A stretch of DNA of 64,000 bases, taken from a virus. The notes under the pieces are model-generated. The model had not been told where the DNA came from and ran no database searches. It saw only the letters and a list, made by a program, of their open reading frames with translations. Below, piece by piece: positions 1 through 64,000 of this stretch; position 1 is the first letter of the stretch; the number at the start of each line of letters is the position of its first letter. A program made the position numbers and the translations under genes. Where the stretch lies: positions 1-64,000 of IMG/VR virus record IMGVR_UViG_3300018022_000003; one strand, written 5' to 3'.

Positions 1-1065
1 AGCCTCGGGGTGGACAGCTCTAGGGCCAACGATATCAACGATGTAAGCGATATCCATATCGCCAGGCCGTCGAACTCCCCCGTGCAGCCCCTCCTCCTCC
101 CCATCCGGGGGGAGAAGCGCTTCATCCCCGAGGACCCCCTGGCCCTGATAGGGCAGGCCGACCAGACGGCGGCGGCCTTCGGCTCGGCGCAGTACTCCGA
201 CTTCTTCCTGACGGCGGCGAAGCAGGCGTTCACCGACTGGGTCGTGGTACGCATCCCCCACCGTGGGGTGCTTCCCAGCACGGGCAGCCCCAACCCGGCA
301 TACACTGCCACCTACAGGTTCCTCGTCAACCCGCAGACCGCCCAGGTATCCAGGAACACCGAGGACTCCCAGGCGTTTGCCCGTGGGGGATGGCAGTTCG
401 GCATCTGGGGCGAGGGCCTGGTCAACATAAGCATGACCGGGCATACCCCCGGCTACTACTGGGCGAAGGGGCTGACGGACGAGTACGCCTACTTCACCGA
501 GTCGTGGAGGAACCTCCAGCAGCTAGTCATAGTCTTCGAGAACAACGGCTACTGGTTCGAGGGCGAGGAGGCCAACGAGGGCCCCCTGGCCCCAGGGTTC
601 ACCCGCAGGCGCATAAAGAAGCACCAGGACGTGCAGCTCGTGGTCGCCAACTACATCTGGTACGGGATGTTCGACAGCCTTACCCTTACCCTGGACGCCG
701 AGCACCCCTACCGGGCGGAGTTCAGCCTGTCCTTCCTGGCATGGAAGGAGAGGACCAGGCAAAGCTCCCCCTACAGCCAGTGGGGGATACAGAACAACGT
801 GGAGAGGGGGCACTCGTACGGGGCCAAGTCCTACCCTGCGGAGGAGCAGGCACCCCCGGACGACGCCGGGCAGTTGACGGTGCTGCCGGCCGCTGCCTCC
901 CCCGGCGGCCTGTCCGTCCTCTCCTCCCTCGCCCCCTCGGTCCTGCCCGCAGGGGCGGTCCCCCCTGCGGTGGCCTCCGACCAGGGCGTGCAGTACCTAG
1001 TCTCGGGAGGGGGGAGCGCCACGCCCAACCTCGGGCTTCTCAACCCCGTCGAGGTCTTCGCATAG
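1..1065 (+). CDS. Baseplate/tail hub-associated structural protein (5' end open)
   Basis: The frame is open from the first base of the window. The first usable start is a GTG at base 10, but no ribosome site can be seen before it, so the gene may begin outside the window. The 351 residues after that GTG hold a compact aromatic-rich region (about 60-255) with RFLVNPQT and RGGWQFGIWGEG. This resembles the beta domain of small proteins that join tail tube and baseplate (XkdP or gp53-like); that assignment is inference from motif style and from its place just before the hub. The last 80 residues are Ala/Pro/Ser-rich. The hub gene follows its stop codon without a gap. Confidence 0.62.
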   Translation, partial: SLGVDSSRANDINDVSDIHIARPSNSPVQPLLLPIRGEKRFIPEDPLALIGQADQTAAAFGSAQYSDFFLTAAKQAFTDWVVVRIPHRGVLPSTGSPNPAYTATYRFLVNPQTAQVSRNTEDSQAFARGGWQFGIWGEGLVNISMTGHTPGYYWAKGLTDEYAYFTESWRNLQQLVIVFENNGYWFEGEEANEGPLAPGFTRRRIKKHQDVQLVVANYIWYGMFDSLTLTLDAEHPYRAEFSLSFLAWKERTRQSSPYSQWGIQNNVERGHSYGAKSYPAEEQAPPDDAGQLTVLPAAASPGGLSVLSSLAPSVLPAGAVPPAVASDQGVQYLVSGGGSATPNLGLLNPVEVFA

Positions 1066-3789
1066 ATGGCCAACCAGATAAGGAACATCGCACAGACCGT
1101 CCAGGAGAGGGAGATAGTCAAGACCTGCCCGGACGTGGTCGTCTACATAGAGGGCAGGCCGTACCTCGTCAACCCCTATATCAACTCCAAGAGTTCGCAG
1201 GACCAGTCCAACGACCTCTATACCATCGTCAACTTCAACGACTACGTGGAGTCGTTCTCCGTGGCCTACGACGTGGACAACCTCGTCCCCTCCGGCAGCT
1301 TCAGCCTCAACGTCCCTGCCGCCAAGAAGTACCTGTTCCAGGCACCGGGCGGTGCCAACATCATAGGGAGCATGATGCAGGTGCAGGTGTTCGCCAAGGG
1401 GTACTTCCCCGCCCAGAACGGCAACACCCTCTACTACCGTGTCTTCAAGGGCCTCGTCTCCAGCGTCTCCCACACCGACACCGGTACCGCCTTGCAGATA
1501 GCCGTCAACTGCGTCGGGGTGCTGCACTTCCTCGACCTGATGTACATAGACCTGGGCCCTGCCCTGCTGACCAACTCCCCCCTGCCCGCCGTCCCCATGA
1601 ACACCAACCAGTTCATGATGAACCCCTACCAGGCGCTCGCCGACACCTTCCTGCGGGCGGTCACCCCGGCGGGCTTCCAGCTCAACGCCATCCAGCAGGC
1701 TGCGCTCGACAGGGGGTCGGACTGGACCGACGCCGTGACGGCAGGGTACATCAACAAGTGGCAGGCCATCCTTACCAACATCATGCGGGACGTCAGGATA
1801 CTGGGCTACAGCCTCAAGGACTCCGTCTTCAACTACGACGCCGCCGCCCTGAACACCGTCTTCACCAAGCCCTCCGACGATGCGGTAGGGCAGATGGCGG
1901 CCTCCATACGCTCCTCCAGGAACAGCCAGGTCCCGAAGAAGTCCGTGGCCGAGCAGGTCGCCGACCAGGACTTCTACGTCACCATAATGAGGCGCTACCT
2001 GCCCGACATGCAGGTGGGGCAGATAAACCTGCTGAACGGCAAGATTATATCCCGCCTGGAGCGTATAAGGGCGCTGGTGAACCTCATCTCCTACGAGGGC
2101 TACCAGGACTTGGACGGGGCCATCATCTTCAAGCCCCCCTTCTACAACCTGGACGTCACCAACCTGGGGACCGGGGCCAACTCCCCGGGCACGGGAGGCT
2201 CGGGGACCCCCGGCGCAACCAGCGCAGCCAGCTACATACGGGAGGACGCCAACCCCTTCGTGGCCTACCTCAGCGAGATTGAGGACGAGAGCGAGACCGA
2301 GGACGAGGCCGGCGTCAGGGTGACCCGCATGACCATCCAGCCGGACTGGCTGCCCAACTACCACTTCGGGGCGGCCACCAACATCCTGCCGGTGGCAGAG
2401 CATATCGACATCGCCAAGCTGTCCAAGTTCGGCCTGCGTGAGCAGCCTGCCCGCCAGCTCCCGTTCCTGGGGTCCGGGGACGACTTCGCCATGTACACCT
2501 ATGCCGTGAGCGAGCTTAACCGGGCCAACAGGGGGTACAGGACCTACTCGTTCACCATCCCCCTCCGCCCCGAGATACGCCTCGGCTTCCCGATGTACAT
2601 CCCCCACAGGGACATGTACGGGTACATAAAGACCGTGAGCATCTCCTACCAGCAGGGCGGGGCGGCCAACATGCGTATCGTCCTGGACACCGTCCGTAAG
2701 CGCCCCCTGCTCCCCGGATACTCCAGCATAACAGGCTCGGACGGCACCCAGAGGCAGGTAATCACCTATACCAGCCAGGGCAACCTGGTGATGCAGTGGA
2801 CCACCGGCTCCCAGAGCCGGGGCAGCACCTCCAACCCCCCCTCCCAGTCCTCCTCCCAGACCTCCCCTGGAACGGCCTCGGGGATGGGCGGCACGGGCAC
2901 CGAGTCCACCGACCCGATGGTGGACCTCAAGGGCAACCCCACCACCATAAAGCAGCCCCCCGGCACGCCCTTCTACCCCCAGGAGTGGGAGTATATCATG
3001 CAGCAGAAGGAGAAGCTGGGGTCCCTCTATGCCACGAGGTTCGACACCACCACCAAGAGCTTCCGCATCCAGAACGATACCACCACCTCGGGCGACACCA
3101 AAGTCGGCGGCTCCTCCTCCCCGACCCTCGTCGTCGGGAAGCCCTTCTTCAGCGCAGACAACTGGATGCCCCACGGCATCGACACCTTCTACTTCAAGAA
3201 GATTCTGACCTGCCAGCCCTATACCGACGAGAAGGGGTACGAGCTTATCACGCCCTTCCCGTGGGGGAGGTGGATAGACGTCAACACCGCTGTCAGGGAG
3301 TCCCGCCTGGGCATACTCTCCGAGACCTCCAACCTCCAGGGGGCGGGCACCGTGCAGGCGATGAACGTCTTCCTCTTCGCAGGGCTGGCCACCCCCACCT
3401 CCAACGACATGAGCAGCAACCTCGACAGGGCGCTCAACCAGCAGTTCAAGAGCACCGTCAACGGCCAGCAGGCCTCGGGGTACGACTCCGTGGAGATGGA
3501 CTCAGTCATAGAGCTTCTCACCCCCAAGCCGGGGGACGTCGGCAACGACACCTCCCTGACCAACATGAGCCAGCCGGACATGCAGAACCAGGTATCGGAA
3601 CTCAACACCATAGAGAGCCGCCTGGGAGTATTCATCACAGGCGGGACCTCCCTGCCCAACCAGCAGACCTTGAAGGGGGCAGAGACCACGGCCTCCCCCA
3701 ACCCGCTCCCCCCGCAGGAACAGGGGGAGGGGCAGCAGCAGGGGGCATTCAGCATACCCCTGGAGGAAGGCACGCCGCTAGCAGGATAG
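1066..3789 (+). CDS. Baseplate hub protein (gp27/gpD-like)
   Basis: A 907-residue virion protein starting directly after the upstream stop. Residues 45-170 carry the alternating pattern of hub-domain proteins: a strand pair around NDYVESFSVAYDVDNLVPSG, then a VFKGLVSSVSH-type strand and an aqueous LQIAVNCVGVLHFLDLM helix. This is the style of T4 gp27, P2 gpD and XkdQ hub proteins. The middle (about 410-540) contains a second beta-rich segment. The C-terminal third is rich in Ser/Thr/Gly/Gln linkers. In related phages the trimeric hub crowns the spike and meets the tail tube. Position between a tail-hub protein and a spike protein supports the call; exact family membership is not proven. Confidence 0.72.
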   Translation: MANQIRNIAQTVQEREIVKTCPDVVVYIEGRPYLVNPYINSKSSQDQSNDLYTIVNFNDYVESFSVAYDVDNLVPSGSFSLNVPAAKKYLFQAPGGANIIGSMMQVQVFAKGYFPAQNGNTLYYRVFKGLVSSVSHTDTGTALQIAVNCVGVLHFLDLMYIDLGPALLTNSPLPAVPMNTNQFMMNPYQALADTFLRAVTPAGFQLNAIQQAALDRGSDWTDAVTAGYINKWQAILTNIMRDVRILGYSLKDSVFNYDAAALNTVFTKPSDDAVGQMAASIRSSRNSQVPKKSVAEQVADQDFYVTIMRRYLPDMQVGQINLLNGKIISRLERIRALVNLISYEGYQDLDGAIIFKPPFYNLDVTNLGTGANSPGTGGSGTPGATSAASYIREDANPFVAYLSEIEDESETEDEAGVRVTRMTIQPDWLPNYHFGAATNILPVAEHIDIAKLSKFGLREQPARQLPFLGSGDDFAMYTYAVSELNRANRGYRTYSFTIPLRPEIRLGFPMYIPHRDMYGYIKTVSISYQQGGAANMRIVLDTVRKRPLLPGYSSITGSDGTQRQVITYTSQGNLVMQWTTGSQSRGSTSNPPSQSSSQTSPGTASGMGGTGTESTDPMVDLKGNPTTIKQPPGTPFYPQEWEYIMQQKEKLGSLYATRFDTTTKSFRIQNDTTTSGDTKVGGSSSPTLVVGKPFFSADNWMPHGIDTFYFKKILTCQPYTDEKGYELITPFPWGRWIDVNTAVRESRLGILSETSNLQGAGTVQAMNVFLFAGLATPTSNDMSSNLDRALNQQFKSTVNGQQASGYDSVEMDSVIELLTPKPGDVGNDTSLTNMSQPDMQNQVSELNTIESRLGVFITGGTSLPNQQTLKGAETTASPNPLPPQEQGEGQQQGAFSIPLEEGTPLAG

Positions 3790-3793
3790 CGCC

Positions 3794-6103
3794 ATGGAGC
3801 TGAACTACAGGGAACCCGTATCCGCCCACACCAGGGACATGGAGCAGTTCGCCGTCTTCCTGGGGACGGTGATGTCCGTAGACTGGGAGCGGCACGTATG
3901 CACCGTAGAGGACCTGCGCACCAGGGTGGTCTACCGTGAAGTAGGCATCCTCCCCGCCTCCCACAGCACCTACGAGTCCACCGACGTGCAGATGCCCGAG
4001 GAGGGGTCCACGTGCCTGTGCGTCCCCATCTTCTACGTGGGGGGGCACTCCCAGATAGCCGTCCTTACCTGGACGGTCTCCCATGCCAAGCAGGCCATGG
4101 ACGCCATAGCCAGGAAGGACTATGACACAATCCCCGGCCTCAACGAGCGCAAGCGGGGCAACTTCAGGAAGGCTTACCCCGGCCAGCGGTCGTCCTCCAG
4201 CATGGACGGCTACACGGAGAGGTACAACCCCGGATGGGACAGGTCCTCCCGTGGCCTCGACCGGGAGGCAGTGGACCCCCACCGCCGTACCTGGAGCACC
4301 GTCACCTCCAGGCACGTGGACTACTCCGACGCCGGGCCGAGGTTCGAGGGCCCTGCCGTGCGCCCGGACGCTGACGGAGTCTCCCCAACGACCATGCCTG
4401 ACGGCTCCAGGGAGTATGTCGTCTTCCTCCAGCCGGGGGCCAAGCTATCCGACAGGTACCTGGGCGGCAAGCAGGACGTCCTGCCCTTCACGGAGCGTGT
4501 GCTCCGTGTTCAGGAGTTCGCCCTCGACTACCCCCTCCCGCCCGAGGTCATGCAGACCGACCTCCTGGACCACGTCCTCGGTACCACCCAGGACCCGTGG
4601 AAGAGGACCACCCTCACCGCCCAGGGGAAGTTCCAGGTGGACAGCGCCACCTACCTGGCGGACCAGGACTTCGACCATCCCACCGACACCTCCAAGCACC
4701 CCGTGGGCCCTACCCTGGGCGAGGGGGCCACCCCGGCCCGCAAGGGCTTTGTCGTGGAGCATGCCGAGGGCACCCTCGTGGGCTGGAACAGGTTCGACAA
4801 GGGCACCTACGGCAAGGTCCTGAAGCCCGTGCTGTCGGCCCTTACCCATGACGGCAGGTTCGGGGCGGACTTCCAGAGCGGGTACAACCCTGCTGCCGAC
4901 TCCACGGACCATGCCGAGGCCCGCTTGGCGGCGGCGTGCTACTCTACCCGCTTCCCGAGCGAGTACAACACCACCCGCTGGGAGGTCGCCAAGGAGGGGA
5001 TGCTGACCTTCGAGGTGGGCAGCACCATCCCCAAGGAGAACGTCAAGTTCAGCCCCCCCTACGAGCACCCGCACGGGGCGGGCAGGAGCGTGGAGGGGCA
5101 CCTGGTCGGGAGCCTGAAGCTCGTCGTCGGCAAGAACCGGGACGAGGAGGACTCCGTAGACCTCCAGGCGATGGGCCAGACCGTCCTGCGCCTGGGTAGC
5201 GACGACGCCAGCCTGCCGGACTCCGGGCGCAAGGTCCTTACCCAGAGCAGGCAGAACAGCGACGCCGTCCAGAAGAGGGCCCTCCAGTACTGGGCCAAGC
5301 CCAAGGCGGGGCCGGGGGACGCAGGCGACCTGGAGAACAAGACAGGCATGGAGAGCATCAGCCTGAGGCTGGCCACGGACGGGGCCATAGTAGCCAGGCT
5401 GGGGGCACGCAAGGACGGGGTGTCCGTGCAGAGGCGGCACCTGATGAACGGCTACTCGGACGGGCCGGGCAAGCAGTTCGACCCCACCGCCAAGAACTCC
5501 CACAGCCCGGGGCGGCCGGCCTATGCGCCGGGGGACCCTACCTACAGGTTCCACGACCTCTCCCGGTCCGGCTCCCCCCAGGGGAGGGGGTTCGTGCCCT
5601 ACAACGACTGGCTCGGCAACCCCGTCCCCCCCAGCATGGACGCCCACGGGGAGTCGCTCGACCTGCACTTGGTCAGGGACGCCCTGGTGCGCATCGGCAA
5701 GAACCCGGCCTCCTGGCAGTCCCTCATGCTGGACCTGGACGGCGGCATAGTGGTGGCGGCCGGCAAGGACAAGCAGGGCAGGTCGCTGACGGGGGCGCTG
5801 GACGGCGGCGTCGAGATGACCATCGGCAAGAGCAACGCCAAGAAGGGGCTGCGGCTGGAGGTGAACGGGGACGTGGACCTGATGGTGTACGGTAACTTCC
5901 ACCAGCACGTGACCGGGGACTACATCCTGGAATGCACCAACTACCGCAAGATAGCCAAGGTGGCCAGCGTCTCGACTGCCCAGACCATACACGAGGTGGC
6001 GCTGAGCCTGCATACCACCGAGGCACCCGACATCCAGAACAACGGGATAAGCTACCCGTACCAGGCATCGCCGGACCCGGGCCTGGACCCGCTGCTGGCA
6101 TAG
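3794..6103 (+). CDS. Baseplate spike/puncturing protein (gpV/gp5-like)
   Basis: A 769-residue protein. Residues 18-105 look like an OB-fold (FLGTVMSVDWERHVCTVEDL, then VYREVGILPAS, then a GSTCLCVPIF strand), the N-terminal domain of gpV/gp5 spike proteins. Residues 590-740 contain short repeated strands such as LDLDGGIVVAAG and LRLEVNGDVDLMVYGN, as expected of a trimeric beta-helix needle. The long middle is unassigned. It sits immediately downstream of the hub, as spike genes normally do. The protein would form the membrane-attacking tip of the contractile tail. Confidence 0.72.
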   Translation: MELNYREPVSAHTRDMEQFAVFLGTVMSVDWERHVCTVEDLRTRVVYREVGILPASHSTYESTDVQMPEEGSTCLCVPIFYVGGHSQIAVLTWTVSHAKQAMDAIARKDYDTIPGLNERKRGNFRKAYPGQRSSSSMDGYTERYNPGWDRSSRGLDREAVDPHRRTWSTVTSRHVDYSDAGPRFEGPAVRPDADGVSPTTMPDGSREYVVFLQPGAKLSDRYLGGKQDVLPFTERVLRVQEFALDYPLPPEVMQTDLLDHVLGTTQDPWKRTTLTAQGKFQVDSATYLADQDFDHPTDTSKHPVGPTLGEGATPARKGFVVEHAEGTLVGWNRFDKGTYGKVLKPVLSALTHDGRFGADFQSGYNPAADSTDHAEARLAAACYSTRFPSEYNTTRWEVAKEGMLTFEVGSTIPKENVKFSPPYEHPHGAGRSVEGHLVGSLKLVVGKNRDEEDSVDLQAMGQTVLRLGSDDASLPDSGRKVLTQSRQNSDAVQKRALQYWAKPKAGPGDAGDLENKTGMESISLRLATDGAIVARLGARKDGVSVQRRHLMNGYSDGPGKQFDPTAKNSHSPGRPAYAPGDPTYRFHDLSRSGSPQGRGFVPYNDWLGNPVPPSMDAHGESLDLHLVRDALVRIGKNPASWQSLMLDLDGGIVVAAGKDKQGRSLTGALDGGVEMTIGKSNAKKGLRLEVNGDVDLMVYGNFHQHVTGDYILECTNYRKIAKVASVSTAQTIHEVALSLHTTEAPDIQNNGISYPYQASPDPGLDPLLA

Positions 6104-6109
6104 GAGAAC

Positions 6110-9100
6110 ATGGGCGGATTCACGCAAGCACTGAAGAACGCCGAGATTTGGCCCATCAAGGCCAAGAAGAAGGTCCAGAACTGGAACCCCCTGGGGGACA
6201 AGACCGTCGAGAGCCTCTACCACAAGAGCATGGAGGACGGGCGGGCGCTGGAGACCAGCATCACGGACGCCAACCACTGGCTCATCCAGAGGCGCAACGG
6301 CCTCAACCGGCATATCCAGCAGCTCTTCAACCACATCAAGACCTGCACGGACGGCAAGCTCGACAACCCCTGGCGTGCCATCAAGTACGGCTACGACATC
6401 ATCAGCTACATGAACCAGATAGCCAAGCTCCAGCAGGAGATTACGGGCCTTATCCAGGCGATGGTCCAGAACGTCGGCATCATCCAGTCCATGGAGCGCA
6501 ACATCCTCGCCAACATCCAGGCGAACCTGAACGCCATCGCCTCCCTGCTGCACGACATCTGCAACTGGGCGCTCCCCGACCTCCCCGCCATCCCCAACAT
6601 GTTCGCTGACGGCATATGGCACTGGAACGGGTTCAACTTCTTCCCGCTCTCCTCCTTCGTGCCGCACCTGAGCTTCGACATGAACTTCGCCTTCGGGCAG
6701 TGCCAGCTCCATGTCCCCAACGTCAACGTGCTCAGGAACTTCCCCAGCCATGTCTCCGGCTACAACGGCCTGACGTGGGGCACCCCGATATTCGACCCGC
6801 CGCTCGGGGGCCTCATCCCCGACACGGGCACCAACCTGAGCGACCCGGCGTTCGTCCAGAGGATGCAGTCCACGACCAACAAGCCCTACTTCACCAGCGA
6901 CCCGAGCTACCCCTACCCCTTCAACCCGCAGTCCACCTCCTCCGCCACGGGCAGCCCTTCCGGGGCAGGCGGCACGGGCACTGCCGGGATATCCAGCGGC
7001 ACGGGCGGCACCACGGCCCCCACACCCTCCATGCTGGGCAGCCTGCCCAACCCCAACATGGTCATCTCGGCCTACCGGATGCCTGCCGACACCTACCAGG
7101 GCAACATCGTCAGCCTGGTGCCCAGCCTGGGCAGGGACGTGGTCGAGCCTGCGGACCCGGACTACCCTAGCCCCGACCTTGGCACCCGCCAGGCCAACCT
7201 GAGGGCCGACCTCCTCCGCTACGTGACGCTGGGGGCGGTCGTGGACAGCGGGTACGACCCCTACCTCACCTCCGCATGGCTGTTCTACGTAGGCGGGGCA
7301 AGGGGAGGGAGGCTCGGCCAGTGGATTGCCAACTTCCAGGCGGCCTACCAGCAGTATGTGCAGCCCTCCCTGGACTACCTGGCGGGCAGCCCCATACCCT
7401 GGAACAGGGCGCTCCCGGGCACCGTGCTCAATGCCGGGCCGCAGGCAATCCCCCTCGTTACGGCCCTGGCCGGGATGACCCCCCTTGCCCAGGGCACCAC
7501 GCTATGGAAGCTGTCCTACGTCGAGGCCGCCATACTAGGCTACCCACGCAACACCCGCTGGGACGCCCATGCCGACCTGAACTACACCGGGGGCTTCACG
7601 GGCACGGACCTCGACTATGCCTCCGTGGCCATAGACTATACCTCTACCACCACCATAACGCTGGGGGAGGGGGAAGCGGCCTACCCCGTGCAGTGTACCT
7701 TCCCCTCGGCGATAGGGAAGGTCCTCCAGCAGGTCATCCCCGTGGCCGACAGGAGGATACAGCTAGACACCTCCTTCCAGAGCGTCCATCCCCAGTGGCG
7801 CTATACCTACGACCAGTTCGCCATCGCCGCCCCGGTGGACAGGTTCACCCAGTTCTGGCGGGAGTTCAACGGCAACCTCCAGAGCCTCCTCCTGCTGGAC
7901 CCCTATGTCGTACAGTTCGTGTGCGCCTACGAGGCGTCCCTGGACTCTGCCATAGACCCGCTCGGCGACCCCTCCGCCTACAACACCGTCAAGACGGACG
8001 CCAACAGCCGCAGCCGTGCCTGGACCCCAGGCTCCCCCCTCCTCAAGATTCCGGTCGCCCCAGTGGTCGTGTACTCCAACGCCTCCGCCTCGGTCGACCC
8101 GGACAGCAACGGCTGGCCGGGAGGGGTCCTCGACCCGGTCGCCTACCTCGGCAGGCCGGACATCCAGGGGCAGAGCATCCCCGTGCAGATGGCGATGCTG
8201 GGGTGCAATGAGGCAGCCTCCAACCTGATGCGGCTCAAGAACACCGTGCAGCAGCAGGCAGCACTTGCCATCAGCACCGTCCAGACCCAGATACAGGGGC
8301 TTTCCAACTTCGGCTTCCAGGTGGAGTCCGCCAACGTGACCACCACGGTACCTCCTGGCACGGGGGGGGCGCTCGTCCAGTTCGACCAGGTGGACTTCGA
8401 CCTGACGGGCTATGTCACCAGCGAGACGACCTACACCATCACAGCGGCAGGGGCATACGCCATCACCGGGCAGCTCATGTGGGGGGCCGGGGAGGCAGGG
8501 GTAAGGACGGTCACCGTGTACAATACCTCAGGCTCCCCCCCCGTCACCACGGTCGTGGCCGACGCCTCTACCGACCCCAGCGAGGCAGGGCCGGTATCCC
8601 TGCCGTTCAACGCCCAGGTGAACCTTGTCCTGGGGGACGTCCTCACGGTAGTGGCCACCCACAGCCTCCCAACGGCACAGGACATAGAGCCGGGGAGCAT
8701 CCTGACCTGTGTCATGTACGCCTCCTCCGAGCCTACCCCTCCCGTCCCCCCGTCCCCCTCTACCGGCGGCACGCAGGTCTTCACCGCCGACGCCGACCTG
8801 GGGGCGCTCACGGCGGTATACGTGGACCCTGACGGCGGGGTCCTCCCCATAGACCCGACCTCCGTCTCCCAGGGAAGCCCCCCCTTCTCCTCCGACGCCT
8901 ACCCCTTCGTGGACGGCATCACGCTCAACTCCGCCCCCATGGGAAGCCCCGTCACCGTGGCGGTAGGCTACGGCTCCGTCTTCCAGGTGCCGGGGGCAGG
9001 GTTCGTGCAGGGCGGCCTGCTCTATGCCGGGCCGGGGAGCGCCAGCCCCCCTACGGGCGTAGGCACGGTCACCCAGGACTACCAGGGCACCGTCCTCCAG

Positions 9101-9196
9101 TCCTGCCAGTGGGTAATCGTGGTCGGCCGTGCCCTCGACAGCCAGACTTTCGTCTACGAACCCCATATCCCGAACAGGGTTGTGATGTCATTCTAG
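6110..9196 (+). CDS. Large baseplate-associated structural protein with C1q/TNF-like domain
   Basis: 1028 residues, start supported by GGAG 6 bases upstream. Residues 50-140 are helical and heptad-like (LQQEITGLIQAMVQNVG, IQSMERNILANIQANLNAI), suggesting an oligomeric coiled coil. A Gly/Ser/Thr linker lies near 270-310. Residues about 740-865 have the strand order of a C1q/TNF-like jelly roll (TYTITAAGAYAITGQLMW, VTVYNTSG, then LVLGDVLTVVATHS), a fold common in tail fibres. The extreme C-terminus is another beta domain. No enzyme motif is seen. It is probably a baseplate or short-fibre component; its exact role is unknown. Confidence 0.55.
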   Translation: MGGFTQALKNAEIWPIKAKKKVQNWNPLGDKTVESLYHKSMEDGRALETSITDANHWLIQRRNGLNRHIQQLFNHIKTCTDGKLDNPWRAIKYGYDIISYMNQIAKLQQEITGLIQAMVQNVGIIQSMERNILANIQANLNAIASLLHDICNWALPDLPAIPNMFADGIWHWNGFNFFPLSSFVPHLSFDMNFAFGQCQLHVPNVNVLRNFPSHVSGYNGLTWGTPIFDPPLGGLIPDTGTNLSDPAFVQRMQSTTNKPYFTSDPSYPYPFNPQSTSSATGSPSGAGGTGTAGISSGTGGTTAPTPSMLGSLPNPNMVISAYRMPADTYQGNIVSLVPSLGRDVVEPADPDYPSPDLGTRQANLRADLLRYVTLGAVVDSGYDPYLTSAWLFYVGGARGGRLGQWIANFQAAYQQYVQPSLDYLAGSPIPWNRALPGTVLNAGPQAIPLVTALAGMTPLAQGTTLWKLSYVEAAILGYPRNTRWDAHADLNYTGGFTGTDLDYASVAIDYTSTTTITLGEGEAAYPVQCTFPSAIGKVLQQVIPVADRRIQLDTSFQSVHPQWRYTYDQFAIAAPVDRFTQFWREFNGNLQSLLLLDPYVVQFVCAYEASLDSAIDPLGDPSAYNTVKTDANSRSRAWTPGSPLLKIPVAPVVVYSNASASVDPDSNGWPGGVLDPVAYLGRPDIQGQSIPVQMAMLGCNEAASNLMRLKNTVQQQAALAISTVQTQIQGLSNFGFQVESANVTTTVPPGTGGALVQFDQVDFDLTGYVTSETTYTITAAGAYAITGQLMWGAGEAGVRTVTVYNTSGSPPVTTVVADASTDPSEAGPVSLPFNAQVNLVLGDVLTVVATHSLPTAQDIEPGSILTCVMYASSEPTPPVPPSPSTGGTQVFTADADLGALTAVYVDPDGGVLPIDPTSVSQGSPPFSSDAYPFVDGITLNSAPMGSPVTVAVGYGSVFQVPGAGFVQGGLLYAGPGSASPPTGVGTVTQDYQGTVLQSCQWVIVVGRALDSQTFVYEPHIPNRVVMSF

Positions 9197-9199
9197 GAC

Positions 9200-9226
9200 A
9201 AAACTACCGAATCTTGGCGGTTTTCC
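9200..9226 (+). terminator. Possible weak intrinsic terminator after the spike operon
   Basis: Just after the stop of the 1028-residue protein an ACCG/CGGT stem (with an alternative AAAAC/GTTTT pairing) is followed by TTTT. The stem is short, so this is a weak call. Confidence 0.3.
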
Positions 9227-9280
9227 TCAGGTTTCTGCCCCTAGCCTGGTATTGTAGGGCTAACCGGGCTACCTGGCAGG

Positions 9281-9291
9281 TATACTATTAT
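9281..9291 (+). promoter_or_regulatory. -10-like promoter element (TATACT overlapping TATTAT)
   Basis: GGTATACTATTATAGG lies ten bases before the ATG of the RlpA-like gene and overlaps the region just before its GGGGGAG ribosome site. TATACT recurs with a GGTG prefix upstream of four other genes in the window. No convincing -35 box is seen. Confidence 0.5.
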
Positions 9292-9300
9292 AGGGGGAGA

Positions 9301-9951
9301 ATGGACAAATTGGACAGGCTGAGGACTACCGTCGCTGCGCTGGTCTTGTCCGGCACAGCCCTGGTCTCTGCCCAGTCCCCTGTCCAGATAGTGTGGGAGT
9401 CCAGGGGGCAGGCGTCATCCTACGGCAAGGAGAGGGCAGGGCACAAGACCTCCAGCGGGGAGGTGTTCAACCCCCGCAAGCTTACCGCTGCCCACCGCAC
9501 CCTCCCCTTCGGGAGCATTGTCCTGGTGACCAACCTGCGGAACGGCAGGCAGGTCAGGGTAAGGATAAACGACCGTGGGCCGGGGTATCCCGGCCGCATC
9601 ATCGACGTCTCGACCGCCGCAGCCAGGAGGCTGGGGTTCGACGGGCTTGCGGACGTCGCAATCCAGGTATTATACTACGGGGAGGTAGCCCAGGGCTACA
9701 GCTACCTTGCCCTGCTCTGCCGTGCAGGCCAGGGCAGCAGGAGGCCGTGCTCCTCCTACTTTGCCATCCCCGGCCATGAGAGGGAAGCCTATGAGAGTCA
9801 TAATCCTGCAAGAGGAGCTTTACAGCTATCTGTGCTACGTCGTGGAGCAGTACGCCAGGGGGGGCATAGACCCAAGGGAAGGGCTGTCGCTCTATCATCT
9901 GCACAGGTCGGTGAAGGGTACCCCCGAGGTGGACGAGAGCCAGGTAGCTAA
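9301..9951 (+). CDS. Secreted RlpA-like double-psi beta-barrel protein
   Basis: The start is the ATG after GGGGGAGA, not the upstream in-frame codons that overlap the previous gene. Residues 1-24 form a signal peptide (Lys/Arg start, hydrophobic core, ALVSAQ cleavage region). Residues 35-125 match the RlpA double-psi beta barrel, with the usual H65 in AAHRTLPFG and D91 in INDRGPG. RlpA proteins are exported peptidoglycan-acting or septal-ring proteins (lytic transglycosylases in some bacteria), so a role in wall degradation or lysis is likely. The C-terminal 60 residues overlap the next gene by about 160 bases and look like out-of-frame sequence, so the true end may be disturbed by an indel. 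Confidence 0.75.
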   Translation: MDKLDRLRTTVAALVLSGTALVSAQSPVQIVWESRGQASSYGKERAGHKTSSGEVFNPRKLTAAHRTLPFGSIVLVTNLRNGRQVRVRINDRGPGYPGRIIDVSTAAARRLGFDGLADVAIQVLYYGEVAQGYSYLALLCRAGQGSRRPCSSYFAIPGHEREAYESHNPARGALQLSVLRRGAVRQGGHRPKGRAVALSSAQVGEGYPRGGREPGS

Positions 9952-10168
9952 GCTGGCCATCGGGGGGGACGGCAACGCCTCCCTGTCGGTAGAGGGAAGG
10001 CCCCCGATGGTATGCCCGAAGTGCGGCGGTCAGGAATGGCGGCCCGAGAAGGCACTATGCATCTCGAACCCCACGGGGCGTACTACGGTTGATACCTGCA
10101 CGAAGTGCGGCTATGCCCTGGGGGGAAGGCAGGAAGACACCCCGCAGGAGCCGCCCTCCCATCCATGA
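9791..10168 (+). CDS. Small zinc-ribbon protein, unknown function
   Basis: Start chosen at ATG-AGA-GTC (MRVIILQEEL...); an in-frame ATG 15 bases earlier is an alternative. 125 residues. The N-terminal half is helical; residues 75-115 contain CPKCGG...CTKCGY, a four-cysteine zinc ribbon. It overlaps the tail of the RlpA-like frame and shares an ATGA junction with the next gene, so it is probably co-translated. No known family recognised. Confidence 0.6.
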   Translation: MRVIILQEELYSYLCYVVEQYARGGIDPREGLSLYHLHRSVKGTPEVDESQVAKLAIGGDGNASLSVEGRPPMVCPKCGGQEWRPEKALCISNPTGRTTVDTCTKCGYALGGRQEDTPQEPPSHP

Positions 10169-10353
10169 CCCCCAACGAAGAGTACATGGCAGAGATGGAC
10201 CGCATAAAGGCAGAGCGCAAGCGCCTGGACGCCGAGGAGTCCGTGGCCCGCCAGCGCTGGAGGGATGCCAAGGCGAGATGCCAGCACGTATGGGTAGACC
10301 AGAGCTACGTAGGCCTGCTCAAGGTCTGCTCCCTGTGCGGGACCTACGGCTAG
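10165..10353 (+). CDS. Small charged CxxC protein, unknown function
   Basis: 62 residues from an ATGA overlap with the preceding gene. A charged helix (MAEMDRIKAERKRLDAEES) is followed by CQHVW...VCSLCGTYG, a possible half-site for metal. The stop overlaps by four bases the end of the convergent lysozyme gene, so the two transcription units meet here with no intergenic terminator. Confidence 0.55.
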   Translation: MTPNEEYMAEMDRIKAERKRLDAEESVARQRWRDAKARCQHVWVDQSYVGLLKVCSLCGTYG

Positions 10354-10775
10354 CCGTGCAGGAACTCGTCCTTCTCCGCCAGCCTCCTCCTTAGCAGCCC
10401 GGCGACCTCCTTGCCCCCCATCTTGTCCCACTTCTCGAACTCTGCCGCCGCCTCGGGAATCTTCCCCTGGTCCACCAGCTCAAGCAGGGTCGAGTGCTCG
10501 AACCTGTCCGACCCCAGGTTGAAGCAGAAGTCCACCATAGCGTCGTACTCCCCCTGGGTGACCGGCACGGTCACGTAGCGGTCTACCACGGACTCCGCCC
10601 AAGCTATGTCCTGCCCCAGCCATGCCTCGGCCTGCTCCCTCGTGCAGGTCATCCCCTGCACGACGCCGCTCCTGTGGCCGTAGCCTATGGCCCACCCGTT
10701 CCTGTCCCAGTAGGCCTCTAGCTTCAGCCCCTCGAAGCCCTCGGTGAGGGCTAGCCCCCTCTTGGAGTACCTCAT
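10350..10775 (-). CDS. Phage lysozyme, glycoside hydrolase family 24 (T4 type)
   Basis: 141 residues, the size of the catalytic domain alone. The N-terminus shows the GH24 signature: catalytic Glu in LALTEGFEG (E12), then AYWDRNGWAIGYGH, the equivalent of the T4 D20/T26 loop. Residues 70-95 (VTQGEYDAMVDFCFNLG) are the usual second half. It would cleave the MurNAc-GlcNAc bond of peptidoglycan as endolysin. No signal peptide or SAR helix is visible, so a holin or other export route is needed. It is the last of three minus-strand genes, two bases after the tlde1-like gene. Confidence 0.88.
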   Translation of the reverse strand: MRYSKRGLALTEGFEGLKLEAYWDRNGWAIGYGHRSGVVQGMTCTREQAEAWLGQDIAWAESVVDRYVTVPVTQGEYDAMVDFCFNLGSDRFEHSTLLELVDQGKIPEAAAEFEKWDKMGGKEVAGLLRRRLAEKDEFLHG

Positions 10776-10777
10776 GC

Positions 10778-11167
10778 CTACCTCACTACGCTCACGGTAT
10801 GGTCGTCCGACTTCCACATCGCCTCCCTGACCGGGCGGGGCATGACGATGCACCCCTCGGACCCGTGCCCTGGGTCGGCGATGAGGTCCCCGTGGCAGTA
10901 GAAGTCCCCCCTCTTGCACATGTCGTTGGCGGGGTCGGGCTTCAGCGGGATGGCGTACGCCCCCACCCTTGAGTGCTCTATGGGGTCCTGCATGTAGTAG
11001 GTCCCCCTGGGCAGCGGGCCGCAGTTGTGGACGCACTGCGCATCGGGGTTGTTCACCCACTTGGCGTCCCAGGCGTCCCCGATGTTCCCGCCTGCGTACC
11101 CCGTGGCGGCGAGCGTGCCGTCCGGGCGGGTAAGCTTCCCCGTAGACTGCTGGAATGTCCAAGGCAT
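10778..11167 (-). CDS. tlde1/DUF2778-type L,D-transpeptidase-like cell-wall protein
   Basis: 129 residues. The pattern GPLPRGTYYM, then YCHGD (H92), then GSEGCIVMPRPVR (C106, R111) follows the DUF2778/tlde1 family, in which a His/Cys pair exchanges or cuts D-amino-acid-containing peptide bonds of peptidoglycan. No secretion signal is apparent. Its place next to a lysozyme suggests a lysis or virion-borne wall-entry role; that is inference. Confidence 0.7.
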   Translation of the reverse strand: MPWTFQQSTGKLTRPDGTLAATGYAGGNIGDAWDAKWVNNPDAQCVHNCGPLPRGTYYMQDPIEHSRVGAYAIPLKPDPANDMCKRGDFYCHGDLIADPGHGSEGCIVMPRPVREAMWKSDDHTVSVVR

Positions 11168-11176
11168 CCTGCCCTC

Positions 11177-11716
11177 CTATACCGCCACGTCCAGGTAGGC
11201 GGTGTCCCTGCCGAAGTCCACGTTCACCACCATGCTGCTGGTAACGTCCTCCGAGCCTGGGTCGTGCGAGTAGATAACGGATATCACCCCGTTGGCGTAC
11301 GACAGCCCGACCGGGAGGAACCCTATCAGGTAGGTGGCATAGTTGGGGTTCCCCAGGGCGTAGTTGTCCGCCAGCATCAGGCCGTCCTGGAAGAGGAAGG
11401 TCATCCACAGCGGCAGGGCGGGGGTGCTCTCGTCTAGTATGGTCATGGACGCCCTCCCGAGCAGCACCAGCCCGTAGGCCGGGAAGGCAGGGGAGGTGCC
11501 CCTGTACGGCCCCGGCGTCTCCGTGTACCAGGAGGCGACCGTAGGGGGGGAGTCCTCCGCCCCCGCCGTATAGTGGGAGCCGTTGGCAGCGAACCCCGTA
11601 TGCCCATTGTCCTCAGGGAAGTAGAAGCTGTCCCCTCCCGACTGCTGGATTAGGGCAGTGGCGGTTATCGGCTGGTTTCCATAGGCGTAGGGCTGGGCTT
11701 GTAGGATATACCCCAT
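11177..11716 (-). CDS. Virion-like protein of unknown function
   Basis: Start set at MGYILQAQPY because an AGAGGA ribosome site sits just upstream; the frame extends 15 codons further. 179 residues, Tyr/Gly/Pro-rich, with alternating hydrophobic strands in the C-terminal half (TYLIGFLPVGLSYANGVISVIYS). No catalytic motif or membrane segment. It is first in the minus-strand cassette and diverges from the large structural operon, so it could be a structural cap or fibre tip. No family recognised. Confidence 0.55.
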   Translation of the reverse strand: MGYILQAQPYAYGNQPITATALIQQSGGDSFYFPEDNGHTGFAANGSHYTAGAEDSPPTVASWYTETPGPYRGTSPAFPAYGLVLLGRASMTILDESTPALPLWMTFLFQDGLMLADNYALGNPNYATYLIGFLPVGLSYANGVISVIYSHDPGSEDVTSSMVVNVDFGRDTAYLDVAV

Positions 11717-11772
11717 CTTCAATCCTCTGACTTTGCTCCTACTAATTAGATGCGAAGTCAAGGCGGAGGACT

Positions 11773-14700
11773 ATGTTTGAGTATCCCTCGGTAGTTTCCC
11801 GGACGCTCGACCCGGCCGGCAAGAGCCTGCTGACCGTCGTGGCCCTCCACGACCACGAGATTTCCGATGCGGACGTCAACCTTATCCAGGACCTCCAGGG
11901 CTACAAGAGGCACCAGGTGCTCAAGGACGGGCCAGCGACCTCCGGCTGCCTGACCTGGAGTCCCTTCGTGTACAACACCTCCATCTCCAGCGTCTTCGTC
12001 ATCCCCTCTTTTGACGTCCTGTTCAACGGCGAGGAGGTCACGGTCACGGGGTACCTCTCCGCCGACCAGACCCTCAACCAGGTCCTCCTCCCCTCCCCGG
12101 TCTCCTGGCCGGGGGTTGACGTGGAGCAGGCTAGGATATACGTCGTCTTCCTGGAGCTTTGGTACCAGGCCCTAGACCCGACCACCGGTGCAGGGTACTA
12201 CTCCATCACCGACCCCGTGACGGGGGCCATCTCCAACTACTTCTGGCCCTACGGGTGCGTGAGGCCGGACCCCGGCCTCTACGAGTCCATGCCAGACGAC
12301 TCCGTGGACATATTCGGCACCCTGACCGCAGGCGGGGGCCTCTACACTACCCAGCGTGCCCAGGTACAGTGGAGCCTCAACATCCAGCGTGTCGGCCTGA
12401 GTTACGACTTCAAGCGGTACCGCTACGGGCTTGACCCGGTCGGCACCGGCCCCCTCCAGGCGGTCTACGCCCAGGCAAGCCAGGCCTCCCCCATCACGGT
12501 GGACGCCTCCTACCAGTTCCAGAACCTCGGGGCCGTCACGGGGGATACCGGGCTGTGGAGGGCAGGCAACGGCAACCCCAACAATGCCCTGGGGACCATG
12601 GACGGCTACAGCTACGCCATGCCCGTCGCCGTGGTCTTCCAGCGCAACACCGGCATCTTCAGCCTAGGCTCCAACATCTTCGGGTGCGCCAGCGCCAGGA
12701 CCTCCAACTCCGGCACGCTCGCCACGGGGGTGTCCGGCCGGTTCGACTCCCGGCTCGCCGACCAGGTGTTCCCAGACGACACGGTGGATACCAGGCAGTC
12801 CGTGAGCCTGGACGGGTGGGACTACGGGAAGCTGGCCGGTGAGGGCCTCACGGACCTTATCACCGGCAGCCTCAGGTCCGCCATCGGCCGTGGGCAGCCC
12901 CCTGGTATGAACCCCTACGACCTAGGCTCGGCGCTCGACTACTATGTCTCCATAGCCCCGTCCATCGTCGCCAATACCAACACGGTGGGGGCCTTCGACG
13001 GGTTTATGAACGGCTTCAGCTCCGACCAGAGGACCTTCTACGTCACCAAGCAGGTCAGCGTCTACGGTACGCCCAGCACGCCCCAGAACCCTGACGGCTC
13101 CTCGGGCACGATAGGGAAGTCCGTGGGCACCGTGGGGGCGGCCTGGTCCCAGAACGACGCCTTCACCGTCTGCCTGCCCTCGGCCTCCTCCACCATCTCC
13201 GCCTCCGCCGTCATCTCCTCGGCCTTCGTACAGGGGTTCAACACCCCCGTGGGGGGAAGGTCCAGGGTCCCCATAACCCTCCTGTCCGGCCAGGTGCTAG
13301 TGCAGGGCCTCAACTCCCGCACCGTCGTGGTGTCCTTCCCGCAGAACCTCTACGGCACGGCCTACGACCCAGGCACCAACAACCTGTACGTCACCCTTGG
13401 CATCACCTACCCGGCAGGCAGCAGCGCCAGCCTGGTGAACATACCTGTCGCCATGGACGGAGGCTCCCTGTACGACGGCACCACGGGCAAGACCCTCCCG
13501 GTGTACGGCGTCTCCGAGTACGCCATCCAGGCGCAGCAGATATCCTCCCTGGCATACCAGGTATGGGCCTACAACCCGGAGTACTCCAGCGTCCAGTTCG
13601 GCACCAGGGTATGGGTCAGGGTGGCAGGCTCCACCGGGGTCCAGCAGACGGTCGTAGGGGGGGTAACCACCACCTTCATAGTCCCTGTCCAGGGCATCAA
13701 CGGGCAGGTCAACGGCCTCTACGTGGTCGGGGCGTGGGACCTGGCCACCGGCACCTCCTACTCCATCTCCGGCAGGATGATGAGCGGCACCAACTGCATC
13801 GTCACCATCCAGGCACCCGTCCCCTCTGCCTCCACGGTGGTCATGTCCTTCATAGCCCAGGACACTGCCCAGGTGGCCTATAACCCGTCTGTCAAGGGGG
13901 TTACCCAGGTGGAGGAGACAGTGCTCTTTGGCACCTATGCCAAGACCCCCAGCTCGCCTGCCAACTCCCCCAGCCTGTGGGCCGACAGCAGGGTCGTGGT
14001 GGAGTCCGTGTCCTACGACAACGTCTCGGGGGCAAGCACCGTGGTCCTGGCTGGCAACCACTGTATCATCAAGGGGATATCCGGCAACGATGTCGGCAGG
14101 CTGGTATGGGTCCAGGACCAGTTCGGCAACCTCAACGCCGTGAACGTGTCCACGGCCAGCTTCAGCAACGGCTACGCCATAGTCGTGGTCCCCCACACCA
14201 ACCTGGACCCGACCCAGGGCGGCAGCACCTTCCTGTTCGTAGGCTCCATACTCCCGGCCTTCTCCACCGACTCCTCCCTCACGGTGGAGGAGCGCTATGT
14301 CCCCTACCAGGGGGAGGGGGTCGAGGGGCACTCCTACGAGGTCCTGTACGCCTCCGACAGCGCCCTTATCACCACCAACGGGACGGGCACCGCACCGGTC
14401 ATAGGCCTATCGGACGTGTTCCCCTACAACCGCCAGATTCCTATCTCCACCACCCTGCCCTCCCAGGTGGGGTGGTCGGACGCCACGCTTTCCAACACCC
14501 CCCTGGCGACCCTGTTCGACTCCAACTTCGTAGCGATGCGGCAGAACAACGTGGAGACGGTCTTCGAGGCACCGCTGCACACCAACGACTTCATCATGCC
14601 CGTGAACCGGGACATCAGGAAGCAGGTGCAGCTCCTCCAGGGGGGCAGCGGCGGCAGGGGGTTCGCCAAGGCCCTACCGCACCTGGGGTTCGCCATCGAG

Positions 14701-15648
14701 CCGCCCGCCCCCAAGACCGTGCTGGGGCAGAACCTACAGTCCACGACCGCCCCCATCGTCCTGTACGTGAACAATGCCAGCGGCAACGACAACAGCAACG
14801 GCCTCAGCCGCCTGACCGCCAAGCGCACCATCACCGGGGCCGTGAACTCCCTGCCCCCCGTGCTCAGGCACCCCTGCTCCATCCAGCTCATCACCACCGG
14901 GGTCCCCTATGTCATCGCCAACATCTCGTCCTCCCTCCAGATTATAGCCCTGGGGGACGGGACGCTGCGCACCGCCAAGTGGTATGCCCTGGCCAACCTG
15001 GCGTTCAGCATCCAGGAGGAGGGCAGGGTGGTAATCACCAGCACGGCGGACGCCACCAGCCCCATCGTCATCGACGGCACGGGCTGGGCGGGGTTCGGGG
15101 ACGGCCCGACCTCGGCCTTCTTCGTAAACAGCAGCCGGGTGATGTTCAACAACATCCAGTTCCAGGGGTTCGTCAACCCTGCCGTGTACGGCATAGACTC
15201 GGACGTCGAGTTCGTGGGCTGCATCTTCCGGGACAACTCCCAGGCAGGCGGGTTCGAGCAGGGGAGCGGCGTGATAATGACAGGAGGGGGCATAACCCTC
15301 CCCACGGGGGGCAACGGGTTCGTGCTCTCCCAGTCGGAGCTGACTGCCTCCGGGGTGACGCTGGCAGTGGCCGCCGGGGCATCGCCCGGCTCCTTCTTTA
15401 CGGCAGAGCGCTCCTCCTGCGTCAACCTGTCCCAGCACCAGATATCCTCGCAGGAGGCTGGCATACTCCCCACTACGGTGGTGGCCTATGCCCAGCTCAA
15501 CTCCAGCATCGTGGTGGACAAGACCTTCCAGACCGCAGGGGAGGCGGTCCTGACGGCCAACTCGATACTGGCACGCTCCGTGAACATAGACCCGTTCCTA
15601 GGAGGCATCAACGCCGACAGCACGTCTGCTGTGGTAACACAGCTATAG
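11773..15648 (+). CDS. Giant baseplate/tail-fibre protein with C-terminal beta-helix
   Basis: 1291 residues, start backed by GGCGGAGG. The first 200 residues (LTVVALHDHEISDADVNLIQ...GCLTWSPFVYN) resemble N-terminal anchoring regions of phage baseplate or fibre proteins. Residues about 985-1220 are a right-handed beta-helix candidate: a start resembling DUF1565 (LYVNNASGNDNSNGLSRLTA) followed by rungs with regularly spaced hydrophobics and Asn (VFVNSSRVMFNNIQFQG, then DVEFVGCIFRDNS). Such helices in tail proteins often bind or cleave surface polysaccharide; no acid pair can be assigned here. It heads a long co-directional structural operon. Confidence 0.6.
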   Translation: MFEYPSVVSRTLDPAGKSLLTVVALHDHEISDADVNLIQDLQGYKRHQVLKDGPATSGCLTWSPFVYNTSISSVFVIPSFDVLFNGEEVTVTGYLSADQTLNQVLLPSPVSWPGVDVEQARIYVVFLELWYQALDPTTGAGYYSITDPVTGAISNYFWPYGCVRPDPGLYESMPDDSVDIFGTLTAGGGLYTTQRAQVQWSLNIQRVGLSYDFKRYRYGLDPVGTGPLQAVYAQASQASPITVDASYQFQNLGAVTGDTGLWRAGNGNPNNALGTMDGYSYAMPVAVVFQRNTGIFSLGSNIFGCASARTSNSGTLATGVSGRFDSRLADQVFPDDTVDTRQSVSLDGWDYGKLAGEGLTDLITGSLRSAIGRGQPPGMNPYDLGSALDYYVSIAPSIVANTNTVGAFDGFMNGFSSDQRTFYVTKQVSVYGTPSTPQNPDGSSGTIGKSVGTVGAAWSQNDAFTVCLPSASSTISASAVISSAFVQGFNTPVGGRSRVPITLLSGQVLVQGLNSRTVVVSFPQNLYGTAYDPGTNNLYVTLGITYPAGSSASLVNIPVAMDGGSLYDGTTGKTLPVYGVSEYAIQAQQISSLAYQVWAYNPEYSSVQFGTRVWVRVAGSTGVQQTVVGGVTTTFIVPVQGINGQVNGLYVVGAWDLATGTSYSISGRMMSGTNCIVTIQAPVPSASTVVMSFIAQDTAQVAYNPSVKGVTQVEETVLFGTYAKTPSSPANSPSLWADSRVVVESVSYDNVSGASTVVLAGNHCIIKGISGNDVGRLVWVQDQFGNLNAVNVSTASFSNGYAIVVVPHTNLDPTQGGSTFLFVGSILPAFSTDSSLTVEERYVPYQGEGVEGHSYEVLYASDSALITTNGTGTAPVIGLSDVFPYNRQIPISTTLPSQVGWSDATLSNTPLATLFDSNFVAMRQNNVETVFEAPLHTNDFIMPVNRDIRKQVQLLQGGSGGRGFAKALPHLGFAIEPPAPKTVLGQNLQSTTAPIVLYVNNASGNDNSNGLSRLTAKRTITGAVNSLPPVLRHPCSIQLITTGVPYVIANISSSLQIIALGDGTLRTAKWYALANLAFSIQEEGRVVITSTADATSPIVIDGTGWAGFGDGPTSAFFVNSSRVMFNNIQFQGFVNPAVYGIDSDVEFVGCIFRDNSQAGGFEQGSGVIMTGGGITLPTGGNGFVLSQSELTASGVTLAVAAGASPGSFFTAERSSCVNLSQHQISSQEAGILPTTVVAYAQLNSSIVVDKTFQTAGEAVLTANSILARSVNIDPFLGGINADSTSAVVTQL

Positions 15649-15658
15649 GACAAAATCC

Positions 15659-18600
15659 ATGAGCCTACCCCTGCTTCCGGTATCGCCCGCCGTCGCCAAC
15701 ATCGACGAGAACCTTATCCTGACGGTCAACTGGAACCCGCCCACCGTCAACGGCGGGTACACCATGTACGCCGGGTGGAACATCTACCTGTTCATACCCC
15801 CGGCTGCGGCCATCCCCCTTACCTACTTTACCACCGGCACCGAGTCCGGGGGCACGCCCAGCAGCCCCAACTTCCAGCAGACGCTCGGGGTCGGGGACTA
15901 CGCTATCAATATGGAGGCCCTGTCCTCCGACTATACCCAGTACCTCAACAGCCTCCAGTGGGACAGCAACCATACCTTCCCCCCCGTCATCACCAGCAGC
16001 CTGGTAAGCTATAGCAGCTCTACCCTCCTCCTGGGTCAGACCCTAACCGTCACCCTGAGCAGCCTCTACGACGGCAGCAATGCCAGCAGTTGGCAGGTCT
16101 CCTACCAGGACGGGACCTCCTCCGGCTGGATGCCCCTCAGCAGCCGGACCGTGACCAAGATTTTCAACACGCCGGGGCAGCAGGTCTTGACCGTGCAGGT
16201 GCTCAGCGACTTCGGCGGCAACGTCCCGCCCGTCAAGCTGACCCGCTCCTTCTCCTTCAGCGTCTTCGTGGTAAACCAGGTGTACAGCGCCCCGTCCGAG
16301 ACGTCCATCACCGGGACCCTCGGCGTCGGCGGCGAGCAGGGGTTCGAGATAATCGACAACACCTCCGGCCAGGCGGTCCCCCAGCCCTACGAGGTCATAG
16401 CCAAGGGAATCGTGCGTGACATAATGACCAACGAGCTTAAGCTGCTCGTGGCCACCAGCCGCTTCAGCAACGCAAGCTCCCTGCTCGGGACCATGGCCCT
16501 GGACGTGTTCCCGCTCAACGGCCGCCCGCAGCTCAACGAGCCTCTCCTCCCGCTCACCGAGGTGACGCCCGGCAACAGCTCCGTCATCCCTGTCACGATA
16601 ACCACCGTCGCCCTCCCCAGCGACTCCTATATCGGCCAGCCCTGCGAGTACTTCAGGTTCATGCAGGCCACGGGCGGCACGCCGTTCGTGGAGCTTGGCG
16701 CACCCCCCAGCACCACCACCACCGACAGCCTCTATATCTGGTCTGCCGAGGGCATGCCCCCCGGCCTGGAGATGAGCAGCGACGGCACCATAAGCGGCAT
16801 CCCGACCCAGCTCGGCACCTTTACCGTCGTCGTGTCCGCCATGGACATCAGCGTCCCGCCCTTCATTGCAGAGATGACCTACACCAGCCAGTTCGCCTAC
16901 GTCATCAAGTCCAACCTGACGATAACCACCCCGTCCGTCCCCGACGCCCAGGTCCTCGTCCCCTACAGCAAGCAGCTTGAGAGCACGGGCGGCATAGCCC
17001 CCCTCCTGTGGTCCATCGAGGCGGGCACCCTGCCCATCGGCCTCTCCCTCGGACAGGGCACCGGCATGATATCCGGCGTCCCCTGCACCTACAGCATGCA
17101 GGATTTCGCCGGCCAGTTCAGCGTCACCGTGCAGGTGCAGGACTCCGTAGGGGCGCTGGCCTCCAGGACCTATACCCTGAGCCTTTTCCCGGCCTCCCTC
17201 CAGTTCGGGCCGCTGGACCAGCCGGTCATCTACGCCGGGCAGTCCTACAGGATTGACATCCCCGTGTTCGGCGGCACCCCGCCCTACACCCTTGCCTCCT
17301 TCACGGACGACGGCATGGCGGCCCTGGACCCTACAAGCGCCCATGCCCTGATGGGGGGGGTGTTCGAGTTCCAGATTAACGTCGCCAACTCCAACGCCGG
17401 GGTACACAGCTTCGCAGTGACGGTGAACGACTCTGCGGCCGGGTCCGCCAACAAGACCTTCTACTACACCGTGGGGCCGCAGGTAAGCTCCATAGAGGTG
17501 GTAGAGGCGGCGTTCGACCACCAGTGGGGGACCGGCGACACGACCTCCACGGCCCACGACATAGCAGGGTCCCTCGGCGGGTTCCTCATCAACCAGGGCA
17601 ACGTGCTTACCGTCTCGGACTTCTCCAGGTCCAGCGGCCTGGCGGTAAAGGTTGTGCCCTCGGGCACCGTGGCCCTGTCCCCGCCGTCGCCCGCCTCCAC
17701 CCCCCTGGTCGAGGTGGCCGGACCCCCCACCTCCTTCTGCAACTCCGAGGTAAGGGTCAATGTGCCCCTGACCAACGGCACGGCCACGGTGGCCACCATC
17801 ATACGGGAGTTCGAGCTGCTTACCCACAACAGCGTCTCCGACATGGGAGGGGAGCTAATCTACCCACGCCCGTATATCGTAGGGGATTTCGTCGGCATGT
17901 ACCCCCCGAGGCCCTACTTCAACTCCCCCGAGGTCAGCACCTTCCCGGCAGGCAGCCCCCCGGTATCCCTTACCTCCAGGGTCCAGGCAGGCTCCTCCCT
18001 CCCTCCGGGCCTCTCCCTCGACCAGGTCACGGGGCTGGTGTACGGCAGCCTGCTGGGCATCTTCGGCACCGGGCCGGGGCCGACGCCGCCCTCCCAGTCC
18101 GCCAGCATCTCTACCCCCCCGCACATGGGGGCTACCGCCACGGTGGGGGTGCAGTACTACGTGACCAACGGCAATATCCTGATATCCGTCCTGTACACCG
18201 GGTACTCGCAGACCGACCCCAACCTGCCCGTCATCAAGAACACCCTGGCAGGGGCAACGGTAGGCTCCCCGTTCGTCCCCAATACGACGGCGGTCGTGGA
18301 CGTGACGACCAACAGCTTCGTCATGGAGTACAACTACCTCGCTACCGTCGCAGGCACGGACGTCATAAGCCTCGTGCAGGGCGGCACGGTGTTCGACATC
18401 GTGGTCATCGTGGTCAGCTCCCCGTCCCTCAGTGCCACCGGGCTTAGCTCCAACACCAGCCTTCCGGCATCGACGGTGAACACTACCGGGGCCACCCTAA
18501 ACCCGCCGGTCACGGTCACCGGAGGCGTGCCCCCGTATACCTACACCCTGACCACGGACATTGGCCATACTACCCCGAACACCTTCACCATAACCAACAA

Positions 18601-19060
18601 CGGGACCGCCAACGCTGCCCTCAAGGTGCAGAACCCCGCTGTCGGGCCGGGCACTACCCTGTCGTGGAGCGGCAGCATCCAGGTCACGGACTCGGCCGCC
18701 GCCACGCAGTTCGTCACGGGGACCTACACGGTCAACGTGATTATCACCACCTCCGCACTCACGGCGACGGGCAGGAACGAGGCGTACAGCAACGCCATAG
18801 ACGGACTGCCCATAGGGGCCGTGCCCATCCCCGTCACTGTCACCGGAGGGACTGCGCCCTACAGCTACAACCTGGCCATCCCTGCCACGCAGTACTTCGA
18901 GGTAGTGAACAACAACAGTGCCTCCGCAGGCATCCTGTTCACCGGAGGCTCGGTCACCGGCAGCTTCAGCACCAATGTGAGCATAACGGTCACCGACGCC
19001 GCAGGCGGCGTCGTCTCCGCCGTGGGCAAGATTACGATAATCGTAGCGGTTGCATGGTAG
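15659..19060 (+). CDS. Giant Ig-like repeat virion protein 1
   Basis: 1133 residues. Repeats with the He_PIG/Ig-like signature recur (LPPGL-type turn followed by SxDGTISGIPTQLGTFTVVVSA; likewise LPIGLSLGQGTGMISGVP). The strand motif GG[TV]PPYT or GGTAPYSY occurs four times. Thr and Ser are very abundant. Such domains decorate phage tails and adhesins and bind carbohydrate weakly. It is followed nine bases later by a longer paralogue. No transmembrane or catalytic segment is visible. Confidence 0.65.
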   Translation: MSLPLLPVSPAVANIDENLILTVNWNPPTVNGGYTMYAGWNIYLFIPPAAAIPLTYFTTGTESGGTPSSPNFQQTLGVGDYAINMEALSSDYTQYLNSLQWDSNHTFPPVITSSLVSYSSSTLLLGQTLTVTLSSLYDGSNASSWQVSYQDGTSSGWMPLSSRTVTKIFNTPGQQVLTVQVLSDFGGNVPPVKLTRSFSFSVFVVNQVYSAPSETSITGTLGVGGEQGFEIIDNTSGQAVPQPYEVIAKGIVRDIMTNELKLLVATSRFSNASSLLGTMALDVFPLNGRPQLNEPLLPLTEVTPGNSSVIPVTITTVALPSDSYIGQPCEYFRFMQATGGTPFVELGAPPSTTTTDSLYIWSAEGMPPGLEMSSDGTISGIPTQLGTFTVVVSAMDISVPPFIAEMTYTSQFAYVIKSNLTITTPSVPDAQVLVPYSKQLESTGGIAPLLWSIEAGTLPIGLSLGQGTGMISGVPCTYSMQDFAGQFSVTVQVQDSVGALASRTYTLSLFPASLQFGPLDQPVIYAGQSYRIDIPVFGGTPPYTLASFTDDGMAALDPTSAHALMGGVFEFQINVANSNAGVHSFAVTVNDSAAGSANKTFYYTVGPQVSSIEVVEAAFDHQWGTGDTTSTAHDIAGSLGGFLINQGNVLTVSDFSRSSGLAVKVVPSGTVALSPPSPASTPLVEVAGPPTSFCNSEVRVNVPLTNGTATVATIIREFELLTHNSVSDMGGELIYPRPYIVGDFVGMYPPRPYFNSPEVSTFPAGSPPVSLTSRVQAGSSLPPGLSLDQVTGLVYGSLLGIFGTGPGPTPPSQSASISTPPHMGATATVGVQYYVTNGNILISVLYTGYSQTDPNLPVIKNTLAGATVGSPFVPNTTAVVDVTTNSFVMEYNYLATVAGTDVISLVQGGTVFDIVVIVVSSPSLSATGLSSNTSLPASTVNTTGATLNPPVTVTGGVPPYTYTLTTDIGHTTPNTFTITNNGTANAALKVQNPAVGPGTTLSWSGSIQVTDSAAATQFVTGTYTVNVIITTSALTATGRNEAYSNAIDGLPIGAVPIPVTVTGGTAPYSYNLAIPATQYFEVVNNNSASAGILFTGGSVTGSFSTNVSITVTDAAGGVVSAVGKITIIVAVAW

Positions 19061-19069
19061 GAGAGGAGA

Positions 19070-22000
19070 ATGAGCAACACGAGCGTCATCGAGTACGTAG
19101 ACTCCCTGGGGACCGTGCATGGCACTGCCGCCATAAACTGGGACACGCAGGCCAACGCCTTCCCTATGACCGCCAGCCTGCCCTCTGGGACCCTCAACGC
19201 CCCCTATAGCGGCACCATCACCTCCCAGACGTCCAACCTCTCCTCTGCCTCCGTCTACCGTGGGCACCTTCCTGCGGGCCTCTCCCTCAGCGCTTCCGGC
19301 AGCACCGTCACCGTGTCCGGCACCCCGACCGAGGCCGGGGTATTCGACCTGTGGTTCCAGGCCACCACCTCAGACAGCAAGTCCTCCTTCATTTACAGCA
19401 GGCTGGCCATCGCCTATGCCGTGCCCCCCATCATCCTGACCAACATCCTCCCCAGCGTCGTAATCGGGCAGGCCTACTCCGTCGTCTTCGAGGGGTACGG
19501 GGGCGTGCCCCCCTACACGTGGTCCAGCGACATAGCCACCAGCTTCCCGGGGGTGGCCCCCTTCCTGAGTTTCACGGGCAACGTCTTCGGCGGCACGGTG
19601 ACGGACGGCACCCAGGAGGGCAAGAGCGCCAACGTCAGCTTTGCCCTGACGGACGCCAACGGCACCATAGCCACCCGCACGCTGCTCCTCAGCGTCAACA
19701 GCTCCCTGGTGATAACGACCACCGTCATCCCCAGGGTAGGCCTGAACGTGGACTACTCCTTCACCCTCCAGGCGGCGGGCGGCGTGCCCCCCTATACCTG
19801 GAGCACTGCCGGGCCCCTCCCCACCCCGGCAGTCGGCCATACCTTCGCCCTCAGCTCGGCGGGCGTCCTGGCCGGGTATACGGACGACAACAGCTACGGC
19901 ACCCATAGCGTGAACTGGACGGTCACGGACTCGACGGCCGCCAGCACTACCAAGCTCCTCCCCCTGTCGGTAGGGCCGCTCTCCGGCATGACCATCGACG
20001 CCAGCGGCGTAGGACCGATATACCGTGGCGTGAACTACAACGGCACCCTGGTCGTCGGGGGCACCTATACCACCCCCGTTTCCTGGACGGTCACCGACGA
20101 CAGCCCCAACCCGCTCCCCTCCGGCCTACAGCTCCAGGCCAGCGTCAGCAACAGTGGCAAGAGCGCCTCCATCATCGGGCTGTATACCGGGGCACCTATC
20201 CTCCAGGCGTCCAACTACCAGGTGAAGGTACAGGCCACCGACAGCGCAGGGCACGTCACCTCCGACACTATCGTTCTCTATACCCTGTCCAGCCTGGCGA
20301 TAACCACCACCTCCCTGCCGAACGGCCAGGTGAACGTGGCCTACAGCCAGCAGCTCGCCGCCACGGGCGGCGGGTCGCCGACCGGGGGAGCGCCCGTGTA
20401 CGCATGGAGTGCCTCCGATGTCCCAGTAGGCTTCCCGTTCAGCCTGAGCAGCGCAGGCGTCCTCCAGGGCACAAGCACCTCGTCCGGCACCTGGACCTTT
20501 ACCGCCAACGTGGCCGACAGCCTCGCCGTGCCCGACACTGCCAGCCAGAGCCTCACGGTCACGGTATCCGCCAGCAACCTGGCCATCACCACCACCTCCC
20601 CCCTGCCCGGTGCCGTGGCCGGGGTAGCCTACAGCACCACCCTTGCGGCCACCGGGGGCGTCCCCCCCTATACGTGGGGGCTTGTCGCAGGCTCCCTACC
20701 CTCCGGGCTTTCCCTGGGGTCGAACGGCATCATAAGCGGGACTACCTCCGCCGTGGGCAGCTACACCATCACCGTCCAGGTGACGGACAGCGTCACCTCT
20801 ACCGCCCAGAAGCAGTTCACCCTGCCGGTCACCTCCGCCCTTACCCTCCAGACGGGCATAGACTACACGGACGGGTTGAGCACGGGCAGCCTGGGCTACG
20901 TGGCGTCCGGCAGCGTGGACTCCATCAGCCCCCGGAGCAACAGGTCGTTCTACCTGGTCGCCCAGGGGCTTATCGCCACCTCCGCCAGCCAGATAACGGT
21001 CGGGGCACCCTCCGGCTTCTCGGCCACGGTGGAGTCCGTCTCCAGCGGCACGGCGCTCATCCGCCTCAGCGGCCCCTATGCCTCGGGCAGCCAGGGGAGC
21101 AACAGCCAGCTTTGGACCGTAACCGACAACGGCAACCCCTCCTCGCCGGTGCAGGCCTCTATCACGCCCTCCTGGACCGTCTATACGAACGGGGCGCTCC
21201 GTACCGCCCCCAGCAGTGGCAGCATACCCTCCTACGGGGTCCCGCTGGCGGAAGGTACCTCGGGCAGCCTGCCCGTCTACAACGACCCGAGCAACCCCGT
21301 GTTCAACTTCCAGACCTACAACGGGGCGGCCGTGGACAAGGCCGCCGCCCTCACGGCGGACTTCTCCTTCACCGGGGACAACAGCGCCTACTCCGGCCTG
21401 GTCAGCTTCGGCTTCGACGGCACCAACTACAACGTCTCCTATGGCGGGGGGGCGTTCGCCAGCGGGGTGGCCCTGACCAACCTGACCGTCACCGACGACG
21501 ACATAGCCTGGTACAACGGCACGAACAAGTCCTTCGACACCTACGGCTCGGGCAAGAGCCTCGTCCTGCCGGCCGTCTACCTCCTCCAGACCACCGTGGG
21601 GTCCGTCAACCCGACGACCGTCACCATCCCCACCACCAACACGACCGCAGGCAGCACCTATTCCTCCGCCCCCGCCAATGAGACGGAGGCCATCACCACC
21701 GACTATGGCAACAGCGGGTGGATTAGCCTCGGCAACCTCAAGAACGGCGGCAGCGACTCCATCAACCTCTACGGGTCCTCGGGCATGACCAACAACATAG
21801 GCTACACCCTCAGCCTGACGGGGTGGTCGGGCATCAACGTGCCCAGCAATGCCACCATCACCAGCATCACGGCTACCATCAACTATACCAGGTCTGACTG
21901 GGGAAGCAAGCGCAGTGCCATCTACCTGAACGGGGTTACCCTCCTGGGGGTATCGCCGACGCCCCCGTCGCAGTACTTCGGCCCGTCTGACACCGGGCCC

Positions 22001-22780
22001 TTCGTGGCCACCTTCACCGGCCTCTCCCTTACGCCCGCCCAGGCCAACAGCGGCAACCTCGGGTGCGACTTCTTCTTCCAGTGCAGCCAGGCACCGGGCA
22101 CCGGGGCAGCTATCATCCTGACCGGCGTCACGCTGACGGTCAACTACACCACCCCGAACTACAACAGCATCACGGTCTCCCTTGCCCGCCCGCTCTCCCC
22201 CTACCAGATAGGCACCTCGGGCGGGACGGGCAACACCATCAGCGCCAGCGCCTCGATGACCAACGCCACGGTCGTCTCCACCGTGCCGAACTACGGCAGC
22301 GGGACCACGGCAGGATGGCTCACGGGGTGGACGGTCACGGTGTACTTCGCCTCCGGCAGCGGCACCCTCACCTGCCCGCTCACCATGAACGTGACAGGCA
22401 GGATTACATACCTGAGCGGCACCGCCATCGTGACGAACAACGTGACGTACCTCAATGCGGTGGTGGCCACCATAACCGCCAACCGCAGCGGGGGGGGTGG
22501 GGGCAGCACCCTGTCCATAACCACCGGCACCCTGCCCGATGGCTACCTGGGGCAGGGCTACTATGTGTATGTCTATGCCACGGGGGGCACGGCACCCTAC
22601 TCCTGGACTGCCAGCAACCTGCCCGCTGGCGTGACGGCCCAGTACTCCAACTCCCTCACCCTGTACCTCAGCGGCACGCTGGTCACGCCGGGGACCTATA
22701 GCGTCACCATAAGCATCTCCGACTCCAGCTCCCCCACACAGAGGGCCACCCAGCTCTACACGGTGCAGGTGGGGATGTAG
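19070..22780 (+). CDS. Giant Ig-like repeat virion protein 2
   Basis: 1236 residues after a strong AGGAGAGGAG site. He_PIG-like repeats are even clearer (LPAGLSLSASGSTVTVSGTPTEAG, then LPSGLSLGSNGIISGTTSAVG) with GGVPPYTW at least three times and GGTAPYSW near the C-terminus. Residues about 870-1030 are a separate domain, possibly jelly roll. It is a tandem paralogue of the preceding gene. Likely an outer fibre or whisker that contacts the cell surface. Confidence 0.65.
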   Translation: MSNTSVIEYVDSLGTVHGTAAINWDTQANAFPMTASLPSGTLNAPYSGTITSQTSNLSSASVYRGHLPAGLSLSASGSTVTVSGTPTEAGVFDLWFQATTSDSKSSFIYSRLAIAYAVPPIILTNILPSVVIGQAYSVVFEGYGGVPPYTWSSDIATSFPGVAPFLSFTGNVFGGTVTDGTQEGKSANVSFALTDANGTIATRTLLLSVNSSLVITTTVIPRVGLNVDYSFTLQAAGGVPPYTWSTAGPLPTPAVGHTFALSSAGVLAGYTDDNSYGTHSVNWTVTDSTAASTTKLLPLSVGPLSGMTIDASGVGPIYRGVNYNGTLVVGGTYTTPVSWTVTDDSPNPLPSGLQLQASVSNSGKSASIIGLYTGAPILQASNYQVKVQATDSAGHVTSDTIVLYTLSSLAITTTSLPNGQVNVAYSQQLAATGGGSPTGGAPVYAWSASDVPVGFPFSLSSAGVLQGTSTSSGTWTFTANVADSLAVPDTASQSLTVTVSASNLAITTTSPLPGAVAGVAYSTTLAATGGVPPYTWGLVAGSLPSGLSLGSNGIISGTTSAVGSYTITVQVTDSVTSTAQKQFTLPVTSALTLQTGIDYTDGLSTGSLGYVASGSVDSISPRSNRSFYLVAQGLIATSASQITVGAPSGFSATVESVSSGTALIRLSGPYASGSQGSNSQLWTVTDNGNPSSPVQASITPSWTVYTNGALRTAPSSGSIPSYGVPLAEGTSGSLPVYNDPSNPVFNFQTYNGAAVDKAAALTADFSFTGDNSAYSGLVSFGFDGTNYNVSYGGGAFASGVALTNLTVTDDDIAWYNGTNKSFDTYGSGKSLVLPAVYLLQTTVGSVNPTTVTIPTTNTTAGSTYSSAPANETEAITTDYGNSGWISLGNLKNGGSDSINLYGSSGMTNNIGYTLSLTGWSGINVPSNATITSITATINYTRSDWGSKRSAIYLNGVTLLGVSPTPPSQYFGPSDTGPFVATFTGLSLTPAQANSGNLGCDFFFQCSQAPGTGAAIILTGVTLTVNYTTPNYNSITVSLARPLSPYQIGTSGGTGNTISASASMTNATVVSTVPNYGSGTTAGWLTGWTVTVYFASGSGTLTCPLTMNVTGRITYLSGTAIVTNNVTYLNAVVATITANRSGGGGGSTLSITTGTLPDGYLGQGYYVYVYATGGTAPYSWTASNLPAGVTAQYSNSLTLYLSGTLVTPGTYSVTISISDSSSPTQRATQLYTVQVGM

Positions 22781-22823
22781 GGGGTAGGAAGGGGGGTTTA
22801 GGCCCATCAAGGTAGGCTAGGAC

Positions 22824-23531
22824 ATGGCAGGGTACGCATGGAAGTACGCCTATACCGGACCGCCCTTCCACTGGCTGGGGAACTTCTCCCTCAGCCAGTG
22901 GAAGGCGTTCAAGCAGTGGGCGAACCTGCGCATCGGCGACGTCAAGGACATCTCCACCCTGCACAGGATAAAGGCAGAGCAGCTCCGTAAGACGGCAGGG
23001 GTCCTGGAGAGGTACTACTCCTCCGTGTACCCCCAGGAGCAGGGCACCTACGGGGAGAAGCTTGCCCCGACCTTCCAGAAGGAGGCGTGGAAGCCAGGCG
23101 AGTACGGGCACTTCAACTACCCCTCCGGGGACGACCAGCTCCCCATGGTCATGGTAGGGAAGGCCAAGGGGCAGATGAAGGAGATGCTCCAGAGGCACGA
23201 GGAGGCCGTGTACTTCATGAACCAGGTCAGGTGCCTTATCGAGAAGCACGAGGACTGGGCGCAGTACGCAAGCGACTTCGCCCAGGGGTCCTCCGGGGTG
23301 CCCGGCAACCCGGTAGCGCTGGCCGACATCCTGGCCAAGGTTGACGGCTACTTCTCAAAGCCGGAATACCAGACCGTTCTGGTGGACGACGTCAACAACC
23401 TGTACAAGGGCCAGCCGTACGCCCGTGTGCATCCTGCCGACCCGCCTACCCAGTGGGAGCTTGAGCAGGCCAACCACAGCCCCTCGGGCTTCCCTATCGG
23501 GATAGTGGACAGGGAGAAGATTGACCCGTGA
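22824..23531 (+). CDS. Virion-operon protein, unknown function
   Basis: 235 residues, lying between the Ig-like proteins and the gp25-like gene. Mostly helical and charged, with a central amphipathic region (KGQMKEMLQRHEEAVYFMNQVRCLIEKHEDW). The last codons overlap the GTG start of the next gene, implying translational coupling. No family recognised; a baseplate-assembly role is suggested by context only. Confidence 0.55.
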   Translation: MAGYAWKYAYTGPPFHWLGNFSLSQWKAFKQWANLRIGDVKDISTLHRIKAEQLRKTAGVLERYYSSVYPQEQGTYGEKLAPTFQKEAWKPGEYGHFNYPSGDDQLPMVMVGKAKGQMKEMLQRHEEAVYFMNQVRCLIEKHEDWAQYASDFAQGSSGVPGNPVALADILAKVDGYFSKPEYQTVLVDDVNNLYKGQPYARVHPADPPTQWELEQANHSPSGFPIGIVDREKIDP

Positions 23532-24301
23532 GCTATGACTTCAACACACGCCCGGCAGCATGCCCCCACGAGATAGCAGGGGAGAGGTATATCGTTGACA
23601 AGGTTGATTTTAAGACCCTGCACCTGGCGGCCAACACCTCCCTTAACATGCGTGCCCCCATAAACGGGCAGTCCACGGTCACGGTCAGGGTAGGCGGGGA
23701 GCTGGTGCAGGCGGACGACCCGACCTACGGGTATACCATCCTGGCGGACGAGAACCGTATCAGCACCCCCGACCGGTTCTACAAGATTGAGTTCAGGAGG
23801 GCGGTAAGGTGGTTCGTGCCGCTCATCGAGGTCGGGTACGTGACCCTCCAGCCGTACTGCCTGAGGTGCAGCGCCCTGGGGAGCCTCAACGACTACAGGG
23901 AGTCCTCGGCGGGCAGCCTCGTAAGGGTCACGGACACGGGCAAGCTCGTCCAGCGCTGCCTGAAGTACATCCTGACCTCCAGGTGCTCCTTCTACCCCCA
24001 GTTCACCTGCCCTGTCAGGGACTATATCGGCAGCAAGTTCGGGACGGCAGTGACGGAGGAGGACGTGGCCTCGCAGATTATGTCCTCCCTCCAGAGCCTC
24101 AAGAACGTACAGGCCGCCCAGAGGACGGTCCAGACCCTAAGCCCGCTGGAGATGCTCAAGGACATCACGGGGATATCCACGTCCATGCCCGACCCGACGG
24201 CCCTCAGCGTGTCCTGCTCGGTGACCAGCTACGGCGGGCAGGCGACGCCTCTGCCGGTGAACTTCTCAATATCCTCTACCAGGGAGCTAGTAGGGAACTA
24301 A
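23528..24301 (+). CDS. Baseplate wedge protein, gp25/W-like
   Basis: 257 residues from a GTG overlapping the upstream TGA. The middle (about 130-210) has the gp25 hallmark order: a GKLVQRCLKYILTSRCS strand-helix, a YIGSKFG turn, then a helix of Gln and Leu ending in LSPLEMLKDI. The N-terminal 100 residues add a beta domain not found in small gp25 homologues. It precedes the J-like gene, as W precedes J in P2-like operons. A cysteine-rich patch (CLRCS...CSFYPQFTC) is odd for this family. Confidence 0.55.
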   Translation: MSYDFNTRPAACPHEIAGERYIVDKVDFKTLHLAANTSLNMRAPINGQSTVTVRVGGELVQADDPTYGYTILADENRISTPDRFYKIEFRRAVRWFVPLIEVGYVTLQPYCLRCSALGSLNDYRESSAGSLVRVTDTGKLVQRCLKYILTSRCSFYPQFTCPVRDYIGSKFGTAVTEEDVASQIMSSLQSLKNVQAAQRTVQTLSPLEMLKDITGISTSMPDPTALSVSCSVTSYGGQATPLPVNFSISSTRELVGN

Positions 24302-24305
24302 GGAC

Positions 24306-27300
24306 ATGCAGCCTCCAAGCATAGGAAGCCCGCTCTCGTTCACAGCGCCGGTCATAATGGTGGGAAGCCCCCCCGTCCAGGTCACCTCCATGTCGGTGGA
24401 CTCGACCGTCCTGCCCTACGTCGTCCGGGCCGACCAGTCCTACTCCCGCCTGGAGGTCACGGCCTACAGCAGCACCGCCATCAACGGCTCCCCCTCCCCC
24501 CCCTCCTCTGGCAGCGTGGTCTTCTCGGGGACGGTAGGCATCGACCTGCCGGGGGGAAGCGCCCTCCTGAGGTTCGTGGCACGCAACTACGACCCGACCC
24601 AGATGTCCTGGCCAGGCTCCAGCGCCAGCCCGGTCGTGAACGTCACCCCCCCGGTCGGCTACCGGTTCGTTGACGACAACGGCTACGTGCAGGAGGCCCT
24701 GGCCGTCTCCGGACCGACAGGGACCTCCGAGCCTGCCGTCTTCACCCCCTCGGGGGTCGCCTACGACAAGGTGTTCCAGGTCACGGCGGTAAACGTGGCC
24801 AGCGACCAGACCACCCTTACCGTCACGGCCGCCAATACCCTCGTCCCAGGGAGCAGGGTAGCCTTCCTCCGCCTCCAGCTCGCCCCCTGGCTGAACGGCA
24901 CCGTGGTCACGGTCCTGACTGCCTCGGCGACCCAGTTCACGGCCATCCTCCCCACCCCATATGCCTATACCCAGGCCGCAGGCACGGTAGAGTCCGGCAT
25001 AGCGGGCGTGGTGACCCAGGACAACGGGGTCGTGTGGGGCAACATCGGGTTCTACGAGGTGTCCCCGACCGTCCAGTTCACCGTCATACCCTTCGTCAGC
25101 GGCACCAGCGCAGTCATCGGCCCCCCCTCGGGGGTCAACTCCTACAAGTCCCAGGTCGCCTGCCGGATAGAGTGGCTGATGCCCTCCTTCCCCGGCACCA
25201 TCGGCACCAGGGTCGTGCTCTCTACCGACCCGGCCGGCGTCAACCCCCCCTACGTGCAGTATGGGGACATCGTCCCCACCAGCCAGGTCAGCCGTACCAG
25301 CACGGCGGTCCTGAGCAGCGACTCGGTGACCAACTACGACCCCCAGACAGGTGTGCAGGTCGTCACCACCACCAACCAGACGCAGGAGTTCACCTTCAAC
25401 TACGTGGACATACCGCCCTCTGCGGTGAACAACGCCACGCAGTTCTACGCCATGCTCTCGACGGTGGTGCAGGACCCGAGCACGAGCGCCGTCTTCGAGT
25501 CCCAGCAGAACGGCCCCCTGGCCTGCGGGTTCGTAAACCTCTCCCTGGTCAGCCCCACGGACTTCCTCGCCCTCCAGCGCAAGGAGGACATCGCCGGGAG
25601 GATGATAAGCTATGTCACCCAGCTATACCCGGACCTCGACCTGTCCCCCCGCTCCGAGGCCAGGGACCTCCTCATAGACCCCGTGTCCATAGAGCTGTCC
25701 AACATGAGCGTGAGGGAGTGGTTCGACCGTTGCTCAAGGTCCGTCTCGGCGATAAGCCAGGTGGACGATGCCAACGGGGACGGCATAAGCGATGACTTCA
25801 ACAGCTCGCCTATCAAGCAGTCGATAGCCCGTGCCTTCGGCCTCAACGCCGCCGACACCCAGTCCCTCATCGACCGCCAGTTCGACGTCCTGGGCGAGGC
25901 AGCAGGGCTGACCCGTGGGGGGGCAACCGCCTCCGTTGTCACCCTGACCTTCTATACCTATGTCAAGCCTACCCAGACGAGCACCTTCCCGGTAGGCATC
26001 CTCTGCACTACCACCTCCGACTCCGTGACCCCCTCCCTGACCTTTGTCACGACAGGCTCGGCCTCCATTACCCCGAACTCTGCCCCCTCCTTCTACGACC
26101 CGGTCGCCGGATGGTGGGCGGTCAGCATCCCGGCATCCTGCCGGACGTCGGGGGCAAGCACCAACGTGGGGGCAGGGACGGTAAACACCATAAGCTCCAG
26201 CGCACCCTCCGGCTGGGGGGTCACCAACCTCGTGCCTGCTATCTTCGGTCAGGACGAGGAGATAAACTCCAAGTTCGCCTCCCGCATAGCCGCCAGGGAG
26301 GTCACGGGGGTTGACTCCGGCACCAGGGACGGGTACTTCACCGCCGCCATGTCCACGCCCGGCATCGTGGCCACGGAGGTGGTGGCGGCCGGCGACATCG
26401 AGATGCTGCGTGACTGGGACCCCATCCGCCAGAAGCACGTCTTCGGCTGCGTGGACATCTACTGCCAGGGGGTATCCTCCTCCCAGAACGACCAGACCGT
26501 CGCCTTCGAGTACGGGAACGCCGGGACCCCTGGGCAGCATACCACCTACCTGCCGCTCACCGTCGCCAACGCCTCCGCCACGCTCCTCCGCCTGTATATC
26601 GGGCAGCAGACCGAGTGGCCCCTGTACCAGGGCGTGGAGATACTCGTTGCAGGGATTACCAGCTCCTTCTTCCTCGACGTCCTGGAGGCACAGTTCGACA
26701 GCGCCAACGGGTACGTAATCCTGGACCCGAACGGCACCCCCTACCACTATGTCGGCAGCGGGGCCACGCTGGCAAGGCTGCCCATGATGAGCAGCGTCTC
26801 CCCCCCTGTCACGATGACCAACCTTGCCGCCGTGCTGGGGGCGTCCCAGGCCAATGCCACGTTCACGCTGTGCGCCAGGACGGCCTCCCCCCTCGCATGC
26901 ACCCCCTCGCAGCAGCCGATAGTGGCGGCCAACTCCGCCATAGGGCCGCAGACCGGCACCGTCCCCACTGCCCTGCTCAAGGTCGTGCGTACCTCCGACT
27001 TCCTGCTCTACGGCGGGTCCAACCAGGCAGGGGACGAGGTCCAGGTGTCCTCATCCTACAGCTCCCCGGTCACCAAGACCATCACCGCCAGCCTCTCCCA
27101 GCCCGTACCGATAGACACGGGCATGGATGTCCCGGTCGGGTCCTCCTACAACAACGGCAGCGACGTGCTGTGCATCGGCAACGTGCTCTCCGTGCGCTCC
27201 CTGGACCTCTCCACCCTCTATGCCTTCGGGCCCACGGGCGACTACAGTATCGTCGTAGCCGGCCCCTACCACTCCTACGCCCTGGCGGCCCAGGCGGTAC

Positions 27301-28847
27301 CCAGGAGAATCCTTACCATAGCCATAGCCAACAATATCCTGACCGTAGGGTGCAGCAACAACCTTGGCCCTGGAGCGCCTGTCACCCTCGACGGGCTTAC
27401 CAACGCCACGTTCCTGAACGGGCAGACCGTCGCCGTGTCCGCCTCCACCGGCAGCGCCTTCACGGCCTACTACCCCTACCCCGGCACCTACCCCGTGGCC
27501 TCCGATACCGGCACCGCCACGGGCAGCGCCATACAGGACGGGCAGCAGGTGGTGGTCGCCTACAACCAGTTCACCGTCTACGAGCGCCTCAGCCTCGCCT
27601 CCGGGGAGTCCCAGACCCTGGTCGGGAGCGTGGCCAGCCCCCTCGACAACCAGGGGTTCGTCCACAATACATGGCTCCCGGAGAGCTACGGCAGGACCGA
27701 CCTCACCCTGGACGGCTGGGGCGGCAACTATACCTACGACGCCCAGGGCAATATCACGGGGCTTGACCTCTCCACCTCTACCGGGCTGGTGGGGGCAGGC
27801 ACCATGCACGACAGCCGCTACATCAAGGTCACCATCGCCCAGGGAGGGGAGGTGCTGCGGGAGGACGTGGACTTTACCCTCTCCGTTGACCCGGCGTCCG
27901 GGTCGGCCTCCATCACCCGGCTCCCCATCCTGGCGGACGGCACCCAGGTCCTCGTGTCCTACTTCTACACCGAGGCCTTCGACGTCGCCACCGAGTTCCC
28001 CTCCTTCGTCCCCGTGCTGGCCAGCAAGGTGTCCAAGACCAAGCATGCGGCGGCCGACGTGCTCGTCAAGGCGATGGTCGCCAACCCCGTGGACGTCACC
28101 CTGACTGTCACCCTGGAGCAGGGGCAGTCCCCGGACGCCCTCGACCCGAGCATAAGGACTGCCATCGACAGGGCGCTCGACAATGCCTCCGGCACCCTCC
28201 ACCAGTCCGAGGTAGTCACCCAGGTCCAGGGGGTCACGGGGGTCCAGTCGGTAGGCATACCGCTCATCAAGTGCGCCAAGAGCGACGGCAGCTACGACAT
28301 CGGGTTCATAATCCCCACGGGCACGGCCTGGACGGCCCTAGGCTCCGACCCGGCCTTTGCCCCCCTCAACCAGGTCAGCGTCAAGGGCAAGGTAGTCAGC
28401 TATATACCCGCCAACAGCTTCATCACTGCCCTGCCCGTCCTGCCCGACTCCACCGTCCCGTCCGGCGGCCCCGTGGACGCCTTCGTAGGCTTCCTGTACC
28501 AGGGGCAGGCCTACTCCCGTACCGCCTCCATCCAGAGCTTCCTGTCCTCGGCCATCACCCCCCAGAAGTCCTCGGGCGACGGCTCCTTCTACATCGTCGG
28601 CACCGACGACCAGATACTCGTCCCAAAGTACGATGGCGTCCACGACTACTCCGTGCCCCTAGGCCCCTCCTATGCCCAGAGGGTCATCATCACCGCCCCC
28701 CTGGACGTGGCCACCCCCTCCCTGCGCAGCTACTTCGTAACCTACCAGGTATGGGGGGAAAGCTCGGCGAAGGATATCACGCTGAGCAGCACCGAGTACT
28801 TCACTGCGGGCAGGGTGACCGTCAACTATACTGCCTCGGGGGGCTAG
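24306..28847 (+). CDS. Baseplate J-like wedge protein (gp6/gpJ family), enlarged
   Basis: 1513 residues, about three times P2 gpJ. The J-like core begins near 415 (DFLALQRKEDIAGRMISYVTQLYPDLDLSPRSEARDLL is split over two helices) and includes the diagnostic GQDEEINSKFASRIAAREV segment near 650 followed by ...SGTRDGYFTAAMSTPGIVATEVV. A DDANGDGISDDF stretch near 490 looks like a calcium loop. The N-terminal 400 residues and parts of 850-1150 are inserted beta domains. It would form the wedge ring that contracts with the sheath. The I-like gene follows after one base. Confidence 0.8.
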   Translation: MQPPSIGSPLSFTAPVIMVGSPPVQVTSMSVDSTVLPYVVRADQSYSRLEVTAYSSTAINGSPSPPSSGSVVFSGTVGIDLPGGSALLRFVARNYDPTQMSWPGSSASPVVNVTPPVGYRFVDDNGYVQEALAVSGPTGTSEPAVFTPSGVAYDKVFQVTAVNVASDQTTLTVTAANTLVPGSRVAFLRLQLAPWLNGTVVTVLTASATQFTAILPTPYAYTQAAGTVESGIAGVVTQDNGVVWGNIGFYEVSPTVQFTVIPFVSGTSAVIGPPSGVNSYKSQVACRIEWLMPSFPGTIGTRVVLSTDPAGVNPPYVQYGDIVPTSQVSRTSTAVLSSDSVTNYDPQTGVQVVTTTNQTQEFTFNYVDIPPSAVNNATQFYAMLSTVVQDPSTSAVFESQQNGPLACGFVNLSLVSPTDFLALQRKEDIAGRMISYVTQLYPDLDLSPRSEARDLLIDPVSIELSNMSVREWFDRCSRSVSAISQVDDANGDGISDDFNSSPIKQSIARAFGLNAADTQSLIDRQFDVLGEAAGLTRGGATASVVTLTFYTYVKPTQTSTFPVGILCTTTSDSVTPSLTFVTTGSASITPNSAPSFYDPVAGWWAVSIPASCRTSGASTNVGAGTVNTISSSAPSGWGVTNLVPAIFGQDEEINSKFASRIAAREVTGVDSGTRDGYFTAAMSTPGIVATEVVAAGDIEMLRDWDPIRQKHVFGCVDIYCQGVSSSQNDQTVAFEYGNAGTPGQHTTYLPLTVANASATLLRLYIGQQTEWPLYQGVEILVAGITSSFFLDVLEAQFDSANGYVILDPNGTPYHYVGSGATLARLPMMSSVSPPVTMTNLAAVLGASQANATFTLCARTASPLACTPSQQPIVAANSAIGPQTGTVPTALLKVVRTSDFLLYGGSNQAGDEVQVSSSYSSPVTKTITASLSQPVPIDTGMDVPVGSSYNNGSDVLCIGNVLSVRSLDLSTLYAFGPTGDYSIVVAGPYHSYALAAQAVPRRILTIAIANNILTVGCSNNLGPGAPVTLDGLTNATFLNGQTVAVSASTGSAFTAYYPYPGTYPVASDTGTATGSAIQDGQQVVVAYNQFTVYERLSLASGESQTLVGSVASPLDNQGFVHNTWLPESYGRTDLTLDGWGGNYTYDAQGNITGLDLSTSTGLVGAGTMHDSRYIKVTIAQGGEVLREDVDFTLSVDPASGSASITRLPILADGTQVLVSYFYTEAFDVATEFPSFVPVLASKVSKTKHAAADVLVKAMVANPVDVTLTVTLEQGQSPDALDPSIRTAIDRALDNASGTLHQSEVVTQVQGVTGVQSVGIPLIKCAKSDGSYDIGFIIPTGTAWTALGSDPAFAPLNQVSVKGKVVSYIPANSFITALPVLPDSTVPSGGPVDAFVGFLYQGQAYSRTASIQSFLSSAITPQKSSGDGSFYIVGTDDQILVPKYDGVHDYSVPLGPSYAQRVIITAPLDVATPSLRSYFVTYQVWGESSAKDITLSSTEYFTAGRVTVNYTASGG

Positions 28848-28848
28848 G

Positions 28849-30282
28849 ATGGCCTCTAACAACAGCCCGGACCTCCTCTACCAGCAGTCCAGGGAGTCCC
28901 TCCTCCTGCTGGAGGACACCCGCCTGTTCTACCTCCTCCAGGCAGTGGCCAACTACTACTCCCCCCGCAACGACCAGCCCCTCTGGGGTACCCTGCTCAG
29001 GGCCATAGCCCAGGAGCTTGCCCGCCTGGACTACGACTACCAGTACGGCATAGCCTCCAAGGAGCCTCAGTACCTCACGCCCCCGGACATAAAGCGCAGG
29101 TTCGCCCTCCCGCTCTATATCAGCCGCCTCTACCCCTACCCTGCCCAGTTCGACAAGGGGGACTTCACCGGGCCGTACAACAGCCTCAACAACCCGGTGG
29201 GCTACAGGGACATGCTGGTGGACCTCCTGAGGGCGTACAACGAGGGGGCCATACCCCAGTCTATCGCCGACGTAATCTATGCCTACACGGGGAAGAGCAT
29301 CGTGGTCGAGGAGCTTTACAAGGAGATAGGGCAGGGGGTATACGACCAGTCGGACCGGAACGCCATCAGGGTCAGCGTCAACGTCGGGGGCAGCAACCCC
29401 CTGGTGGACGTGCAGAACCTAGCCCAGCTCCAGGAGATAGTGCAGAGCCTCTACCAGGCCATCGACTTGGCGAAACCCGCCCATGTCGGCCTGGAGTTCA
29501 CGACGGTCTTCAGCGAGCAGGAGGACATCAGCCTCAGGATAACCGACACCCTGAGGATAATCATCCAGCAGGTCGAGCTTTCGCCCCTCGACCCGATGTT
29601 GTGGATAGCCCCGATATACGACGTCAAGCACCCCAAGACCACCCTGGCGGCATACGGCAGGATGATGAGGCCTACCCTCCCCGAGGCAGAATGGCTCGTG
29701 CTACAGTCCGCCCCTGCCGTCTGGGACCCCTCTGTGGCCTACAGCCGTGGGGCGCTTGTCCAGTCCTCCTCCCCCAGCCCGCCCACGGGCGGGTACCAGA
29801 TGTACCGGGCGCTCAAGAAGACCAGGGGTAACCCGCCGCCCTCCAGCCCCGTGTACTGGAAGCCCCTGCCGTCCCCGTCCGTATGGCAGGCATACTACCC
29901 CCTGCCCTATCCCAACCTGGGGACCTATGCCGTGGGCCTGGCAGGCTGGGCTGCCAACGCCGACTTCTATACTGGGCAGTACATCATCGACCCGAACGGC
30001 AACCTACAGCTCGCCACGCAGGGCGGTGCCTCGGGGGCGTCCGTGGCCTTCGGCACCCATAAGGGGGACGTGACCAGCGACGGCACCGTGGAGTGGCTGT
30101 GCCAGGGCACCAGCCAGCTCAACGACCCGGCCAAGTGGATACAGGTCGTTGACAACACGGGGGCCCCCACGGGCGAGGCCGCCAACTGGGACGTCAACCA
30201 CCCGATGGGCCTCGTGGCCCCGAGGGACAACCTGGTATGGGAGGTCAAGAGCGACAGCCTCACCATACTCAACATGGACTAG
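28849..30282 (+). CDS. Tail protein I-like baseplate wedge component
   Basis: 477 residues directly after the J-like gene. Residues 10-60 (RLFYLLQAVANYYSPRNDQPLWGTLLRAIAQELARLDYDYQ) are the helical start common to gpI/gp48-like wedge proteins, and 150-220 contain YTGKSIVVEELYKE...VQSLYQAIDLAKPAHVG, the usual C-terminal core. The last 200 residues are an added Pro/Trp-rich beta region. Gene order J then I supports the assignment. Confidence 0.68.
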   Translation: MASNNSPDLLYQQSRESLLLLEDTRLFYLLQAVANYYSPRNDQPLWGTLLRAIAQELARLDYDYQYGIASKEPQYLTPPDIKRRFALPLYISRLYPYPAQFDKGDFTGPYNSLNNPVGYRDMLVDLLRAYNEGAIPQSIADVIYAYTGKSIVVEELYKEIGQGVYDQSDRNAIRVSVNVGGSNPLVDVQNLAQLQEIVQSLYQAIDLAKPAHVGLEFTTVFSEQEDISLRITDTLRIIIQQVELSPLDPMLWIAPIYDVKHPKTTLAAYGRMMRPTLPEAEWLVLQSAPAVWDPSVAYSRGALVQSSSPSPPTGGYQMYRALKKTRGNPPPSSPVYWKPLPSPSVWQAYYPLPYPNLGTYAVGLAGWAANADFYTGQYIIDPNGNLQLATQGGASGASVAFGTHKGDVTSDGTVEWLCQGTSQLNDPAKWIQVVDNTGAPTGEAANWDVNHPMGLVAPRDNLVWEVKSDSLTILNMD

Positions 30283-30285
30283 GGC

Positions 30286-32949
30286 ATGAGCGAGACAAAG
30301 ACATCCTACCTCTCCCCGGCCAGTGCCACGCTGGAGGTGTCGGCGGTACGGTCGCTGGAGCCGTCCGCCTCCATAACCCTGGACCTCGGCATACCCTTCA
30401 CCGTGTTCTCCATCAAGTTCCCTATCCCCGAGGAGAGGAGGTCCTTCCCCGAGGTGGCAGGCGAGGCGCTGGGGGTCATGCTGGACGAGATGGCGGCCTT
30501 CATGCTCTCCCTGGGGTACAGGCAGGGGGTCATAGCCAAGGTGTATGCCCTGGCCATGGAGTGCTATCGGGGGATGCAGGGCCAGGAGGCCCCGGAGGAG
30601 AGGGAGGCCACCATAGGCACGGTAAGGGGGGAGTTCCCCCTGCCTACGGAGTTCGTGAACGAGACCCAGAAGCAGGTGGTCACGGCGGCGAGGGGGGAGT
30701 CCCCCGTCCATATACGGAGGACTAGCACCGTCGCCCTGTGCGGCAGGCGTGCCCCGTTCGACTGGACGTTCCCAGACGACACGGCGTACGAGTATGCCGG
30801 AGGGCAGCGCCGGGTGTTCGCCGAGGTGACCTGCCCGGAATGCAAGAGGGTTTACGGGGAGCAGGCCAAGAGGCAGGCGGCCACGGCCCCCTCCGAGGAA
30901 TCTGCGGATATCTTCTGGCACATCACCTCCCAGCGGAGCGCCGTAGGCATAGATAAGAGGGGGATTAGGAAGGGACGCCGGGGCTATGTATGGCTTGCGA
31001 CCAGCCCCGAGGCGGCACAGGAGTTTGCCGAGACAATAGGGCCCCGGTACGCAATCGTGCAGGTCAGGTGGCCGTACGAGAAGACCGTCCCCGACGAGGA
31101 CTTCGAGGGCGAGGCGATGGGGGAAGTATACCGCATGACGCCCTTTGACATCCCGCCCAAGAGTATCCTTGGCATCCGGTTCTACGACGAGGGCGGACTA
31201 GACATGGAGGCATCCAGCAAGACGTCGGGCAAGGAGGTCAGGCGCATGCCGGTGCAGCGCCGGATGGAGTTCACCTCCCAGCGCCCGTCCCGCCCGTCCA
31301 AGAGCGACGTCCTGAAGGCCATACGCAAGTACCGCTTCCAGAGCATCAAGAACACCCCCAGGCCGCTCTACCTGGTGGTCTACGACCAGATGGGCAACCC
31401 CAAGGGCACCCTCTCGCTCGGCCCGGGGTTCCACAACGACCTGCTGAAGATGCAGTACGGCAAGACAGCGGTAAGGGCCGGCAAGAGCTTCGACCTGGCC
31501 ACGGAGGCGGTGAGGGCGGGCGGGGGCATATTCAAGGGCATAGGGGAGGACGGCAGGGGCGGAGAGCTGGTGTACTTCGACAACCCCGCCAACAAGTCCA
31601 CCCTGGTACTGGACGCTGAGGGCATTACCCCCGAGGCGGTCAGGAGGAAGATAGAGTGGAACAGCTCCCTGTCCAGGAGGGCGGCGGCCACCTGCGAGTT
31701 CTGCAAGGCCCCCTCCGTGGGGTGCGTGGTCAACTATGCCCAGCCCGGCGGCCCCTTCCTCGGCTCCGCCGTCCATGTATGCGAGGGGCACAGGGAGCAG
31801 GGGAAGGACCCGAGGGCCAGCCAGACGGCCTTCGTCTCCAACAGGTGGGAGAGGAGGCCGGGCGAGAGCAGGGTCCCGTACCCCGAGTTCTCCGAGAGGA
31901 AGGAGGCCGGGCAGTGGGGGGAGCGCTCCTACGACGGCGACATGGTCCATGACATCCTGGACAAGCACCGCCCCAGCCACAGGGAGAAGGACCCCAGCGA
32001 GTGGCTCGGCTTCGACGAGCCTGTACCGCCGGCCGAGGTGCCTGCCGTCCTCGGGGAGATTAAGGGGATGGACAGGGGGGAGCTGGACGCAAAGCAGCAG
32101 TATGTCGGGGTGGTGGTCTTCCTGGTGGAGCACGGCTCCGAGGTTCCGCAGGAGGCCCGCCTCCGTGCCGCCGAGGTGGCCGAGGAGCTTGCTGGCCTGA
32201 CCGTGGGGATGGGGAACGCCCCGAGCAAGGACAGGCAGCAGTGGAGGCACCCCGAGAAGCGCAAGGCCCGCCTCAGGCGGGAGGTCGCTGTCCTGAGGGC
32301 AGGGATGCCCGTTGCCAAGGAGGGCCGCTTCCTCAGGGTAGAGGAGATGCGTGCCTGGGGCAGGGGGGAGCAGGACGAGTACTATGCCCAGCACCCCGAG
32401 CTTGAGAGGATAGGGAAGCCCAAGCAGGCGGACTACTGGGACGAGCAGGGCTACTGGGCGGGGGCAGGGCATGCCGCCTCCGGCGTCCTCCCCGTATGCA
32501 CCTCCACGGGGAGGGTATGCCTTGCCTGGAGAAGCCCCGACGTGGACCAGGGTAGCTGCTGGGGAACCATAGGCGGGGCGGTAAAGGAGGGGATGGACCC
32601 GTCCTCCAGCGCCCGCCACGAGCTTGCCGAGGAGACCGGGTACAGGGGCAACCTCCTCCTGCACCCAGCACATGTCTTCAAAAGCGGGAAGTTCAGTTAC
32701 CATAACTATATAGGGGAGGTGGGGCACGAGTTCGGGCTGCGCCCCGAGGGCGGCAGCGCATGGGAGACCGAGGCCCTGGAGTGGGGGGGCCTGGACGAAT
32801 GGCTGAAGGAGGCCAAGACCAGCCCCGGCAGCTTCCACCCCGGCGTGCTGGTCCTGCTCAGGGAGTCGGGCGGCCTCATACGCAGCATATGCGAGAAGGC
32901 GGAAGGAAGGAAGACTGAAAATGGAGAAGCACAAGCACAGGCTCTATAA
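30286..32949 (+). CDS. Multidomain protein: ART-like domain, zinc clusters, C-terminal Nudix
   Basis: 887 residues, inside the tail operon, with ATG four bases after the previous stop. Residues about 135-195 hold a zinc-type pattern ending TCPECKRVY. Residues 203-300 have the outline of an ADP-ribosyltransferase/KptA-like fold: FWHITSQRSAVGI, then GYVWLATSPEAAQEFA, then AIVQVRWPY, ending DIPPKSILGIRF; His210 and Tyr236 would be the nucleotide-facing pair. A CEFC...VCEGH cluster lies near 470-505. Residues 735-860 are a Nudix domain; in GGAVKEGMD...HELAEETGY the EE pair is kept but the usual first Glu is Met and the Arg is His. An N-terminal 100-residue region may attach it to the virion. Domain calls, especially ART, are inference. 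Confidence 0.55.
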   Translation: MSETKTSYLSPASATLEVSAVRSLEPSASITLDLGIPFTVFSIKFPIPEERRSFPEVAGEALGVMLDEMAAFMLSLGYRQGVIAKVYALAMECYRGMQGQEAPEEREATIGTVRGEFPLPTEFVNETQKQVVTAARGESPVHIRRTSTVALCGRRAPFDWTFPDDTAYEYAGGQRRVFAEVTCPECKRVYGEQAKRQAATAPSEESADIFWHITSQRSAVGIDKRGIRKGRRGYVWLATSPEAAQEFAETIGPRYAIVQVRWPYEKTVPDEDFEGEAMGEVYRMTPFDIPPKSILGIRFYDEGGLDMEASSKTSGKEVRRMPVQRRMEFTSQRPSRPSKSDVLKAIRKYRFQSIKNTPRPLYLVVYDQMGNPKGTLSLGPGFHNDLLKMQYGKTAVRAGKSFDLATEAVRAGGGIFKGIGEDGRGGELVYFDNPANKSTLVLDAEGITPEAVRRKIEWNSSLSRRAAATCEFCKAPSVGCVVNYAQPGGPFLGSAVHVCEGHREQGKDPRASQTAFVSNRWERRPGESRVPYPEFSERKEAGQWGERSYDGDMVHDILDKHRPSHREKDPSEWLGFDEPVPPAEVPAVLGEIKGMDRGELDAKQQYVGVVVFLVEHGSEVPQEARLRAAEVAEELAGLTVGMGNAPSKDRQQWRHPEKRKARLRREVAVLRAGMPVAKEGRFLRVEEMRAWGRGEQDEYYAQHPELERIGKPKQADYWDEQGYWAGAGHAASGVLPVCTSTGRVCLAWRSPDVDQGSCWGTIGGAVKEGMDPSSSARHELAEETGYRGNLLLHPAHVFKSGKFSYHNYIGEVGHEFGLRPEGGSAWETEALEWGGLDEWLKEAKTSPGSFHPGVLVLLRESGGLIRSICEKAEGRKTENGEAQAQAL

Positions 32950-33676
32950 CCCCGAGGACTACACCAACCTGCTGGACCTGCTCAGGCGGCCACCCAGCGC
33001 CATACCCCCGCACACGGGGGCCATGGTGGAGAGGGTGCCCGACCCCATCAGGAGGGGGACGGTGCGCATCTTCAGGGAGGACACAGGGGAGGTCCTGTAC
33101 CAGGACCACAACATCACCACCAACATCAGCAGGTGGCTGTTCTCCGTCTTCATGGCGGCCACCGGGCCGAGCCAGCCGGTCAACCCCAGCGTCACTGCCC
33201 CCCCTCTCTACGGGGTATGGGGCCTGGCGCTGGGCGCAGGCAGCCCGACCTGGGCACCCGAGACGCAGCCTGTCGAGACGGCGCAGCAGGTGGAGCTTAT
33301 CCAGCCCCTCGTGCGTGTCCAGCTCTCCAGGGTCAACTTCGTCAACCAGGACAACAGCGGCAACTGGAACCCCGTGCCCTACCCGGCCACCAACGTGGAC
33401 TTCCAGACCACCGTCAACTCGACGGTCAACAACATAAACCAGCCCGTGAGGGAGATGGGGCTTATAGGGGGAGGGATAGCCAACATGGGCGGCTACACTA
33501 TGCTCACTGCCCCGTTCTTCAACGGCAACCCCTCCTACTATATCGACCCGGTGACGAAGCAGGTCAACGTCACGGTGATGCAGCAGACAGTCATCCTCAT
33601 CAACTACAAGACCCTGCCGCCGCTCAACCTGCCGCCCGGCATCAACATCATCTTTAGCTGGATATTCCAGTTCTAG
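32921..33676 (+). CDS. Tail/baseplate structural protein, unknown
   Basis: 251 residues; start ATG follows GGAAGGAAGA and overlaps the previous gene by 29 bases. Residues 45-75 (GTVRIFREDTGEVLYQDHNITTN) look like a beta domain used in fibre or baseplate proteins; the C-terminus is a series of hydrophobic strands. The neighbouring 166-residue protein has a similar Pro/Tyr/Asn style. Co-directional with the tail operon, so most likely a late virion component. Confidence 0.55.
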   Translation: MEKHKHRLYNPEDYTNLLDLLRRPPSAIPPHTGAMVERVPDPIRRGTVRIFREDTGEVLYQDHNITTNISRWLFSVFMAATGPSQPVNPSVTAPPLYGVWGLALGAGSPTWAPETQPVETAQQVELIQPLVRVQLSRVNFVNQDNSGNWNPVPYPATNVDFQTTVNSTVNNINQPVREMGLIGGGIANMGGYTMLTAPFFNGNPSYYIDPVTKQVNVTVMQQTVILINYKTLPPLNLPPGINIIFSWIFQF

Positions 33677-33686
33677 GGGAAGTGGT

Positions 33687-34187
33687 ATGCCCGGAAACGT
33701 GCTAGCGTTGCAGGTGGGCCCGTGGCAGGACCTCGGCGAGGGGGTGGTCAGCACCGGGTACAGGTCCATCCTGTCCGTGCAGGAGATTATCATGGAGGTG
33801 CAGGAGACCACCTTCTACGGCCAGAACCTCTTCATGGCCAACTACTCCCCCTGGGGTGCCGGGCAGGTGGACATAGGCTCCCTGACCGCCTATACCCTGT
33901 TCAGCAACTTCCTCAGCCCCTACGTGGGCAGGGAGACCACCTGGGCGCAGTTCCTCGACCCACCCTACAACCCCTCCTTCTACATCGGCCGCACCTACGT
34001 CCTTATCCCCCCTCCCCCGGAGCCTCCCCTGTCGTACGGGGCCATGGTCCTGCTGGGAGCGGCATACAGCCCCCTCAAGGGATGGTGGTGCAGGTTCAGG
34101 GGCAACTTCAGGCTCTCCATCCCGGTCTTCCAGGGCTTCCGTGGGGTCACCGACATGACCCCGGACTACGGCATCAAGATAAAGTAG
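33687..34187 (+). CDS. Tail/baseplate structural protein, unknown
   Basis: 166 residues. Aromatic and Pro-rich (FLDPPYNPSFYIGRTYVLIPPPPEP is split by turns), with beta strands on both sides. ATG follows GGGGAAGTGGT. It is the last of the co-directional structural genes; a promoter-like TATTAT lies right at its stop codon. No family recognised. Confidence 0.52.
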   Translation: MPGNVLALQVGPWQDLGEGVVSTGYRSILSVQEIIMEVQETTFYGQNLFMANYSPWGAGQVDIGSLTAYTLFSNFLSPYVGRETTWAQFLDPPYNPSFYIGRTYVLIPPPPEPPLSYGAMVLLGAAYSPLKGWWCRFRGNFRLSIPVFQGFRGVTDMTPDYGIKIK

Positions 34188-34188
34188 G

Positions 34189-34194
34189 TATTAT
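34189..34194 (+). promoter_or_regulatory. -10-like element AGGTATTATC
   Basis: TATTAT straddles the region right after the last structural stop and lies 25 bases before the GTG of a small gene. The same AGGTATTAT core occurs at 37978, 40572 and, shortened, at 41082. This marks a likely change from late structural to metabolic genes. Confidence 0.42.
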
Positions 34195-34213
34195 CACCCT
34201 GGAGGCAACCGCC

Positions 34214-34390
34214 GTGGCATACCAGAACAAGAGGCTCCCGAGGCGTGGCCTCTATGTGGCCAAGGACCCAAAGGTGTTCCGTAAGACGTTCGGGGGGATA
34301 GCCCTGGGGCTTCTTCGCTACAGAGAGGTCGAGCCGGGGGACTTCCTGGAGATAAGCATCAAGCGTGTGCGGGAAACCCGGGCTGGCTGA
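34214..34390 (+). CDS. Small basic protein, unknown
   Basis: 58 residues from a GTG eight bases after GGAGG. Sequence is basic (MAYQNKRLPRRGLYVAKDP, then a RYREVEPGDFLEISIKRVR strand pair), suggesting a small beta protein or nucleic-acid binder. First gene after a promoter-like element and 12 bases before the adenine methyltransferase. Confidence 0.5.
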   Translation: MAYQNKRLPRRGLYVAKDPKVFRKTFGGIALGLLRYREVEPGDFLEISIKRVRETRAG

Positions 34391-34402
34391 CGCTACCCCT
34401 GC

Positions 34403-35170
34403 ATGGACACCCCCAAGATAACGTACAAGCAGTATGGAGGCAAGGCGTCCATCGCCAAGTGGATTGCCTCCCACTTCCCGCCGCACAGGACCTACATGGA
34501 GCCTTTCTGCGGCTCCTGCTCCGTCCTTTTCGCCAAGCCCAGGTCGTTCATCGAGATTGCCAACGACATCGACGGGCGCATCGTCAGCATGTACAGGCAC
34601 ATACGTGAGGACCCGGAGCAGCTTGCGGCCCTCCTGTGGGCCACCCCCTACTCCAAGGCCAACTGGCGTGACACCGTGCCGGAGGAGGGCAGCCTGGAGG
34701 AGGCCCGCCTGCTCATGGCAGAGTCGGTGCAGTTCTACTGCGGCAACGGCAACAACTCCACCTGGGCGCTGGAGAAGTCCGGGGCACCGCACAAGCCCAA
34801 GCCCGAGGTCTGGGCGGACTGGTTCCTGCGCATCCTGCCGGCCGCTGCCCGGCTCAGGAGCGTGCAGGTGCTAAACGAGGACGGGGTGGACGCCATGAGG
34901 CGGGTTCATATGCAGGAGGACGCCCTCATCTACATCGACCCCCCCTACTGGGGGCACGAGCACGAGTACAGGCACAGGGTGGACTACGAGCGCCTCCTGG
35001 CAGCGGCAAGGGAGGCGAGGGCCAAGGTGGTCGTGTCGGAGTACCCCGAGGCGGCGGTATTCTACCAGGGGTGGAGGCAGGAGCGCAAGGACACCGCAGG
35101 CAGGGCTAGGACGGGGGCGTACAACTCCCCGGCCAAGCCCAAGGCCGAGATGCTGTTCATGAACTTCTGA
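34403..35170 (+). CDS. dam: DNA adenine-N6 methyltransferase, D12 class (Dam-like)
   Basis: 255 residues, normal for the family. Motif order fits D12 enzymes: KQYGGKASIAKWI near the N-terminus, AdoMet motif I EPFCGSCSVLF (about 33), ANDIDGRIVSMYRHI, and the catalytic DPPYWG (about 178). Cys replaces the common Ala/Gly in the motif I loop. It would methylate adenine in phage DNA to evade restriction. The C-terminal lid (YQGWRQERKDTAGRARTGAYN) is present, so it looks intact. Confidence 0.86.
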   Translation: MDTPKITYKQYGGKASIAKWIASHFPPHRTYMEPFCGSCSVLFAKPRSFIEIANDIDGRIVSMYRHIREDPEQLAALLWATPYSKANWRDTVPEEGSLEEARLLMAESVQFYCGNGNNSTWALEKSGAPHKPKPEVWADWFLRILPAAARLRSVQVLNEDGVDAMRRVHMQEDALIYIDPPYWGHEHEYRHRVDYERLLAAAREARAKVVVSEYPEAAVFYQGWRQERKDTAGRARTGAYNSPAKPKAEMLFMNF

Positions 35171-35180
35171 GGGAGGGCTA

Positions 35181-35387
35181 ATGAGCAAGGCGATGCAGAT
35201 GGTACAGAGGATACATGAGTCGGGGGCAGGCTCGGGGGTCACCCATGACGCCATCGACCGGGCGGTACGCTCCGGCAGCGAGCGGGATGCCGTCAAGGCC
35301 CTTATCATGGCACGGGACGACCGCCTGTCCGGCTGGGTCGTGGACCGGGCCAACGAGGGCCTGGGATTCAGGGGCAAGGACTGGTAG
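35181..35387 (+). CDS. Small helical protein, unknown
   Basis: 68 residues, ATG after GAGGGAGG. Helical and charged (AIDRAVRSGSERDAVKALIMARDD). Placed between two enzymes of DNA/nucleotide metabolism with short gaps. No family recognised. Confidence 0.5.
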   Translation: MSKAMQMVQRIHESGAGSGVTHDAIDRAVRSGSERDAVKALIMARDDRLSGWVVDRANEGLGFRGKDW

Positions 35388-35389
35388 GT

Positions 35390-35878
35390 ATGCGACCCAG
35401 GGAAAAGGACTTCCTCATCTGCACGGTGAGGAACGCCACGGGGGAGCAGTGGGCCGCCCAGGAGGAGTATGTCTCCTCCCTGGAGGCCGGGGGCATAGGG
35501 GTATACTGGCCCCCCAGGGACACGGACCAGGACGACCCCATCGGGCTTAGGATATGCTCCGACAACCGGACGGCCATGGAGAGGGCGGACGTCGTCAGGG
35601 TGGTATGGGACCCGGAGAGCCAGGGGAGCCTGTTCGACCTGGGGATGGCGTTTGCCATGCGCAAGCCCATCTACCTCGTGAACCGCAAGGACATCAAGCC
35701 AACCGATAAGAAGTCCTTCACCAACTTCCTGCTTGCCATAGACATAGGGGAGCCTTCCCCGAGCAGCACCCGCCTCAGGGAGGTGGCCAGGTTCTACGAA
35801 GAGTACAAGGACAGCCCAGGGCTGCCCGGCTCCTGGGCCGTGGCCTTCCTCAACCAGGAGAAGGAGAGGAAGTCATAG
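35390..35878 (+). CDS. Nucleoside 2-deoxyribosyltransferase-like protein
   Basis: 162 residues. The central segment ICSDNRTAMERADVVRVVWDPESQGSLFDLGMAFAMRKPIYLV follows the deoxyribosyltransferase pattern (acidic bound-nucleoside strand, then a [S/G]xxxDLGxAxAxxKPI helix); shown here in abbreviated form, the key parts are ADVVRVVWDP and DLGMAFAMRKPI. Family members move deoxyribose between bases or hydrolyse glycosidic bonds, for nucleotide salvage or odd-base supply. The fold is also used by other N-glycosidic-bond enzymes, so the substrate is open. Confidence 0.6.
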   Translation: MRPREKDFLICTVRNATGEQWAAQEEYVSSLEAGGIGVYWPPRDTDQDDPIGLRICSDNRTAMERADVVRVVWDPESQGSLFDLGMAFAMRKPIYLVNRKDIKPTDKKSFTNFLLAIDIGEPSPSSTRLREVARFYEEYKDSPGLPGSWAVAFLNQEKERKS

Positions 35879-35910
35879 CACTTCCCCCCCCTTAATTGAG
35901 GAGAACCACC

Positions 35911-36999
35911 ATGCCTACCCCTATACAGCCCGGCAATACCAGCGCATTCAGGTCCGAGTTCCTGTTCAGGCCCGCCGCCCCGGCCCAGACCACCGTGAGG
36001 CTCGTGGACGGCAGCGGGTACGTCGGGGGGGAGTGGTTCGTGGAGCCTGGCAACGAGGCCAAGATGGCCCGTATCAGGAGGGACTTCGAGGAGGCCAGGG
36101 CAGAGGAGCCTGACGCCGGGTGGAGGCTCCAGACGAGGGGCACCGAGGCGGGGTGGCACGACATGGAGGCGCAGCCTAAGACGGCCTCCGGGCTGCGCAG
36201 GCGGCCGGACTACGGGAAGGCAACAAGGTACAACGTCTGGGACAAGCCCACGGGGCCTGTCGGCAGGCATACCCAAAAGCTGTACCGGTGCTTGAACTGC
36301 GGGGAGAAGCAGACGATAGGGACCAACCACTACGGCCCGGTCTACGGCTACTGCCACGGGTGTAGCTGGAAGCCGTCGTTCGGCAAGGCAGAGTATGCGA
36401 TACCCATGTTCGGGCGTACCTACAGGCCGTTCGAGTACGCCGGGGACCCCGAGGAGCCAGGACGTGAGGAGAGAATCCAGGAGACGTGGAACGCCCCCCC
36501 GCACGCTGCCTCCCAGGCAGCGGCCCCCGGACGCCCGAAGGAGGCGGCGCAGGCCCCCCGCTCCTACAAGGTAGGGCAGGACGAGGGCGGGTTCTGGTAC
36601 ATCTTCGGCCTGCCGGGGGAGGAGATTGCCGAGGGGCAGGCCGACGAGGCGGTGCAGACCCCCGACACATGGCTCAACGTCCACGGGAAGGCCAGGAACC
36701 TGGACCTGGCGGAGCAGCTCTACCGGGAGCTTTACGCCGAGTTCCAGGCCAACGACAACCTCAGGGAGGGGGACACCTTCGATACCCCTATCGGCGTGTT
36801 CATATGCCAGGGGGTTGACGTCCTCCCCCACGACGCCTCTGCCAAGAAGGCCGTGGCCGAGGTTGACGACAGCTACAGGTGCGCCTGCGGCTGCGACCAG
36901 GGGGAGCACAGGAAGAGGGTTGACGACAACGGCTACCCTCACTACGGGGAGTGCTCCAACCATCCCGAATGCAAAGAGTATACCAGGAAGGGAGCATAA
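35911..36999 (+). CDS. Zinc-ribbon protein with two cysteine clusters, unknown
   Basis: Start at ATG after TTGAGGAG; 362 residues. A first ribbon near 130-155 is YRCLNCGEKQ...YCHGCSWKP; a second near 325-355 has CACGC...ECSNHPECKEY. The middle contains a Pro/Ala linker and a small mixed domain (QDEGGFWYIFGLPGEE). The two metal sites suggest nucleic-acid binding. Followed immediately by a 59-residue gene with TAAATG spacing. Confidence 0.58.
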   Translation: MPTPIQPGNTSAFRSEFLFRPAAPAQTTVRLVDGSGYVGGEWFVEPGNEAKMARIRRDFEEARAEEPDAGWRLQTRGTEAGWHDMEAQPKTASGLRRRPDYGKATRYNVWDKPTGPVGRHTQKLYRCLNCGEKQTIGTNHYGPVYGYCHGCSWKPSFGKAEYAIPMFGRTYRPFEYAGDPEEPGREERIQETWNAPPHAASQAAAPGRPKEAAQAPRSYKVGQDEGGFWYIFGLPGEEIAEGQADEAVQTPDTWLNVHGKARNLDLAEQLYRELYAEFQANDNLREGDTFDTPIGVFICQGVDVLPHDASAKKAVAEVDDSYRCACGCDQGEHRKRVDDNGYPHYGECSNHPECKEYTRKGA

Positions 37000-37179
37000 A
37001 TGGGCCCCATAGACCCGAAGACGCTGCTCAGGATAAAGGACCTTGCCAGGCAGTACACCGAGGAGACCCTGGAGGACCCCAACCCCCTGGACTACATGGC
37101 TTTCGAGAACGCCATCCTCCAGGGCTACAACCTCGCCATGGAGGATGCCAGGGGAATCCTCCGCTCACCTGCCAGATAG
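37000..37179 (+). CDS. Small acidic helical protein, unknown
   Basis: 59 residues, ATG immediately after the upstream TAA. Residues 8-50 are helical (LLRIKDLARQYTEETLED, then YMAFENAILQGYNLAMEDA). Size and composition resemble small phage early proteins. Confidence 0.5.
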   Translation: MGPIDPKTLLRIKDLARQYTEETLEDPNPLDYMAFENAILQGYNLAMEDARGILRSPAR

Positions 37180-37195
37180 GATAGGCAGCCCAGCG

Positions 37196-37202
37196 TATTA
37201 TA
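37196..37202 (+). promoter_or_regulatory. -10-like element GCGTATTATAGC close to ATG
   Basis: TATTATA lies six bases before the ATG of the 248-residue gene with no Shine-Dalgarno between. Transcription started here would give a leaderless or nearly leaderless mRNA. Confidence 0.4.
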
Positions 37203-37207
37203 GCATC

Positions 37208-37954
37208 ATGGACGACGTCTGTGACACAGGGCTAGAGTCAATCCCCGAGGAGGTGGACGGGGGCCTCCAGCGCCCGTCTCCCTACCTTGCCAGGGTGCTG
37301 GAGAAGGTAGGCACCAGGCCAGGGTGCTGGGAGTACCTCCGGGTAGGCATCTTCCGGAGGAACCCCGATACCGGCACCCCTGAGCAGATAGGGGAGTACA
37401 CCAGGAACTACCCGTCCTTCTACCGTACCTTCCACCCCTTCCAGCTACGTGGCGGGTGGTATGCCCTGTACTCCAAGGACTATACCTCCACCCGGCTCAT
37501 GGCCCTGCCGGGCTGCAAGGACATCGGCGGGGAGGAGGCGGCCGCCTGCGGGTTCTGCCCCGTGGACTACTACGTCCCCGTCCTGCACTGGCTGGAGGCC
37601 GTCCATGCCGAGGGGTGCCCCAGGCACCCGGACAGTGTAGACCCTACCAACCCCTGTACCTGCAAGGAATCCCGGTATATATGGCATTTTCCCGAGCGGG
37701 TCCACGGGTTCGTGGCAGGCTGCGTATGGGGGGATGACACCTCCTGGAAGGTGCAGTACCTCGACCTGTCCAGGGCGGACGAGGGGATGCTGAGGAGGGA
37801 GGAGAGGTTCGGGTACATCGAGCTTGCCTACAACCTCCACCTGGACAAGGCCATCGACCTGGACATAGAGGACGACAGGTTCCCCCCCTGCCTGTCCATA
37901 GCCTGCCAGAGGCACTTCGACTTCGCCACCGGGGAGCCTAGGGGCGAAGAATAG
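37208..37954 (+). CDS. Cysteine-containing protein, unknown
   Basis: 248 residues from ATG-GAC-GAC. No ribosome site is visible, only a TATTATA box, which suggests leaderless expression. Residues 110-165 hold CGFCPVDYYVP...CPRHPDS...CTCKES, a likely zinc site. The rest is Tyr/Trp-rich mixed alpha/beta. No family recognised. Confidence 0.55.
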   Translation: MDDVCDTGLESIPEEVDGGLQRPSPYLARVLEKVGTRPGCWEYLRVGIFRRNPDTGTPEQIGEYTRNYPSFYRTFHPFQLRGGWYALYSKDYTSTRLMALPGCKDIGGEEAAACGFCPVDYYVPVLHWLEAVHAEGCPRHPDSVDPTNPCTCKESRYIWHFPERVHGFVAGCVWGDDTSWKVQYLDLSRADEGMLRREERFGYIELAYNLHLDKAIDLDIEDDRFPPCLSIACQRHFDFATGEPRGEE

Positions 37955-37985
37955 CCCCAAGAAACCGGACTACCGGAGGTATTAT

Positions 37986-38123
37986 ATGAGTGAGGAGACT
38001 CCCCCCGACTACAGCGTGACCTTCGCAGAGTCCTTGGTCAGACCAATGGACCGCAAGAAAGCGGGTCATAAGGACGGGGGGCCGGGAAGGGCACCATGTC
38101 CGACCCCCTGCTCCTCAAAATGA
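37986..38123 (+). CDS. Very small protein, unknown
   Basis: 45 residues; ATG six bases after GGAGG, which itself is overlapped by a TATTATA sequence. Residues MSEETPPDYSVTFAESLVRP suggest an ordered N-terminus; the tail is Pro/Lys/Cys-rich. Confidence 0.4.
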   Translation: MSEETPPDYSVTFAESLVRPMDRKKAGHKDGGPGRAPCPTPCSSK

Positions 38124-38254
38124 GGATAGCAAAGCCGAGAATCGACAGGCCGCACGCAATGGCCGAGACTAAGGTAACTATGCCGCATATCACGAGGCCG
38201 CACACTTCGACAACGACCCAAATCAGGTCGGGCGGCGGAGCCTGCTCGGGGTAA
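38120..38254 (+). CDS. Possible very small basic protein
   Basis: 44 residues from an ATGA overlap with the preceding small gene. Basic and Thr/His-rich with repeated ITRPH-type segments. Weak: base use differs from the neighbours and no strong ribosome site is seen. Confidence 0.25.
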   Translation: MRIAKPRIDRPHAMAETKVTMPHITRPHTSTTTQIRSGGGACSG

Positions 38255-38278
38255 CAGCCCCAAAGCCTAGGCTCGGCG

Positions 38279-38310
38279 GCCGCCAGCAGGTCTGGCGGCT
38301 TTCGTGTTTC
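38279..38310 (+). terminator. Intrinsic terminator
   Basis: GCCGCCAG, a five-base loop, CTGGCGGC, then TTTCGTGTTT: an eight-pair stem followed by a T-rich tract. It closes the short-gene block that begins at 34.2 kb. Confidence 0.68.
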
Positions 38311-38549
38311 ATGGGGGCCTTGTGGGGAGCGTCAGGATAGACACGGTTGACCCGGACGACCCGGCCGACGTATTCTTAGAGAGGTACCTCCCCGAGAAGG
38401 AGGACGTCCCGGACCCGAGGCCTTCGCTGTCGCCCCGGAGGATAACGCTCCGCAGGGCGGACAGGGAATGGAAGGAGCGGCAGTGGCCCACTTCGAGCAG
38501 CACTGCAAGGACTGCGGGGCCATTCTCGGGGCCAGGCACGAGGACGTGA
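38304..38549 (+). CDS. Possible small acidic protein overlapping the next gene
   Basis: Up to 81 residues from GTG; a second GTG 18 bases later is equally possible. The body (RIDTVDPDDPADVFLERYLPEKEDV) looks protein-like, but the last 20 residues lie over the next gene in another frame and look like shadow sequence. May be a short gene whose frame is disturbed. Confidence 0.35.
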   Translation: MFHGGLVGSVRIDTVDPDDPADVFLERYLPEKEDVPDPRPSLSPRRITLRRADREWKERQWPTSSSTARTAGPFSGPGTRT

Positions 38550-38851
38550 ACCGCTGGCTCGACGGGCTGTTCTGGAGGCTGGGGCCACGGCACCGCAGGG
38601 CAAGGCACCACGAGGGCGGGGTGAGGAAGGCCGCCGAGGCGTTCGGCCCCGAGGGCGCAAGGGCAGCCGTGGTCCATATTGTCAGGGACATAGGGTTCGT
38701 CCCCAGGGAGAGGGACTACGACAGGATTCTCGTCGGGGATGAGCTGGTGATAGCTGTACCGGCCTTTGTCGAACCCAAACTGGGGTATGACCAGTGGTTC
38801 GATGAGTTCAAGAAAAAGGCCGAAGAGGAGATAGGAAGGGTCCTTGGGTAA
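38483..38851 (+). CDS. Small protein with N-terminal CxxC, unknown
   Basis: GTG start preferred because AAGGAG lies five bases before it; an in-frame ATG 15 bases upstream has no ribosome site. 122 residues: HCKDCG near the N-terminus, a helical basic middle (RHRRARHHEGGVRKAAEAF) and an acidic C-terminus. No family recognised. Confidence 0.58.
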   Translation: MAHFEQHCKDCGAILGARHEDVNRWLDGLFWRLGPRHRRARHHEGGVRKAAEAFGPEGARAAVVHIVRDIGFVPRERDYDRILVGDELVIAVPAFVEPKLGYDQWFDEFKKKAEEEIGRVLG

Positions 38852-38859
38852 TAGTGACC

Positions 38860-39243
38860 ATGAGCCGACGCTTGGTGACGACAGGCACTCCGGTCACTTG
38901 TGAAAGATGCTCCCGTAGCTATGAGTATGACCGTAGAAAGGGGCATCATACCAAGATTTGCAACTCTTGCAACGCTAACCGTAAACGGGTGGTCCGCAAG
39001 AGAAAATGCATAGAGTATAAGGGCGGCAGGTGCGAAAAGTGCGGATATTCTCGGAGTTCTAGGGCTTTGGGATTCCACCATCGGGACCGGAACCGCAAAG
39101 AGTTTACAGTATCGAGAGCGCTGTCGCTTTCATGGAGCAGGGTCAAGCAAGAACTAGACAAGTGCGATATGCTCTGTGCCAACTGTCATATGGAGGAAGA
39201 AGAGATTCTGGCGGGTAGCTCAACTGGTAGAGCGCAGCCCTGA
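38860..39243 (+). CDS. HNH endonuclease (homing type)
   Basis: 127 residues (a GTG two codons upstream is an alternative start). Two zinc pairs (CERC...CNSC and CEKCG) and the HNH core LGFHHRDRNRKEF...CDMLCANCHMEEE identify it as an HNH nuclease of the kind found as free-standing homing enzymes in phages. Its base composition is lower in GC than its neighbours, a sign of transfer. Its last 11 codons run into the following tRNA gene and the stop lies in the anticodon loop. Confidence 0.75.
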   Translation: MSRRLVTTGTPVTCERCSRSYEYDRRKGHHTKICNSCNANRKRVVRKRKCIEYKGGRCEKCGYSRSSRALGFHHRDRNRKEFTVSRALSLSWSRVKQELDKCDMLCANCHMEEEEILAGSSTGRAQP

Positions 39244-39284
39244 TAAGACTGAGGTCGTGGGTCCGACTCCCATCCCGCCAACCA
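39209..39284 (+). tRNA. tRNA-Ile (GAT)
   Basis: Seven-pair acceptor TGGCGGG/CCCGCCA with discriminator A and encoded CCA. D stem GCTC/GAGC; anticodon loop CTGATAA gives GAT at 34-36; T arm GTGGG/CCCAT with loop TCCGACT. One mismatch in the anticodon stem. The 5' third overlaps the end of the HNH reading frame. Confidence 0.82.
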
Positions 39285-39294
39285 AGACTATAGT

Positions 39295-39369
39295 GGCTCC
39301 CTCGTCCAGCGGCCAGGACGCTCGCCCGATTAGCGAGAGACCGGGGTTCGAGTCCCTGGGGGGCTACCA
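39295..39369 (+). tRNA. tRNA, anticodon position reads GAT (C33), identity uncertain
   Basis: Acceptor GGCTCCC pairs with GGGGGCT (G-U and U-G allowed), discriminator A, encoded CCA. D stem GTCC/GGAC; perfect anticodon stem CTCGC/GCGAG with loop CCGATTA. Position 33 is C instead of the near-universal U. D-arm style resembles Glu/Asp/Gln tRNAs, so the amino acid is not certain. Confidence 0.6.
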
Positions 39370-39373
39370 GGCT

Positions 39374-39480
39374 TACGGGGCGTAGAGGCATGAGGCGGGA
39401 CACCTCCGGGCAGTTCCAGCCGGGCACCTGGGAGCATTGCGGTACGGTGGAATAAACCAAGCTATGCGTACCGCCCCGTA
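39374..39480 (+). ncRNA. Candidate structured RNA between tRNA genes
   Basis: A perfect nine-base inverted repeat, TACGGGGCG with CGCCCCGTA, encloses about 90 bases. A second perfect eight-base pair, GCGGTACG with CGTACCGC, lies inside and shares its 3' arm with the outer stem by three bases, so the two stems compete. It is not a tRNA (no T loop). Function unknown. Confidence 0.38.
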
Positions 39481-39498
39481 GGACCGGCAGGGGGCCGT

Positions 39499-39582
39499 AT
39501 GGCCGTCCTTTTGGTAATGCTTACGTTCCTGTTCTTCGTCTTGCTCGACGTCGTCGTGTCGAGGGCCCGCAGGAGGGCATAA
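39499..39582 (+). CDS. Possible tiny membrane peptide
   Basis: 27 residues: MAVLLVMLTFLFFVLLDVVV followed by a basic SRARRRA tail, a plausible single membrane helix. Ribosome site is weak. It ends nine bases before a tRNA-Thr gene. Confidence 0.3.
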   Translation: MAVLLVMLTFLFFVLLDVVVSRARRRA

Positions 39583-39590
39583 GGCTTTGG

Positions 39591-39666
39591 GCTACCGTGG
39601 CGCAACTGGCAGCGCACCGGTTTCGTAAACCGGGGGTTGAGGGTTCGACTCCCTTCGGTAGCTCCA
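39591..39666 (+). tRNA. tRNA-Thr (CGT)
   Basis: Acceptor GCTACCG/CGGTAGC, discriminator T, encoded CCA. D stem GCGC/GCGC; anticodon stem CCGGT/ACCGG with loop TTCGTAA; T loop TTCGACT. Reads ACG. Confidence 0.9.
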
Positions 39667-39730
39667 TCTTGGCTGGGGGTTCTGTCAGAAATGGGCAGTC
39701 TGAGAGGCTGCCGGACCCAGCCGCAAGTTC

Positions 39731-39806
39731 GCTGCCGTAGCTCAGTTGGCAGAGCACCGCCTTGGTAAGGCGGGGGTCGGGAGTCCGACTCTCCCCGGCA
39801 GCTCCA
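39731..39806 (+). tRNA. tRNA-Thr (GGT)
   Basis: Acceptor GCTGCCG/CGGCAGC, discriminator T, encoded CCA. D stem GCTC/GAGC; anticodon stem CCGCC/GGCGG with loop TTGGTAA; T stem GGGAG/CTCCC. Reads ACC, by far the favoured Thr codon of the tail genes here. Confidence 0.9.
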
Positions 39807-39812
39807 GTACTA

Positions 39813-39888
39813 GCCGCCGTAGCTCAACGGCCCAGAGTGCCTGCATGGTAGGCAGGCGACGGGGGTCCGACTCCCCCCGGCGGCCCCA
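39813..39888 (+). tRNA. tRNA, apparent anticodon GGT (Thr)
   Basis: Acceptor GCCGCCG/CGGCGGC, discriminator C, encoded CCA. Anticodon stem CCTGC/GCAGG with loop ATGGTAG puts GGT at 34-36 after U33. A32 and G38 are unusual, and the C73 discriminator is unlike the two clear Thr tRNAs upstream, so the charging identity could differ. Confidence 0.68.
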
Positions 39889-39908
39889 AGCTAGCCTGTG
39901 GAGGCACC

Positions 39909-40145
39909 ATGGAAGAAGGGCAGCAGGCCCCCCCGAAACCCAAGACCACGGCGGTCCAGATAGAGCCTGTGGACCCCGAGCAGGTCCAGAAGTGCCTGGA
40001 GGGGCACGTATACGCCTCCGCCAGGTTCGTGGGCGACAGGATAGTGGAGCTTTGGGTGGCCGACTTCCTCCAGGACATCAGGGAGGTCAACAGGCTGCTC
40101 TCCACCAGGCCGGGCGAGCTTGTGAGCTGGAAGAAGCCCGACTAA
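39909..40145 (+). CDS. Small protein, unknown
   Basis: 78 residues; ATG after GTGGAGGCACC. Pro-rich N-terminus (QQAPPKPKTTAVQIEPVD) then a mixed alpha/beta domain (YASARFVGDRIVELWVADFL, then REVNRLLSTRPGELVSWKKPD). Lies between tRNA genes, as early phage genes often do. Confidence 0.55.
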   Translation: MEEGQQAPPKPKTTAVQIEPVDPEQVQKCLEGHVYASARFVGDRIVELWVADFLQDIREVNRLLSTRPGELVSWKKPD

Positions 40146-40150
40146 AGTCT

Positions 40151-40339
40151 ATGTGGCGTCAGGTAAGGCTACAGCACGGGAGCACGGTGATGACCTGCTG
40201 GGTCGAGGCAAGGCCCGGGCTGCGGGCAGGCAAAGCCATCGACCTCAAGGGTGTGCCCGGCATGTGGCGGGTCCTATGGATGTCCGATACCGCTCTGGCG
40301 TCCCCCCCGAGGACGGACTGGCATGTCGGGGGGCTGTAG
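40151..40339 (+). CDS. Small beta-type protein, unknown
   Basis: 62 residues from ATG-TGG-CGT. The pattern MWRQVRLQHGSTVMTCWVEA...GMWRVLWMSD resembles small phage beta-barrel proteins of about 60 residues that turn up beside translation genes. Function unknown. Confidence 0.48.
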   Translation: MWRQVRLQHGSTVMTCWVEARPGLRAGKAIDLKGVPGMWRVLWMSDTALASPPRTDWHVGGL

Positions 40340-40382
40340 GGTAAACGATAGCAGGCCCTATCGCCTATAAGGTACAAGATAC

Positions 40383-40467
40383 GCTACCGTGGCACAGCGG
40401 CGACTGCACCTGCCTTGTAAGCAGGCGGCGAAGGCCCACGGCGGTTCGAGTCCGCCCGGTAGCTCCA
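40383..40467 (+). tRNA. tRNA-Thr (TGT) with long variable arm (class II shape)
   Basis: Acceptor GCTACCG/CGGTAGC with T73 and CCA, identical to the tRNA-Thr(CGT) acceptor. Anticodon stem CCTGC/GCAGG, loop CTTGTAA (TGT). D stem is only three good pairs. Between anticodon stem and T arm lie 14 bases that form a GGC/GCC mini-stem with a GAAG loop, so the molecule is 85 bases and class II in outline. T arm GGCGG/CCGCC is perfect. Confidence 0.72.
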
Positions 40468-40471
40468 AGAT

Positions 40472-40545
40472 TCCGGGGTCGTCTAATGGTAGGACGCTGG
40501 GCCTTGAACCCAGAGACATTGGTCCGAATCCAGTTCCCGGAACCA
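40472..40545 (+). tRNA. tRNA-Gln (TTG), C33
   Basis: Acceptor TCCGGGG/TCCCGGA with one G-U pair, discriminator A, encoded CCA. D stem GTC/GAC; anticodon stem CTGGG/CCCAG, loop CCTTGAA gives TTG; C occupies position 33. T loop is TCCGAAT. Confidence 0.72.
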
Positions 40546-40573
40546 ACTTTTAGGTTGTAAGCCAGTTCCGAGG

Positions 40574-40580
40574 TATTATA
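40574..40580 (+). promoter_or_regulatory. Promoter -10 of repeated leader element, copy A
   Basis: GAGGTATTATA upstream of the copy A leader; the same arrangement of TATTAT plus leader recurs 500 bases downstream before the TerD-like gene. Confidence 0.48.
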
Positions 40581-40593
40581 CAGGTGGGCCGCC

Positions 40594-40650
40594 GAGGCCA
40601 TGGGGACGCTTCCTTCTACTTTGACTTATAATCAAAACCCAGCTTCCCTG
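40594..40650 (+). repeat. Leader element, copy A
   Basis: Starts GAGGCCATGGGG, contains CTTCCTTCTAC, then a TTTGA/TCAAA hairpin with a seven-base loop, then AACCCAGCTTCCC. Copy B near 41.1 kb has the same blocks in the same order with a different but still pairing hairpin. It lies in the 5' leader of the following 75-residue gene. Confidence 0.55.
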
Positions 40651-40679
40651 CTTTCCTCGGGGTTCCTTTAGGAGACAGG

Positions 40680-40907
40680 GTGCCTGAAAAAGAAAGGGGC
40701 ATGTGGCTGGCACAGGTTGGAAACCTTAGCCGTGAGGGGACCAAGGGTACGTTTGAGCTGTATATGGTCATCGAGGCAGAGAACCGCCAGGATGCTGAGC
40801 AGAGTTTTAGGGATAGCATCTATGGTCACCTCCTCGACGAAGTACAATGGACTCCTCCCTGCGATGAAGCACATGCTATTGTAATCGAGGTACCGGACAA
40901 AGGTTGA
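40680..40907 (+). CDS. Small protein, unknown, behind leader copy A
   Basis: 75 residues from GTG, with AGGAGA seven bases upstream. MWLAQVGNLSREGTKGTFELYMVIEAENRQDAEQSF (two strands and a helix, split at the lysine turn) suggests a small ferredoxin-like fold. Less GC-rich than neighbours. Expression is probably set by the repeated leader. Confidence 0.55.
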   Translation: MPEKERGMWLAQVGNLSREGTKGTFELYMVIEAENRQDAEQSFRDSIYGHLLDEVQWTPPCDEAHAIVIEVPDKG

Positions 40908-41082
40908 AGTTGGGTCAGGGTTCCGCATGCGGTGGCCACCATACCGCCCCTCCCTCTGCCTGCTAGTCCCCGGACTTCGGGCATGGACATGAGTGGCATG
41001 CGGCAGCGTCGAAGGCCAGCGATGACGCTCGCTGGGACGCCGCATGGGGCATCCTGGCCCAAGGTTTTTTCCGAAAGGCCAG
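40908..41082 (+). other. Non-coding stretch upstream of the TerD-like gene (first part)
   Basis: From 40908 to 41265 no convincing gene is seen. This part holds a long stem-loop (described separately) and a CTGGCC/GGCCAG inverted repeat around a T-run just before the second TATTAT box. The plus-strand open frame here lacks a ribosome site and has poor codon use. Confidence 0.45.
40998..41045 (+). ncRNA. Long stem-loop, candidate small RNA or leader
   Basis: ATGCG, GCGTC and CCAGCG on the 5' side pair with CGCTGG, GACGC and CGCAT on the 3' side: sixteen Watson-Crick pairs, with GCA and GAAGG bulged on the 5' side only, and an eight-base loop. Too regular to be chance in a short non-coding region. 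Function unknown. Confidence 0.45.
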
Positions 41083-41088
41083 TATTAT
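41083..41088 (+). promoter_or_regulatory. Promoter -10 of repeated leader element, copy B
   Basis: CAGTATTATC is placed before leader copy B in the same way as the box before copy A. The predicted transcript runs into the TerD-like gene. Confidence 0.45.
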
Positions 41089-41093
41089 CGGAC

Positions 41094-41148
41094 GAGGCTG
41101 GCCATGGGGGCGCTTCCTTCTACACTTCAACGGTGAAACCAGCTCCCC
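41094..41148 (+). repeat. Leader element, copy B
   Basis: Same block order as copy A: GGCCATGGGGGCG, CTTCCTTCTAC, a TTCA/TGAA hairpin, then AACCAGCTCCCC. The hairpin sequence differs while pairing is kept, which argues for selection on RNA structure. Confidence 0.55.
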
Positions 41149-41265
41149 CGGTTTCCAGCCCCTTCGCTCTTTTCCAGGGTTTCAGGTAGCATACAGGACA
41201 TAGGCCCGCATATCGCCCGGGCCAGCGGCATCCTGCCGCCATAGCTGCGCAAGGAGGAGGTCCAG

Positions 41266-43488
41266 ATGGACACCAAGAGGCTCAATGCCATCCTAATCCG
41301 CCGCAGGGGGCTGGTTCTCGTGCCCTCCAGCGGCAGCGACGGCCGCACGCCCAAGGCCGTGGTGGCCTCCTTCAACCTCAACCTCCAGGACCTCGGCTAT
41401 ACCCTCGCCCCGAGGGTCATCGGCAGGCTCTCCAAGCTGCCCGAGGACGAGTGCGTCCGCTTCCTGGACGGTACCATGGACACCCTCAAGGAGCTTAAGG
41501 GCGTCCGCAGCTACCGGCCGATGTACCCGAACTTCCCGCAGCAGGTCATCGACGCCAGCGACGCCGAGCTTTACATCAATGCCATCCTCCACTACTTCAG
41601 TACCTTCGTGGCCGACGCCACGGGGGACAAGGGCTGCGTGTGGCTGCCGAAGTACCGCAAGGACAGGCGGGAGCCTCTGGATGAGAAGGTGCAGCTAAGG
41701 GTCATCTCCCTCGGGGACGGCACGGAGCCGATGGAGCTGGGAAGGCAGCTAGCCACCTCCAACGCCTCCCTCTCCGACACGGACAAGGAGGACCTGCGCT
41801 TCCTGTTCGCCGAGTTCTTCGACGCCCTCCCGGAGGGCATCCCCAACAAGGAGAACCTCGCCTTCCTGGGCGGGCTGCTGTTCTCCAAGGGGGCGGCGGA
41901 CTTCGGCCCCTACTTCAGGACCGCAACCGACGTGCTCCGGCTCGCCGTGGCGCTGAGCGGCGGGGACGTGTCCCTGGCCGAGCCTTGCCTGTTCCGCAAG
42001 TTCAGGAGGGAGGAGAGGCGCAGGCTGCTCGCCCTGCTCGACCAGTGCGGGAACCTCGGCGAGGACCTGCTCCGCTGGGAGGGGAGGTGGCTCCGCCTGG
42101 GGGAGAAGCTGCACCCCGGCGACTACTTCCAGAGGTACTACCAGGCGTTCAAGGCCATCAACGACCTCCGCAACGGCACCTCCCCGCAGACCTTCCGGTC
42201 CAAGGTGGAGGAGGCGGTGCGCTCCGGGCATGTCAAGGACGCAGTCCGCCTGCTCAAGGACCGCCCCGGCGAGTTCGGGCGCAGGCTCGACCATATCCTG
42301 AGGAAGGCCCGCACCAAGGCCGCCAGGGCCGAGGCGGTGCATGCCTTCCTGGCCCATGCCGGGACCGCCAGCACCCCGGTGCTGCTCCAGATGATGGCGC
42401 ACTTCGACCACCGCTCCGAGGGGGGGGAGAGGACCGTCTTCCCGAAGGGCAGCATCGCCAAGGTCCAGACCATCCCGCCCCTGCCGGAGATGGACAAGGC
42501 CCTCAGCAGGACGGCCGCCCTGGGCATTCGCAGGACGCTGCGCAAGAGGTTCTCCGCCCTGCCCGCCCTGGGCAAGGTGTACCTGGACCCCGGCCTCAAG
42601 GACTTCCTGCTGCCGTTCAGCCAGAGGTCCGCATCCAAGTCCCTCCGCACCCTCGTGAGGGGCAGCCGTGCCCCGTTCGGGTTCGGGGACAAGAACACCG
42701 TCCGCCTGTTCATCTGGTGGAAGGACACGAAGGGGCCTGTCGCCGACGAGGAGCCGGGGAACAGCCCGGACCTCCTGTCCTACAGGTGGAACTACGATAC
42801 TAGGGTGGACCTCGACCTGTCCGCCGTCTTCTACGACAGCGAGTGGAGGGAGAAGGGGGAGGTTACCTACTACCAGCTCCGCTACGGGCGGGGCAACGGG
42901 TTCTCCTGGCACTCCGGCGACATCACGAGCGCACCCAAGGGGGCCAGCGAGTTCATCGACATCGACATCGGCAAGGCGCTGGCGCACGGGGTACGCTACG
43001 TGCTCATGAGCGTCAACGGGTACACGCAGCAGAACTTCTGCGACCTGCCGGAGTGCTATGCAGGCTGGATGCTCCGGGGGTCGCCGCAGTCCGGCGAGGT
43101 GTACGACCCGAGGACCGTCGAGGACAAGGCCGACCTGACGATGAAGGCACGGGCAGGAATCCCGCTCATCGCCGACCTGGCCGAGCGCAAGGTCATCTGG
43201 TGCGACTGCGTCATGCCCGTGCGGCGGGGGTACAACGTCAACGTGTACAACAACCGCAGCACCATCCAGACCCTTGCCACGGCCCTGACCAACGTCGCCA
43301 AGGCCAGCGTCCACGACCTGCTCCTGCTGCACGCCAAGGCACGTGGCACCCTGGTCGCCACGCCCGAGGAGGCGGACACGGTATTCTCCGTCAGGACGGG
43401 GACCCAGTACGAGCTTGAGAGGCTGGCCTCCGAGTTCATGGCCGATGCCCCGAAGGCTAAGAAGGCCCCCCTTAAGGAGGCAGCGTGA
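41266..43488 (+). CDS. TerD-related protein (MXAN_6230/SCO0854-like, without RING)
   Basis: 740 residues, strong GGAGGAGG site. The segment LLPFSQRSASKSLRTLVRGSR near 445-467 and the C-terminal TerD-like domain (about 475-650: TVRLFIWWKD, VDLDLSAVFYD, HSGDITSAP, EFIDIDIGKAL, RYVLMSVNGYT, AGWMLRG) match bacterial stress proteins of the MXAN_6230/SCO0854 type. The DxDxS-style calcium-binding strand of TerD is present. The N-terminal RING finger of bacterial relatives is absent. The first 440 residues are helical, perhaps repeat-like. Role in phage is unknown; TerD proteins act in tellurite-, phage- and colicin-resistance modules. Confidence 0.68.
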   Translation: MDTKRLNAILIRRRGLVLVPSSGSDGRTPKAVVASFNLNLQDLGYTLAPRVIGRLSKLPEDECVRFLDGTMDTLKELKGVRSYRPMYPNFPQQVIDASDAELYINAILHYFSTFVADATGDKGCVWLPKYRKDRREPLDEKVQLRVISLGDGTEPMELGRQLATSNASLSDTDKEDLRFLFAEFFDALPEGIPNKENLAFLGGLLFSKGAADFGPYFRTATDVLRLAVALSGGDVSLAEPCLFRKFRREERRRLLALLDQCGNLGEDLLRWEGRWLRLGEKLHPGDYFQRYYQAFKAINDLRNGTSPQTFRSKVEEAVRSGHVKDAVRLLKDRPGEFGRRLDHILRKARTKAARAEAVHAFLAHAGTASTPVLLQMMAHFDHRSEGGERTVFPKGSIAKVQTIPPLPEMDKALSRTAALGIRRTLRKRFSALPALGKVYLDPGLKDFLLPFSQRSASKSLRTLVRGSRAPFGFGDKNTVRLFIWWKDTKGPVADEEPGNSPDLLSYRWNYDTRVDLDLSAVFYDSEWREKGEVTYYQLRYGRGNGFSWHSGDITSAPKGASEFIDIDIGKALAHGVRYVLMSVNGYTQQNFCDLPECYAGWMLRGSPQSGEVYDPRTVEDKADLTMKARAGIPLIADLAERKVIWCDCVMPVRRGYNVNVYNNRSTIQTLATALTNVAKASVHDLLLLHAKARGTLVATPEEADTVFSVRTGTQYELERLASEFMADAPKAKKAPLKEAA

Positions 43489-43676
43489 GCGAGGACAACA
43501 CCGAGTGGGTCAAGACCTGGGTAAAGCACTACAACCAGGACAACCGTGAGGGCCTCTCAGAGAAGGAGGTCCGGCGTGCCGCAGTCATAGGCAACGCCGC
43601 CTTCCATGGCAATGTAGGGGTCGGCGACGCTGCCAGGGCAGGCATAGAGGCGGTTAAGGACCTCAGAGGGGAGTAG
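43485..43676 (+). CDS. Small protein, unknown
   Basis: 63 residues from GTG overlapping the TerD-like stop; AAGGAGG four bases upstream. Helical; GLSEKEVRRAAVIGNAAFHGNVGVGDAARAGIEAV (continuous helix pair) suggests a small coiled dimer. Translationally coupled to the TerD-like gene. Confidence 0.55.
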   Translation: MSEDNTEWVKTWVKHYNQDNREGLSEKEVRRAAVIGNAAFHGNVGVGDAARAGIEAVKDLRGE

Positions 43677-43678
43677 CG

Positions 43679-44059
43679 GTGGTCCTTAGGCAGGAGCTAC
43701 GCAGGCTCGCCGAGAGGTGGCGCAGGGAGTGCGAGGAGGCCAGGGCGGAGACGGAGCGCACCAACGCCCGCCTCCTGGCAGGCAAGACCCTTACTGTCAC
43801 TTCCTCCACAGGACCTCCCCCCCTGGGCAAGGAGCAGGCTGCCAGCGAGCTGGCAGAGGTCCTCGACAGGTACCCCTTCGGGGGCATGGAGGGGCACGGC
43901 GAGGCCTGCTACTACTGCGGGGAGGAGTGTAACTCCCTGGCAGGCAACCCAGGGCGGTGGCCCATACCGCTTACCCACCCCGACGAGCCTGGGGTGGTCA
44001 AGTGGCACCATATCCGCTGCGTATCGGAGAGGCTCTCGGACGACAAGATTAGCCGGTGA
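43679..44059 (+). CDS. Helical plus zinc-cluster protein, unknown
   Basis: 126 residues, GTG after GAGGGGAG. Residues 1-40 are a basic coiled coil (LRRLAERWRRECEEARAET). Residues 70-115 contain CYYCGEEC...WHHIRC, a probable zinc site. No family recognised. Confidence 0.55.
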   Translation: MVLRQELRRLAERWRRECEEARAETERTNARLLAGKTLTVTSSTGPPPLGKEQAASELAEVLDRYPFGGMEGHGEACYYCGEECNSLAGNPGRWPIPLTHPDEPGVVKWHHIRCVSERLSDDKISR

Positions 44060-44092
44060 ATGCTGGCCCTTCCTTCTATAAACCTAAGGGCT

Positions 44093-44115
44093 GGCCCCCC
44101 TCGGGGGGCGGCCTT
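44093..44115 (+). terminator. GC hairpin with short T tract, possible terminator
   Basis: GGCCCCCC, TC, GGGGGGC then GGCCTTT, right after the 126-residue gene and a second GCCCTT/AAGGGC inverted repeat. The T tract is short, so efficiency is doubtful. Confidence 0.4.
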
Positions 44116-44129
44116 TACCAACTAGGTCC

Positions 44130-44201
44130 AGCGGTTTCCGGCGAAGAGGGGGGCGGCAGCGTCCGGGGATGGAGAGCGGGCAGCCTTCGGGCAAAACCGC
44201 T
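44130..44201 (+). ncRNA. Candidate structured RNA
   Basis: AGCGGTTT pairs perfectly with AAACCGCT 57 bases later; inside, CGAAG can pair with CTTCG. The region has no convincing gene and sits between a terminator-like hairpin and a promoter-driven gene. Confidence 0.33.
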
Positions 44202-44237
44202 TAAGCCTCCGGCCAACGCCCCCCTCGACCTTTCCCC

Positions 44238-44345
44238 ATGAAGAGCAAGGCCAGGAAGGCACTCATCGTCGTCGCAGCCGTCCTCCTTCCCGGAGGGCTT
44301 GTGGCCCTTGCCGCATGGGGCATCGCAAGGCACCTCAAAAAGTAA
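44238..44345 (+). CDS. Tiny membrane protein
   Basis: 35 residues: basic start (MKSKARK), a helix ALIVVAAVLLPGGLVALAAW, and a basic end (ARHLKK). Single-span topology. No clear ribosome site, but base use is typical. Confidence 0.4.
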   Translation: MKSKARKALIVVAAVLLPGGLVALAAWGIARHLKK

Positions 44346-44371
44346 TCCTCCTCCCCCCCATACCCCCGGTG

Positions 44372-44377
44372 TATACT
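44372..44377 (+). promoter_or_regulatory. Extended -10-like promoter CCGGTGTATACT
   Basis: TATACT with a TG two bases before it, 19 bases ahead of the ATG of the AN1-like gene, leaving a short leader with TGGAGG. Same motif at 53728, 54119 and 62073. Confidence 0.55.
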
Positions 44378-44395
44378 GAGCCTGGAGGCGTTGCC

Positions 44396-44707
44396 ATGGA
44401 GCCAGGGGAGTTCGGGCTTGATTCCTTCAAGGGCGAGGCCCTTAAGGCACAGTGCTCGTACTACAACGAGCTTGGCCGCTGCGGGTCGCAGGTCAGCAAG
44501 CTATGCCCGGAGTGCGGCAGCCCGTTCTGCGGCATCCACAGGTTCGACCATGGTACGCACTGCCAGGGGGCATACGGCATCCTGCTAGAGGTGTGGGAGT
44601 ACCTGTGCGCTGGCATGGAGGCGGACTTCGGGGGCAGCGAGCGCCAGAGGGCCGCTGCCAGGGTTAGGGAGTTCATCAAGACAGACCATGCCCGCAGGTT
44701 CCGGTAA
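44396..44707 (+). CDS. AN1-like zinc-finger protein
   Basis: ATG chosen because TGGAGG lies eight bases upstream. 103 residues. Residues 21-60 (CSYYNELGRCG, LCPECGSPFCGIHRF, HGTHCQ) match the AN1 finger order of Cys pairs followed by C..HR....H.C. AN1 fingers bind ubiquitin-like or nucleic-acid partners in eukaryotes and occur sporadically in bacteria and phages. The C-terminal 45 residues are helical. Confidence 0.55.
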   Translation: MEPGEFGLDSFKGEALKAQCSYYNELGRCGSQVSKLCPECGSPFCGIHRFDHGTHCQGAYGILLEVWEYLCAGMEADFGGSERQRAAARVREFIKTDHARRFR

Positions 44708-44726
44708 GCTGCTATTCTGTGCGACG

Positions 44727-44753
44727 AAACCCCCCCTGGAAGGGGGTTTTGTT
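44727..44753 (+). terminator. Intrinsic terminator
   Basis: AAACCCCCC, CTGGAA region, GGGGGTTTTGTT: a G-C stem flanked by A's and followed by T's, typical of a Rho-independent stop after the AN1-like gene. Confidence 0.72.
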
Positions 44754-44780
44754 ACAAGGAACATCCGTCCTGGAGGCCCA

Positions 44781-45002
44781 ATGGGGAAAAGAGGCAGGCC
44801 GAGGAAGTGGTTCACATGGACCCTGGAGCTAAAGGTTGACCGGTCATGGGTCGCTGACGGGTTCGACATCAAGACCGCCGAGCAGGCCCACGAGCACTTT
44901 GCCCACATCCTGCCCCATGCCTTCGGAGACGAGTTCAAGGCACGGGTGGTATCAAGGCCCCCCCGCACCGAAATCCGCAAGGCACAGGGGTACAGGCGAT
45001 GA
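44781..45002 (+). CDS. Small basic protein, unknown
   Basis: ATG five bases after TGGAGG; 73 residues. Basic start MGKRGRPRKW resembles AT-hook-like tails, then TLELKVDRSWVADGFDI and a helix. The last codons overlap the next gene (ATGA). Confidence 0.55.
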   Translation: MGKRGRPRKWFTWTLELKVDRSWVADGFDIKTAEQAHEHFAHILPHAFGDEFKARVVSRPPRTEIRKAQGYRR

Positions 45003-45430
45003 AGACGCCTATCGACGACACCTGCAAGGACTACCCTATCCGTCCCGAGCACATCAATACCTCGGGGCACTTCTGGTCGGCCTTCGAGCACAGCGAGACG
45101 GAGATATCCGCCAACTACGTCGTCCAGCTATGCCAGAGGAACGGAGGGTGGAAGCCCTTCTCCTTCACGGACATCAACAACCTCTACAAGAGCAACAAGA
45201 ACGCCGAGGTCCTGGACTACAGCTTCAACAACCTGCGCTGCTTCAAGTACCTCCGGGAGGGCATGCCCGTGGCGGAGGCGGAGGGCTGCCAGTACATACA
45301 GGCGGGCGCTGACGGCCTGATGCGGGTTACGCATGAGTTCATCACCGCCTGCTTCCGCTCGTCCCCGAGCGGGGGCCTCCTAGGGAGAGGAAGAGATGAG
45401 ACTGAAAAAGGCAAAGCGCCCCGAGGTTGA
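44999..45430 (+). CDS. Protein of unknown function
   Basis: 143 residues. Trp/Phe/Asn-rich N-terminal domain (SGHFWSAFEHSETEISANYVV, split by polar turns) followed by a helix and a low-complexity tail that overlaps the next gene by 35 bases. No family recognised. Confidence 0.52.
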   Translation: MKTPIDDTCKDYPIRPEHINTSGHFWSAFEHSETEISANYVVQLCQRNGGWKPFSFTDINNLYKSNKNAEVLDYSFNNLRCFKYLREGMPVAEAEGCQYIQAGADGLMRVTHEFITACFRSSPSGGLLGRGRDETEKGKAPRG

Positions 45431-45572
45431 CCAGTTCATAGCCCGCCTCACCCTCCTCAAGGAGGAGGCCTTCCGTATCGGCATGTACAGGACCGGGCAA
45501 AAGCTAGAGGAGCCTATCAAGGAGGCCGGCTGGGAGCTGGCCGACCTCCTGGAGCACGGCGACATCGAGTAG
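45396..45572 (+). CDS. Small helical protein, unknown
   Basis: 58 residues; ATG after GGAGAGGAAGAG. Two helices (QFIARLTLLKEEAFRIGMYR and QKLEEPIKEAGWELADLLE). Starts inside the end of the preceding gene. Confidence 0.52.
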   Translation: MRLKKAKRPEVDQFIARLTLLKEEAFRIGMYRTGQKLEEPIKEAGWELADLLEHGDIE

Positions 45573-45585
45573 GGGAGCCACGGTA

Positions 45586-47034
45586 GTGCTGACGGTGCAG
45601 ATAAAGGGCGGCCTCGGCAACCAGATGTTCCAGTACTCCGCTGGCCTGGCCCTGGCCCGCCGCCTCGGGACGGACCTGCGGCTGGGCATAGACTGGTACA
45701 GGGAGCACCCGTGGCGGCTGCCTGGCGGAAGGACGCTCCCCAGCCTCCAGTATGCCCTCGACCAGTGGGAGGGCGTCACCCAGCCGAGGGCCGAGGGAGC
45801 CGTCCCTACCGTATCCGAAGGCCGTCCCGGCTACGACCGGGGCCTGGACGAAAGGGTCCGGGACGGGGACTGCCTGGACGGCTACTGGCAGTCCGAGAGG
45901 TACTTCAGGGGGATAAGGCAGGAGCTAACAGGCGTCTTCCGCCCCAGGCAGCCCATCGCCAGAAGGACCGCCAGCCTGCTCCAGGATATCTCCGAGAAGG
46001 GTCCCCGGAGCGCATTCCTCTGCGTACGCCGTGGATTCGCCGGGACGGACCTCGAACTCCCAACGGAATACTACCTTGAGGCCTGCGGGAAAGTGGCGGA
46101 GCACACCCCGGACCCGCACTTCTTCGTATTCTCCGACGACCCCGAGTGGTGCAAGAGGGACTTCCGAATCCCCTACGGGTTCTCCGTGGTAGAGGGGGAG
46201 GATACCACCCCGCTGAGCGTCTGGCAGGGGTGGTACTTCCCGTTTGCGGCGGAGGACGTGTGGGCGATGAGCAGGTGCCGACACGGCGTCCTGGCGGCCA
46301 GCTCCTTCCCCTGGTGGGGGGCATGGCTCAGCCCGCTCCCCTACGGCGAGCGTGTCGTGGCCGTCCCCGGCCGGCGGCTCTTCGGCACCGAGGTGCCGAA
46401 GGGATGGGCCAGGGTAGGGGAGACGAGGGCGGACCTGTGCCAGCTTGCCACCAAGTGGCGGAGCGACAAGGACCCCTCGGTCCTCCACGGGTATACCCCC
46501 TACTACCATGCGCTCCTCGGGAAGAAGGACGTCAGGAAGATGCTGGAGGTCGGCATCGGATGCCCCGACAACATGGAGCACGTGGAGGGCTACTATACTG
46601 TCGGCTCCAACCTCTTCATGTGGCAGGAGTACTTCCCGGACGCAGAAATCTACGGCCTGGACATAAGGCCGGACATCCTGGTGAACGAGGAGAGGATAAG
46701 GTCCTTCCAGTGCGACCAGGGGGACGAGGGGTCCCTGCGCAGGGCAGCGGAATGGGCGGGCAGCGGCTTCGACCTGGTGATAGACGACGGCTCGCACATG
46801 GCGGAGCACCAAGTCCTGACCGCCAGCGTCCTGATTCCCCTCCTGCTGGAGCCTGACGGAATCTATGTAATCGAGGACGTGCTGGAGCCGGAAAAGGTAG
46901 TCTCCCACCTTCCCTACAAGTGCGAGGTCAAGGAGTTCAACACCGTAGCCTCTCCTTACGACAGGCTGATAGTGATACACGGGCCCCAGAGCAGGGCCTC
47001 CTCCACCATCCCCAAGACTCCCCCCGAAACCTAG
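45586..47034 (+). CDS. Fusion: GT11 fucosyltransferase-like domain plus class I methyltransferase
   Basis: 482 residues from GTG. Residues 1-270 match glycosyltransferase family 11: VQIKGGLGNQMFQYS at the N-terminus, CVRRGFAG in place of the usual HIRRGDY, FFVFSDDPEWC, and SSFPWWGAWLS. Residues 287-470 form a separate SAM-dependent methyltransferase (KWRSDKDPSVLHGYTPYY, LEVGIG, IYGLDIRPD, DLVIDDGSHMAEHQVL, GIYVIEDV), similar to sugar O-methyltransferases. One chain could add and cap a sugar on phage protein, DNA or host glycan. The loss of the Asp in the GT11 donor-site motif may mean altered or weak activity. Confidence 0.72.
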   Translation: MLTVQIKGGLGNQMFQYSAGLALARRLGTDLRLGIDWYREHPWRLPGGRTLPSLQYALDQWEGVTQPRAEGAVPTVSEGRPGYDRGLDERVRDGDCLDGYWQSERYFRGIRQELTGVFRPRQPIARRTASLLQDISEKGPRSAFLCVRRGFAGTDLELPTEYYLEACGKVAEHTPDPHFFVFSDDPEWCKRDFRIPYGFSVVEGEDTTPLSVWQGWYFPFAAEDVWAMSRCRHGVLAASSFPWWGAWLSPLPYGERVVAVPGRRLFGTEVPKGWARVGETRADLCQLATKWRSDKDPSVLHGYTPYYHALLGKKDVRKMLEVGIGCPDNMEHVEGYYTVGSNLFMWQEYFPDAEIYGLDIRPDILVNEERIRSFQCDQGDEGSLRRAAEWAGSGFDLVIDDGSHMAEHQVLTASVLIPLLLEPDGIYVIEDVLEPEKVVSHLPYKCEVKEFNTVASPYDRLIVIHGPQSRASSTIPKTPPET

Positions 47035-47106
47035 TATTCTCTCCCATGGGCAGGAAGGACGAGTACGGCTGCGGCCACCCTTGCCTCGCCCACAGGAGGG
47101 GCTAGG

Positions 47107-47781
47107 ATGATAGAGATAAAGGCTTTCGAGGAGGGCAGGGAGGTGCCGGTCCCCTGTTATACCGCCAGGGTGCTGGCGGAGGTGCTCTCCGAGCGCAGCT
47201 ACCAGAACAAGACCTGGGGCACGGCGTTCGACGACAAGAACACCCTGAACGACTGGGTGGCCTATGCGGTCATCTACCTGGGGCAGGCGGCCAGGATGAA
47301 GGCCCCCCCGGACGAGCAGAGGAAGGGCATCCTCAAGGCGGCCACGCTGCTGGTGGGGGGGATAGAGGCCTTCGACCGCAACAACAACAGCTTCGCCCCC
47401 AGGCACTACGACCCGGAGAACCCCGGCATGACCGTGGCGGCCGACCCGTCCAGGGGGCGGACAAGGGCATGGCAGCGACCCGAAGGCCCTGCCAGGGGAG
47501 GCAGCAGCGCCCCTGAGGCCGGGGGAGTCCAGGGTCCTCTACACCAAGCCCTGCCCCCCGCACATGTACTCCCACCCCAACTCCTACTTCATCCTCAAGC
47601 GTGCCGCCAGGAGGCTGGTGGAGAACGACTTCGGCCTGATGTGGGAGAACGACTGGTACTTCGACTCCTGCATCGAGGCCATACGGAAGCTCCGGGACAC
47701 CGCCAGGCTGTTCCCGGCCAAGCCCTGGAAGAGGTGGGAGCAGGAGCGGATGGGGGACGTCCTGGAGATATGCTGCCCTAG
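47107..47781 (+). CDS. MazG-like/phage pyrophosphohydrolase-type N-terminal region, probable frame disruption after residue 115
   Basis: ATG after AGGAGGGG. Residues 20-115 (SERSYQNKTWGTAFDDKNTLNDW, then VIYLGQAARMKAP, then ATLLVGGIEAFDRN, each a separate helix) look like phage MazG-type NTP pyrophosphohydrolase relatives. After HYDPENPG the frame becomes Ala/Pro/Gln-rich and merely shadows the next gene. The coding signal moves to the +1 frame near 47450, where PGESRVLYTKPCPPHMYSHPN continues into the following gene. Either the natural stop was lost by an indel or the two were once fused. Confidence 0.5.
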   Translation: MIEIKAFEEGREVPVPCYTARVLAEVLSERSYQNKTWGTAFDDKNTLNDWVAYAVIYLGQAARMKAPPDEQRKGILKAATLLVGGIEAFDRNNNSFAPRHYDPENPGMTVAADPSRGRTRAWQRPEGPARGGSSAPEAGGVQGPLHQALPPAHVLPPQLLLHPQACRQEAGGERLRPDVGERLVLRLLHRGHTEAPGHRQAVPGQALEEVGAGADGGRPGDMLP

Positions 47782-47923
47782 CTGCCAGACGGTATTCCAG
47801 TGGGAGGGGCACTTCTATGCCCCCCAGTGCCCTGGGTGCAAGCACTGGCTGAACGAGAGGCCACGCAAAGAAGACGGGCCTTGCATCGGGGTCGAACTGC
47901 TAGGAAAGAACGGGGGGGCCTAA
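47564..47923 (+). CDS. Small zinc-ribbon protein, unknown
   Basis: First ATG in this frame; no ribosome site precedes it and coding-like sequence extends about 110 bases upstream, so the start is uncertain. 119 residues: helical N-terminal half, then CCPSCQTVFQWEGHFYAPQCPGCKHW, a four-cysteine ribbon (CPSC and CPGC). Confidence 0.55.
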   Translation: MYSHPNSYFILKRAARRLVENDFGLMWENDWYFDSCIEAIRKLRDTARLFPAKPWKRWEQERMGDVLEICCPSCQTVFQWEGHFYAPQCPGCKHWLNERPRKEDGPCIGVELLGKNGGA

Positions 47924-47924
47924 G

Positions 47925-48503
47925 GTGGGCGTGCTAGCAGGCGGGGAGTTCCGGGAGAGGGACTACAAGGAATGCGACCCGGTAGGCAAAAAGTGGTTAG
48001 AGGAGCTTCTTGCCCAGCGTGGCATGGAAGCGCACACACTGGCTGGCGAGGCGTTCAAGGATGGTGACGTAGAGTTCTACCCGGCCAGTGGGAAGAGGGA
48101 GACGGCCGACGCTGAGGTCAGGAAGGACGGGTATATCTGGGCGAAGCGGGCCGACGGCCATCCCGTCTTCCACTTCTATACATTCTCCATCTGGGACCGC
48201 AGGAAGGACTCGAAGACCGTCATCCAGGTGAGCTTCTCCCATGACGGGCTGAATGCCTATGCTGCCCTGACGGGAGACATCGAGAGGGGGGAGTTCTGGC
48301 TGGGCGACACGACCCGTGGGGAGGACTCGAAGTATAACCTTCCTCCCAGCCTCGTGCTCGTCCTCCACAGGGAATCCCTGTACCATCCCTGGGGCCTGTG
48401 CAGCGGGGCCTGCTGGAAGGATAGGGCTTGCGAGGGCGAGGTCCCCAACCCCAGCCTGTATTCTCTCCTTGGCATCCTGAACTTCCCCCTGGAGGCGCTG
48501 TGA
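47925..48503 (+). CDS. Protein of unknown function
   Basis: 192 residues from GTG right after the upstream stop. Mixed alpha/beta; central KDGYIWAKRADGHPVFHFYTF and a Trp/Cys-containing C-terminus. The TGA overlaps the GTG of the next gene. No family recognised. Confidence 0.52.
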   Translation: MGVLAGGEFRERDYKECDPVGKKWLEELLAQRGMEAHTLAGEAFKDGDVEFYPASGKRETADAEVRKDGYIWAKRADGHPVFHFYTFSIWDRRKDSKTVIQVSFSHDGLNAYAALTGDIERGEFWLGDTTRGEDSKYNLPPSLVLVLHRESLYHPWGLCSGACWKDRACEGEVPNPSLYSLLGILNFPLEAL

Positions 48504-49102
48504 GGCCCGGCACCAAGAGCCTGCTGTTCGGCGAGCACCAGTTCCTCCTCCATCCCCTGTACGTTGCCTGGGCATGGCGGCACCTGTTCGGCTTCCCGTG
48601 GGACCCCCGCCTGTGGCTCTGCTTCCTGGTCCACGACTGGGGCTACTGGGGAAGGGAGGACATGGACGGCGAGAGCGGCAGGGAGCACCCCGAGTGCGGG
48701 GCCAGGCTGGCCCACCGCCTGCTCGACGTGGTGGAGTCCTCCGAGTTCGACTGGCATGTCTCCTGGCAGCACGTGTGGTACGACTTCTGCCTCTACCACT
48801 CCCGCTACCTCGCCGAGAGGGCCGGGCACCCGGTCTCCCGCCTGGCCCTTGCCGACAAGATGTCGTTCGTCCTGATGCCCTGGTGGATATACCTTCCCCT
48901 GGCATGGCTGTCAGGCTCCCTCAGGGAGTATATGGCCAACGGCAGGAGGATGGGGGAGCCTACGGTCGGGTGCAGGGAGTGGCACAGGGCGCTGCGGGAC
49001 AAGACGCTGGAGTGGATAGCCCGTACCTTCGGCAGCCCCGCCCCTGTCAACGGCTACTTCTGGAGCTGGAAGAGGTGCAACGATGGCGGTACGGTTGACT
49101 AA
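48500..49102 (+). CDS. HD-like phage protein (putative metal-dependent hydrolase)
   Basis: GTG start chosen for GGAGG four bases upstream; 200 residues. FLVHDWGYWG supplies an HD pair, HPECGARLAHRLLD a second His, and YHSRYLAERAG plus LALADKM a third set, in an order that resembles HD-domain phosphohydrolases. PWWIYLPLAWLSG could be a short hydrophobic hairpin. Substrate unknown; nucleotide hydrolysis is a guess. Confidence 0.52.
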   Translation: MRPGTKSLLFGEHQFLLHPLYVAWAWRHLFGFPWDPRLWLCFLVHDWGYWGREDMDGESGREHPECGARLAHRLLDVVESSEFDWHVSWQHVWYDFCLYHSRYLAERAGHPVSRLALADKMSFVLMPWWIYLPLAWLSGSLREYMANGRRMGEPTVGCREWHRALRDKTLEWIARTFGSPAPVNGYFWSWKRCNDGGTVD

Positions 49103-49211
49103 GGCCGCCAGGGAGAGGCTGTGGAAGGAGTTCCTGGAGCGCCTGGAGAGGCTCAGGCACCAGGGCAAGCGGCCTCCCATCAAGAGGAGGTGGCATTCAA
49201 GATGGCGGTAA
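49083..49211 (+). CDS. Tiny basic helical protein
   Basis: 42 residues, AGAGG seven bases before ATG. A strongly basic amphipathic helix (KAARERLWKEFLERLERLRH) followed by RPPIKRRWHSRWR. Overlaps both neighbours. Nucleic-acid binding is plausible. Confidence 0.42.
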   Translation: MAVRLTKAARERLWKEFLERLERLRHQGKRPPIKRRWHSRWR

Positions 49212-49432
49212 GGGTCACTATACGGATAGACGCCAGCAAGGTCGTCCAGGTCACGGAGGACCACGGCGGGTTCCTGGCGGGAAAGTGCTTCGCCTGCGGA
49301 GCCTCGGGCTGGCTTGAAGGGCGGGGGTACCCGCACCGGGCCAAGGACGTCCCCGGCTCCCACCTGAGGCACGGGGCCTCCTGCCCCATGAACAGGGCCT
49401 TGAACAATGATGGCAGCCTGAGGCAGTCATAG
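49202..49432 (+). CDS. Small CxxC protein, unknown
   Basis: 76 residues; GAGGAGG lies 11 bases upstream. Short beta start (MAVRVTIRIDASKVVQV) then KCFACGASGW...HLRHGASCP, a likely zinc knuckle. Confidence 0.52.
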   Translation: MAVRVTIRIDASKVVQVTEDHGGFLAGKCFACGASGWLEGRGYPHRAKDVPGSHLRHGASCPMNRALNNDGSLRQS

Positions 49433-49442
49433 TCACTGACAC

Positions 49443-49802
49443 ATGCGCTACGAGGTCCCGGGAGCAGGCTACTACGAGAGGGCCCACAACGATGCCGACA
49501 AACAGGTGAACGCCGAGCTGATACGGCAACTCCTGTACTTCAACCTCGGGCACCCAAGGGGCGACGACCTGTGGGTGCTGTTGGGCAACGACTTTTCTCT
49601 CCATCCCCTTGGACAGGAGGGCCTGAAGAACGCAACCAACCTCCTGCTGGGCAGGGCACCAAGGAACATGGCCTGCGGCTGGGCGCTGCGCATGCTCTAC
49701 AGGCTCCTGACGGTCGGCGTAGGCTCGTTCCAGCGCAACATGCTGTGGACCCTTACCCTGCCCGAGCGCTGCCGCAGGGCATGGTGGCGCATAGTATTCT
49801 AG
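49443..49802 (+). CDS. Small helical protein, unknown
   Basis: 119 residues. Amphipathic helices rich in Leu and Arg, e.g. ELIRQLLYFNLGHPRGDD and ACGWALRMLYRLLTVG. Ends six bases before the helicase start. Confidence 0.52.
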   Translation: MRYEVPGAGYYERAHNDADKQVNAELIRQLLYFNLGHPRGDDLWVLLGNDFSLHPLGQEGLKNATNLLLGRAPRNMACGWALRMLYRLLTVGVGSFQRNMLWTLTLPERCRRAWWRIVF

Positions 49803-49807
49803 GGTAT

Positions 49808-51769
49808 ATGATGACAGGATTCGACTTCCTGAACGAGGAGCAGCTAAGGGCGGTAGCCCACCCGATGGGCAGGCCAGCCTGCCTCATTGCCGGGGCAGGG
49901 TCAGGCAAGACCGCCACCATCACGGCAAGGGTGGCCTGGCTGATGGAGAACGATGTCCCCCCCTTCCGCATCTGCTGCATCACCTTCACCAACAAGGCGG
50001 CCGGCGAGATAGCCCGCAGGGTAGGGCTGGCGGACTCCGCTCCCGCAGAGTCCAGGCCCCATATATCGACCATCCACTCCCTGGCCCTCAACGCCATCCG
50101 CAGGGACCCCGAGGGCTTCGGGTTCGAGGGGAAGGTCACCCCCATGGACGACTACGACCAGGCGCAGATGTGCAAGAAGCTCATCGAGCGCATGCCCCAG
50201 GAGATGGGCATGGAGATGAACGCTTACCGCTTCCTGGAGAAGCTGGCCTACCACCGTGCCCGTGGGGTAGGGTTCTCGGACGGCTATACCGAGGAGGTCC
50301 ACGAGGAGGCCCTGGAGCACCACAAGGGGTACCATGCCCTGGAGGACTGGGAGGCAAGGCTCTGGAGGCTGTTCGAGGAGGAGAAGCGCAAGTGCGGCAC
50401 GGTGGACTTCGACGACATGATTCACCTGGTGGTACGCCGAGGTGAGGCCGAGGATGCCTGGAGGGCCGCCCTCCAGCGGCGTTTCCACCACGTCCTCCAG
50501 GACGAGAGCCAGGACACCAGCCCCGTGCAGTGGAGGTTCGTCAACCTCCTGCTCGGGGACGACAATCCCAACCTCTACTGCGTCGGCGACCTGGCGCAGA
50601 GCATCTATGCCTTCCAGGGGGCCGAGCCACGCCTGCTCAAGGAGTTCAGCGAGGGCTGGCGGGGGCACGTGCCGGACCTCTACCGCATATCCCGCAACCA
50701 CCGCAGCCTGCCCTCCATCATCAGGCTGAGCAACAAGATTAACGCCGCCATGACGGAGGTCATCCCGCTCAGGATGATGCCCTTCCGGGGCCTCGGGCCG
50801 GACGGCGGGGAGGCGGAGTCGGGGCTTACCAGGATAATCAGGTCCAGCATGCCCTCTGACATAGCCGCCGTCATAGCCAAGGAGATACAGCACGACAGCC
50901 AGCTCAAGAAGGCCCCCCTGGAGTACAGGGACAACGCCATCCTGGTGCGCAGCGCCATCCAGGTGAGGGACGTGGAGGGGGCGCTGGTGAGGCTCCGCAT
51001 CCCCTACATAGTCCGGGGCGGCAGGGGCCTCCTCCAGACGGAGGAGGTGAAGGACATCCTCTCCTACTTCAGGCTGGCCGTCAACCACAAGGACTTCCCG
51101 GCCTTCGTGCGTGCCGTGGGGGTCCCGAAGAGGGGCATCGGGGACGTGGCCATCGAGAGGCTCCGCAGCCAGGCCAGCGAGGAGCACGGCGGGGACCTGG
51201 TCGAGGCATGCACCTCCATGGACAAGCTGGACGTGTTCTACAGCAACATGTCCCAGGTCACGGCCATGCTGGACGACCCGGCCGCCGCCATGGAGGCCCT
51301 GGTCAGGCTGTTCGGGTACAAGGACTACATCTCCGGCAAGTACCGCCGTGAGGAGAGCAAGGCGAGGGCCAAGCACGAGAACATAGACCGCTTCCTCTCC
51401 CTGGTGCGGTCCCTTGCGGACGAGGGGAGGACCTCCGAGGACCTGGTGTTCCACCTTGCCATGGACAGGCCCTCCGACGACGGGGAGGAGGAGGATAAGG
51501 GGGCGGTCACCGTCTCCACCATCCACAGCGCCAAGGGGCTGGAGTGGCGGCGGGTGTATATTACCAATGTGACGGAGGGGTCGCTCCCCCATAGGTTCAG
51601 CATGGGGAGCCCGTCCGAGGTAGAGGAGGAGCGTCGGCTGTTCTACGTCGCCTGCACGAGGGCGAAGGACAGCCTTGCCATATGCGTGCATTCCCTGGAG
51701 CCCCGTGGGCCCAACACCCTCTCGGTGGCCCCGAGCAGGTTCCTGGGGGAGGTGGGCATAAGGACCTAG
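49808..51769 (+). CDS. UvrD/Rep-like superfamily 1 DNA helicase
   Basis: 653 residues from the first of two tandem ATGs; upstream in-frame sequence belongs to the preceding gene. All SF1A motifs are present: Q-type FDFLNEEQLRAV, Walker A AGAGSGKT (about 28), Ia FTNKAAGEIA, II LQDESQD, III GDLAQSIYAFQGAEP, IV RISRNHRSL, V TIHSAKGLEWRRV and VI RRLFYVACTRAKDS. It would unwind DNA 3' to 5' using ATP, in replication, recombination or repair. DESQD replaces the usual DEFQD. Confidence 0.87.
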   Translation: MMTGFDFLNEEQLRAVAHPMGRPACLIAGAGSGKTATITARVAWLMENDVPPFRICCITFTNKAAGEIARRVGLADSAPAESRPHISTIHSLALNAIRRDPEGFGFEGKVTPMDDYDQAQMCKKLIERMPQEMGMEMNAYRFLEKLAYHRARGVGFSDGYTEEVHEEALEHHKGYHALEDWEARLWRLFEEEKRKCGTVDFDDMIHLVVRRGEAEDAWRAALQRRFHHVLQDESQDTSPVQWRFVNLLLGDDNPNLYCVGDLAQSIYAFQGAEPRLLKEFSEGWRGHVPDLYRISRNHRSLPSIIRLSNKINAAMTEVIPLRMMPFRGLGPDGGEAESGLTRIIRSSMPSDIAAVIAKEIQHDSQLKKAPLEYRDNAILVRSAIQVRDVEGALVRLRIPYIVRGGRGLLQTEEVKDILSYFRLAVNHKDFPAFVRAVGVPKRGIGDVAIERLRSQASEEHGGDLVEACTSMDKLDVFYSNMSQVTAMLDDPAAAMEALVRLFGYKDYISGKYRREESKARAKHENIDRFLSLVRSLADEGRTSEDLVFHLAMDRPSDDGEEEDKGAVTVSTIHSAKGLEWRRVYITNVTEGSLPHRFSMGSPSEVEEERRLFYVACTRAKDSLAICVHSLEPRGPNTLSVAPSRFLGEVGIRT

Positions 51770-51779
51770 GGAGGCAAAG

Positions 51780-52145
51780 ATGACGGAACTGCCGGGACCA
51801 GGGATACCTGAACGGGTACCTAACCGGGAAAGTCGAACACAGGAAAGCGGGGGTAAGGTGAGGCCATACGAGGAGTTCTGGGAGCTGGTGGTCGTAAGAC
51901 GTGAGGGATGCCAGGAATGCTATACTGCGTACGACCACGAGGCCCTCAGGCAGGCGTTCGTCAGCGAGGAGGCGGCCAGGGACCGTGCCGAGGAGGACAA
52001 CAAGGGCAGGCTCGGAGAGGCCCATACCCCCATCAGGTGGAGGGGCGACCACCACGGCGGGGTCCGGAGCATCGAAAGCCCCGATGGCCAGGTGGACTAC
52101 TACGTGTTCCCCCGTACTGTGTTCCAGAGGGTGGTGCGGGCATGA
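51780..52145 (+). CDS. Protein of unknown function
   Basis: 121 residues; GGGAGG six bases before ATG. First 30 residues are Pro/Arg-rich and probably disordered; the rest (YEEFWELVVVRREGCQECY, then REAF-like helix and a YYVFPRTVFQRVV end) is a small alpha/beta domain. Coupled to the next gene by ATGA overlap. Confidence 0.52.
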   Translation: MTELPGPGIPERVPNRESRTQESGGKVRPYEEFWELVVVRREGCQECYTAYDHEALRQAFVSEEAARDRAEEDNKGRLGEAHTPIRWRGDHHGGVRSIESPDGQVDYYVFPRTVFQRVVRA

Positions 52146-52459
52146 AGGACATGGTTCCCTGCTACCAGTGCGGCGGGCAGAGAGAGCACGACCTGCGGAC
52201 GGGCGAGGTCCTCCCCTGCGACGTGTGCGGGGAGAGGCTCTGCGAGGCATGCGGGGCGGGCAACCACTGGAGGTGCGTGGGGCACTTCTGCGAGTGCAAG
52301 GCCCCGGAGTGCAGGAGGATGCGGGACACCCATGTGGTATGCCCTGGCTGCAAGGAGGGGAGGCACAAGGAGTGCCTCGGGCACAGGTGCCACTGCATCC
52401 ACTGCTCGTGGCAGGACCCCGACTGCCCTGAGTGCTGGAGGGCCAAGCATGCGCCCTGA
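52142..52459 (+). CDS. Cysteine-rich zinc-binding protein
   Basis: 105 residues with at least 16 Cys: CYQCGG, CDVCGERLCEACG, CECKAPEC, CPGCKEG, CIHCSW and CPEC. The spacing suggests several stacked zinc ribbons or a B-box/RING-like array. Such proteins usually bind nucleic acid or partner proteins. Start ATG lies inside the end of the previous gene. Confidence 0.6.
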   Translation: MKDMVPCYQCGGQREHDLRTGEVLPCDVCGERLCEACGAGNHWRCVGHFCECKAPECRRMRDTHVVCPGCKEGRHKECLGHRCHCIHCSWQDPDCPECWRAKHAP

Positions 52460-52904
52460 CCTGTTCCCGTCCATCCTCCTCGGCCACATGGTGGGGGACT
52501 ACCTCCTCCAGAACAACTGGATGGCGATGAACAAGGGCGGCAGCACCCTCAAGTGCGCCGTCCACTGCCTCATCTACACATGGGCCGTGGACATCTTTAC
52601 CTACCCCTTCTTCCACCATGACTGGCGGTGGCTGGCCCTGGTCTTCCTGAGCCACTTCCCCATCGACAGGTGGAGCCTGGCGGACAAGTGGCTCAGGCAC
52701 ATAGGCGGCAGGTCCATGACCAGGTTCATGGCCGACGGGCACAAGAACATCCCGGCCGAGGCCGAGGGGGAGGCGAGCGAGTACCGGAACTACCATGCCC
52801 TGCGGGCAGGGTTCACCAGCCTCGTATACGCCGCCGCCGACAACACGATGCACCTCGTAATCCTGTACTACAGCGCCCTGCTCCTGCTGGGCAGTAATAG
52901 CTAG
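52449..52904 (+). CDS. DUF3307-type membrane protein
   Basis: 151 residues. LFPSILLGHMVGDYLLQNNWMA at the N-terminus is the characteristic first span of DUF3307 proteins (HxxGDxxLQ pattern). Further hydrophobic spans are LIYTWAVDIFTYPFF, WLALVFLSHFPIDRW and MHLVILYYSALLLLG. These small integral membrane proteins occur in phages and bacteria; function unknown. Confidence 0.68.
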   Translation: MRPDLFPSILLGHMVGDYLLQNNWMAMNKGGSTLKCAVHCLIYTWAVDIFTYPFFHHDWRWLALVFLSHFPIDRWSLADKWLRHIGGRSMTRFMADGHKNIPAEAEGEASEYRNYHALRAGFTSLVYAAADNTMHLVILYYSALLLLGSNS

Positions 52905-52906
52905 GC

Positions 52907-53767
52907 ATGACCCACGGCTCGCTGTTCTCCGGCATAGGCGGCTTTGACCTCGGGTTCGAGCGTGCAGGGATAGGGACGTCCTGGCAGGTGGAGAACAGCC
53001 CGTCTGCTACGAGGGTCCTGGAGTCCCATTGGCCGGAAGTGAAGAGGTATGGCGATATACGTGGATGCGGACGGCACAATCTTGCCCCTGTTGACCTCGT
53101 CAGCGGGGGGTTCCCCTGCCAGGACCTCAGCACCAGCCAGAACGGAAGGAGATGGGGCCTTGCCGGGGAGCGCTCCGGGCTGTTCTTCGAGGCTGCAAGG
53201 GTTATTGAGGAGCTTAGGCCTCGATGGTTTGTTCTTGAGAACGTCAGAGGGCTCTTCTCTTCGCATGAGGGTGAGGACTTCGACGTCGTCGTCTCGGCGC
53301 TGGCAGAACTCGGGTATTGCGTGGCTTGGAGAACGCTGGATAGCCAATACTTCGGCGTCCCCCAGCACAGGGAGCGGGTGTACGTTGTTGGCGGCCTTGG
53401 ACACGGGGGCCCCGTCCTCGTACTTTTTGAGGGACTCCCGAAGGCTGAACCGGGTAATGCTGGAGAGGCACCTCCACAAGCCGTGGTGCCAGTGGCTATT
53501 AACCCATATCAGCACGGTTCCAACGGGGTCGGCATCTCTTACGTGGTCCACACCCTCGACTCAAGGCCCGACAGGGTGGTGCTTGCGCCTCTTGACGGAG
53601 GAAGAGTGGGAGGCCCTCCAGGGGTTCCCCGGCGGATGGACGTTGCCCGCACAAGGCTCGTCGGCAATGCCGTGACGGTGAACGTGGCGGAGTGGCTGGG
53701 CCGCAGGATTGCGGCCCTGGACGGGTGTATACTAGGGGGGGAGGAGACACATGTATCCATTCTCTAA
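52907..53767 (+). CDS. dcm: DNA cytosine-C5 methyltransferase with internal out-of-frame segment
   Basis: 286 residues. Motif I LFSGIGGFDLGFERAG, IV GGFPCQDLS (catalytic Cys), VI FVLENVRG, VIII QHRERVYVVG and X GNAVTVNVAEWL are present in order, so it is a Dcm-type enzyme. Between motifs VIII and X the expected conserved LTEEEWEALQGFPGGWT lies in another frame at about 53585-53642, while this frame reads a meaningless Gly/Pro stretch. Two nearby compensating indels are the simplest explanation; activity may be lost or the sequence may contain base errors. Confidence 0.8.
   Translation: MTHGSLFSGIGGFDLGFERAGIGTSWQVENSPSATRVLESHWPEVKRYGDIRGCGRHNLAPVDLVSGGFPCQDLSTSQNGRRWGLAGERSGLFFEAARVIEELRPRWFVLENVRGLFSSHEGEDFDVVVSALAELGYCVAWRTLDSQYFGVPQHRERVYVVGGLGHGGPVLVLFEGLPKAEPGNAGEAPPQAVVPVAINPYQHGSNGVGISYVVHTLDSRPDRVVLAPLDGGRVGGPPGVPRRMDVARTRLVGNAVTVNVAEWLGRRIAALDGCILGGEETHVSIL
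53728..53733 (+). promoter_or_regulatory. Extended -10-like promoter GGGTGTATACT
   Basis: Inside the last codons of the methyltransferase, 17 bases before the ATG of the next gene, followed by GGGGGGGAGGAG which also serves as ribosome site. Confidence 0.52.
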
Positions 53768-54089
53768 GAGGTTCCCAGGTATGTCGGTCGGGGAGTACAG
53801 GGAGATTGGCACCCCCCGGCATATCGCCATTAACCTTCCCGACAACGTGTCCGTAAAGACCTTCGTTACCCCCTCCCATACCTTCCCCGACGAGGGCTAC
53901 TACCTCCAGGCGGTGAAGGGCAAGAGGGCGGGGTGGGGCAACGGCTCCGCCGTCGTCATGTGCAACTGCATCGACGCACTGCTCAAGTTCGGCTCCGTCC
54001 TGGCCGGCATCAAGGCCCCCTGCAAGCATGCCCAGGGGCTAAGGGCGCTGCTCGGCAGGGGGCATGCCTATGCCAGGATAGAGGGCTAG
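53751..54089 (+). CDS. SWIM-like Cys/His protein, unknown
   Basis: 112 residues; ATG seven bases after GGAGGAG. Residues 70-100 contain CNCIDALL...CKHAQGL, the CxCx(n)CxH layout of SWIM zinc fingers, which bind DNA or protein. The N-terminal half is a small beta domain. Driven by its own promoter-like element. Confidence 0.58.
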   Translation: MYPFSKRFPGMSVGEYREIGTPRHIAINLPDNVSVKTFVTPSHTFPDEGYYLQAVKGKRAGWGNGSAVVMCNCIDALLKFGSVLAGIKAPCKHAQGLRALLGRGHAYARIEG

Positions 54090-54118
54090 AATCCCCCCGC
54101 AGGCCCGTGATTCCGGTG

Positions 54119-54124
54119 TATACT
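54119..54124 (+). promoter_or_regulatory. Extended -10-like promoter CCGGTGTATACT
   Basis: Identical over 12 bases to the element at 44366-44377. About 80 bases before the GTG of the next gene, giving a leader of roughly 70 bases. Confidence 0.55.
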
Positions 54125-54203
54125 TAGTGTGAAGGGAGCAGGCGAGCGCTCCCGAGAGATTACAGGCCTCCGCACCGTGCGTCGAGGCCAGGGGAGTCCA
54201 CAA

Positions 54204-54560
54204 GTGAATAGGAACGGATTTGAGGAGCGGGCTACCGCCCGCCTGGTATGGGACTATTTCCGGCTGGTGCTGCCCACGACCAAGGGCAAGCTGCTTAAGG
54301 GGTACAAGGAGGCATGCGACCGCCTGCGCCCCGGTGCCTCCAGGGTGGTCCGGCTGGTGACCAACGGCGTGGAGGAGGTCGTAGAGGTCAGGTTCGCCTC
54401 CAACACCAAGGCCGGGTTCGTGGAGATGAAGGACTTCTACCACGACCTTATGAAGGCCAGCCCCCCGTGGGCGTTCGTCGCCGGGGAGGAGCCACGGCAC
54501 GAGCCACGTCAGAAGCGCCCAGGGAGGGGAAGGTTCCACCCTAACCCCAGGCCCCGCTAG
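54204..54560 (+). CDS. Small protein, unknown
   Basis: GTG start chosen for AGGGGAG seven bases upstream and because earlier in-frame codons overlap the predicted transcription start. 118 residues: a helix (FEERATARLVWDYFRLVL), a middle strand region (VVRLVTNGVEEVVEVRFAS) and a basic Pro/Arg tail. Confidence 0.55.
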   Translation: MNRNGFEERATARLVWDYFRLVLPTTKGKLLKGYKEACDRLRPGASRVVRLVTNGVEEVVEVRFASNTKAGFVEMKDFYHDLMKASPPWAFVAGEEPRHEPRQKRPGRGRFHPNPRPR

Positions 54561-54565
54561 GCTTT

Positions 54566-54599
54566 CCTGGCAGGGCATGCGGTAGCTGGCTCTGCCAGG
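54566..54599 (+). promoter_or_regulatory. Stem-loop covering the ribosome site of the next gene
   Basis: CCTGGCAGGGC pairs with GCTCTGCCAGG over 11 positions (one G-U) around a 12-base loop. The 3' arm ends in the AGG of the AGGAGA site seven bases before the next ATG, so folding would hide it. No T tract, so it is better read as a translational control than a terminator. Confidence 0.48.
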
Positions 54600-54609
54600 A
54601 GACACGACT

Positions 54610-55449
54610 ATGAGAGAGGCACACCTCGATACCACCCTTCCGGTGGACGCCGATGGGAGGGCCTGCGGGGCACTCCTCGGCTTTGACTTCTGCGCCGAGC
54701 ACGAGTGGGGCATAAAGGGCATCCAGGAGCAGTTCGGCATCCCTGAGAAGACCCATGCCCTGGGCGTCAACAGGCGCAGGGTGCGGCAGGTCCCCAAGAG
54801 CCTCCTATGGGCGAAGCGGGGCATCCGGGAGGGAATCCTCCTCCCCGACCGCTTCACCGCCGCCTATGAGAAGGACGTCCAGTCCTTCTACTGGCGCATC
54901 CTCCACCTGTCCAAGGCCAGGAGGCTTAAGGCAGCATGGGACGAGAACTCCTTCATCATAACCTCCGACCAAAAGGCCGACATCAGGCTCCTGCGGGAGG
55001 TCTACGACGCCATCAGGAAGAAGGATGCCGCCGTGGGCATCTTCAGCCCGCACCGCAACCCCTTCGGCGGGGCGGGCCTGGGCCTCGTCGTCGTCAGCCG
55101 CACGGATGCAGGGACCCTCAAGCACTGGAGGGACACCGACCAGGAACAACGGCTCCTCCAGAAGGCGAAGAAGGACAGCGGCATCGGGGCCATGCTCAGC
55201 AAGGCAGGCAAGAAGTACTTCGCCCTGTCCCCCAGGTTCGACAATAAGGACGGCAGCATAGTCTACTGGCTCAACCCCTTCGACGACGACAAGGCCAGGG
55301 CGGGATGGTACTCCCTCCAGGACCTCAAGGACTGGGCGAAGGGCAAGGGCAGGGTAGTACAGCCCGACCCACCGCCCCCCGAGCCTGAGCTGGAGCAGCC
55401 GGAGGAGTGGGAGAAAGAAAATGAAGGACAAGAAGCGGTTCATGCATGA
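54610..55449 (+). CDS. Protein of unknown function, hairpin-controlled
   Basis: 279 residues. N-terminus DTTLPVDADGRACGALLGFDF, a helical middle, then an alpha/beta region (FIITSDQKADIRLLREVYDAI) and an acidic Pro/Glu C-terminus (PPPPEPELEQPEEWEKE). The acidic tail and lack of motifs prevent a call. The last 29 bases overlap the next gene. Confidence 0.52.
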   Translation: MREAHLDTTLPVDADGRACGALLGFDFCAEHEWGIKGIQEQFGIPEKTHALGVNRRRVRQVPKSLLWAKRGIREGILLPDRFTAAYEKDVQSFYWRILHLSKARRLKAAWDENSFIITSDQKADIRLLREVYDAIRKKDAAVGIFSPHRNPFGGAGLGLVVVSRTDAGTLKHWRDTDQEQRLLQKAKKDSGIGAMLSKAGKKYFALSPRFDNKDGSIVYWLNPFDDDKARAGWYSLQDLKDWAKGKGRVVQPDPPPPEPELEQPEEWEKENEGQEAVHA

Positions 55450-55624
55450 GCTGGCGGTGTTCCTGGTGGCCGAGCAGGCCTCTGACAGCATCGGCCTCCA
55501 GATGGGCAGGCCCTTTGCCAAGCGCTGGGCCGCCCTCCGCAACGCCACCCCCCTCTTCGGCTACCCGACTGTCGAGGAGGCGGAGAAGGAGCTGTCGGAG
55601 TGGCTGCTCGGGGAGGTAAAATGA
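55421..55624 (+). CDS. Small helical protein, unknown
   Basis: 67 residues from ATG inside the end of the preceding gene. Helical (HELAVFLVAEQASDSIGLQM, then VEEAEKELSEWLLGEVK). Confidence 0.5.
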   Translation: MKDKKRFMHELAVFLVAEQASDSIGLQMGRPFAKRWAALRNATPLFGYPTVEEAEKELSEWLLGEVK

Positions 55625-55653
55625 TGCTCATTACGGTCAAGGGGAAATAACTG

Positions 55654-56757
55654 ATGTACCTGGCATTGCTCCTGATACTCCCGCTTCTGCTGTGCTTCCT
55701 GGCAAAGTACGTCTTCTGGAAGGACAGCTTCGGGTGGGCACCCTTCCTTATCACCATGGGGGCCTGCATCCTCGTCACCCTAGGCGGGCTGGCCATCGAG
55801 TTCTACGGCACCACGTCCGACACCGAGGTATGGAGCGGCAGCATCACGGGCAAGGAGCGCCGGGTAGTCCCGTGCAGCCATTCCTACCCCTGCAACTGCC
55901 ACGAGGTCTGCACGGGGTCGGGCAAGGACGAGAGCTGCTCCGAGCACTGCGACACCTGCTACGAGCACTCCTTCGACGTTGACTGGATGGTATACTTCTC
56001 CACGGGGAAGGCCATCAACATCGCCAGGGAAGACCGCCAGGGACTCATAGAGCCTAAGCGGTGGGACGCCGCCTACCTCGGGGAGCCTACCACCGAGGCG
56101 CACAGCTTCACCAACTACCTGCTGGCCGCCCCGGACAACGTCCTGCTGCGGCACGATGCCCCCAGGGGGTTCGAGGGGCTGGTGCCCGCCTACCCCGGGC
56201 AGGTCTACGACTACTACAGATGCAATAGGTTCCTGCTGGGGGGAGGGGTGCCCGTCCAGGGGGAGAAGGACTGGCGCTGGCTGCTGGACAGGCTGAACGC
56301 CGACCTGGGCGGCGTCAAGCAGGTGAACGTCATCATCGTCCTTGCCTATACCTCCGACCCCCGGTACGAGTACGCCTTGCAGAAGGCATGGGTCGGGGGG
56401 AAGAAGAACGACCTCGTGGTCTGCATCGGCGTCACGAGGTACCCCAGGATTGACTGGTGCCGCATCGTCTCCTGGACCACGGACGAGAGCATCAAGGTCC
56501 TGCTCCGGGACGACATACAGGGCATAGGGACGCTGGACAGGCGGGACGACATCATGGGGGCGATACGGAGGGAGACCGCTGTCCACTTCCACAGGCGGCA
56601 CATGAAGGACCTCAAGTACCTTGCCGCAGCGCACCAGCCCAGCGGCACGGCGCTGCTCGTCATCCTGCTGCTGGAGGTAGCCAGCGTGGCAGGGGGGGTC
56701 TACGTGTCCTACCGCATGCAGGAGGAAGGCTACCATCGTTATAGCGGATATTACTGA
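55654..56757 (+). CDS. Membrane protein with cysteine-rich loop and TPM-like region
   Basis: 367 residues. Two N-terminal membrane helices (LALLLILPLLLCFLAKYVF and FLITMGACILVTLGGLAI), a Cys-rich loop near 72-106 (HSYPCNCHEVC, CSEHCDTCYEH), and a C-terminal helix (LLVILLLEVASVAGGVYVS). Residues 225-320 (VNVIIVLAYTSDPRYEYALQ, then KKNDLVVCIGV) resemble TPM-domain membrane proteins, which often sit beside LemA genes; the next gene is LemA-like. Function unknown. Confidence 0.55.
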   Translation: MYLALLLILPLLLCFLAKYVFWKDSFGWAPFLITMGACILVTLGGLAIEFYGTTSDTEVWSGSITGKERRVVPCSHSYPCNCHEVCTGSGKDESCSEHCDTCYEHSFDVDWMVYFSTGKAINIAREDRQGLIEPKRWDAAYLGEPTTEAHSFTNYLLAAPDNVLLRHDAPRGFEGLVPAYPGQVYDYYRCNRFLLGGGVPVQGEKDWRWLLDRLNADLGGVKQVNVIIVLAYTSDPRYEYALQKAWVGGKKNDLVVCIGVTRYPRIDWCRIVSWTTDESIKVLLRDDIQGIGTLDRRDDIMGAIRRETAVHFHRRHMKDLKYLAAAHQPSGTALLVILLLEVASVAGGVYVSYRMQEEGYHRYSGYY

Positions 56758-56774
56758 AAACAAAGGAGAACCAA

Positions 56775-57362
56775 ATGAGGAGCGAGAGAGGCGCAATATC
56801 TGCACTGGCAGTCACCCTGCTGGCCGTCCTGGGGGTCCTGCTGGTCATCGGCGGGTCCCTGGTACTGGGCTACATCGACTTCGGCAGCGAGGCCAACCGC
56901 TTCGAGAACAGCATCAAGGCGGCCTGGACCAACAACCAAAACGTCTACGACAACGGCTGGAAGGCCGTGATGGAAAAGGCGCAGGTGCCGAAGGAGTACA
57001 TCAGCCAAGTCAAGGACGCCTACACCGCCGTCATGACCGGCCGCTACGGTGCCAGCGGAAGCCGAGCCCTGCTCCAGCTTATCAAGGAGGATAACCCGAA
57101 GCTGGACCCGTCCGTGTACATCCAGGTCCAGCAGTCGGTCGAGATATTCCACAACCAGTTCTCCCAGGCGCAGGCGGAGCTGGTGTCCCGGAAGCAGGAG
57201 TACATGAACCTTTACACCGGCACCAGGCACGGGCGCTTCTACAATATGTTCGCCCACTACCCGCACATCGACATGAGCAAGTTCGACATCGTGACGTCGG
57301 AGAAGACGCAGCAGGACTTTGGCACGAAGAAGGCCGAGCCGCTCAAGCTGTTCCAGCCATGA
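56775..57362 (+). CDS. LemA-family membrane-anchored protein
   Basis: 195 residues, ATG after AAAGGAGAACCAA. A basic start and one helix (SALAVTLLAVLGVLLVIGGS) anchor it; the outer part has the LemA four-helix pattern: NQNVYDNGWKAVMEKAQV, YISQVKDAYTAVMTGRYG, SVEIFHNQFSQAQAELVSRK and EYMNLYTGTRHGRFYNMF. LemA proteins are N-out membrane proteins of poorly known role, seen in some large phages with TPM-like partners. Confidence 0.72.
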   Translation: MRSERGAISALAVTLLAVLGVLLVIGGSLVLGYIDFGSEANRFENSIKAAWTNNQNVYDNGWKAVMEKAQVPKEYISQVKDAYTAVMTGRYGASGSRALLQLIKEDNPKLDPSVYIQVQQSVEIFHNQFSQAQAELVSRKQEYMNLYTGTRHGRFYNMFAHYPHIDMSKFDIVTSEKTQQDFGTKKAEPLKLFQP

Positions 57363-57643
57363 CGTACCTAGTTGACTACCTGGACGGCATCCAGTCCCCA
57401 CGCCTCATGGCAGTGTCGGAGTCCGTCTGGCGTATCCTCAGGGCGATGGCGGACAGGTACCCCTGCGACATAGTCCTGTCCAACGGCTACACAAGGGGGG
57501 AGGAGGAGCCCTTGGAGCGGCTTGTCCTCCTCCGCAAGGGATGCCCAGGGGAGATAGTAGTAGAGCTTATGAAGGGACGCACGCCTTCGTGCAATCCGGC
57601 CAGATTGCATGAGAGGATACAACCGGGAGGGGACGGTGGATAA
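57359..57643 (+). CDS. Small protein, unknown
   Basis: 94 residues from an ATGA overlap with the LemA gene. Helical start (VSESVWRILRAMADRYPCDI) then a basic strand (ERLVLLRKGCPGEIVVELM). No family recognised. Confidence 0.5.
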   Translation: MTYLVDYLDGIQSPRLMAVSESVWRILRAMADRYPCDIVLSNGYTRGEEEPLERLVLLRKGCPGEIVVELMKGRTPSCNPARLHERIQPGGDGG

Positions 57644-57839
57644 CGACGAGCTTGTGGCAAAGGTCGTGGAGATGCGCAGGGAGCAGGCGATGGTGGCCGC
57701 CCTCAGGGCAGCCATCAACACCATGCCCTTCGGGGCCTCCATGCTGGAGTGCGCCATCGTCGCCGACACGGTCCTCGACAGGCTGGAGGGCAACCCCGAG
57801 GGGCTTAGGGCGCTGATAGAGAAGTGGGGGGACGGGTAG
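57636..57839 (+). CDS. Small helical protein, unknown
   Basis: GTG start preferred because GGGAGGGG lies just upstream; an ATG nine codons earlier is possible. 67 residues, helical (ELVAKVVEMRREQAMVAALR, then ADTVLDRLEGNPEGLRALIE). Confidence 0.5.
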   Translation: MDNDELVAKVVEMRREQAMVAALRAAINTMPFGASMLECAIVADTVLDRLEGNPEGLRALIEKWGDG

Positions 57840-57840
57840 C

Positions 57841-58071
57841 ATGGGCACATGTAAGACCAACGACGACGCCACGGAGGCCACGCTCCACGGGTACGTCCAC
57901 TGCGTGGACGGGGAGCTTGTGTTCAGGGCCAAGTTCGGGGAGAGGGACTCCGACTGGACGGACCTGCCCTCGGGGTGGCTCAGAAAGAGCCTGGACCTGC
58001 CGGAGTTCGTCGGCGGCATCAGGACGGTGGACATAGCCCTTATCATAAGGGTAGGGCAGGCCAGGAGGTAA
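57841..58071 (+). CDS. Small beta-type protein, unknown
   Basis: 76 residues starting one base after the upstream stop. Strand-rich (ATLHGYVHCVDGELVFRAKF, then RTVDIALIIRVGQ). No family recognised. Confidence 0.5.
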   Translation: MGTCKTNDDATEATLHGYVHCVDGELVFRAKFGERDSDWTDLPSGWLRKSLDLPEFVGGIRTVDIALIIRVGQARR

Positions 58072-58077
58072 AGGCAG

Positions 58078-58293
58078 ATGAAGAACATAAGGCTTGAGGT
58101 GCCGCCCATTAGGCAGAAGAGCATCGAGACGTGCATAGCGACGCTGACCGTCGAGACCGAGGACGGGCGCACCATCCGCAAGGAGCTGGACTTCAGCGGC
58201 AACGCCATCGGCCCGGTGAGGTACGGCGCACGCCTTGTCGTCCAAGCGCTGGCAGAGGCGCAGGCAGAGGAGGGGGTTAATGGACAGGCCTAG
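58078..58293 (+). CDS. Small beta-type protein, unknown
   Basis: 71 residues. KNIRLEVPPIRQK, TCIATLTVETEDGRTIRKEL and a final helix. The last codons overlap the ATG of the NadM-Nudix gene, so it may aid coupled translation of that gene. Confidence 0.5.
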   Translation: MKNIRLEVPPIRQKSIETCIATLTVETEDGRTIRKELDFSGNAIGPVRYGARLVVQALAEAQAEEGVNGQA

Positions 58294-59368
58294 CTTCGGG
58301 GTCATCGTGGGGAGGTTCCAGTGCCACGAGCTTCACGACGGGCACATGGAGCTGTTCCGCATCGTGCGTGGCCGCCACAGCCGGGCAATCGTGTTCCTGG
58401 GGTGCAACAGGGTCGGCCCCACCCGGCACGACCCCCTGGACTTCGAGACACGCAAGCGCATGATTCAGGCGAAGTTCCCCGACTTTACCGTCCTTCCCCT
58501 CAGGGACAAGAAGACCGACGAGGAGTGGAGCAGGGAGCTGGACTCCCGCATCTCCGACGCCGTGGGCGAGGTGCCGGCCGAGGTCGTGCTCTACGGGAGC
58601 CGGGACAGCTTCGCCCCGTTCTACCACGGCTCGCACCCCGTCAAGGAGCTGGAGCTGCTCAACGTCCCCAAGGCGCTCAGCAGCACGGAGGTACGTGCCA
58701 TCCTGACCAACACTGTCATGGAGTCGGCGGACTTCCGGGCGGGGGTCATCTATGCCATGGGGCAGCTATGGCCGAGGGTCGTCACCGTGGTGGACATCGC
58801 TGTCGTCCACAAGTGCAGGTGGGGGCCTGCCGGGGCCTCTGTGCCTGGGCTGTGCGTCCTGGTCGGCAAGAAGTCCGACGATGTCCTCTGGCGGTTTCCT
58901 GGCGGGCATGCACTCTTCACCACCGACTCCTTCGAGGCAGACGCCAAGAAGGAGGTCTTCGAGGAGACAGGCCTGGATGTCTACAGCATCGAGTATGTCG
59001 GCTCCCGCAGGGTGGATAGCTGGCGCTGGAAGTCCGAGCCTTCCGAGGGCTACAAGACCCTGTTCTTCGTCGCCGAGAGCATGACGATGGGCGGGCACGG
59101 GGCGGACGACCTCCCCGTGACCCAGTGGTTCCGCCTCGACGACCTGACCGAGGACGATATCGAGAAGGAGCACAAGCCCCTCTTCAGGATGCTTGTCGGC
59201 CACGTCACCGGGAAGTGGGGCTACACCCTGAGGCCACTAGGGGGATGGCGACCCGGCGAGACAGAGGCCAGCATGCCATATGCTGCTACCCCTCTTGCCA
59301 ACATCATAGCTCCCCCGGCACTGATATATACAGAAGGAGACAAGAATGCCGCAGCCGTTGAGGATTAA
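58280..59368 (+). CDS. nadM: Bifunctional NMN adenylyltransferase / Nudix hydrolase (NadM-Nudix, NatV-like)
   Basis: Start set at MDRPSFGVIV after GAGGGGG; 362 residues. The N-terminal nucleotidyltransferase carries GRFQ...HDGH (ATP-binding GRFQPxHxGH form, about 11-22), LGCNRVGPTRHDPLDFETRKRMI over two helices, and SSTEVR (about 135), the ISSTxxR motif. The C-terminal half is Nudix: GGHALFTTD...KKEVFEETGL with Lys for the usual Arg. The reaction is NMN + ATP to NAD+ + PPi; the Nudix domain in related enzymes cleaves ADP-ribose-type compounds. It overlaps the Nampt gene by 23 bases. Confidence 0.9.
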   Translation: MDRPSFGVIVGRFQCHELHDGHMELFRIVRGRHSRAIVFLGCNRVGPTRHDPLDFETRKRMIQAKFPDFTVLPLRDKKTDEEWSRELDSRISDAVGEVPAEVVLYGSRDSFAPFYHGSHPVKELELLNVPKALSSTEVRAILTNTVMESADFRAGVIYAMGQLWPRVVTVVDIAVVHKCRWGPAGASVPGLCVLVGKKSDDVLWRFPGGHALFTTDSFEADAKKEVFEETGLDVYSIEYVGSRRVDSWRWKSEPSEGYKTLFFVAESMTMGGHGADDLPVTQWFRLDDLTEDDIEKEHKPLFRMLVGHVTGKWGYTLRPLGGWRPGETEASMPYAATPLANIIAPPALIYTEGDKNAAAVED

Positions 59369-60785
59369 CCCGGTGTTCAGGACCGACAGCTACAAACTGT
59401 CCCACTGGTTCCAGTACCCGCCTGACACGGAGCACGTCTACAGCTACCTGATGTCCCGTGGGGGGTTCTGGAAGCACACGCTGTTCTTCGGCCTCCGGTA
59501 CATCCTCAAGGCGTACTTCGAGGGGGTGGTGTTCAGCGAGAGGGACATCTTCGAGGCCGCCGCCAAGAGCCATGCCCACTTCGGGTCGGACAAGGTCTTC
59601 AACTACTGCGGGTGGATGCGCCTGCTGGAGAAGCACGGCGGCCGGCTCCCCCTGCGTGTCCGGGCCGTCCCCGAGGGCACGGTGGTCCCCGTCAAGCATC
59701 CCATTATGACCATCGAGAACACGGACAGGGAGTTCCCGTGGCTGACCAACTGGGCGGAGACCATCCTGCTGCACGTCTGGTACCCTACCACGGTCAGCAC
59801 CCTGTCCTTCGAGGTCAGGCAGGCCATCGGGAACGACCTCGTGCGGACCGGCACTCCGTCCCTGCTGGACTTCAAGCTGCACGACTTCGGCTACAGGGGG
59901 GTATCCTCCCTGGAGACGTCCGCCATCGGCGGGGCGGCCCACTTGGTGAACTTCCTCGGCACCGACACCACGTCCGCCCTTGAGCTGTGCGAGCAGTTCT
60001 ACGACTGCCCCATGGCGGGGTTCAGCATCCCGGCGATGGAGCACAGCACCGTGACAGCCTGGGGCGAGGACAACGAGCAGGAGGCCTATGCCAACATGCT
60101 CGACCGTGCCCCGACCAGCCTGATAGCGTGCGTCATCGACAGCTACGACACGCACCGTGCCGTTGCCGAGATATTCGGCGGGGCGCTGCGGGAGAAGGTC
60201 CTCCGCCGTGAGGGCACGGTGGTCCTGCGCCCCGACTCTGGCGACCCCTGCATCGTCATCGAGGACATCTTCAACACGGTCGCCGAGAAGTTCGGGTTCG
60301 AGACGAACAGCAAGGGCTGGAAGGTGATGCCCCCCCAGGTCCGTCTAATCCAGGGCGACGGCGTGAACTACCAGAACATCCTCCGCATTAACTCGCACCT
60401 TACCCGTGCGGGATGGTCCATGGACAACTGGGGGTACGGCATGGGAGGGGCCCTGCTCCAGCAGCAGAACCGTGACACCATGCGGTTCGCCATCAAGTGC
60501 TCCGCCATCAAGCGGGACGGCAGCACGTGGGAGGAGGTCCGCAAGCTGGTGGCCACCGACCCGAGCAAGGCGTCCATCGGCGGCAGGTTCGACCTGCTCC
60601 GCTTCCCGGACGGCGAGGTCGAGACGGTGCAGACGGACGACTGGGACCCCCGGACGGCCATCGGCTGCCAGAACATGCTGGAGACGGTGTTCGAGGACGG
60701 GGAGGTAAAGCGCCACCAGACCCTCGAACAGGTGAGGGGGATACGTGCCACCTACGACCGCTTCGACAAGGAGGAAGAGGGATGA
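59346..60785 (+). CDS. nadV: Nicotinamide phosphoribosyltransferase
   Basis: 479 residues, full length for Nampt. Active-site blocks are well kept: KLHDFGYRGVSSLETSAIGG (acidic substrate residue), the EHST segment with the catalytic His (about 233), LRPDSGDP (PRPP site, about 295) and VRLIQGDGVNYQNI, then GYGMGGALLQ. It makes NMN from nicotinamide and PRPP. With NadM-Nudix upstream it forms a two-step NAD+ salvage route. ATGA overlap links it to the integrase gene. Confidence 0.94.
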   Translation: MPQPLRINPVFRTDSYKLSHWFQYPPDTEHVYSYLMSRGGFWKHTLFFGLRYILKAYFEGVVFSERDIFEAAAKSHAHFGSDKVFNYCGWMRLLEKHGGRLPLRVRAVPEGTVVPVKHPIMTIENTDREFPWLTNWAETILLHVWYPTTVSTLSFEVRQAIGNDLVRTGTPSLLDFKLHDFGYRGVSSLETSAIGGAAHLVNFLGTDTTSALELCEQFYDCPMAGFSIPAMEHSTVTAWGEDNEQEAYANMLDRAPTSLIACVIDSYDTHRAVAEIFGGALREKVLRREGTVVLRPDSGDPCIVIEDIFNTVAEKFGFETNSKGWKVMPPQVRLIQGDGVNYQNILRINSHLTRAGWSMDNWGYGMGGALLQQQNRDTMRFAIKCSAIKRDGSTWEEVRKLVATDPSKASIGGRFDLLRFPDGEVETVQTDDWDPRTAIGCQNMLETVFEDGEVKRHQTLEQVRGIRATYDRFDKEEEG

Positions 60786-61843
60786 CGACCACCATCGAGA
60801 CAAGGACGGCCGAGGTGACCTTCGAGGTCAGGGTGGAGCAGTGGTGGTCAGACGGCGTCCGCCGCCGTGAGAGCACGGGCACGGACGACTACGAGGAGGC
60901 GCTGAGGGTTCTCCGCCAGAAGATGGCGGAGTCCCTCGTCCTGGGCACGCCAGCACCAGCCAGCCTGACGGTCGCTAGCCTAGTGGAGGCGAAGCTGGCG
61001 AACGAGAAGGCAGAAGGCTTCAAGGATACAGCCAGCAACCGCCAGCGGTGGGAGGGCCACCTGAGGGCGGCCCTGGGCGATATAAAGGTGCGTGACCTGA
61101 AGGCGTCCACCATGCGTGAGTACCGTGCCAGGCGGAGGGCGGAGGGCGCACCCGACTCCACCATCAATAGGGAGCTGTCGGTCGTCCGTGCCGCCTACAG
61201 GCTGGCGTGGAAGGACGACTTAATCACCCTGGCGGATATCCCCCACTTCCCCATGGCCAGCGAGGCGGGCAGCAGGCGCAAGGGATTCCTGCGGGACGAC
61301 CAGTACCAACAGGTCTTCGACGCCTGCATGCATGAGGGCCTGTGGCTTGCATCGGCCTTCCAGGTCGCCAACGACTTCGGCTGGCGCAGGGGAGAGGTCT
61401 TCCCCATGCTGGTCAGCCAGCTTGACTTCTCGGGCAAGGGCAGCATACACTTGCCTGACAGCAAGAACGGCGAGGGGCGGCTGATGCCTATGACCGACAA
61501 GGTGAGGGAGATGCTGGCGCAGTGCATAGCGGGAAAGGCCCCCACGGACTTCGTCTTTACCCGTGACGGCGGCCGTCCCGTGAAGTCCCACTACAAGGCA
61601 TGGAGGCGTGCCGTGGCGGAGGTAGGCGACCTGCACTTCCACGACCTGCGGCGGACAGCGACCAGGAACCTCGTCCGTGCTGGCGTCCCCAAGTCCGTGG
61701 CGCAGCAGGTGACGGGCCACCTCGACCCCAAGGTCTTCGACCGCTACAACATCACCGACCTCGTAGACCTGGAGGGCGCAGCCGAGGCACTGGACAGAAA
61801 GTCCAGCCATACTTCAGCCATACTGGAACCTGCAAGTGCTTGA
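60782..61843 (+). CDS. int: Tyrosine recombinase / phage integrase
   Basis: 353 residues. Residues 60-165 are a SAM-like core-binding domain (LTVASLVEAKLANEKAEGF...). The catalytic domain has Arg in GWRRGEVF (about 202), HFHDLRRTA (His-x-x-Arg, about 287-290), TGHLDP and the nucleophile Tyr in DRYNI (about 322). The N-terminal 55 residues may be an arm-binding domain. Its stop codon directly abuts a tRNA-Arg-like sequence, the normal place for attP. Confidence 0.92.
   Translation: MTTTIETRTAEVTFEVRVEQWWSDGVRRRESTGTDDYEEALRVLRQKMAESLVLGTPAPASLTVASLVEAKLANEKAEGFKDTASNRQRWEGHLRAALGDIKVRDLKASTMREYRARRRAEGAPDSTINRELSVVRAAYRLAWKDDLITLADIPHFPMASEAGSRRKGFLRDDQYQQVFDACMHEGLWLASAFQVANDFGWRRGEVFPMLVSQLDFSGKGSIHLPDSKNGEGRLMPMTDKVREMLAQCIAGKAPTDFVFTRDGGRPVKSHYKAWRRAVAEVGDLHFHDLRRTATRNLVRAGVPKSVAQQVTGHLDPKVFDRYNITDLVDLEGAAEALDRKSSHTSAILEPASA
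61807..61823 (+). repeat. Direct repeat copy 1 near att
   Basis: CCATACTTCAGCCATAC within the last codons of the integrase. A second copy with one change lies at 62024. Each copy is itself two CCATAC units. Candidate integrase or excisionase binding site. Confidence 0.5.
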
Positions 61844-61885
61844 GGGCCTGTAGCTCAGAAGGATAGAGCAACGGTTTCCTAATCC
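61844..61885 (+). other. att core candidate: 5' half of a tRNA-Arg(CCT) gene
   Basis: GGGCCTGTAGCTCAG...GATAGAGC followed by ACGGTTTCCTAATCC reads as acceptor strand, D arm and anticodon arm (loop TTCCTAA, anticodon CCT) of a tRNA. No T arm or 3' acceptor follows, so it is a fragment. Its place right after the integrase stop fits the identity segment of attP (or attL/attR). Confidence 0.7.
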
Positions 61886-61895
61886 ATTCCCAGGC

Positions 61896-62068
61896 ATTGT
61901 GTATCCTCGTATATCCAGGTGTGATGTTGCTAAGGACAAAGAATCAAGGGGTTACACGGAGATACACAATCTACACGAGGCTACATCTGTAAGCCATCCA
62001 GTAGCAAGGACTTCCTCTCCGGCCCATACTTCGGCCATACAAGAATCCCTGGCCTAGGCGTGTAGATT
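61896..62068 (+). repeat. Inverted-repeat array of the att region
   Basis: ATTGTGTATC (61896) is the exact reverse complement of GATACACAAT (61961); AATCTACAC (61968) of GTGTAGATT (62060); CCTCGT (61905) of ACGAGG (61975). These clustered short sites over 170 non-coding bases look like integrase arm-type sites. No gene is seen here. Confidence 0.55.
62024..62040 (+). repeat. Direct repeat copy 2 near att
   Basis: CCATACTTCGGCCATAC, sixteen of seventeen bases identical to copy 1. The two copies flank the tRNA fragment and the inverted-repeat array. Confidence 0.5.
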
Positions 62069-62072
62069 GGTG

Positions 62073-62078
62073 TATACT
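62073..62078 (+). promoter_or_regulatory. Extended -10-like promoter TTGGTGTATACT
   Basis: Overlaps the end of the att region and precedes GGTGGAGG and the ATG of a 50-residue gene. Shares GGTGTATACT with promoters at 44372 and 54119, linking this side of att to the rest of the phage. Confidence 0.52.
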
Positions 62079-62099
62079 GTAGGTGGAGGCAATCACCAC

Positions 62100-62252
62100 A
62101 TGGCAAACGACACCAAGACCGCCGCCGAGAAAAAGGCTGCCGACCTTGAGAGGGTGAAGGCCCTCTTCCAGTTGCGTGACAGTTCCGCCCCTGGCTCTCC
62201 CGAGGAGAAGGCCGCCGTGAAGGCCATTGCCGAGTGGATATTTGGAGGCTAG
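62100..62252 (+). CDS. Very small charged protein, unknown
   Basis: 50 residues; GGAGG ten bases upstream. Lys/Ala/Glu-rich helix (TKTAAEKKAADLERVKALFQ) then SSAPGSPEEKAAVKAIAEWI. Could be an excisionase-like or regulatory peptide by position, but no motif supports that. Confidence 0.48.
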   Translation: MANDTKTAAEKKAADLERVKALFQLRDSSAPGSPEEKAAVKAIAEWIFGG

Positions 62253-62305
62253 CAGCTAGGTCCCGCCAGCGGGGCGGGCAGACCATCGAAAGAGAGGATA
62301 CAAAG

Positions 62306-62524
62306 ATGAAAGGCTTGCTCGTAGCTATCCTGGTCGTGCTGGTGCTTGGCTTCTGCGGCGTGCTTCCGGCCGTGCTTGGAACCCTTGCGGTCCTGTCGCT
62401 TGTCGCCCTGGCCTGCTGGGGCATCTACCGTGTGCTGCGCAGCCCGGCAGTGTGGACAATCCTGGCTGCTCTGGTCATCGTCGGGATGGTCGTGGTCATC
62501 GTAGGCTTTGCCCTTGGTGGATAA
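62306..62524 (+). CDS. Small membrane protein
   Basis: ATG after AGAGAGGATACAAAG; 72 residues. Hydrophobic almost throughout: LLVAILVVLVLGFCGVLPAV, TLAVLSLVALACWGIY, then a second pair WTILAALVIVGMVVVIVGFA. Two or three spans. Holin-like by size, but not next to the lysis genes. Confidence 0.5.
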   Translation: MKGLLVAILVVLVLGFCGVLPAVLGTLAVLSLVALACWGIYRVLRSPAVWTILAALVIVGMVVVIVGFALGG

Positions 62525-62589
62525 GACGGCTACCCGTCCCCCTGCGGGGCAAGCCTCTATGGGAGGCAACTGAGACAGGAGAAAACACA

Positions 62590-63291
62590 ATGGCAGATGC
62601 AATCGTAAGGATGGTAGGTGGGAAGCCCGTCATCACGGACAGGAACGGGCGTACTATCTCATTGAAAAAGAAAGGAATCATTTACCTGCTTATCGACGTG
62701 TCCGAGAGCATGATGGCCTTTGTCGGCCCTCGGGACTGGCTGAAAAATGTTCCCCTCACAAGGCAGGCAGGCCGGGACGGCGCTTCGGTAAACATCGTTC
62801 CCTGGGAACATATTGGCAACCACAAGACCAAGCTCCAGGTTGCCCTGGCGGGCGTGGCGGCATTTTCAGATACCGCCCTCAAGACCAAAGTGGTGGGAAT
62901 AGCGGCATTCGCCTCGGCTGCCCGTATCTGTCAGCAGCCCACCCATGACAGGGAGAAGCTGGCCGATAGCCTATCCTCCATGGAAAGCCATCCCCTGAAT
63001 GGCGGGGGCACCAACATGGCGGATGCCCTGCGCCTGCTTTTGCAGCCTGGGCTGTCGCCTATAGAGACGGTCATTGTGGTTACCGATGGCATGCCTCAGG
63101 ACAGGGAGGGGGCATTGCTCTATGGCAAGATGCTAAAGGATGGGGGTACGGAAATCCTGGTCATCAGCACGGAGGATGCTGACCGGAATTTCCTGGGCGG
63201 GCTGGCATCGAGGCAAGACCTTTCCATCCATGCTACCGACGAGAACTTGGGGCAGGCCATCACGGACTGCGCCAGACTGCTGAGGGCATAA
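62590..63291 (+). CDS. VWA-domain protein with intact MIDAS
   Basis: 233 residues, ATG after CAGGAGAAAACACA. The von Willebrand A fold carries all three MIDAS parts: IDVSES (36-40, DxSxS), the Thr in GGGTNMADAL (about 141) and TDG (about 164). It lacks a signal peptide, so it is cytoplasmic, as are TerY/TerF-type VWA proteins. TAATG overlap joins it to a J-domain gene. Base composition is less GC-rich than the phage core. Confidence 0.78.
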   Translation: MADAIVRMVGGKPVITDRNGRTISLKKKGIIYLLIDVSESMMAFVGPRDWLKNVPLTRQAGRDGASVNIVPWEHIGNHKTKLQVALAGVAAFSDTALKTKVVGIAAFASAARICQQPTHDREKLADSLSSMESHPLNGGGTNMADALRLLLQPGLSPIETVIVVTDGMPQDREGALLYGKMLKDGGTEILVISTEDADRNFLGGLASRQDLSIHATDENLGQAITDCARLLRA

Positions 63292-64000
63292 TGGCCGACG
63301 AAACCTACTACGAAATCCTTGACGTACCCAGGACGGCAGGGCAGGATAGGATACTGACAAGCTATCGCTCCCTTGCCAAGCAGTTCCACCCCGACAGGGA
63401 GCCGGGGGTCAACCCTGGGGTTCGGAAGCTGATGACCAGGAGGTTCCAGCAGGTCAGCGAGGCGTATAGCACGCTGAAAGACCCCGCCAAGCGCAGGGAG
63501 TACGATGCGGCCCTGGACATGCTGGAGTCCCCCGAGTACTACCAGCCCATGGTGGTCCAGCCTCCTCCCCATTCCTCTTCCCCTTCGCCTGTACGGAGGG
63601 CGTCGCCTAAATGGCAGCCGTTGTGGGCCTCCAACAACCTACGGGGTATGGCAATAGGGACCATATTCTGCCTTGCGGCTATCCTTCCGCTTGTTTTAAT
63701 GTGTCTCGACCCTTCTGGTAAGAAGGCTGCCGCCGCACCGACCGTCCAGGCAACGCCGACTGTACGGAAGGCCCCTGCTCCTGTTGTCGTTAAACCTGCT
63801 ACCGTAGCTCCTGCGCCTGTAGTCAGGCCCGTGAAAGACAAGGTCGTCAAGACAGCAGAGAAGCCGGTTGTCGAGGCAGCAGAGAAGCCGCCTTCTGTCA
63901 GGTTCGGATGGGCTACGATGACCCAAGACAGCAGGATTTTTGAATCATGGGGAAAGGACAGCCACGGCAACCTTCTTTTCTATGGTGCCAGTTCTGCACA
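63291..64000 (+). CDS. J-domain (DnaJ-like) membrane protein, 3' end open
   Basis: At least 236 residues, running off the window. Residues 5-72 are a J domain (YYEILDVPRTAGQDRILTSY, HPD at 33-35, FQQVSEAYSTLKDPAKRREYD). A membrane helix follows (GTIFCLAAILPLVLMCL, about 120-137), then a Pro/Ala/Val/Lys repeat region (APTVQATPTVRKAPAPVVVK) and the start of another domain. It would recruit Hsp70 at the membrane. Partner of the VWA protein upstream. Confidence 0.8.
   Translation, partial: MADETYYEILDVPRTAGQDRILTSYRSLAKQFHPDREPGVNPGVRKLMTRRFQQVSEAYSTLKDPAKRREYDAALDMLESPEYYQPMVVQPPPHSSSPSPVRRASPKWQPLWASNNLRGMAIGTIFCLAAILPLVLMCLDPSGKKAAAAPTVQATPTVRKAPAPVVVKPATVAPAPVVRPVKDKVVKTAEKPVVEAAEKPPSVRFGWATMTQDSRIFESWGKDSHGNLLFYGASSA

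What the first reader, a model, noticed from the sequence alone, without database searches (positions are those of the whole stretch)
58280..60785. Phage-borne NAD+ reconstitution pair (Nampt plus NadM-Nudix)
Two overlapping genes encode the full route nicotinamide to NMN to NAD+. All key active-site blocks are visible. The same pair has been described as NARP2, which lets phages rebuild NAD+ drained by NADase defences such as Thoeris. Here the pair sits against the integrase, as mobile cargo would.
Basis: partly seen in the sequence, partly recalled or inferred. Interest (0 to 1): 0.85.

Follow-up and report, generated by a model that had tools for sequence, protein, structure and literature searches.

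The report
Phage NAD-rebuilding enzyme pair
This bacterial virus carries two intact neighbouring genes that should rebuild the essential cofactor NAD from nicotinamide; it is a new example of an already described viral trick for surviving bacterial defences that destroy NAD, and it is not cargo of the integrase beside it.

Summary
Two intact, overlapping genes encode a bifunctional NadM-Nudix (58280-59368) and a Nampt/NadV (59346-60785) on a 127-kb virus record. The Nampt is unmistakable and lacks the Namat clamp, so it belongs to the canonical salvage route (NARP2), not NARP1. The NadM is more divergent: a profile of 34 relatives and an AlphaFold model both return solved bifunctional NadM enzymes first, but its clade has a two-residue longer nucleotide-binding motif and a slightly altered Nudix box. 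The pair is an already described kind: proposed for phages in 2022, titled functional in KVP40, and named NARP2. Nampt relatives occur in 1,909 of 50,697 phage records. The 'mobile cargo beside the integrase' reading is not supported. The pair sits at the same place in all seven close relatives found by backbone markers that reach far enough to tell, and none of 12 pair-bearing relatives has that integrase. One relative, 99-100% identical over most of the next 44 kb, lacks the 3.6-kb integrase segment. The integrase is the newcomer. Partner genes have also recombined: the NadM tree puts this phage with L006, the Nampt tree with L032. Counter-defence function is inferred, not shown.

The parts
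58280..59368 (+). NadM-Nudix: NMN adenylyltransferase domain (about 5-160) fused to a Nudix hydrolase domain (about 165-310), 362 aa
   Evidence: Nudix Pfam over cut-off; profile of 34 relatives hits solved bifunctional NadM 2qjt at 2.6e-21 over both domains; AlphaFold model mean pLDDT 78.6, six best PDB fold matches are NadM 2r5w, 2qjt, 2qjo
58310..58345 (+). NadM first nucleotide-binding motif GRFQCHELHDGH (residues 11-22); H19 and H22 invariant in 34 relatives
58679..58696 (+). NadM SSTEVR motif (residues 134-139); R139 invariant in 34 relatives
58901..58972 (+). Nudix box GGHALFTTDSFEADAKKEVFEETG (residues 208-231), slightly non-canonical; E228/E229 present
59234..59345 (+). 112-bp NadM tail/linker, 96 bp longer than the 16 bp of relative L006; not found in any other fetched locus; lies at the recombination point between the two genes
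59346..60785 (+). Nampt (NadV), nicotinamide phosphoribosyltransferase, 479 aa
   Evidence: NCBIfam NF006629 547.8 bits, PHROG 448 E=4.5e-145, Pfam NAMPT_N and NAPRTase over cut-off
60030..60050 (+). Nampt catalytic-His motif PAMEHST (residues 229-235, His233, aligned with the EHST motif of solved vertebrate Nampts)
60438..60476 (+). Nampt GMGGALLQQQNRD (residues 365-377): Nampt-like; lacks the Namat clamp motif GSX..TRD with aromatic residues (A369 and Q373 instead)
60782..61843 (+). Tyrosine integrase; NOT part of the NAD pair. Only its first ~19 codons are homologous to the small gene that follows Nampt in relatives
   Evidence: Pfam PF00589 3.7e-21; absent from 12 relatives; homology ends at 60838

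Best explanation
This is a phage two-gene NAD+ salvage module of the kind called NARP2, or NadV plus NadM/NatV. Nampt joins nicotinamide, the by-product of host NADase effectors, to PRPP to give NMN. The NadM domain then adenylylates NMN to NAD+. The fused Nudix domain probably hydrolyses ADP-ribose or NAD-type dinucleotides to limit toxic or signalling products or to tune NAD+. The most likely benefit is keeping NAD+ up during infection, especially when a defence such as Thoeris, Sir2 or another NADase effector fires. Shown here: gene integrity, family and fold, conservation of most catalytic residues, same order and strand across many phages. Inferred: enzyme activities, Nudix substrate, the counter-defence role.
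For: Nampt identity and residues. NadM fold and bifunctional architecture. NadM-then-Nampt, same strand, in 34 of 35 viral loci; the exception's contig ends right after NadM. The same pair in nine MAG contigs; in the three inspected (L058, L059, L064) it follows a short Nudix-type gene whose start resembles NrtR (by eye). Annotated neighbours in Acidovorax phage ACP17 and Tunturiibacter phage Tunturi_5 have the same order. Nampt rather than Namat: the Namat SCH motif of PMC12774641 is absent, and no PRPP-synthetase-type N-domain is in the record. Literature: PMC9503650 proposes NadV plus NadM-Nudix as reconstitution of NAD+ against NADase effectors; PMC12300627, PMC12043709 and PMC11984713 summarise NARP1/NARP2.
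Against: No activity or infection data. NadM is only 16-20% identical to solved NadM enzymes and has an altered first motif and Nudix box. T136 of SSTEVR is not invariant in the wider clade. The model's low-confidence stretches (131-135, 141-147, below pLDDT 50) fall on and next to that motif. The original NARP2 paper was not available to read.
Confidence: 0.8

Rival explanations
1. Plain metabolic augmentation: the pair raises NAD+ for phage replication in a host with weak nicotinamide salvage, with counter-defence only incidental.
For: PMC13282480 states that jumbo-phage NAD+ synthesis likely secures supply for rapid DNA synthesis. The same NadM-Nampt pair sits on cellular-looking contigs with a regulator-like Nudix gene.
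Against: Nicotinamide is exactly what NADase effectors release, and NARP2 is reported to restore NAD+ after depletion (PMC12300627, PMC11984713). The two roles are not exclusive.
Confidence: 0.3
2. NARP1-like use: the phosphoribosyltransferase is a Namat that joins ADPR-PP and nicotinamide directly to NAD+.
For: Namat and Nampt share the catalytic core (PMC12774641).
Against: [quoted passage not shown] the window has GGALLQQQNRD. The partner is NadM-Nudix, and no PRPS-type N-domain is in the 127-kb record (Adps itself was not searched for by sequence).
Confidence: 0.03
3. Integrase-borne cargo: the pair was brought in, and is moved, by the adjacent integrase as a lysogenic conversion module.
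For: Adjacency with a 4-bp overlap; a partial tRNA-Arg-like stretch (61846-61885) just after the integrase looks like an attachment-site remnant.
Against: All seven close relatives found by backbone markers whose contigs reach far enough carry the pair at the same place; 0 of 12 pair-bearing relatives has PF00589 (several are fragments); relative L006 is 99-100% identical over most of 64918-108695 yet lacks the 60839-64440 segment.
Confidence: 0.03
4. The Nudix arm matters most: it destroys ADP-ribose-derived alarm or product molecules while the NadM and Nampt activities support it.
For: Nudix domain intact in its metal-binding part; a second Nudix domain in an 887-aa protein of the same phage.
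Against: The Nudix box is degenerate in several relatives that keep NadM and Nampt (L046-L050 rows), so synthesis is the better conserved function.
Confidence: 0.08

Closest known systems
Phage NARP2 (NAD+ reconstitution pathway 2) / NadV plus NadM-Nudix salvage of PMC9503650
   Same: Nampt plus NMN adenylyltransferase-Nudix encoded together in a large phage; same two-step route from nicotinamide
   Different: NadM belongs to a divergent clade (VHELHxAH/GH motif) with no tested member known to me; counter-defence untested here
Vibrio phage KVP40 NadV and NatV (Lee, Li and Miller 2017, doi 10.1128/JB.00855-16, seen only as a reference)
   Same: A phage NadV/Nampt (43.5% identical here) in a pathway whose paper title calls it functional
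   Different: In KVP40 no gene annotated as NadM lies within 6 kb of nadV; here the genes overlap and NadM comes first
Acidovorax phage ACP17 NMN adenylyltransferase-Nudix and Nampt gene pair
   Same: Same gene order, adjacent, Nampt 48% identical
   Different: ACP17 NadM is only 21% identical and has the canonical short His motif
Tunturiibacter phage Tunturi_5 gp218-gp217
   Same: Same order; NadM 36% and Nampt 43% identical; same long-motif NadM clade
   Different: Annotated only as cytidyltransferase and Nampt; a 309-kb phage of a cultured soil bacterium
Cellular-looking contigs with NadM-Nampt (Chitinophagales, Cytophagaceae, Kapabacteria MAG contigs)
   Same: Same long-motif NadM followed by Nampt
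   Different: Preceded by a Nudix gene resembling the NrtR regulator (by eye), absent in the phage

Membership tests
Nampt/NadV (nicotinamide phosphoribosyltransferase) | Full-length match over curated cut-offs | tested here: met
   NF006629 547.8 bits against 405; PF04095 158.6 against 20.8; PF18127 101 against 25
Nampt/NadV (nicotinamide phosphoribosyltransferase) | Catalytic His and nicotinamide/PRPP-binding residues | tested here: met
   D14, Y16, F181, R184, D207, H233, R295, D297 and the GDG loop invariant with phage relatives and aligned with solved Nampts; residue roles from memory
Bifunctional NadM (NMN adenylyltransferase-Nudix) | Two-domain architecture and fold | tested here: met
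   Profile hit 2qjt 2.6e-21 over both domains; top six PDB fold matches are NadM; whole-chain TM only about 0.4, presumably because the domains are placed differently
Bifunctional NadM (NMN adenylyltransferase-Nudix) | Score over the cut-off of a curated NCBIfam NadM equivalog model | tested here: not met
   Best NadM model 2.7e-10, 40 bits against 409; the others also far under their cut-offs: a relative, not a member of those curated subfamilies
Bifunctional NadM (NMN adenylyltransferase-Nudix) | GRFQ..HxGH and SSTxxR motifs | tested here: met
   GRFQCHELHDGH with a two-residue extension; SSTEVR
Bifunctional NadM (NMN adenylyltransferase-Nudix) | Canonical Nudix box Gx5Ex7REUxEExGU | tested here: inconclusive
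   EExGL intact, but one extra residue, D for E and K for R
NARP2 | Nampt and NMN adenylyltransferase encoded together by a phage | tested here: met
NARP2 | Restores NAD+ and phage growth against an NADase defence | not testable with these tools
   needs an experiment
NARP1 | Namat selectivity-clamp motif GSX..TRD with aromatic positions 3 and 7 | tested here: not met
   GGALLQQQNRD
NARP1 | Adps partner (functional parallel of PRPS) | tested here: inconclusive
   No PF13793 match in the record; Adps sequence itself not searched
Integrase-linked mobile cargo | Pair present only where the integrase is present | tested here: not met

The most novel reading that the evidence does not exclude
The long-motif NadM clade (GRFQVHELHxAH/GH), found with Nampt in the same order in phages and in Bacteroidota- or Kapabacteria-type contigs, could be a functionally distinct NMN adenylyltransferase-Nudix, for example with altered substrate choice or a Nudix arm aimed at NADase products. 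Phages may exchange its Nampt partner independently.
Probability: 0.1. Interest if true: 0.45.

Novelty: new member of a known kind. Interest (0 to 1): 0.22.

Why it matters
It adds a divergent example to phage NAD+ reconstitution. It also shows, by comparing near-identical relatives, that the module is part of this phage clade's backbone rather than integrase cargo, and that its two enzymes recombine as separate units. The biology itself is already described, so the practical value is as a divergent enzyme pair to test.

Tried and rejected
Integrase cargo: rejected by synteny with relatives that lack the integrase. Namat/NARP1: rejected by the clamp motif and no PRPS-type gene. Degraded NadM: rejected, since the histidines and Arg are invariant across 34 relatives and the model matches NadM structures. 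Known defence-system family: PADLOC gave nothing for NadM or Nampt. Complete tRNA or group I intron at the tRNA-Arg-like stretch: no Rfam gathering match or ARAGORN call there. A second copy of that stretch in the record: none found with up to 3 mismatches per 20-base half. The original NARP2 paper (my recalled DOI) is not held. Host identification was not pursued.

Full report
What is there. The window is bases 1-64000 of a 127,426-base virus record. Two + strand ORFs lie at the stated place. 58280-59368 encodes 362 aa and 59346-60785 encodes 479 aa; they overlap by 23 bp. An integrase starts at 60782, overlapping the Nampt stop.

Nampt. The second protein is a nicotinamide phosphoribosyltransferase beyond reasonable doubt. 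It scores 547.8 bits on NCBIfam NF006629 (cut-off 405; that model is named nicotinate phosphoribosyltransferase, but the PHROG and PDB relatives are Nampts), E=4.5e-145 on PHROG 448, and matches solved Nampts along its length. D14, Y16, F181, R184, D207, H233, R295 and D297 are invariant in ten phage sequences; their roles in ligand binding and catalysis are from established Nampt structures, recalled. [quoted passage not shown] The window has GGALLQQQNRD, so it is Nampt-like. No PRPP-synthetase-type N-domain is in the record.

NadM-Nudix. Alone, this protein scores weakly: Nudix over cut-off, the nucleotidyltransferase domain just below, and NCBIfam NadM models at 40 bits or less, far under their cut-offs. 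Thirty-four sequences aligned together give a profile that finds the solved bifunctional NadM 2qjt at 2.6e-21 over both domains and 2qjo at 1.7e-15. An AlphaFold model (mean pLDDT 78.6) has the same enzymes as its six best matches in the PDB. H19, H22 and R139 are invariant. The clade differs from textbook NadM by a two-residue extension in the first motif; phages ACP17 and 92A1 have the short form. The Nudix box is slightly altered here and degenerate in some relatives.

Context and spread. NadM is followed by Nampt on the same strand in 34 of 35 viral loci; the remaining contig ends at NadM. It is also followed by Nampt in nine MAG contigs. Three of these looked cellular, with a Nudix gene resembling NrtR just upstream (by eye). 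Nampt relatives occur in 1,909 of 50,697 phage records, while relatives of this NadM occur in six. ACP17 and Tunturi_5 are annotated with the same two-gene order. Searching with backbone genes instead of the pair found seven close relatives (63% identity or more) whose contigs reach the place; all carry the pair there. Among 20 more distant records 9 have Nampt and only two have this NadM type strongly. Many of those are fragments.

The integrase. PF00589 is found in this record and in none of 12 relatives that carry the pair. Relative L006/G001 is 99-100% identical over most of 64918-108695, apart from a patchy stretch near 82.8-85.4 kb. It follows Nampt with a small Zn-ribbon-like gene whose first 19 codons match the start of the window's integrase; homology stops at 60838 and resumes at 64440. 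The 3.6 kb between hold the integrase, a partial tRNA-Arg-like stretch, a VWA-domain gene and a DnaJ-domain gene; GC falls to about 58% after the integrase. They replace, in L006, the small gene, two others and the first part of a gene that looks like an RNA ligase (by eye; no Pfam match). So the pair belongs to the backbone and the integrase segment is best read as a later replacement.

Recombination inside the pair. To L006, NadM is 98% identical but Nampt only 74%. The drop is sharp at about 59234, where the window has a 112-bp linker against 16 bp in L006. The NadM tree joins the window with L006 (0.957) and then L007. The Nampt tree joins it with L032 (0.912) and joins L006 with L007 (1.000). 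The partners have therefore been exchanged separately.

Function and what is known. PMC9503650 already describes phage NadV with NadM-Nudix as NAD+ reconstitution against NADase effectors, and notes that every NadM phage has NadV. Reviews and papers report NARP1 and NARP2. The KVP40 work is titled as a functional NAD+ salvage pathway. The present pair is a divergent new member. Counter-defence remains inferred; a supply role for replication is the main rival.

Noticed in passing
window 60839-64000, running on to about base 440 of L002 (record 64440): A 3.6-kb segment with a tyrosine integrase, a VWA-domain gene (62590-63291) and a DnaJ-domain gene (starts 63291) replaces part of the backbone seen in relative L006, leaving only a 3' remnant of an RNA-ligase-like gene at about record 64406-64636.
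   Followed up: partly
window 61846-61885: Forty bases resembling the 5' half of a tRNA-Arg(CCU) up to the anticodon stem, right after the integrase; possible attachment site, unusual in matching the 5' rather than the 3' half. By eye; no Rfam or ARAGORN call.
   Followed up: partly
window 30286-32949: An 887-aa protein with a C-terminal Nudix domain (729-839, over cut-off) and a weak match to RNA 2'-phosphotransferase (an ADP-ribosyltransferase-like fold) at 190-260, far below that model's cut-off; possibly a second NAD/ADP-ribose-linked protein in the same phage.
   Followed up: partly
window 59234-59345: A linker 96 bp longer than in L006, found in no other fetched locus, sitting at the recombination point between NadM and Nampt; it extends the NadM tail by about 32 aa.
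   Followed up: partly
L058, L059, L064 (around 9-12 kb): Cellular-looking MAG contigs carry an apparent three-gene run: NrtR-like Nudix gene, long-motif NadM, Nampt.
   Followed up: partly
window 39209-40545: Seven tRNA genes in 1.3 kb, four of them tRNA-Thr (cgt, ggt twice, tgt) and two tRNA-Ile(gat).
   Followed up: no
window 45586-47034: A 482-aa protein matching a glycosyltransferase family in its first half and a methyltransferase family in its second half.
   Followed up: no
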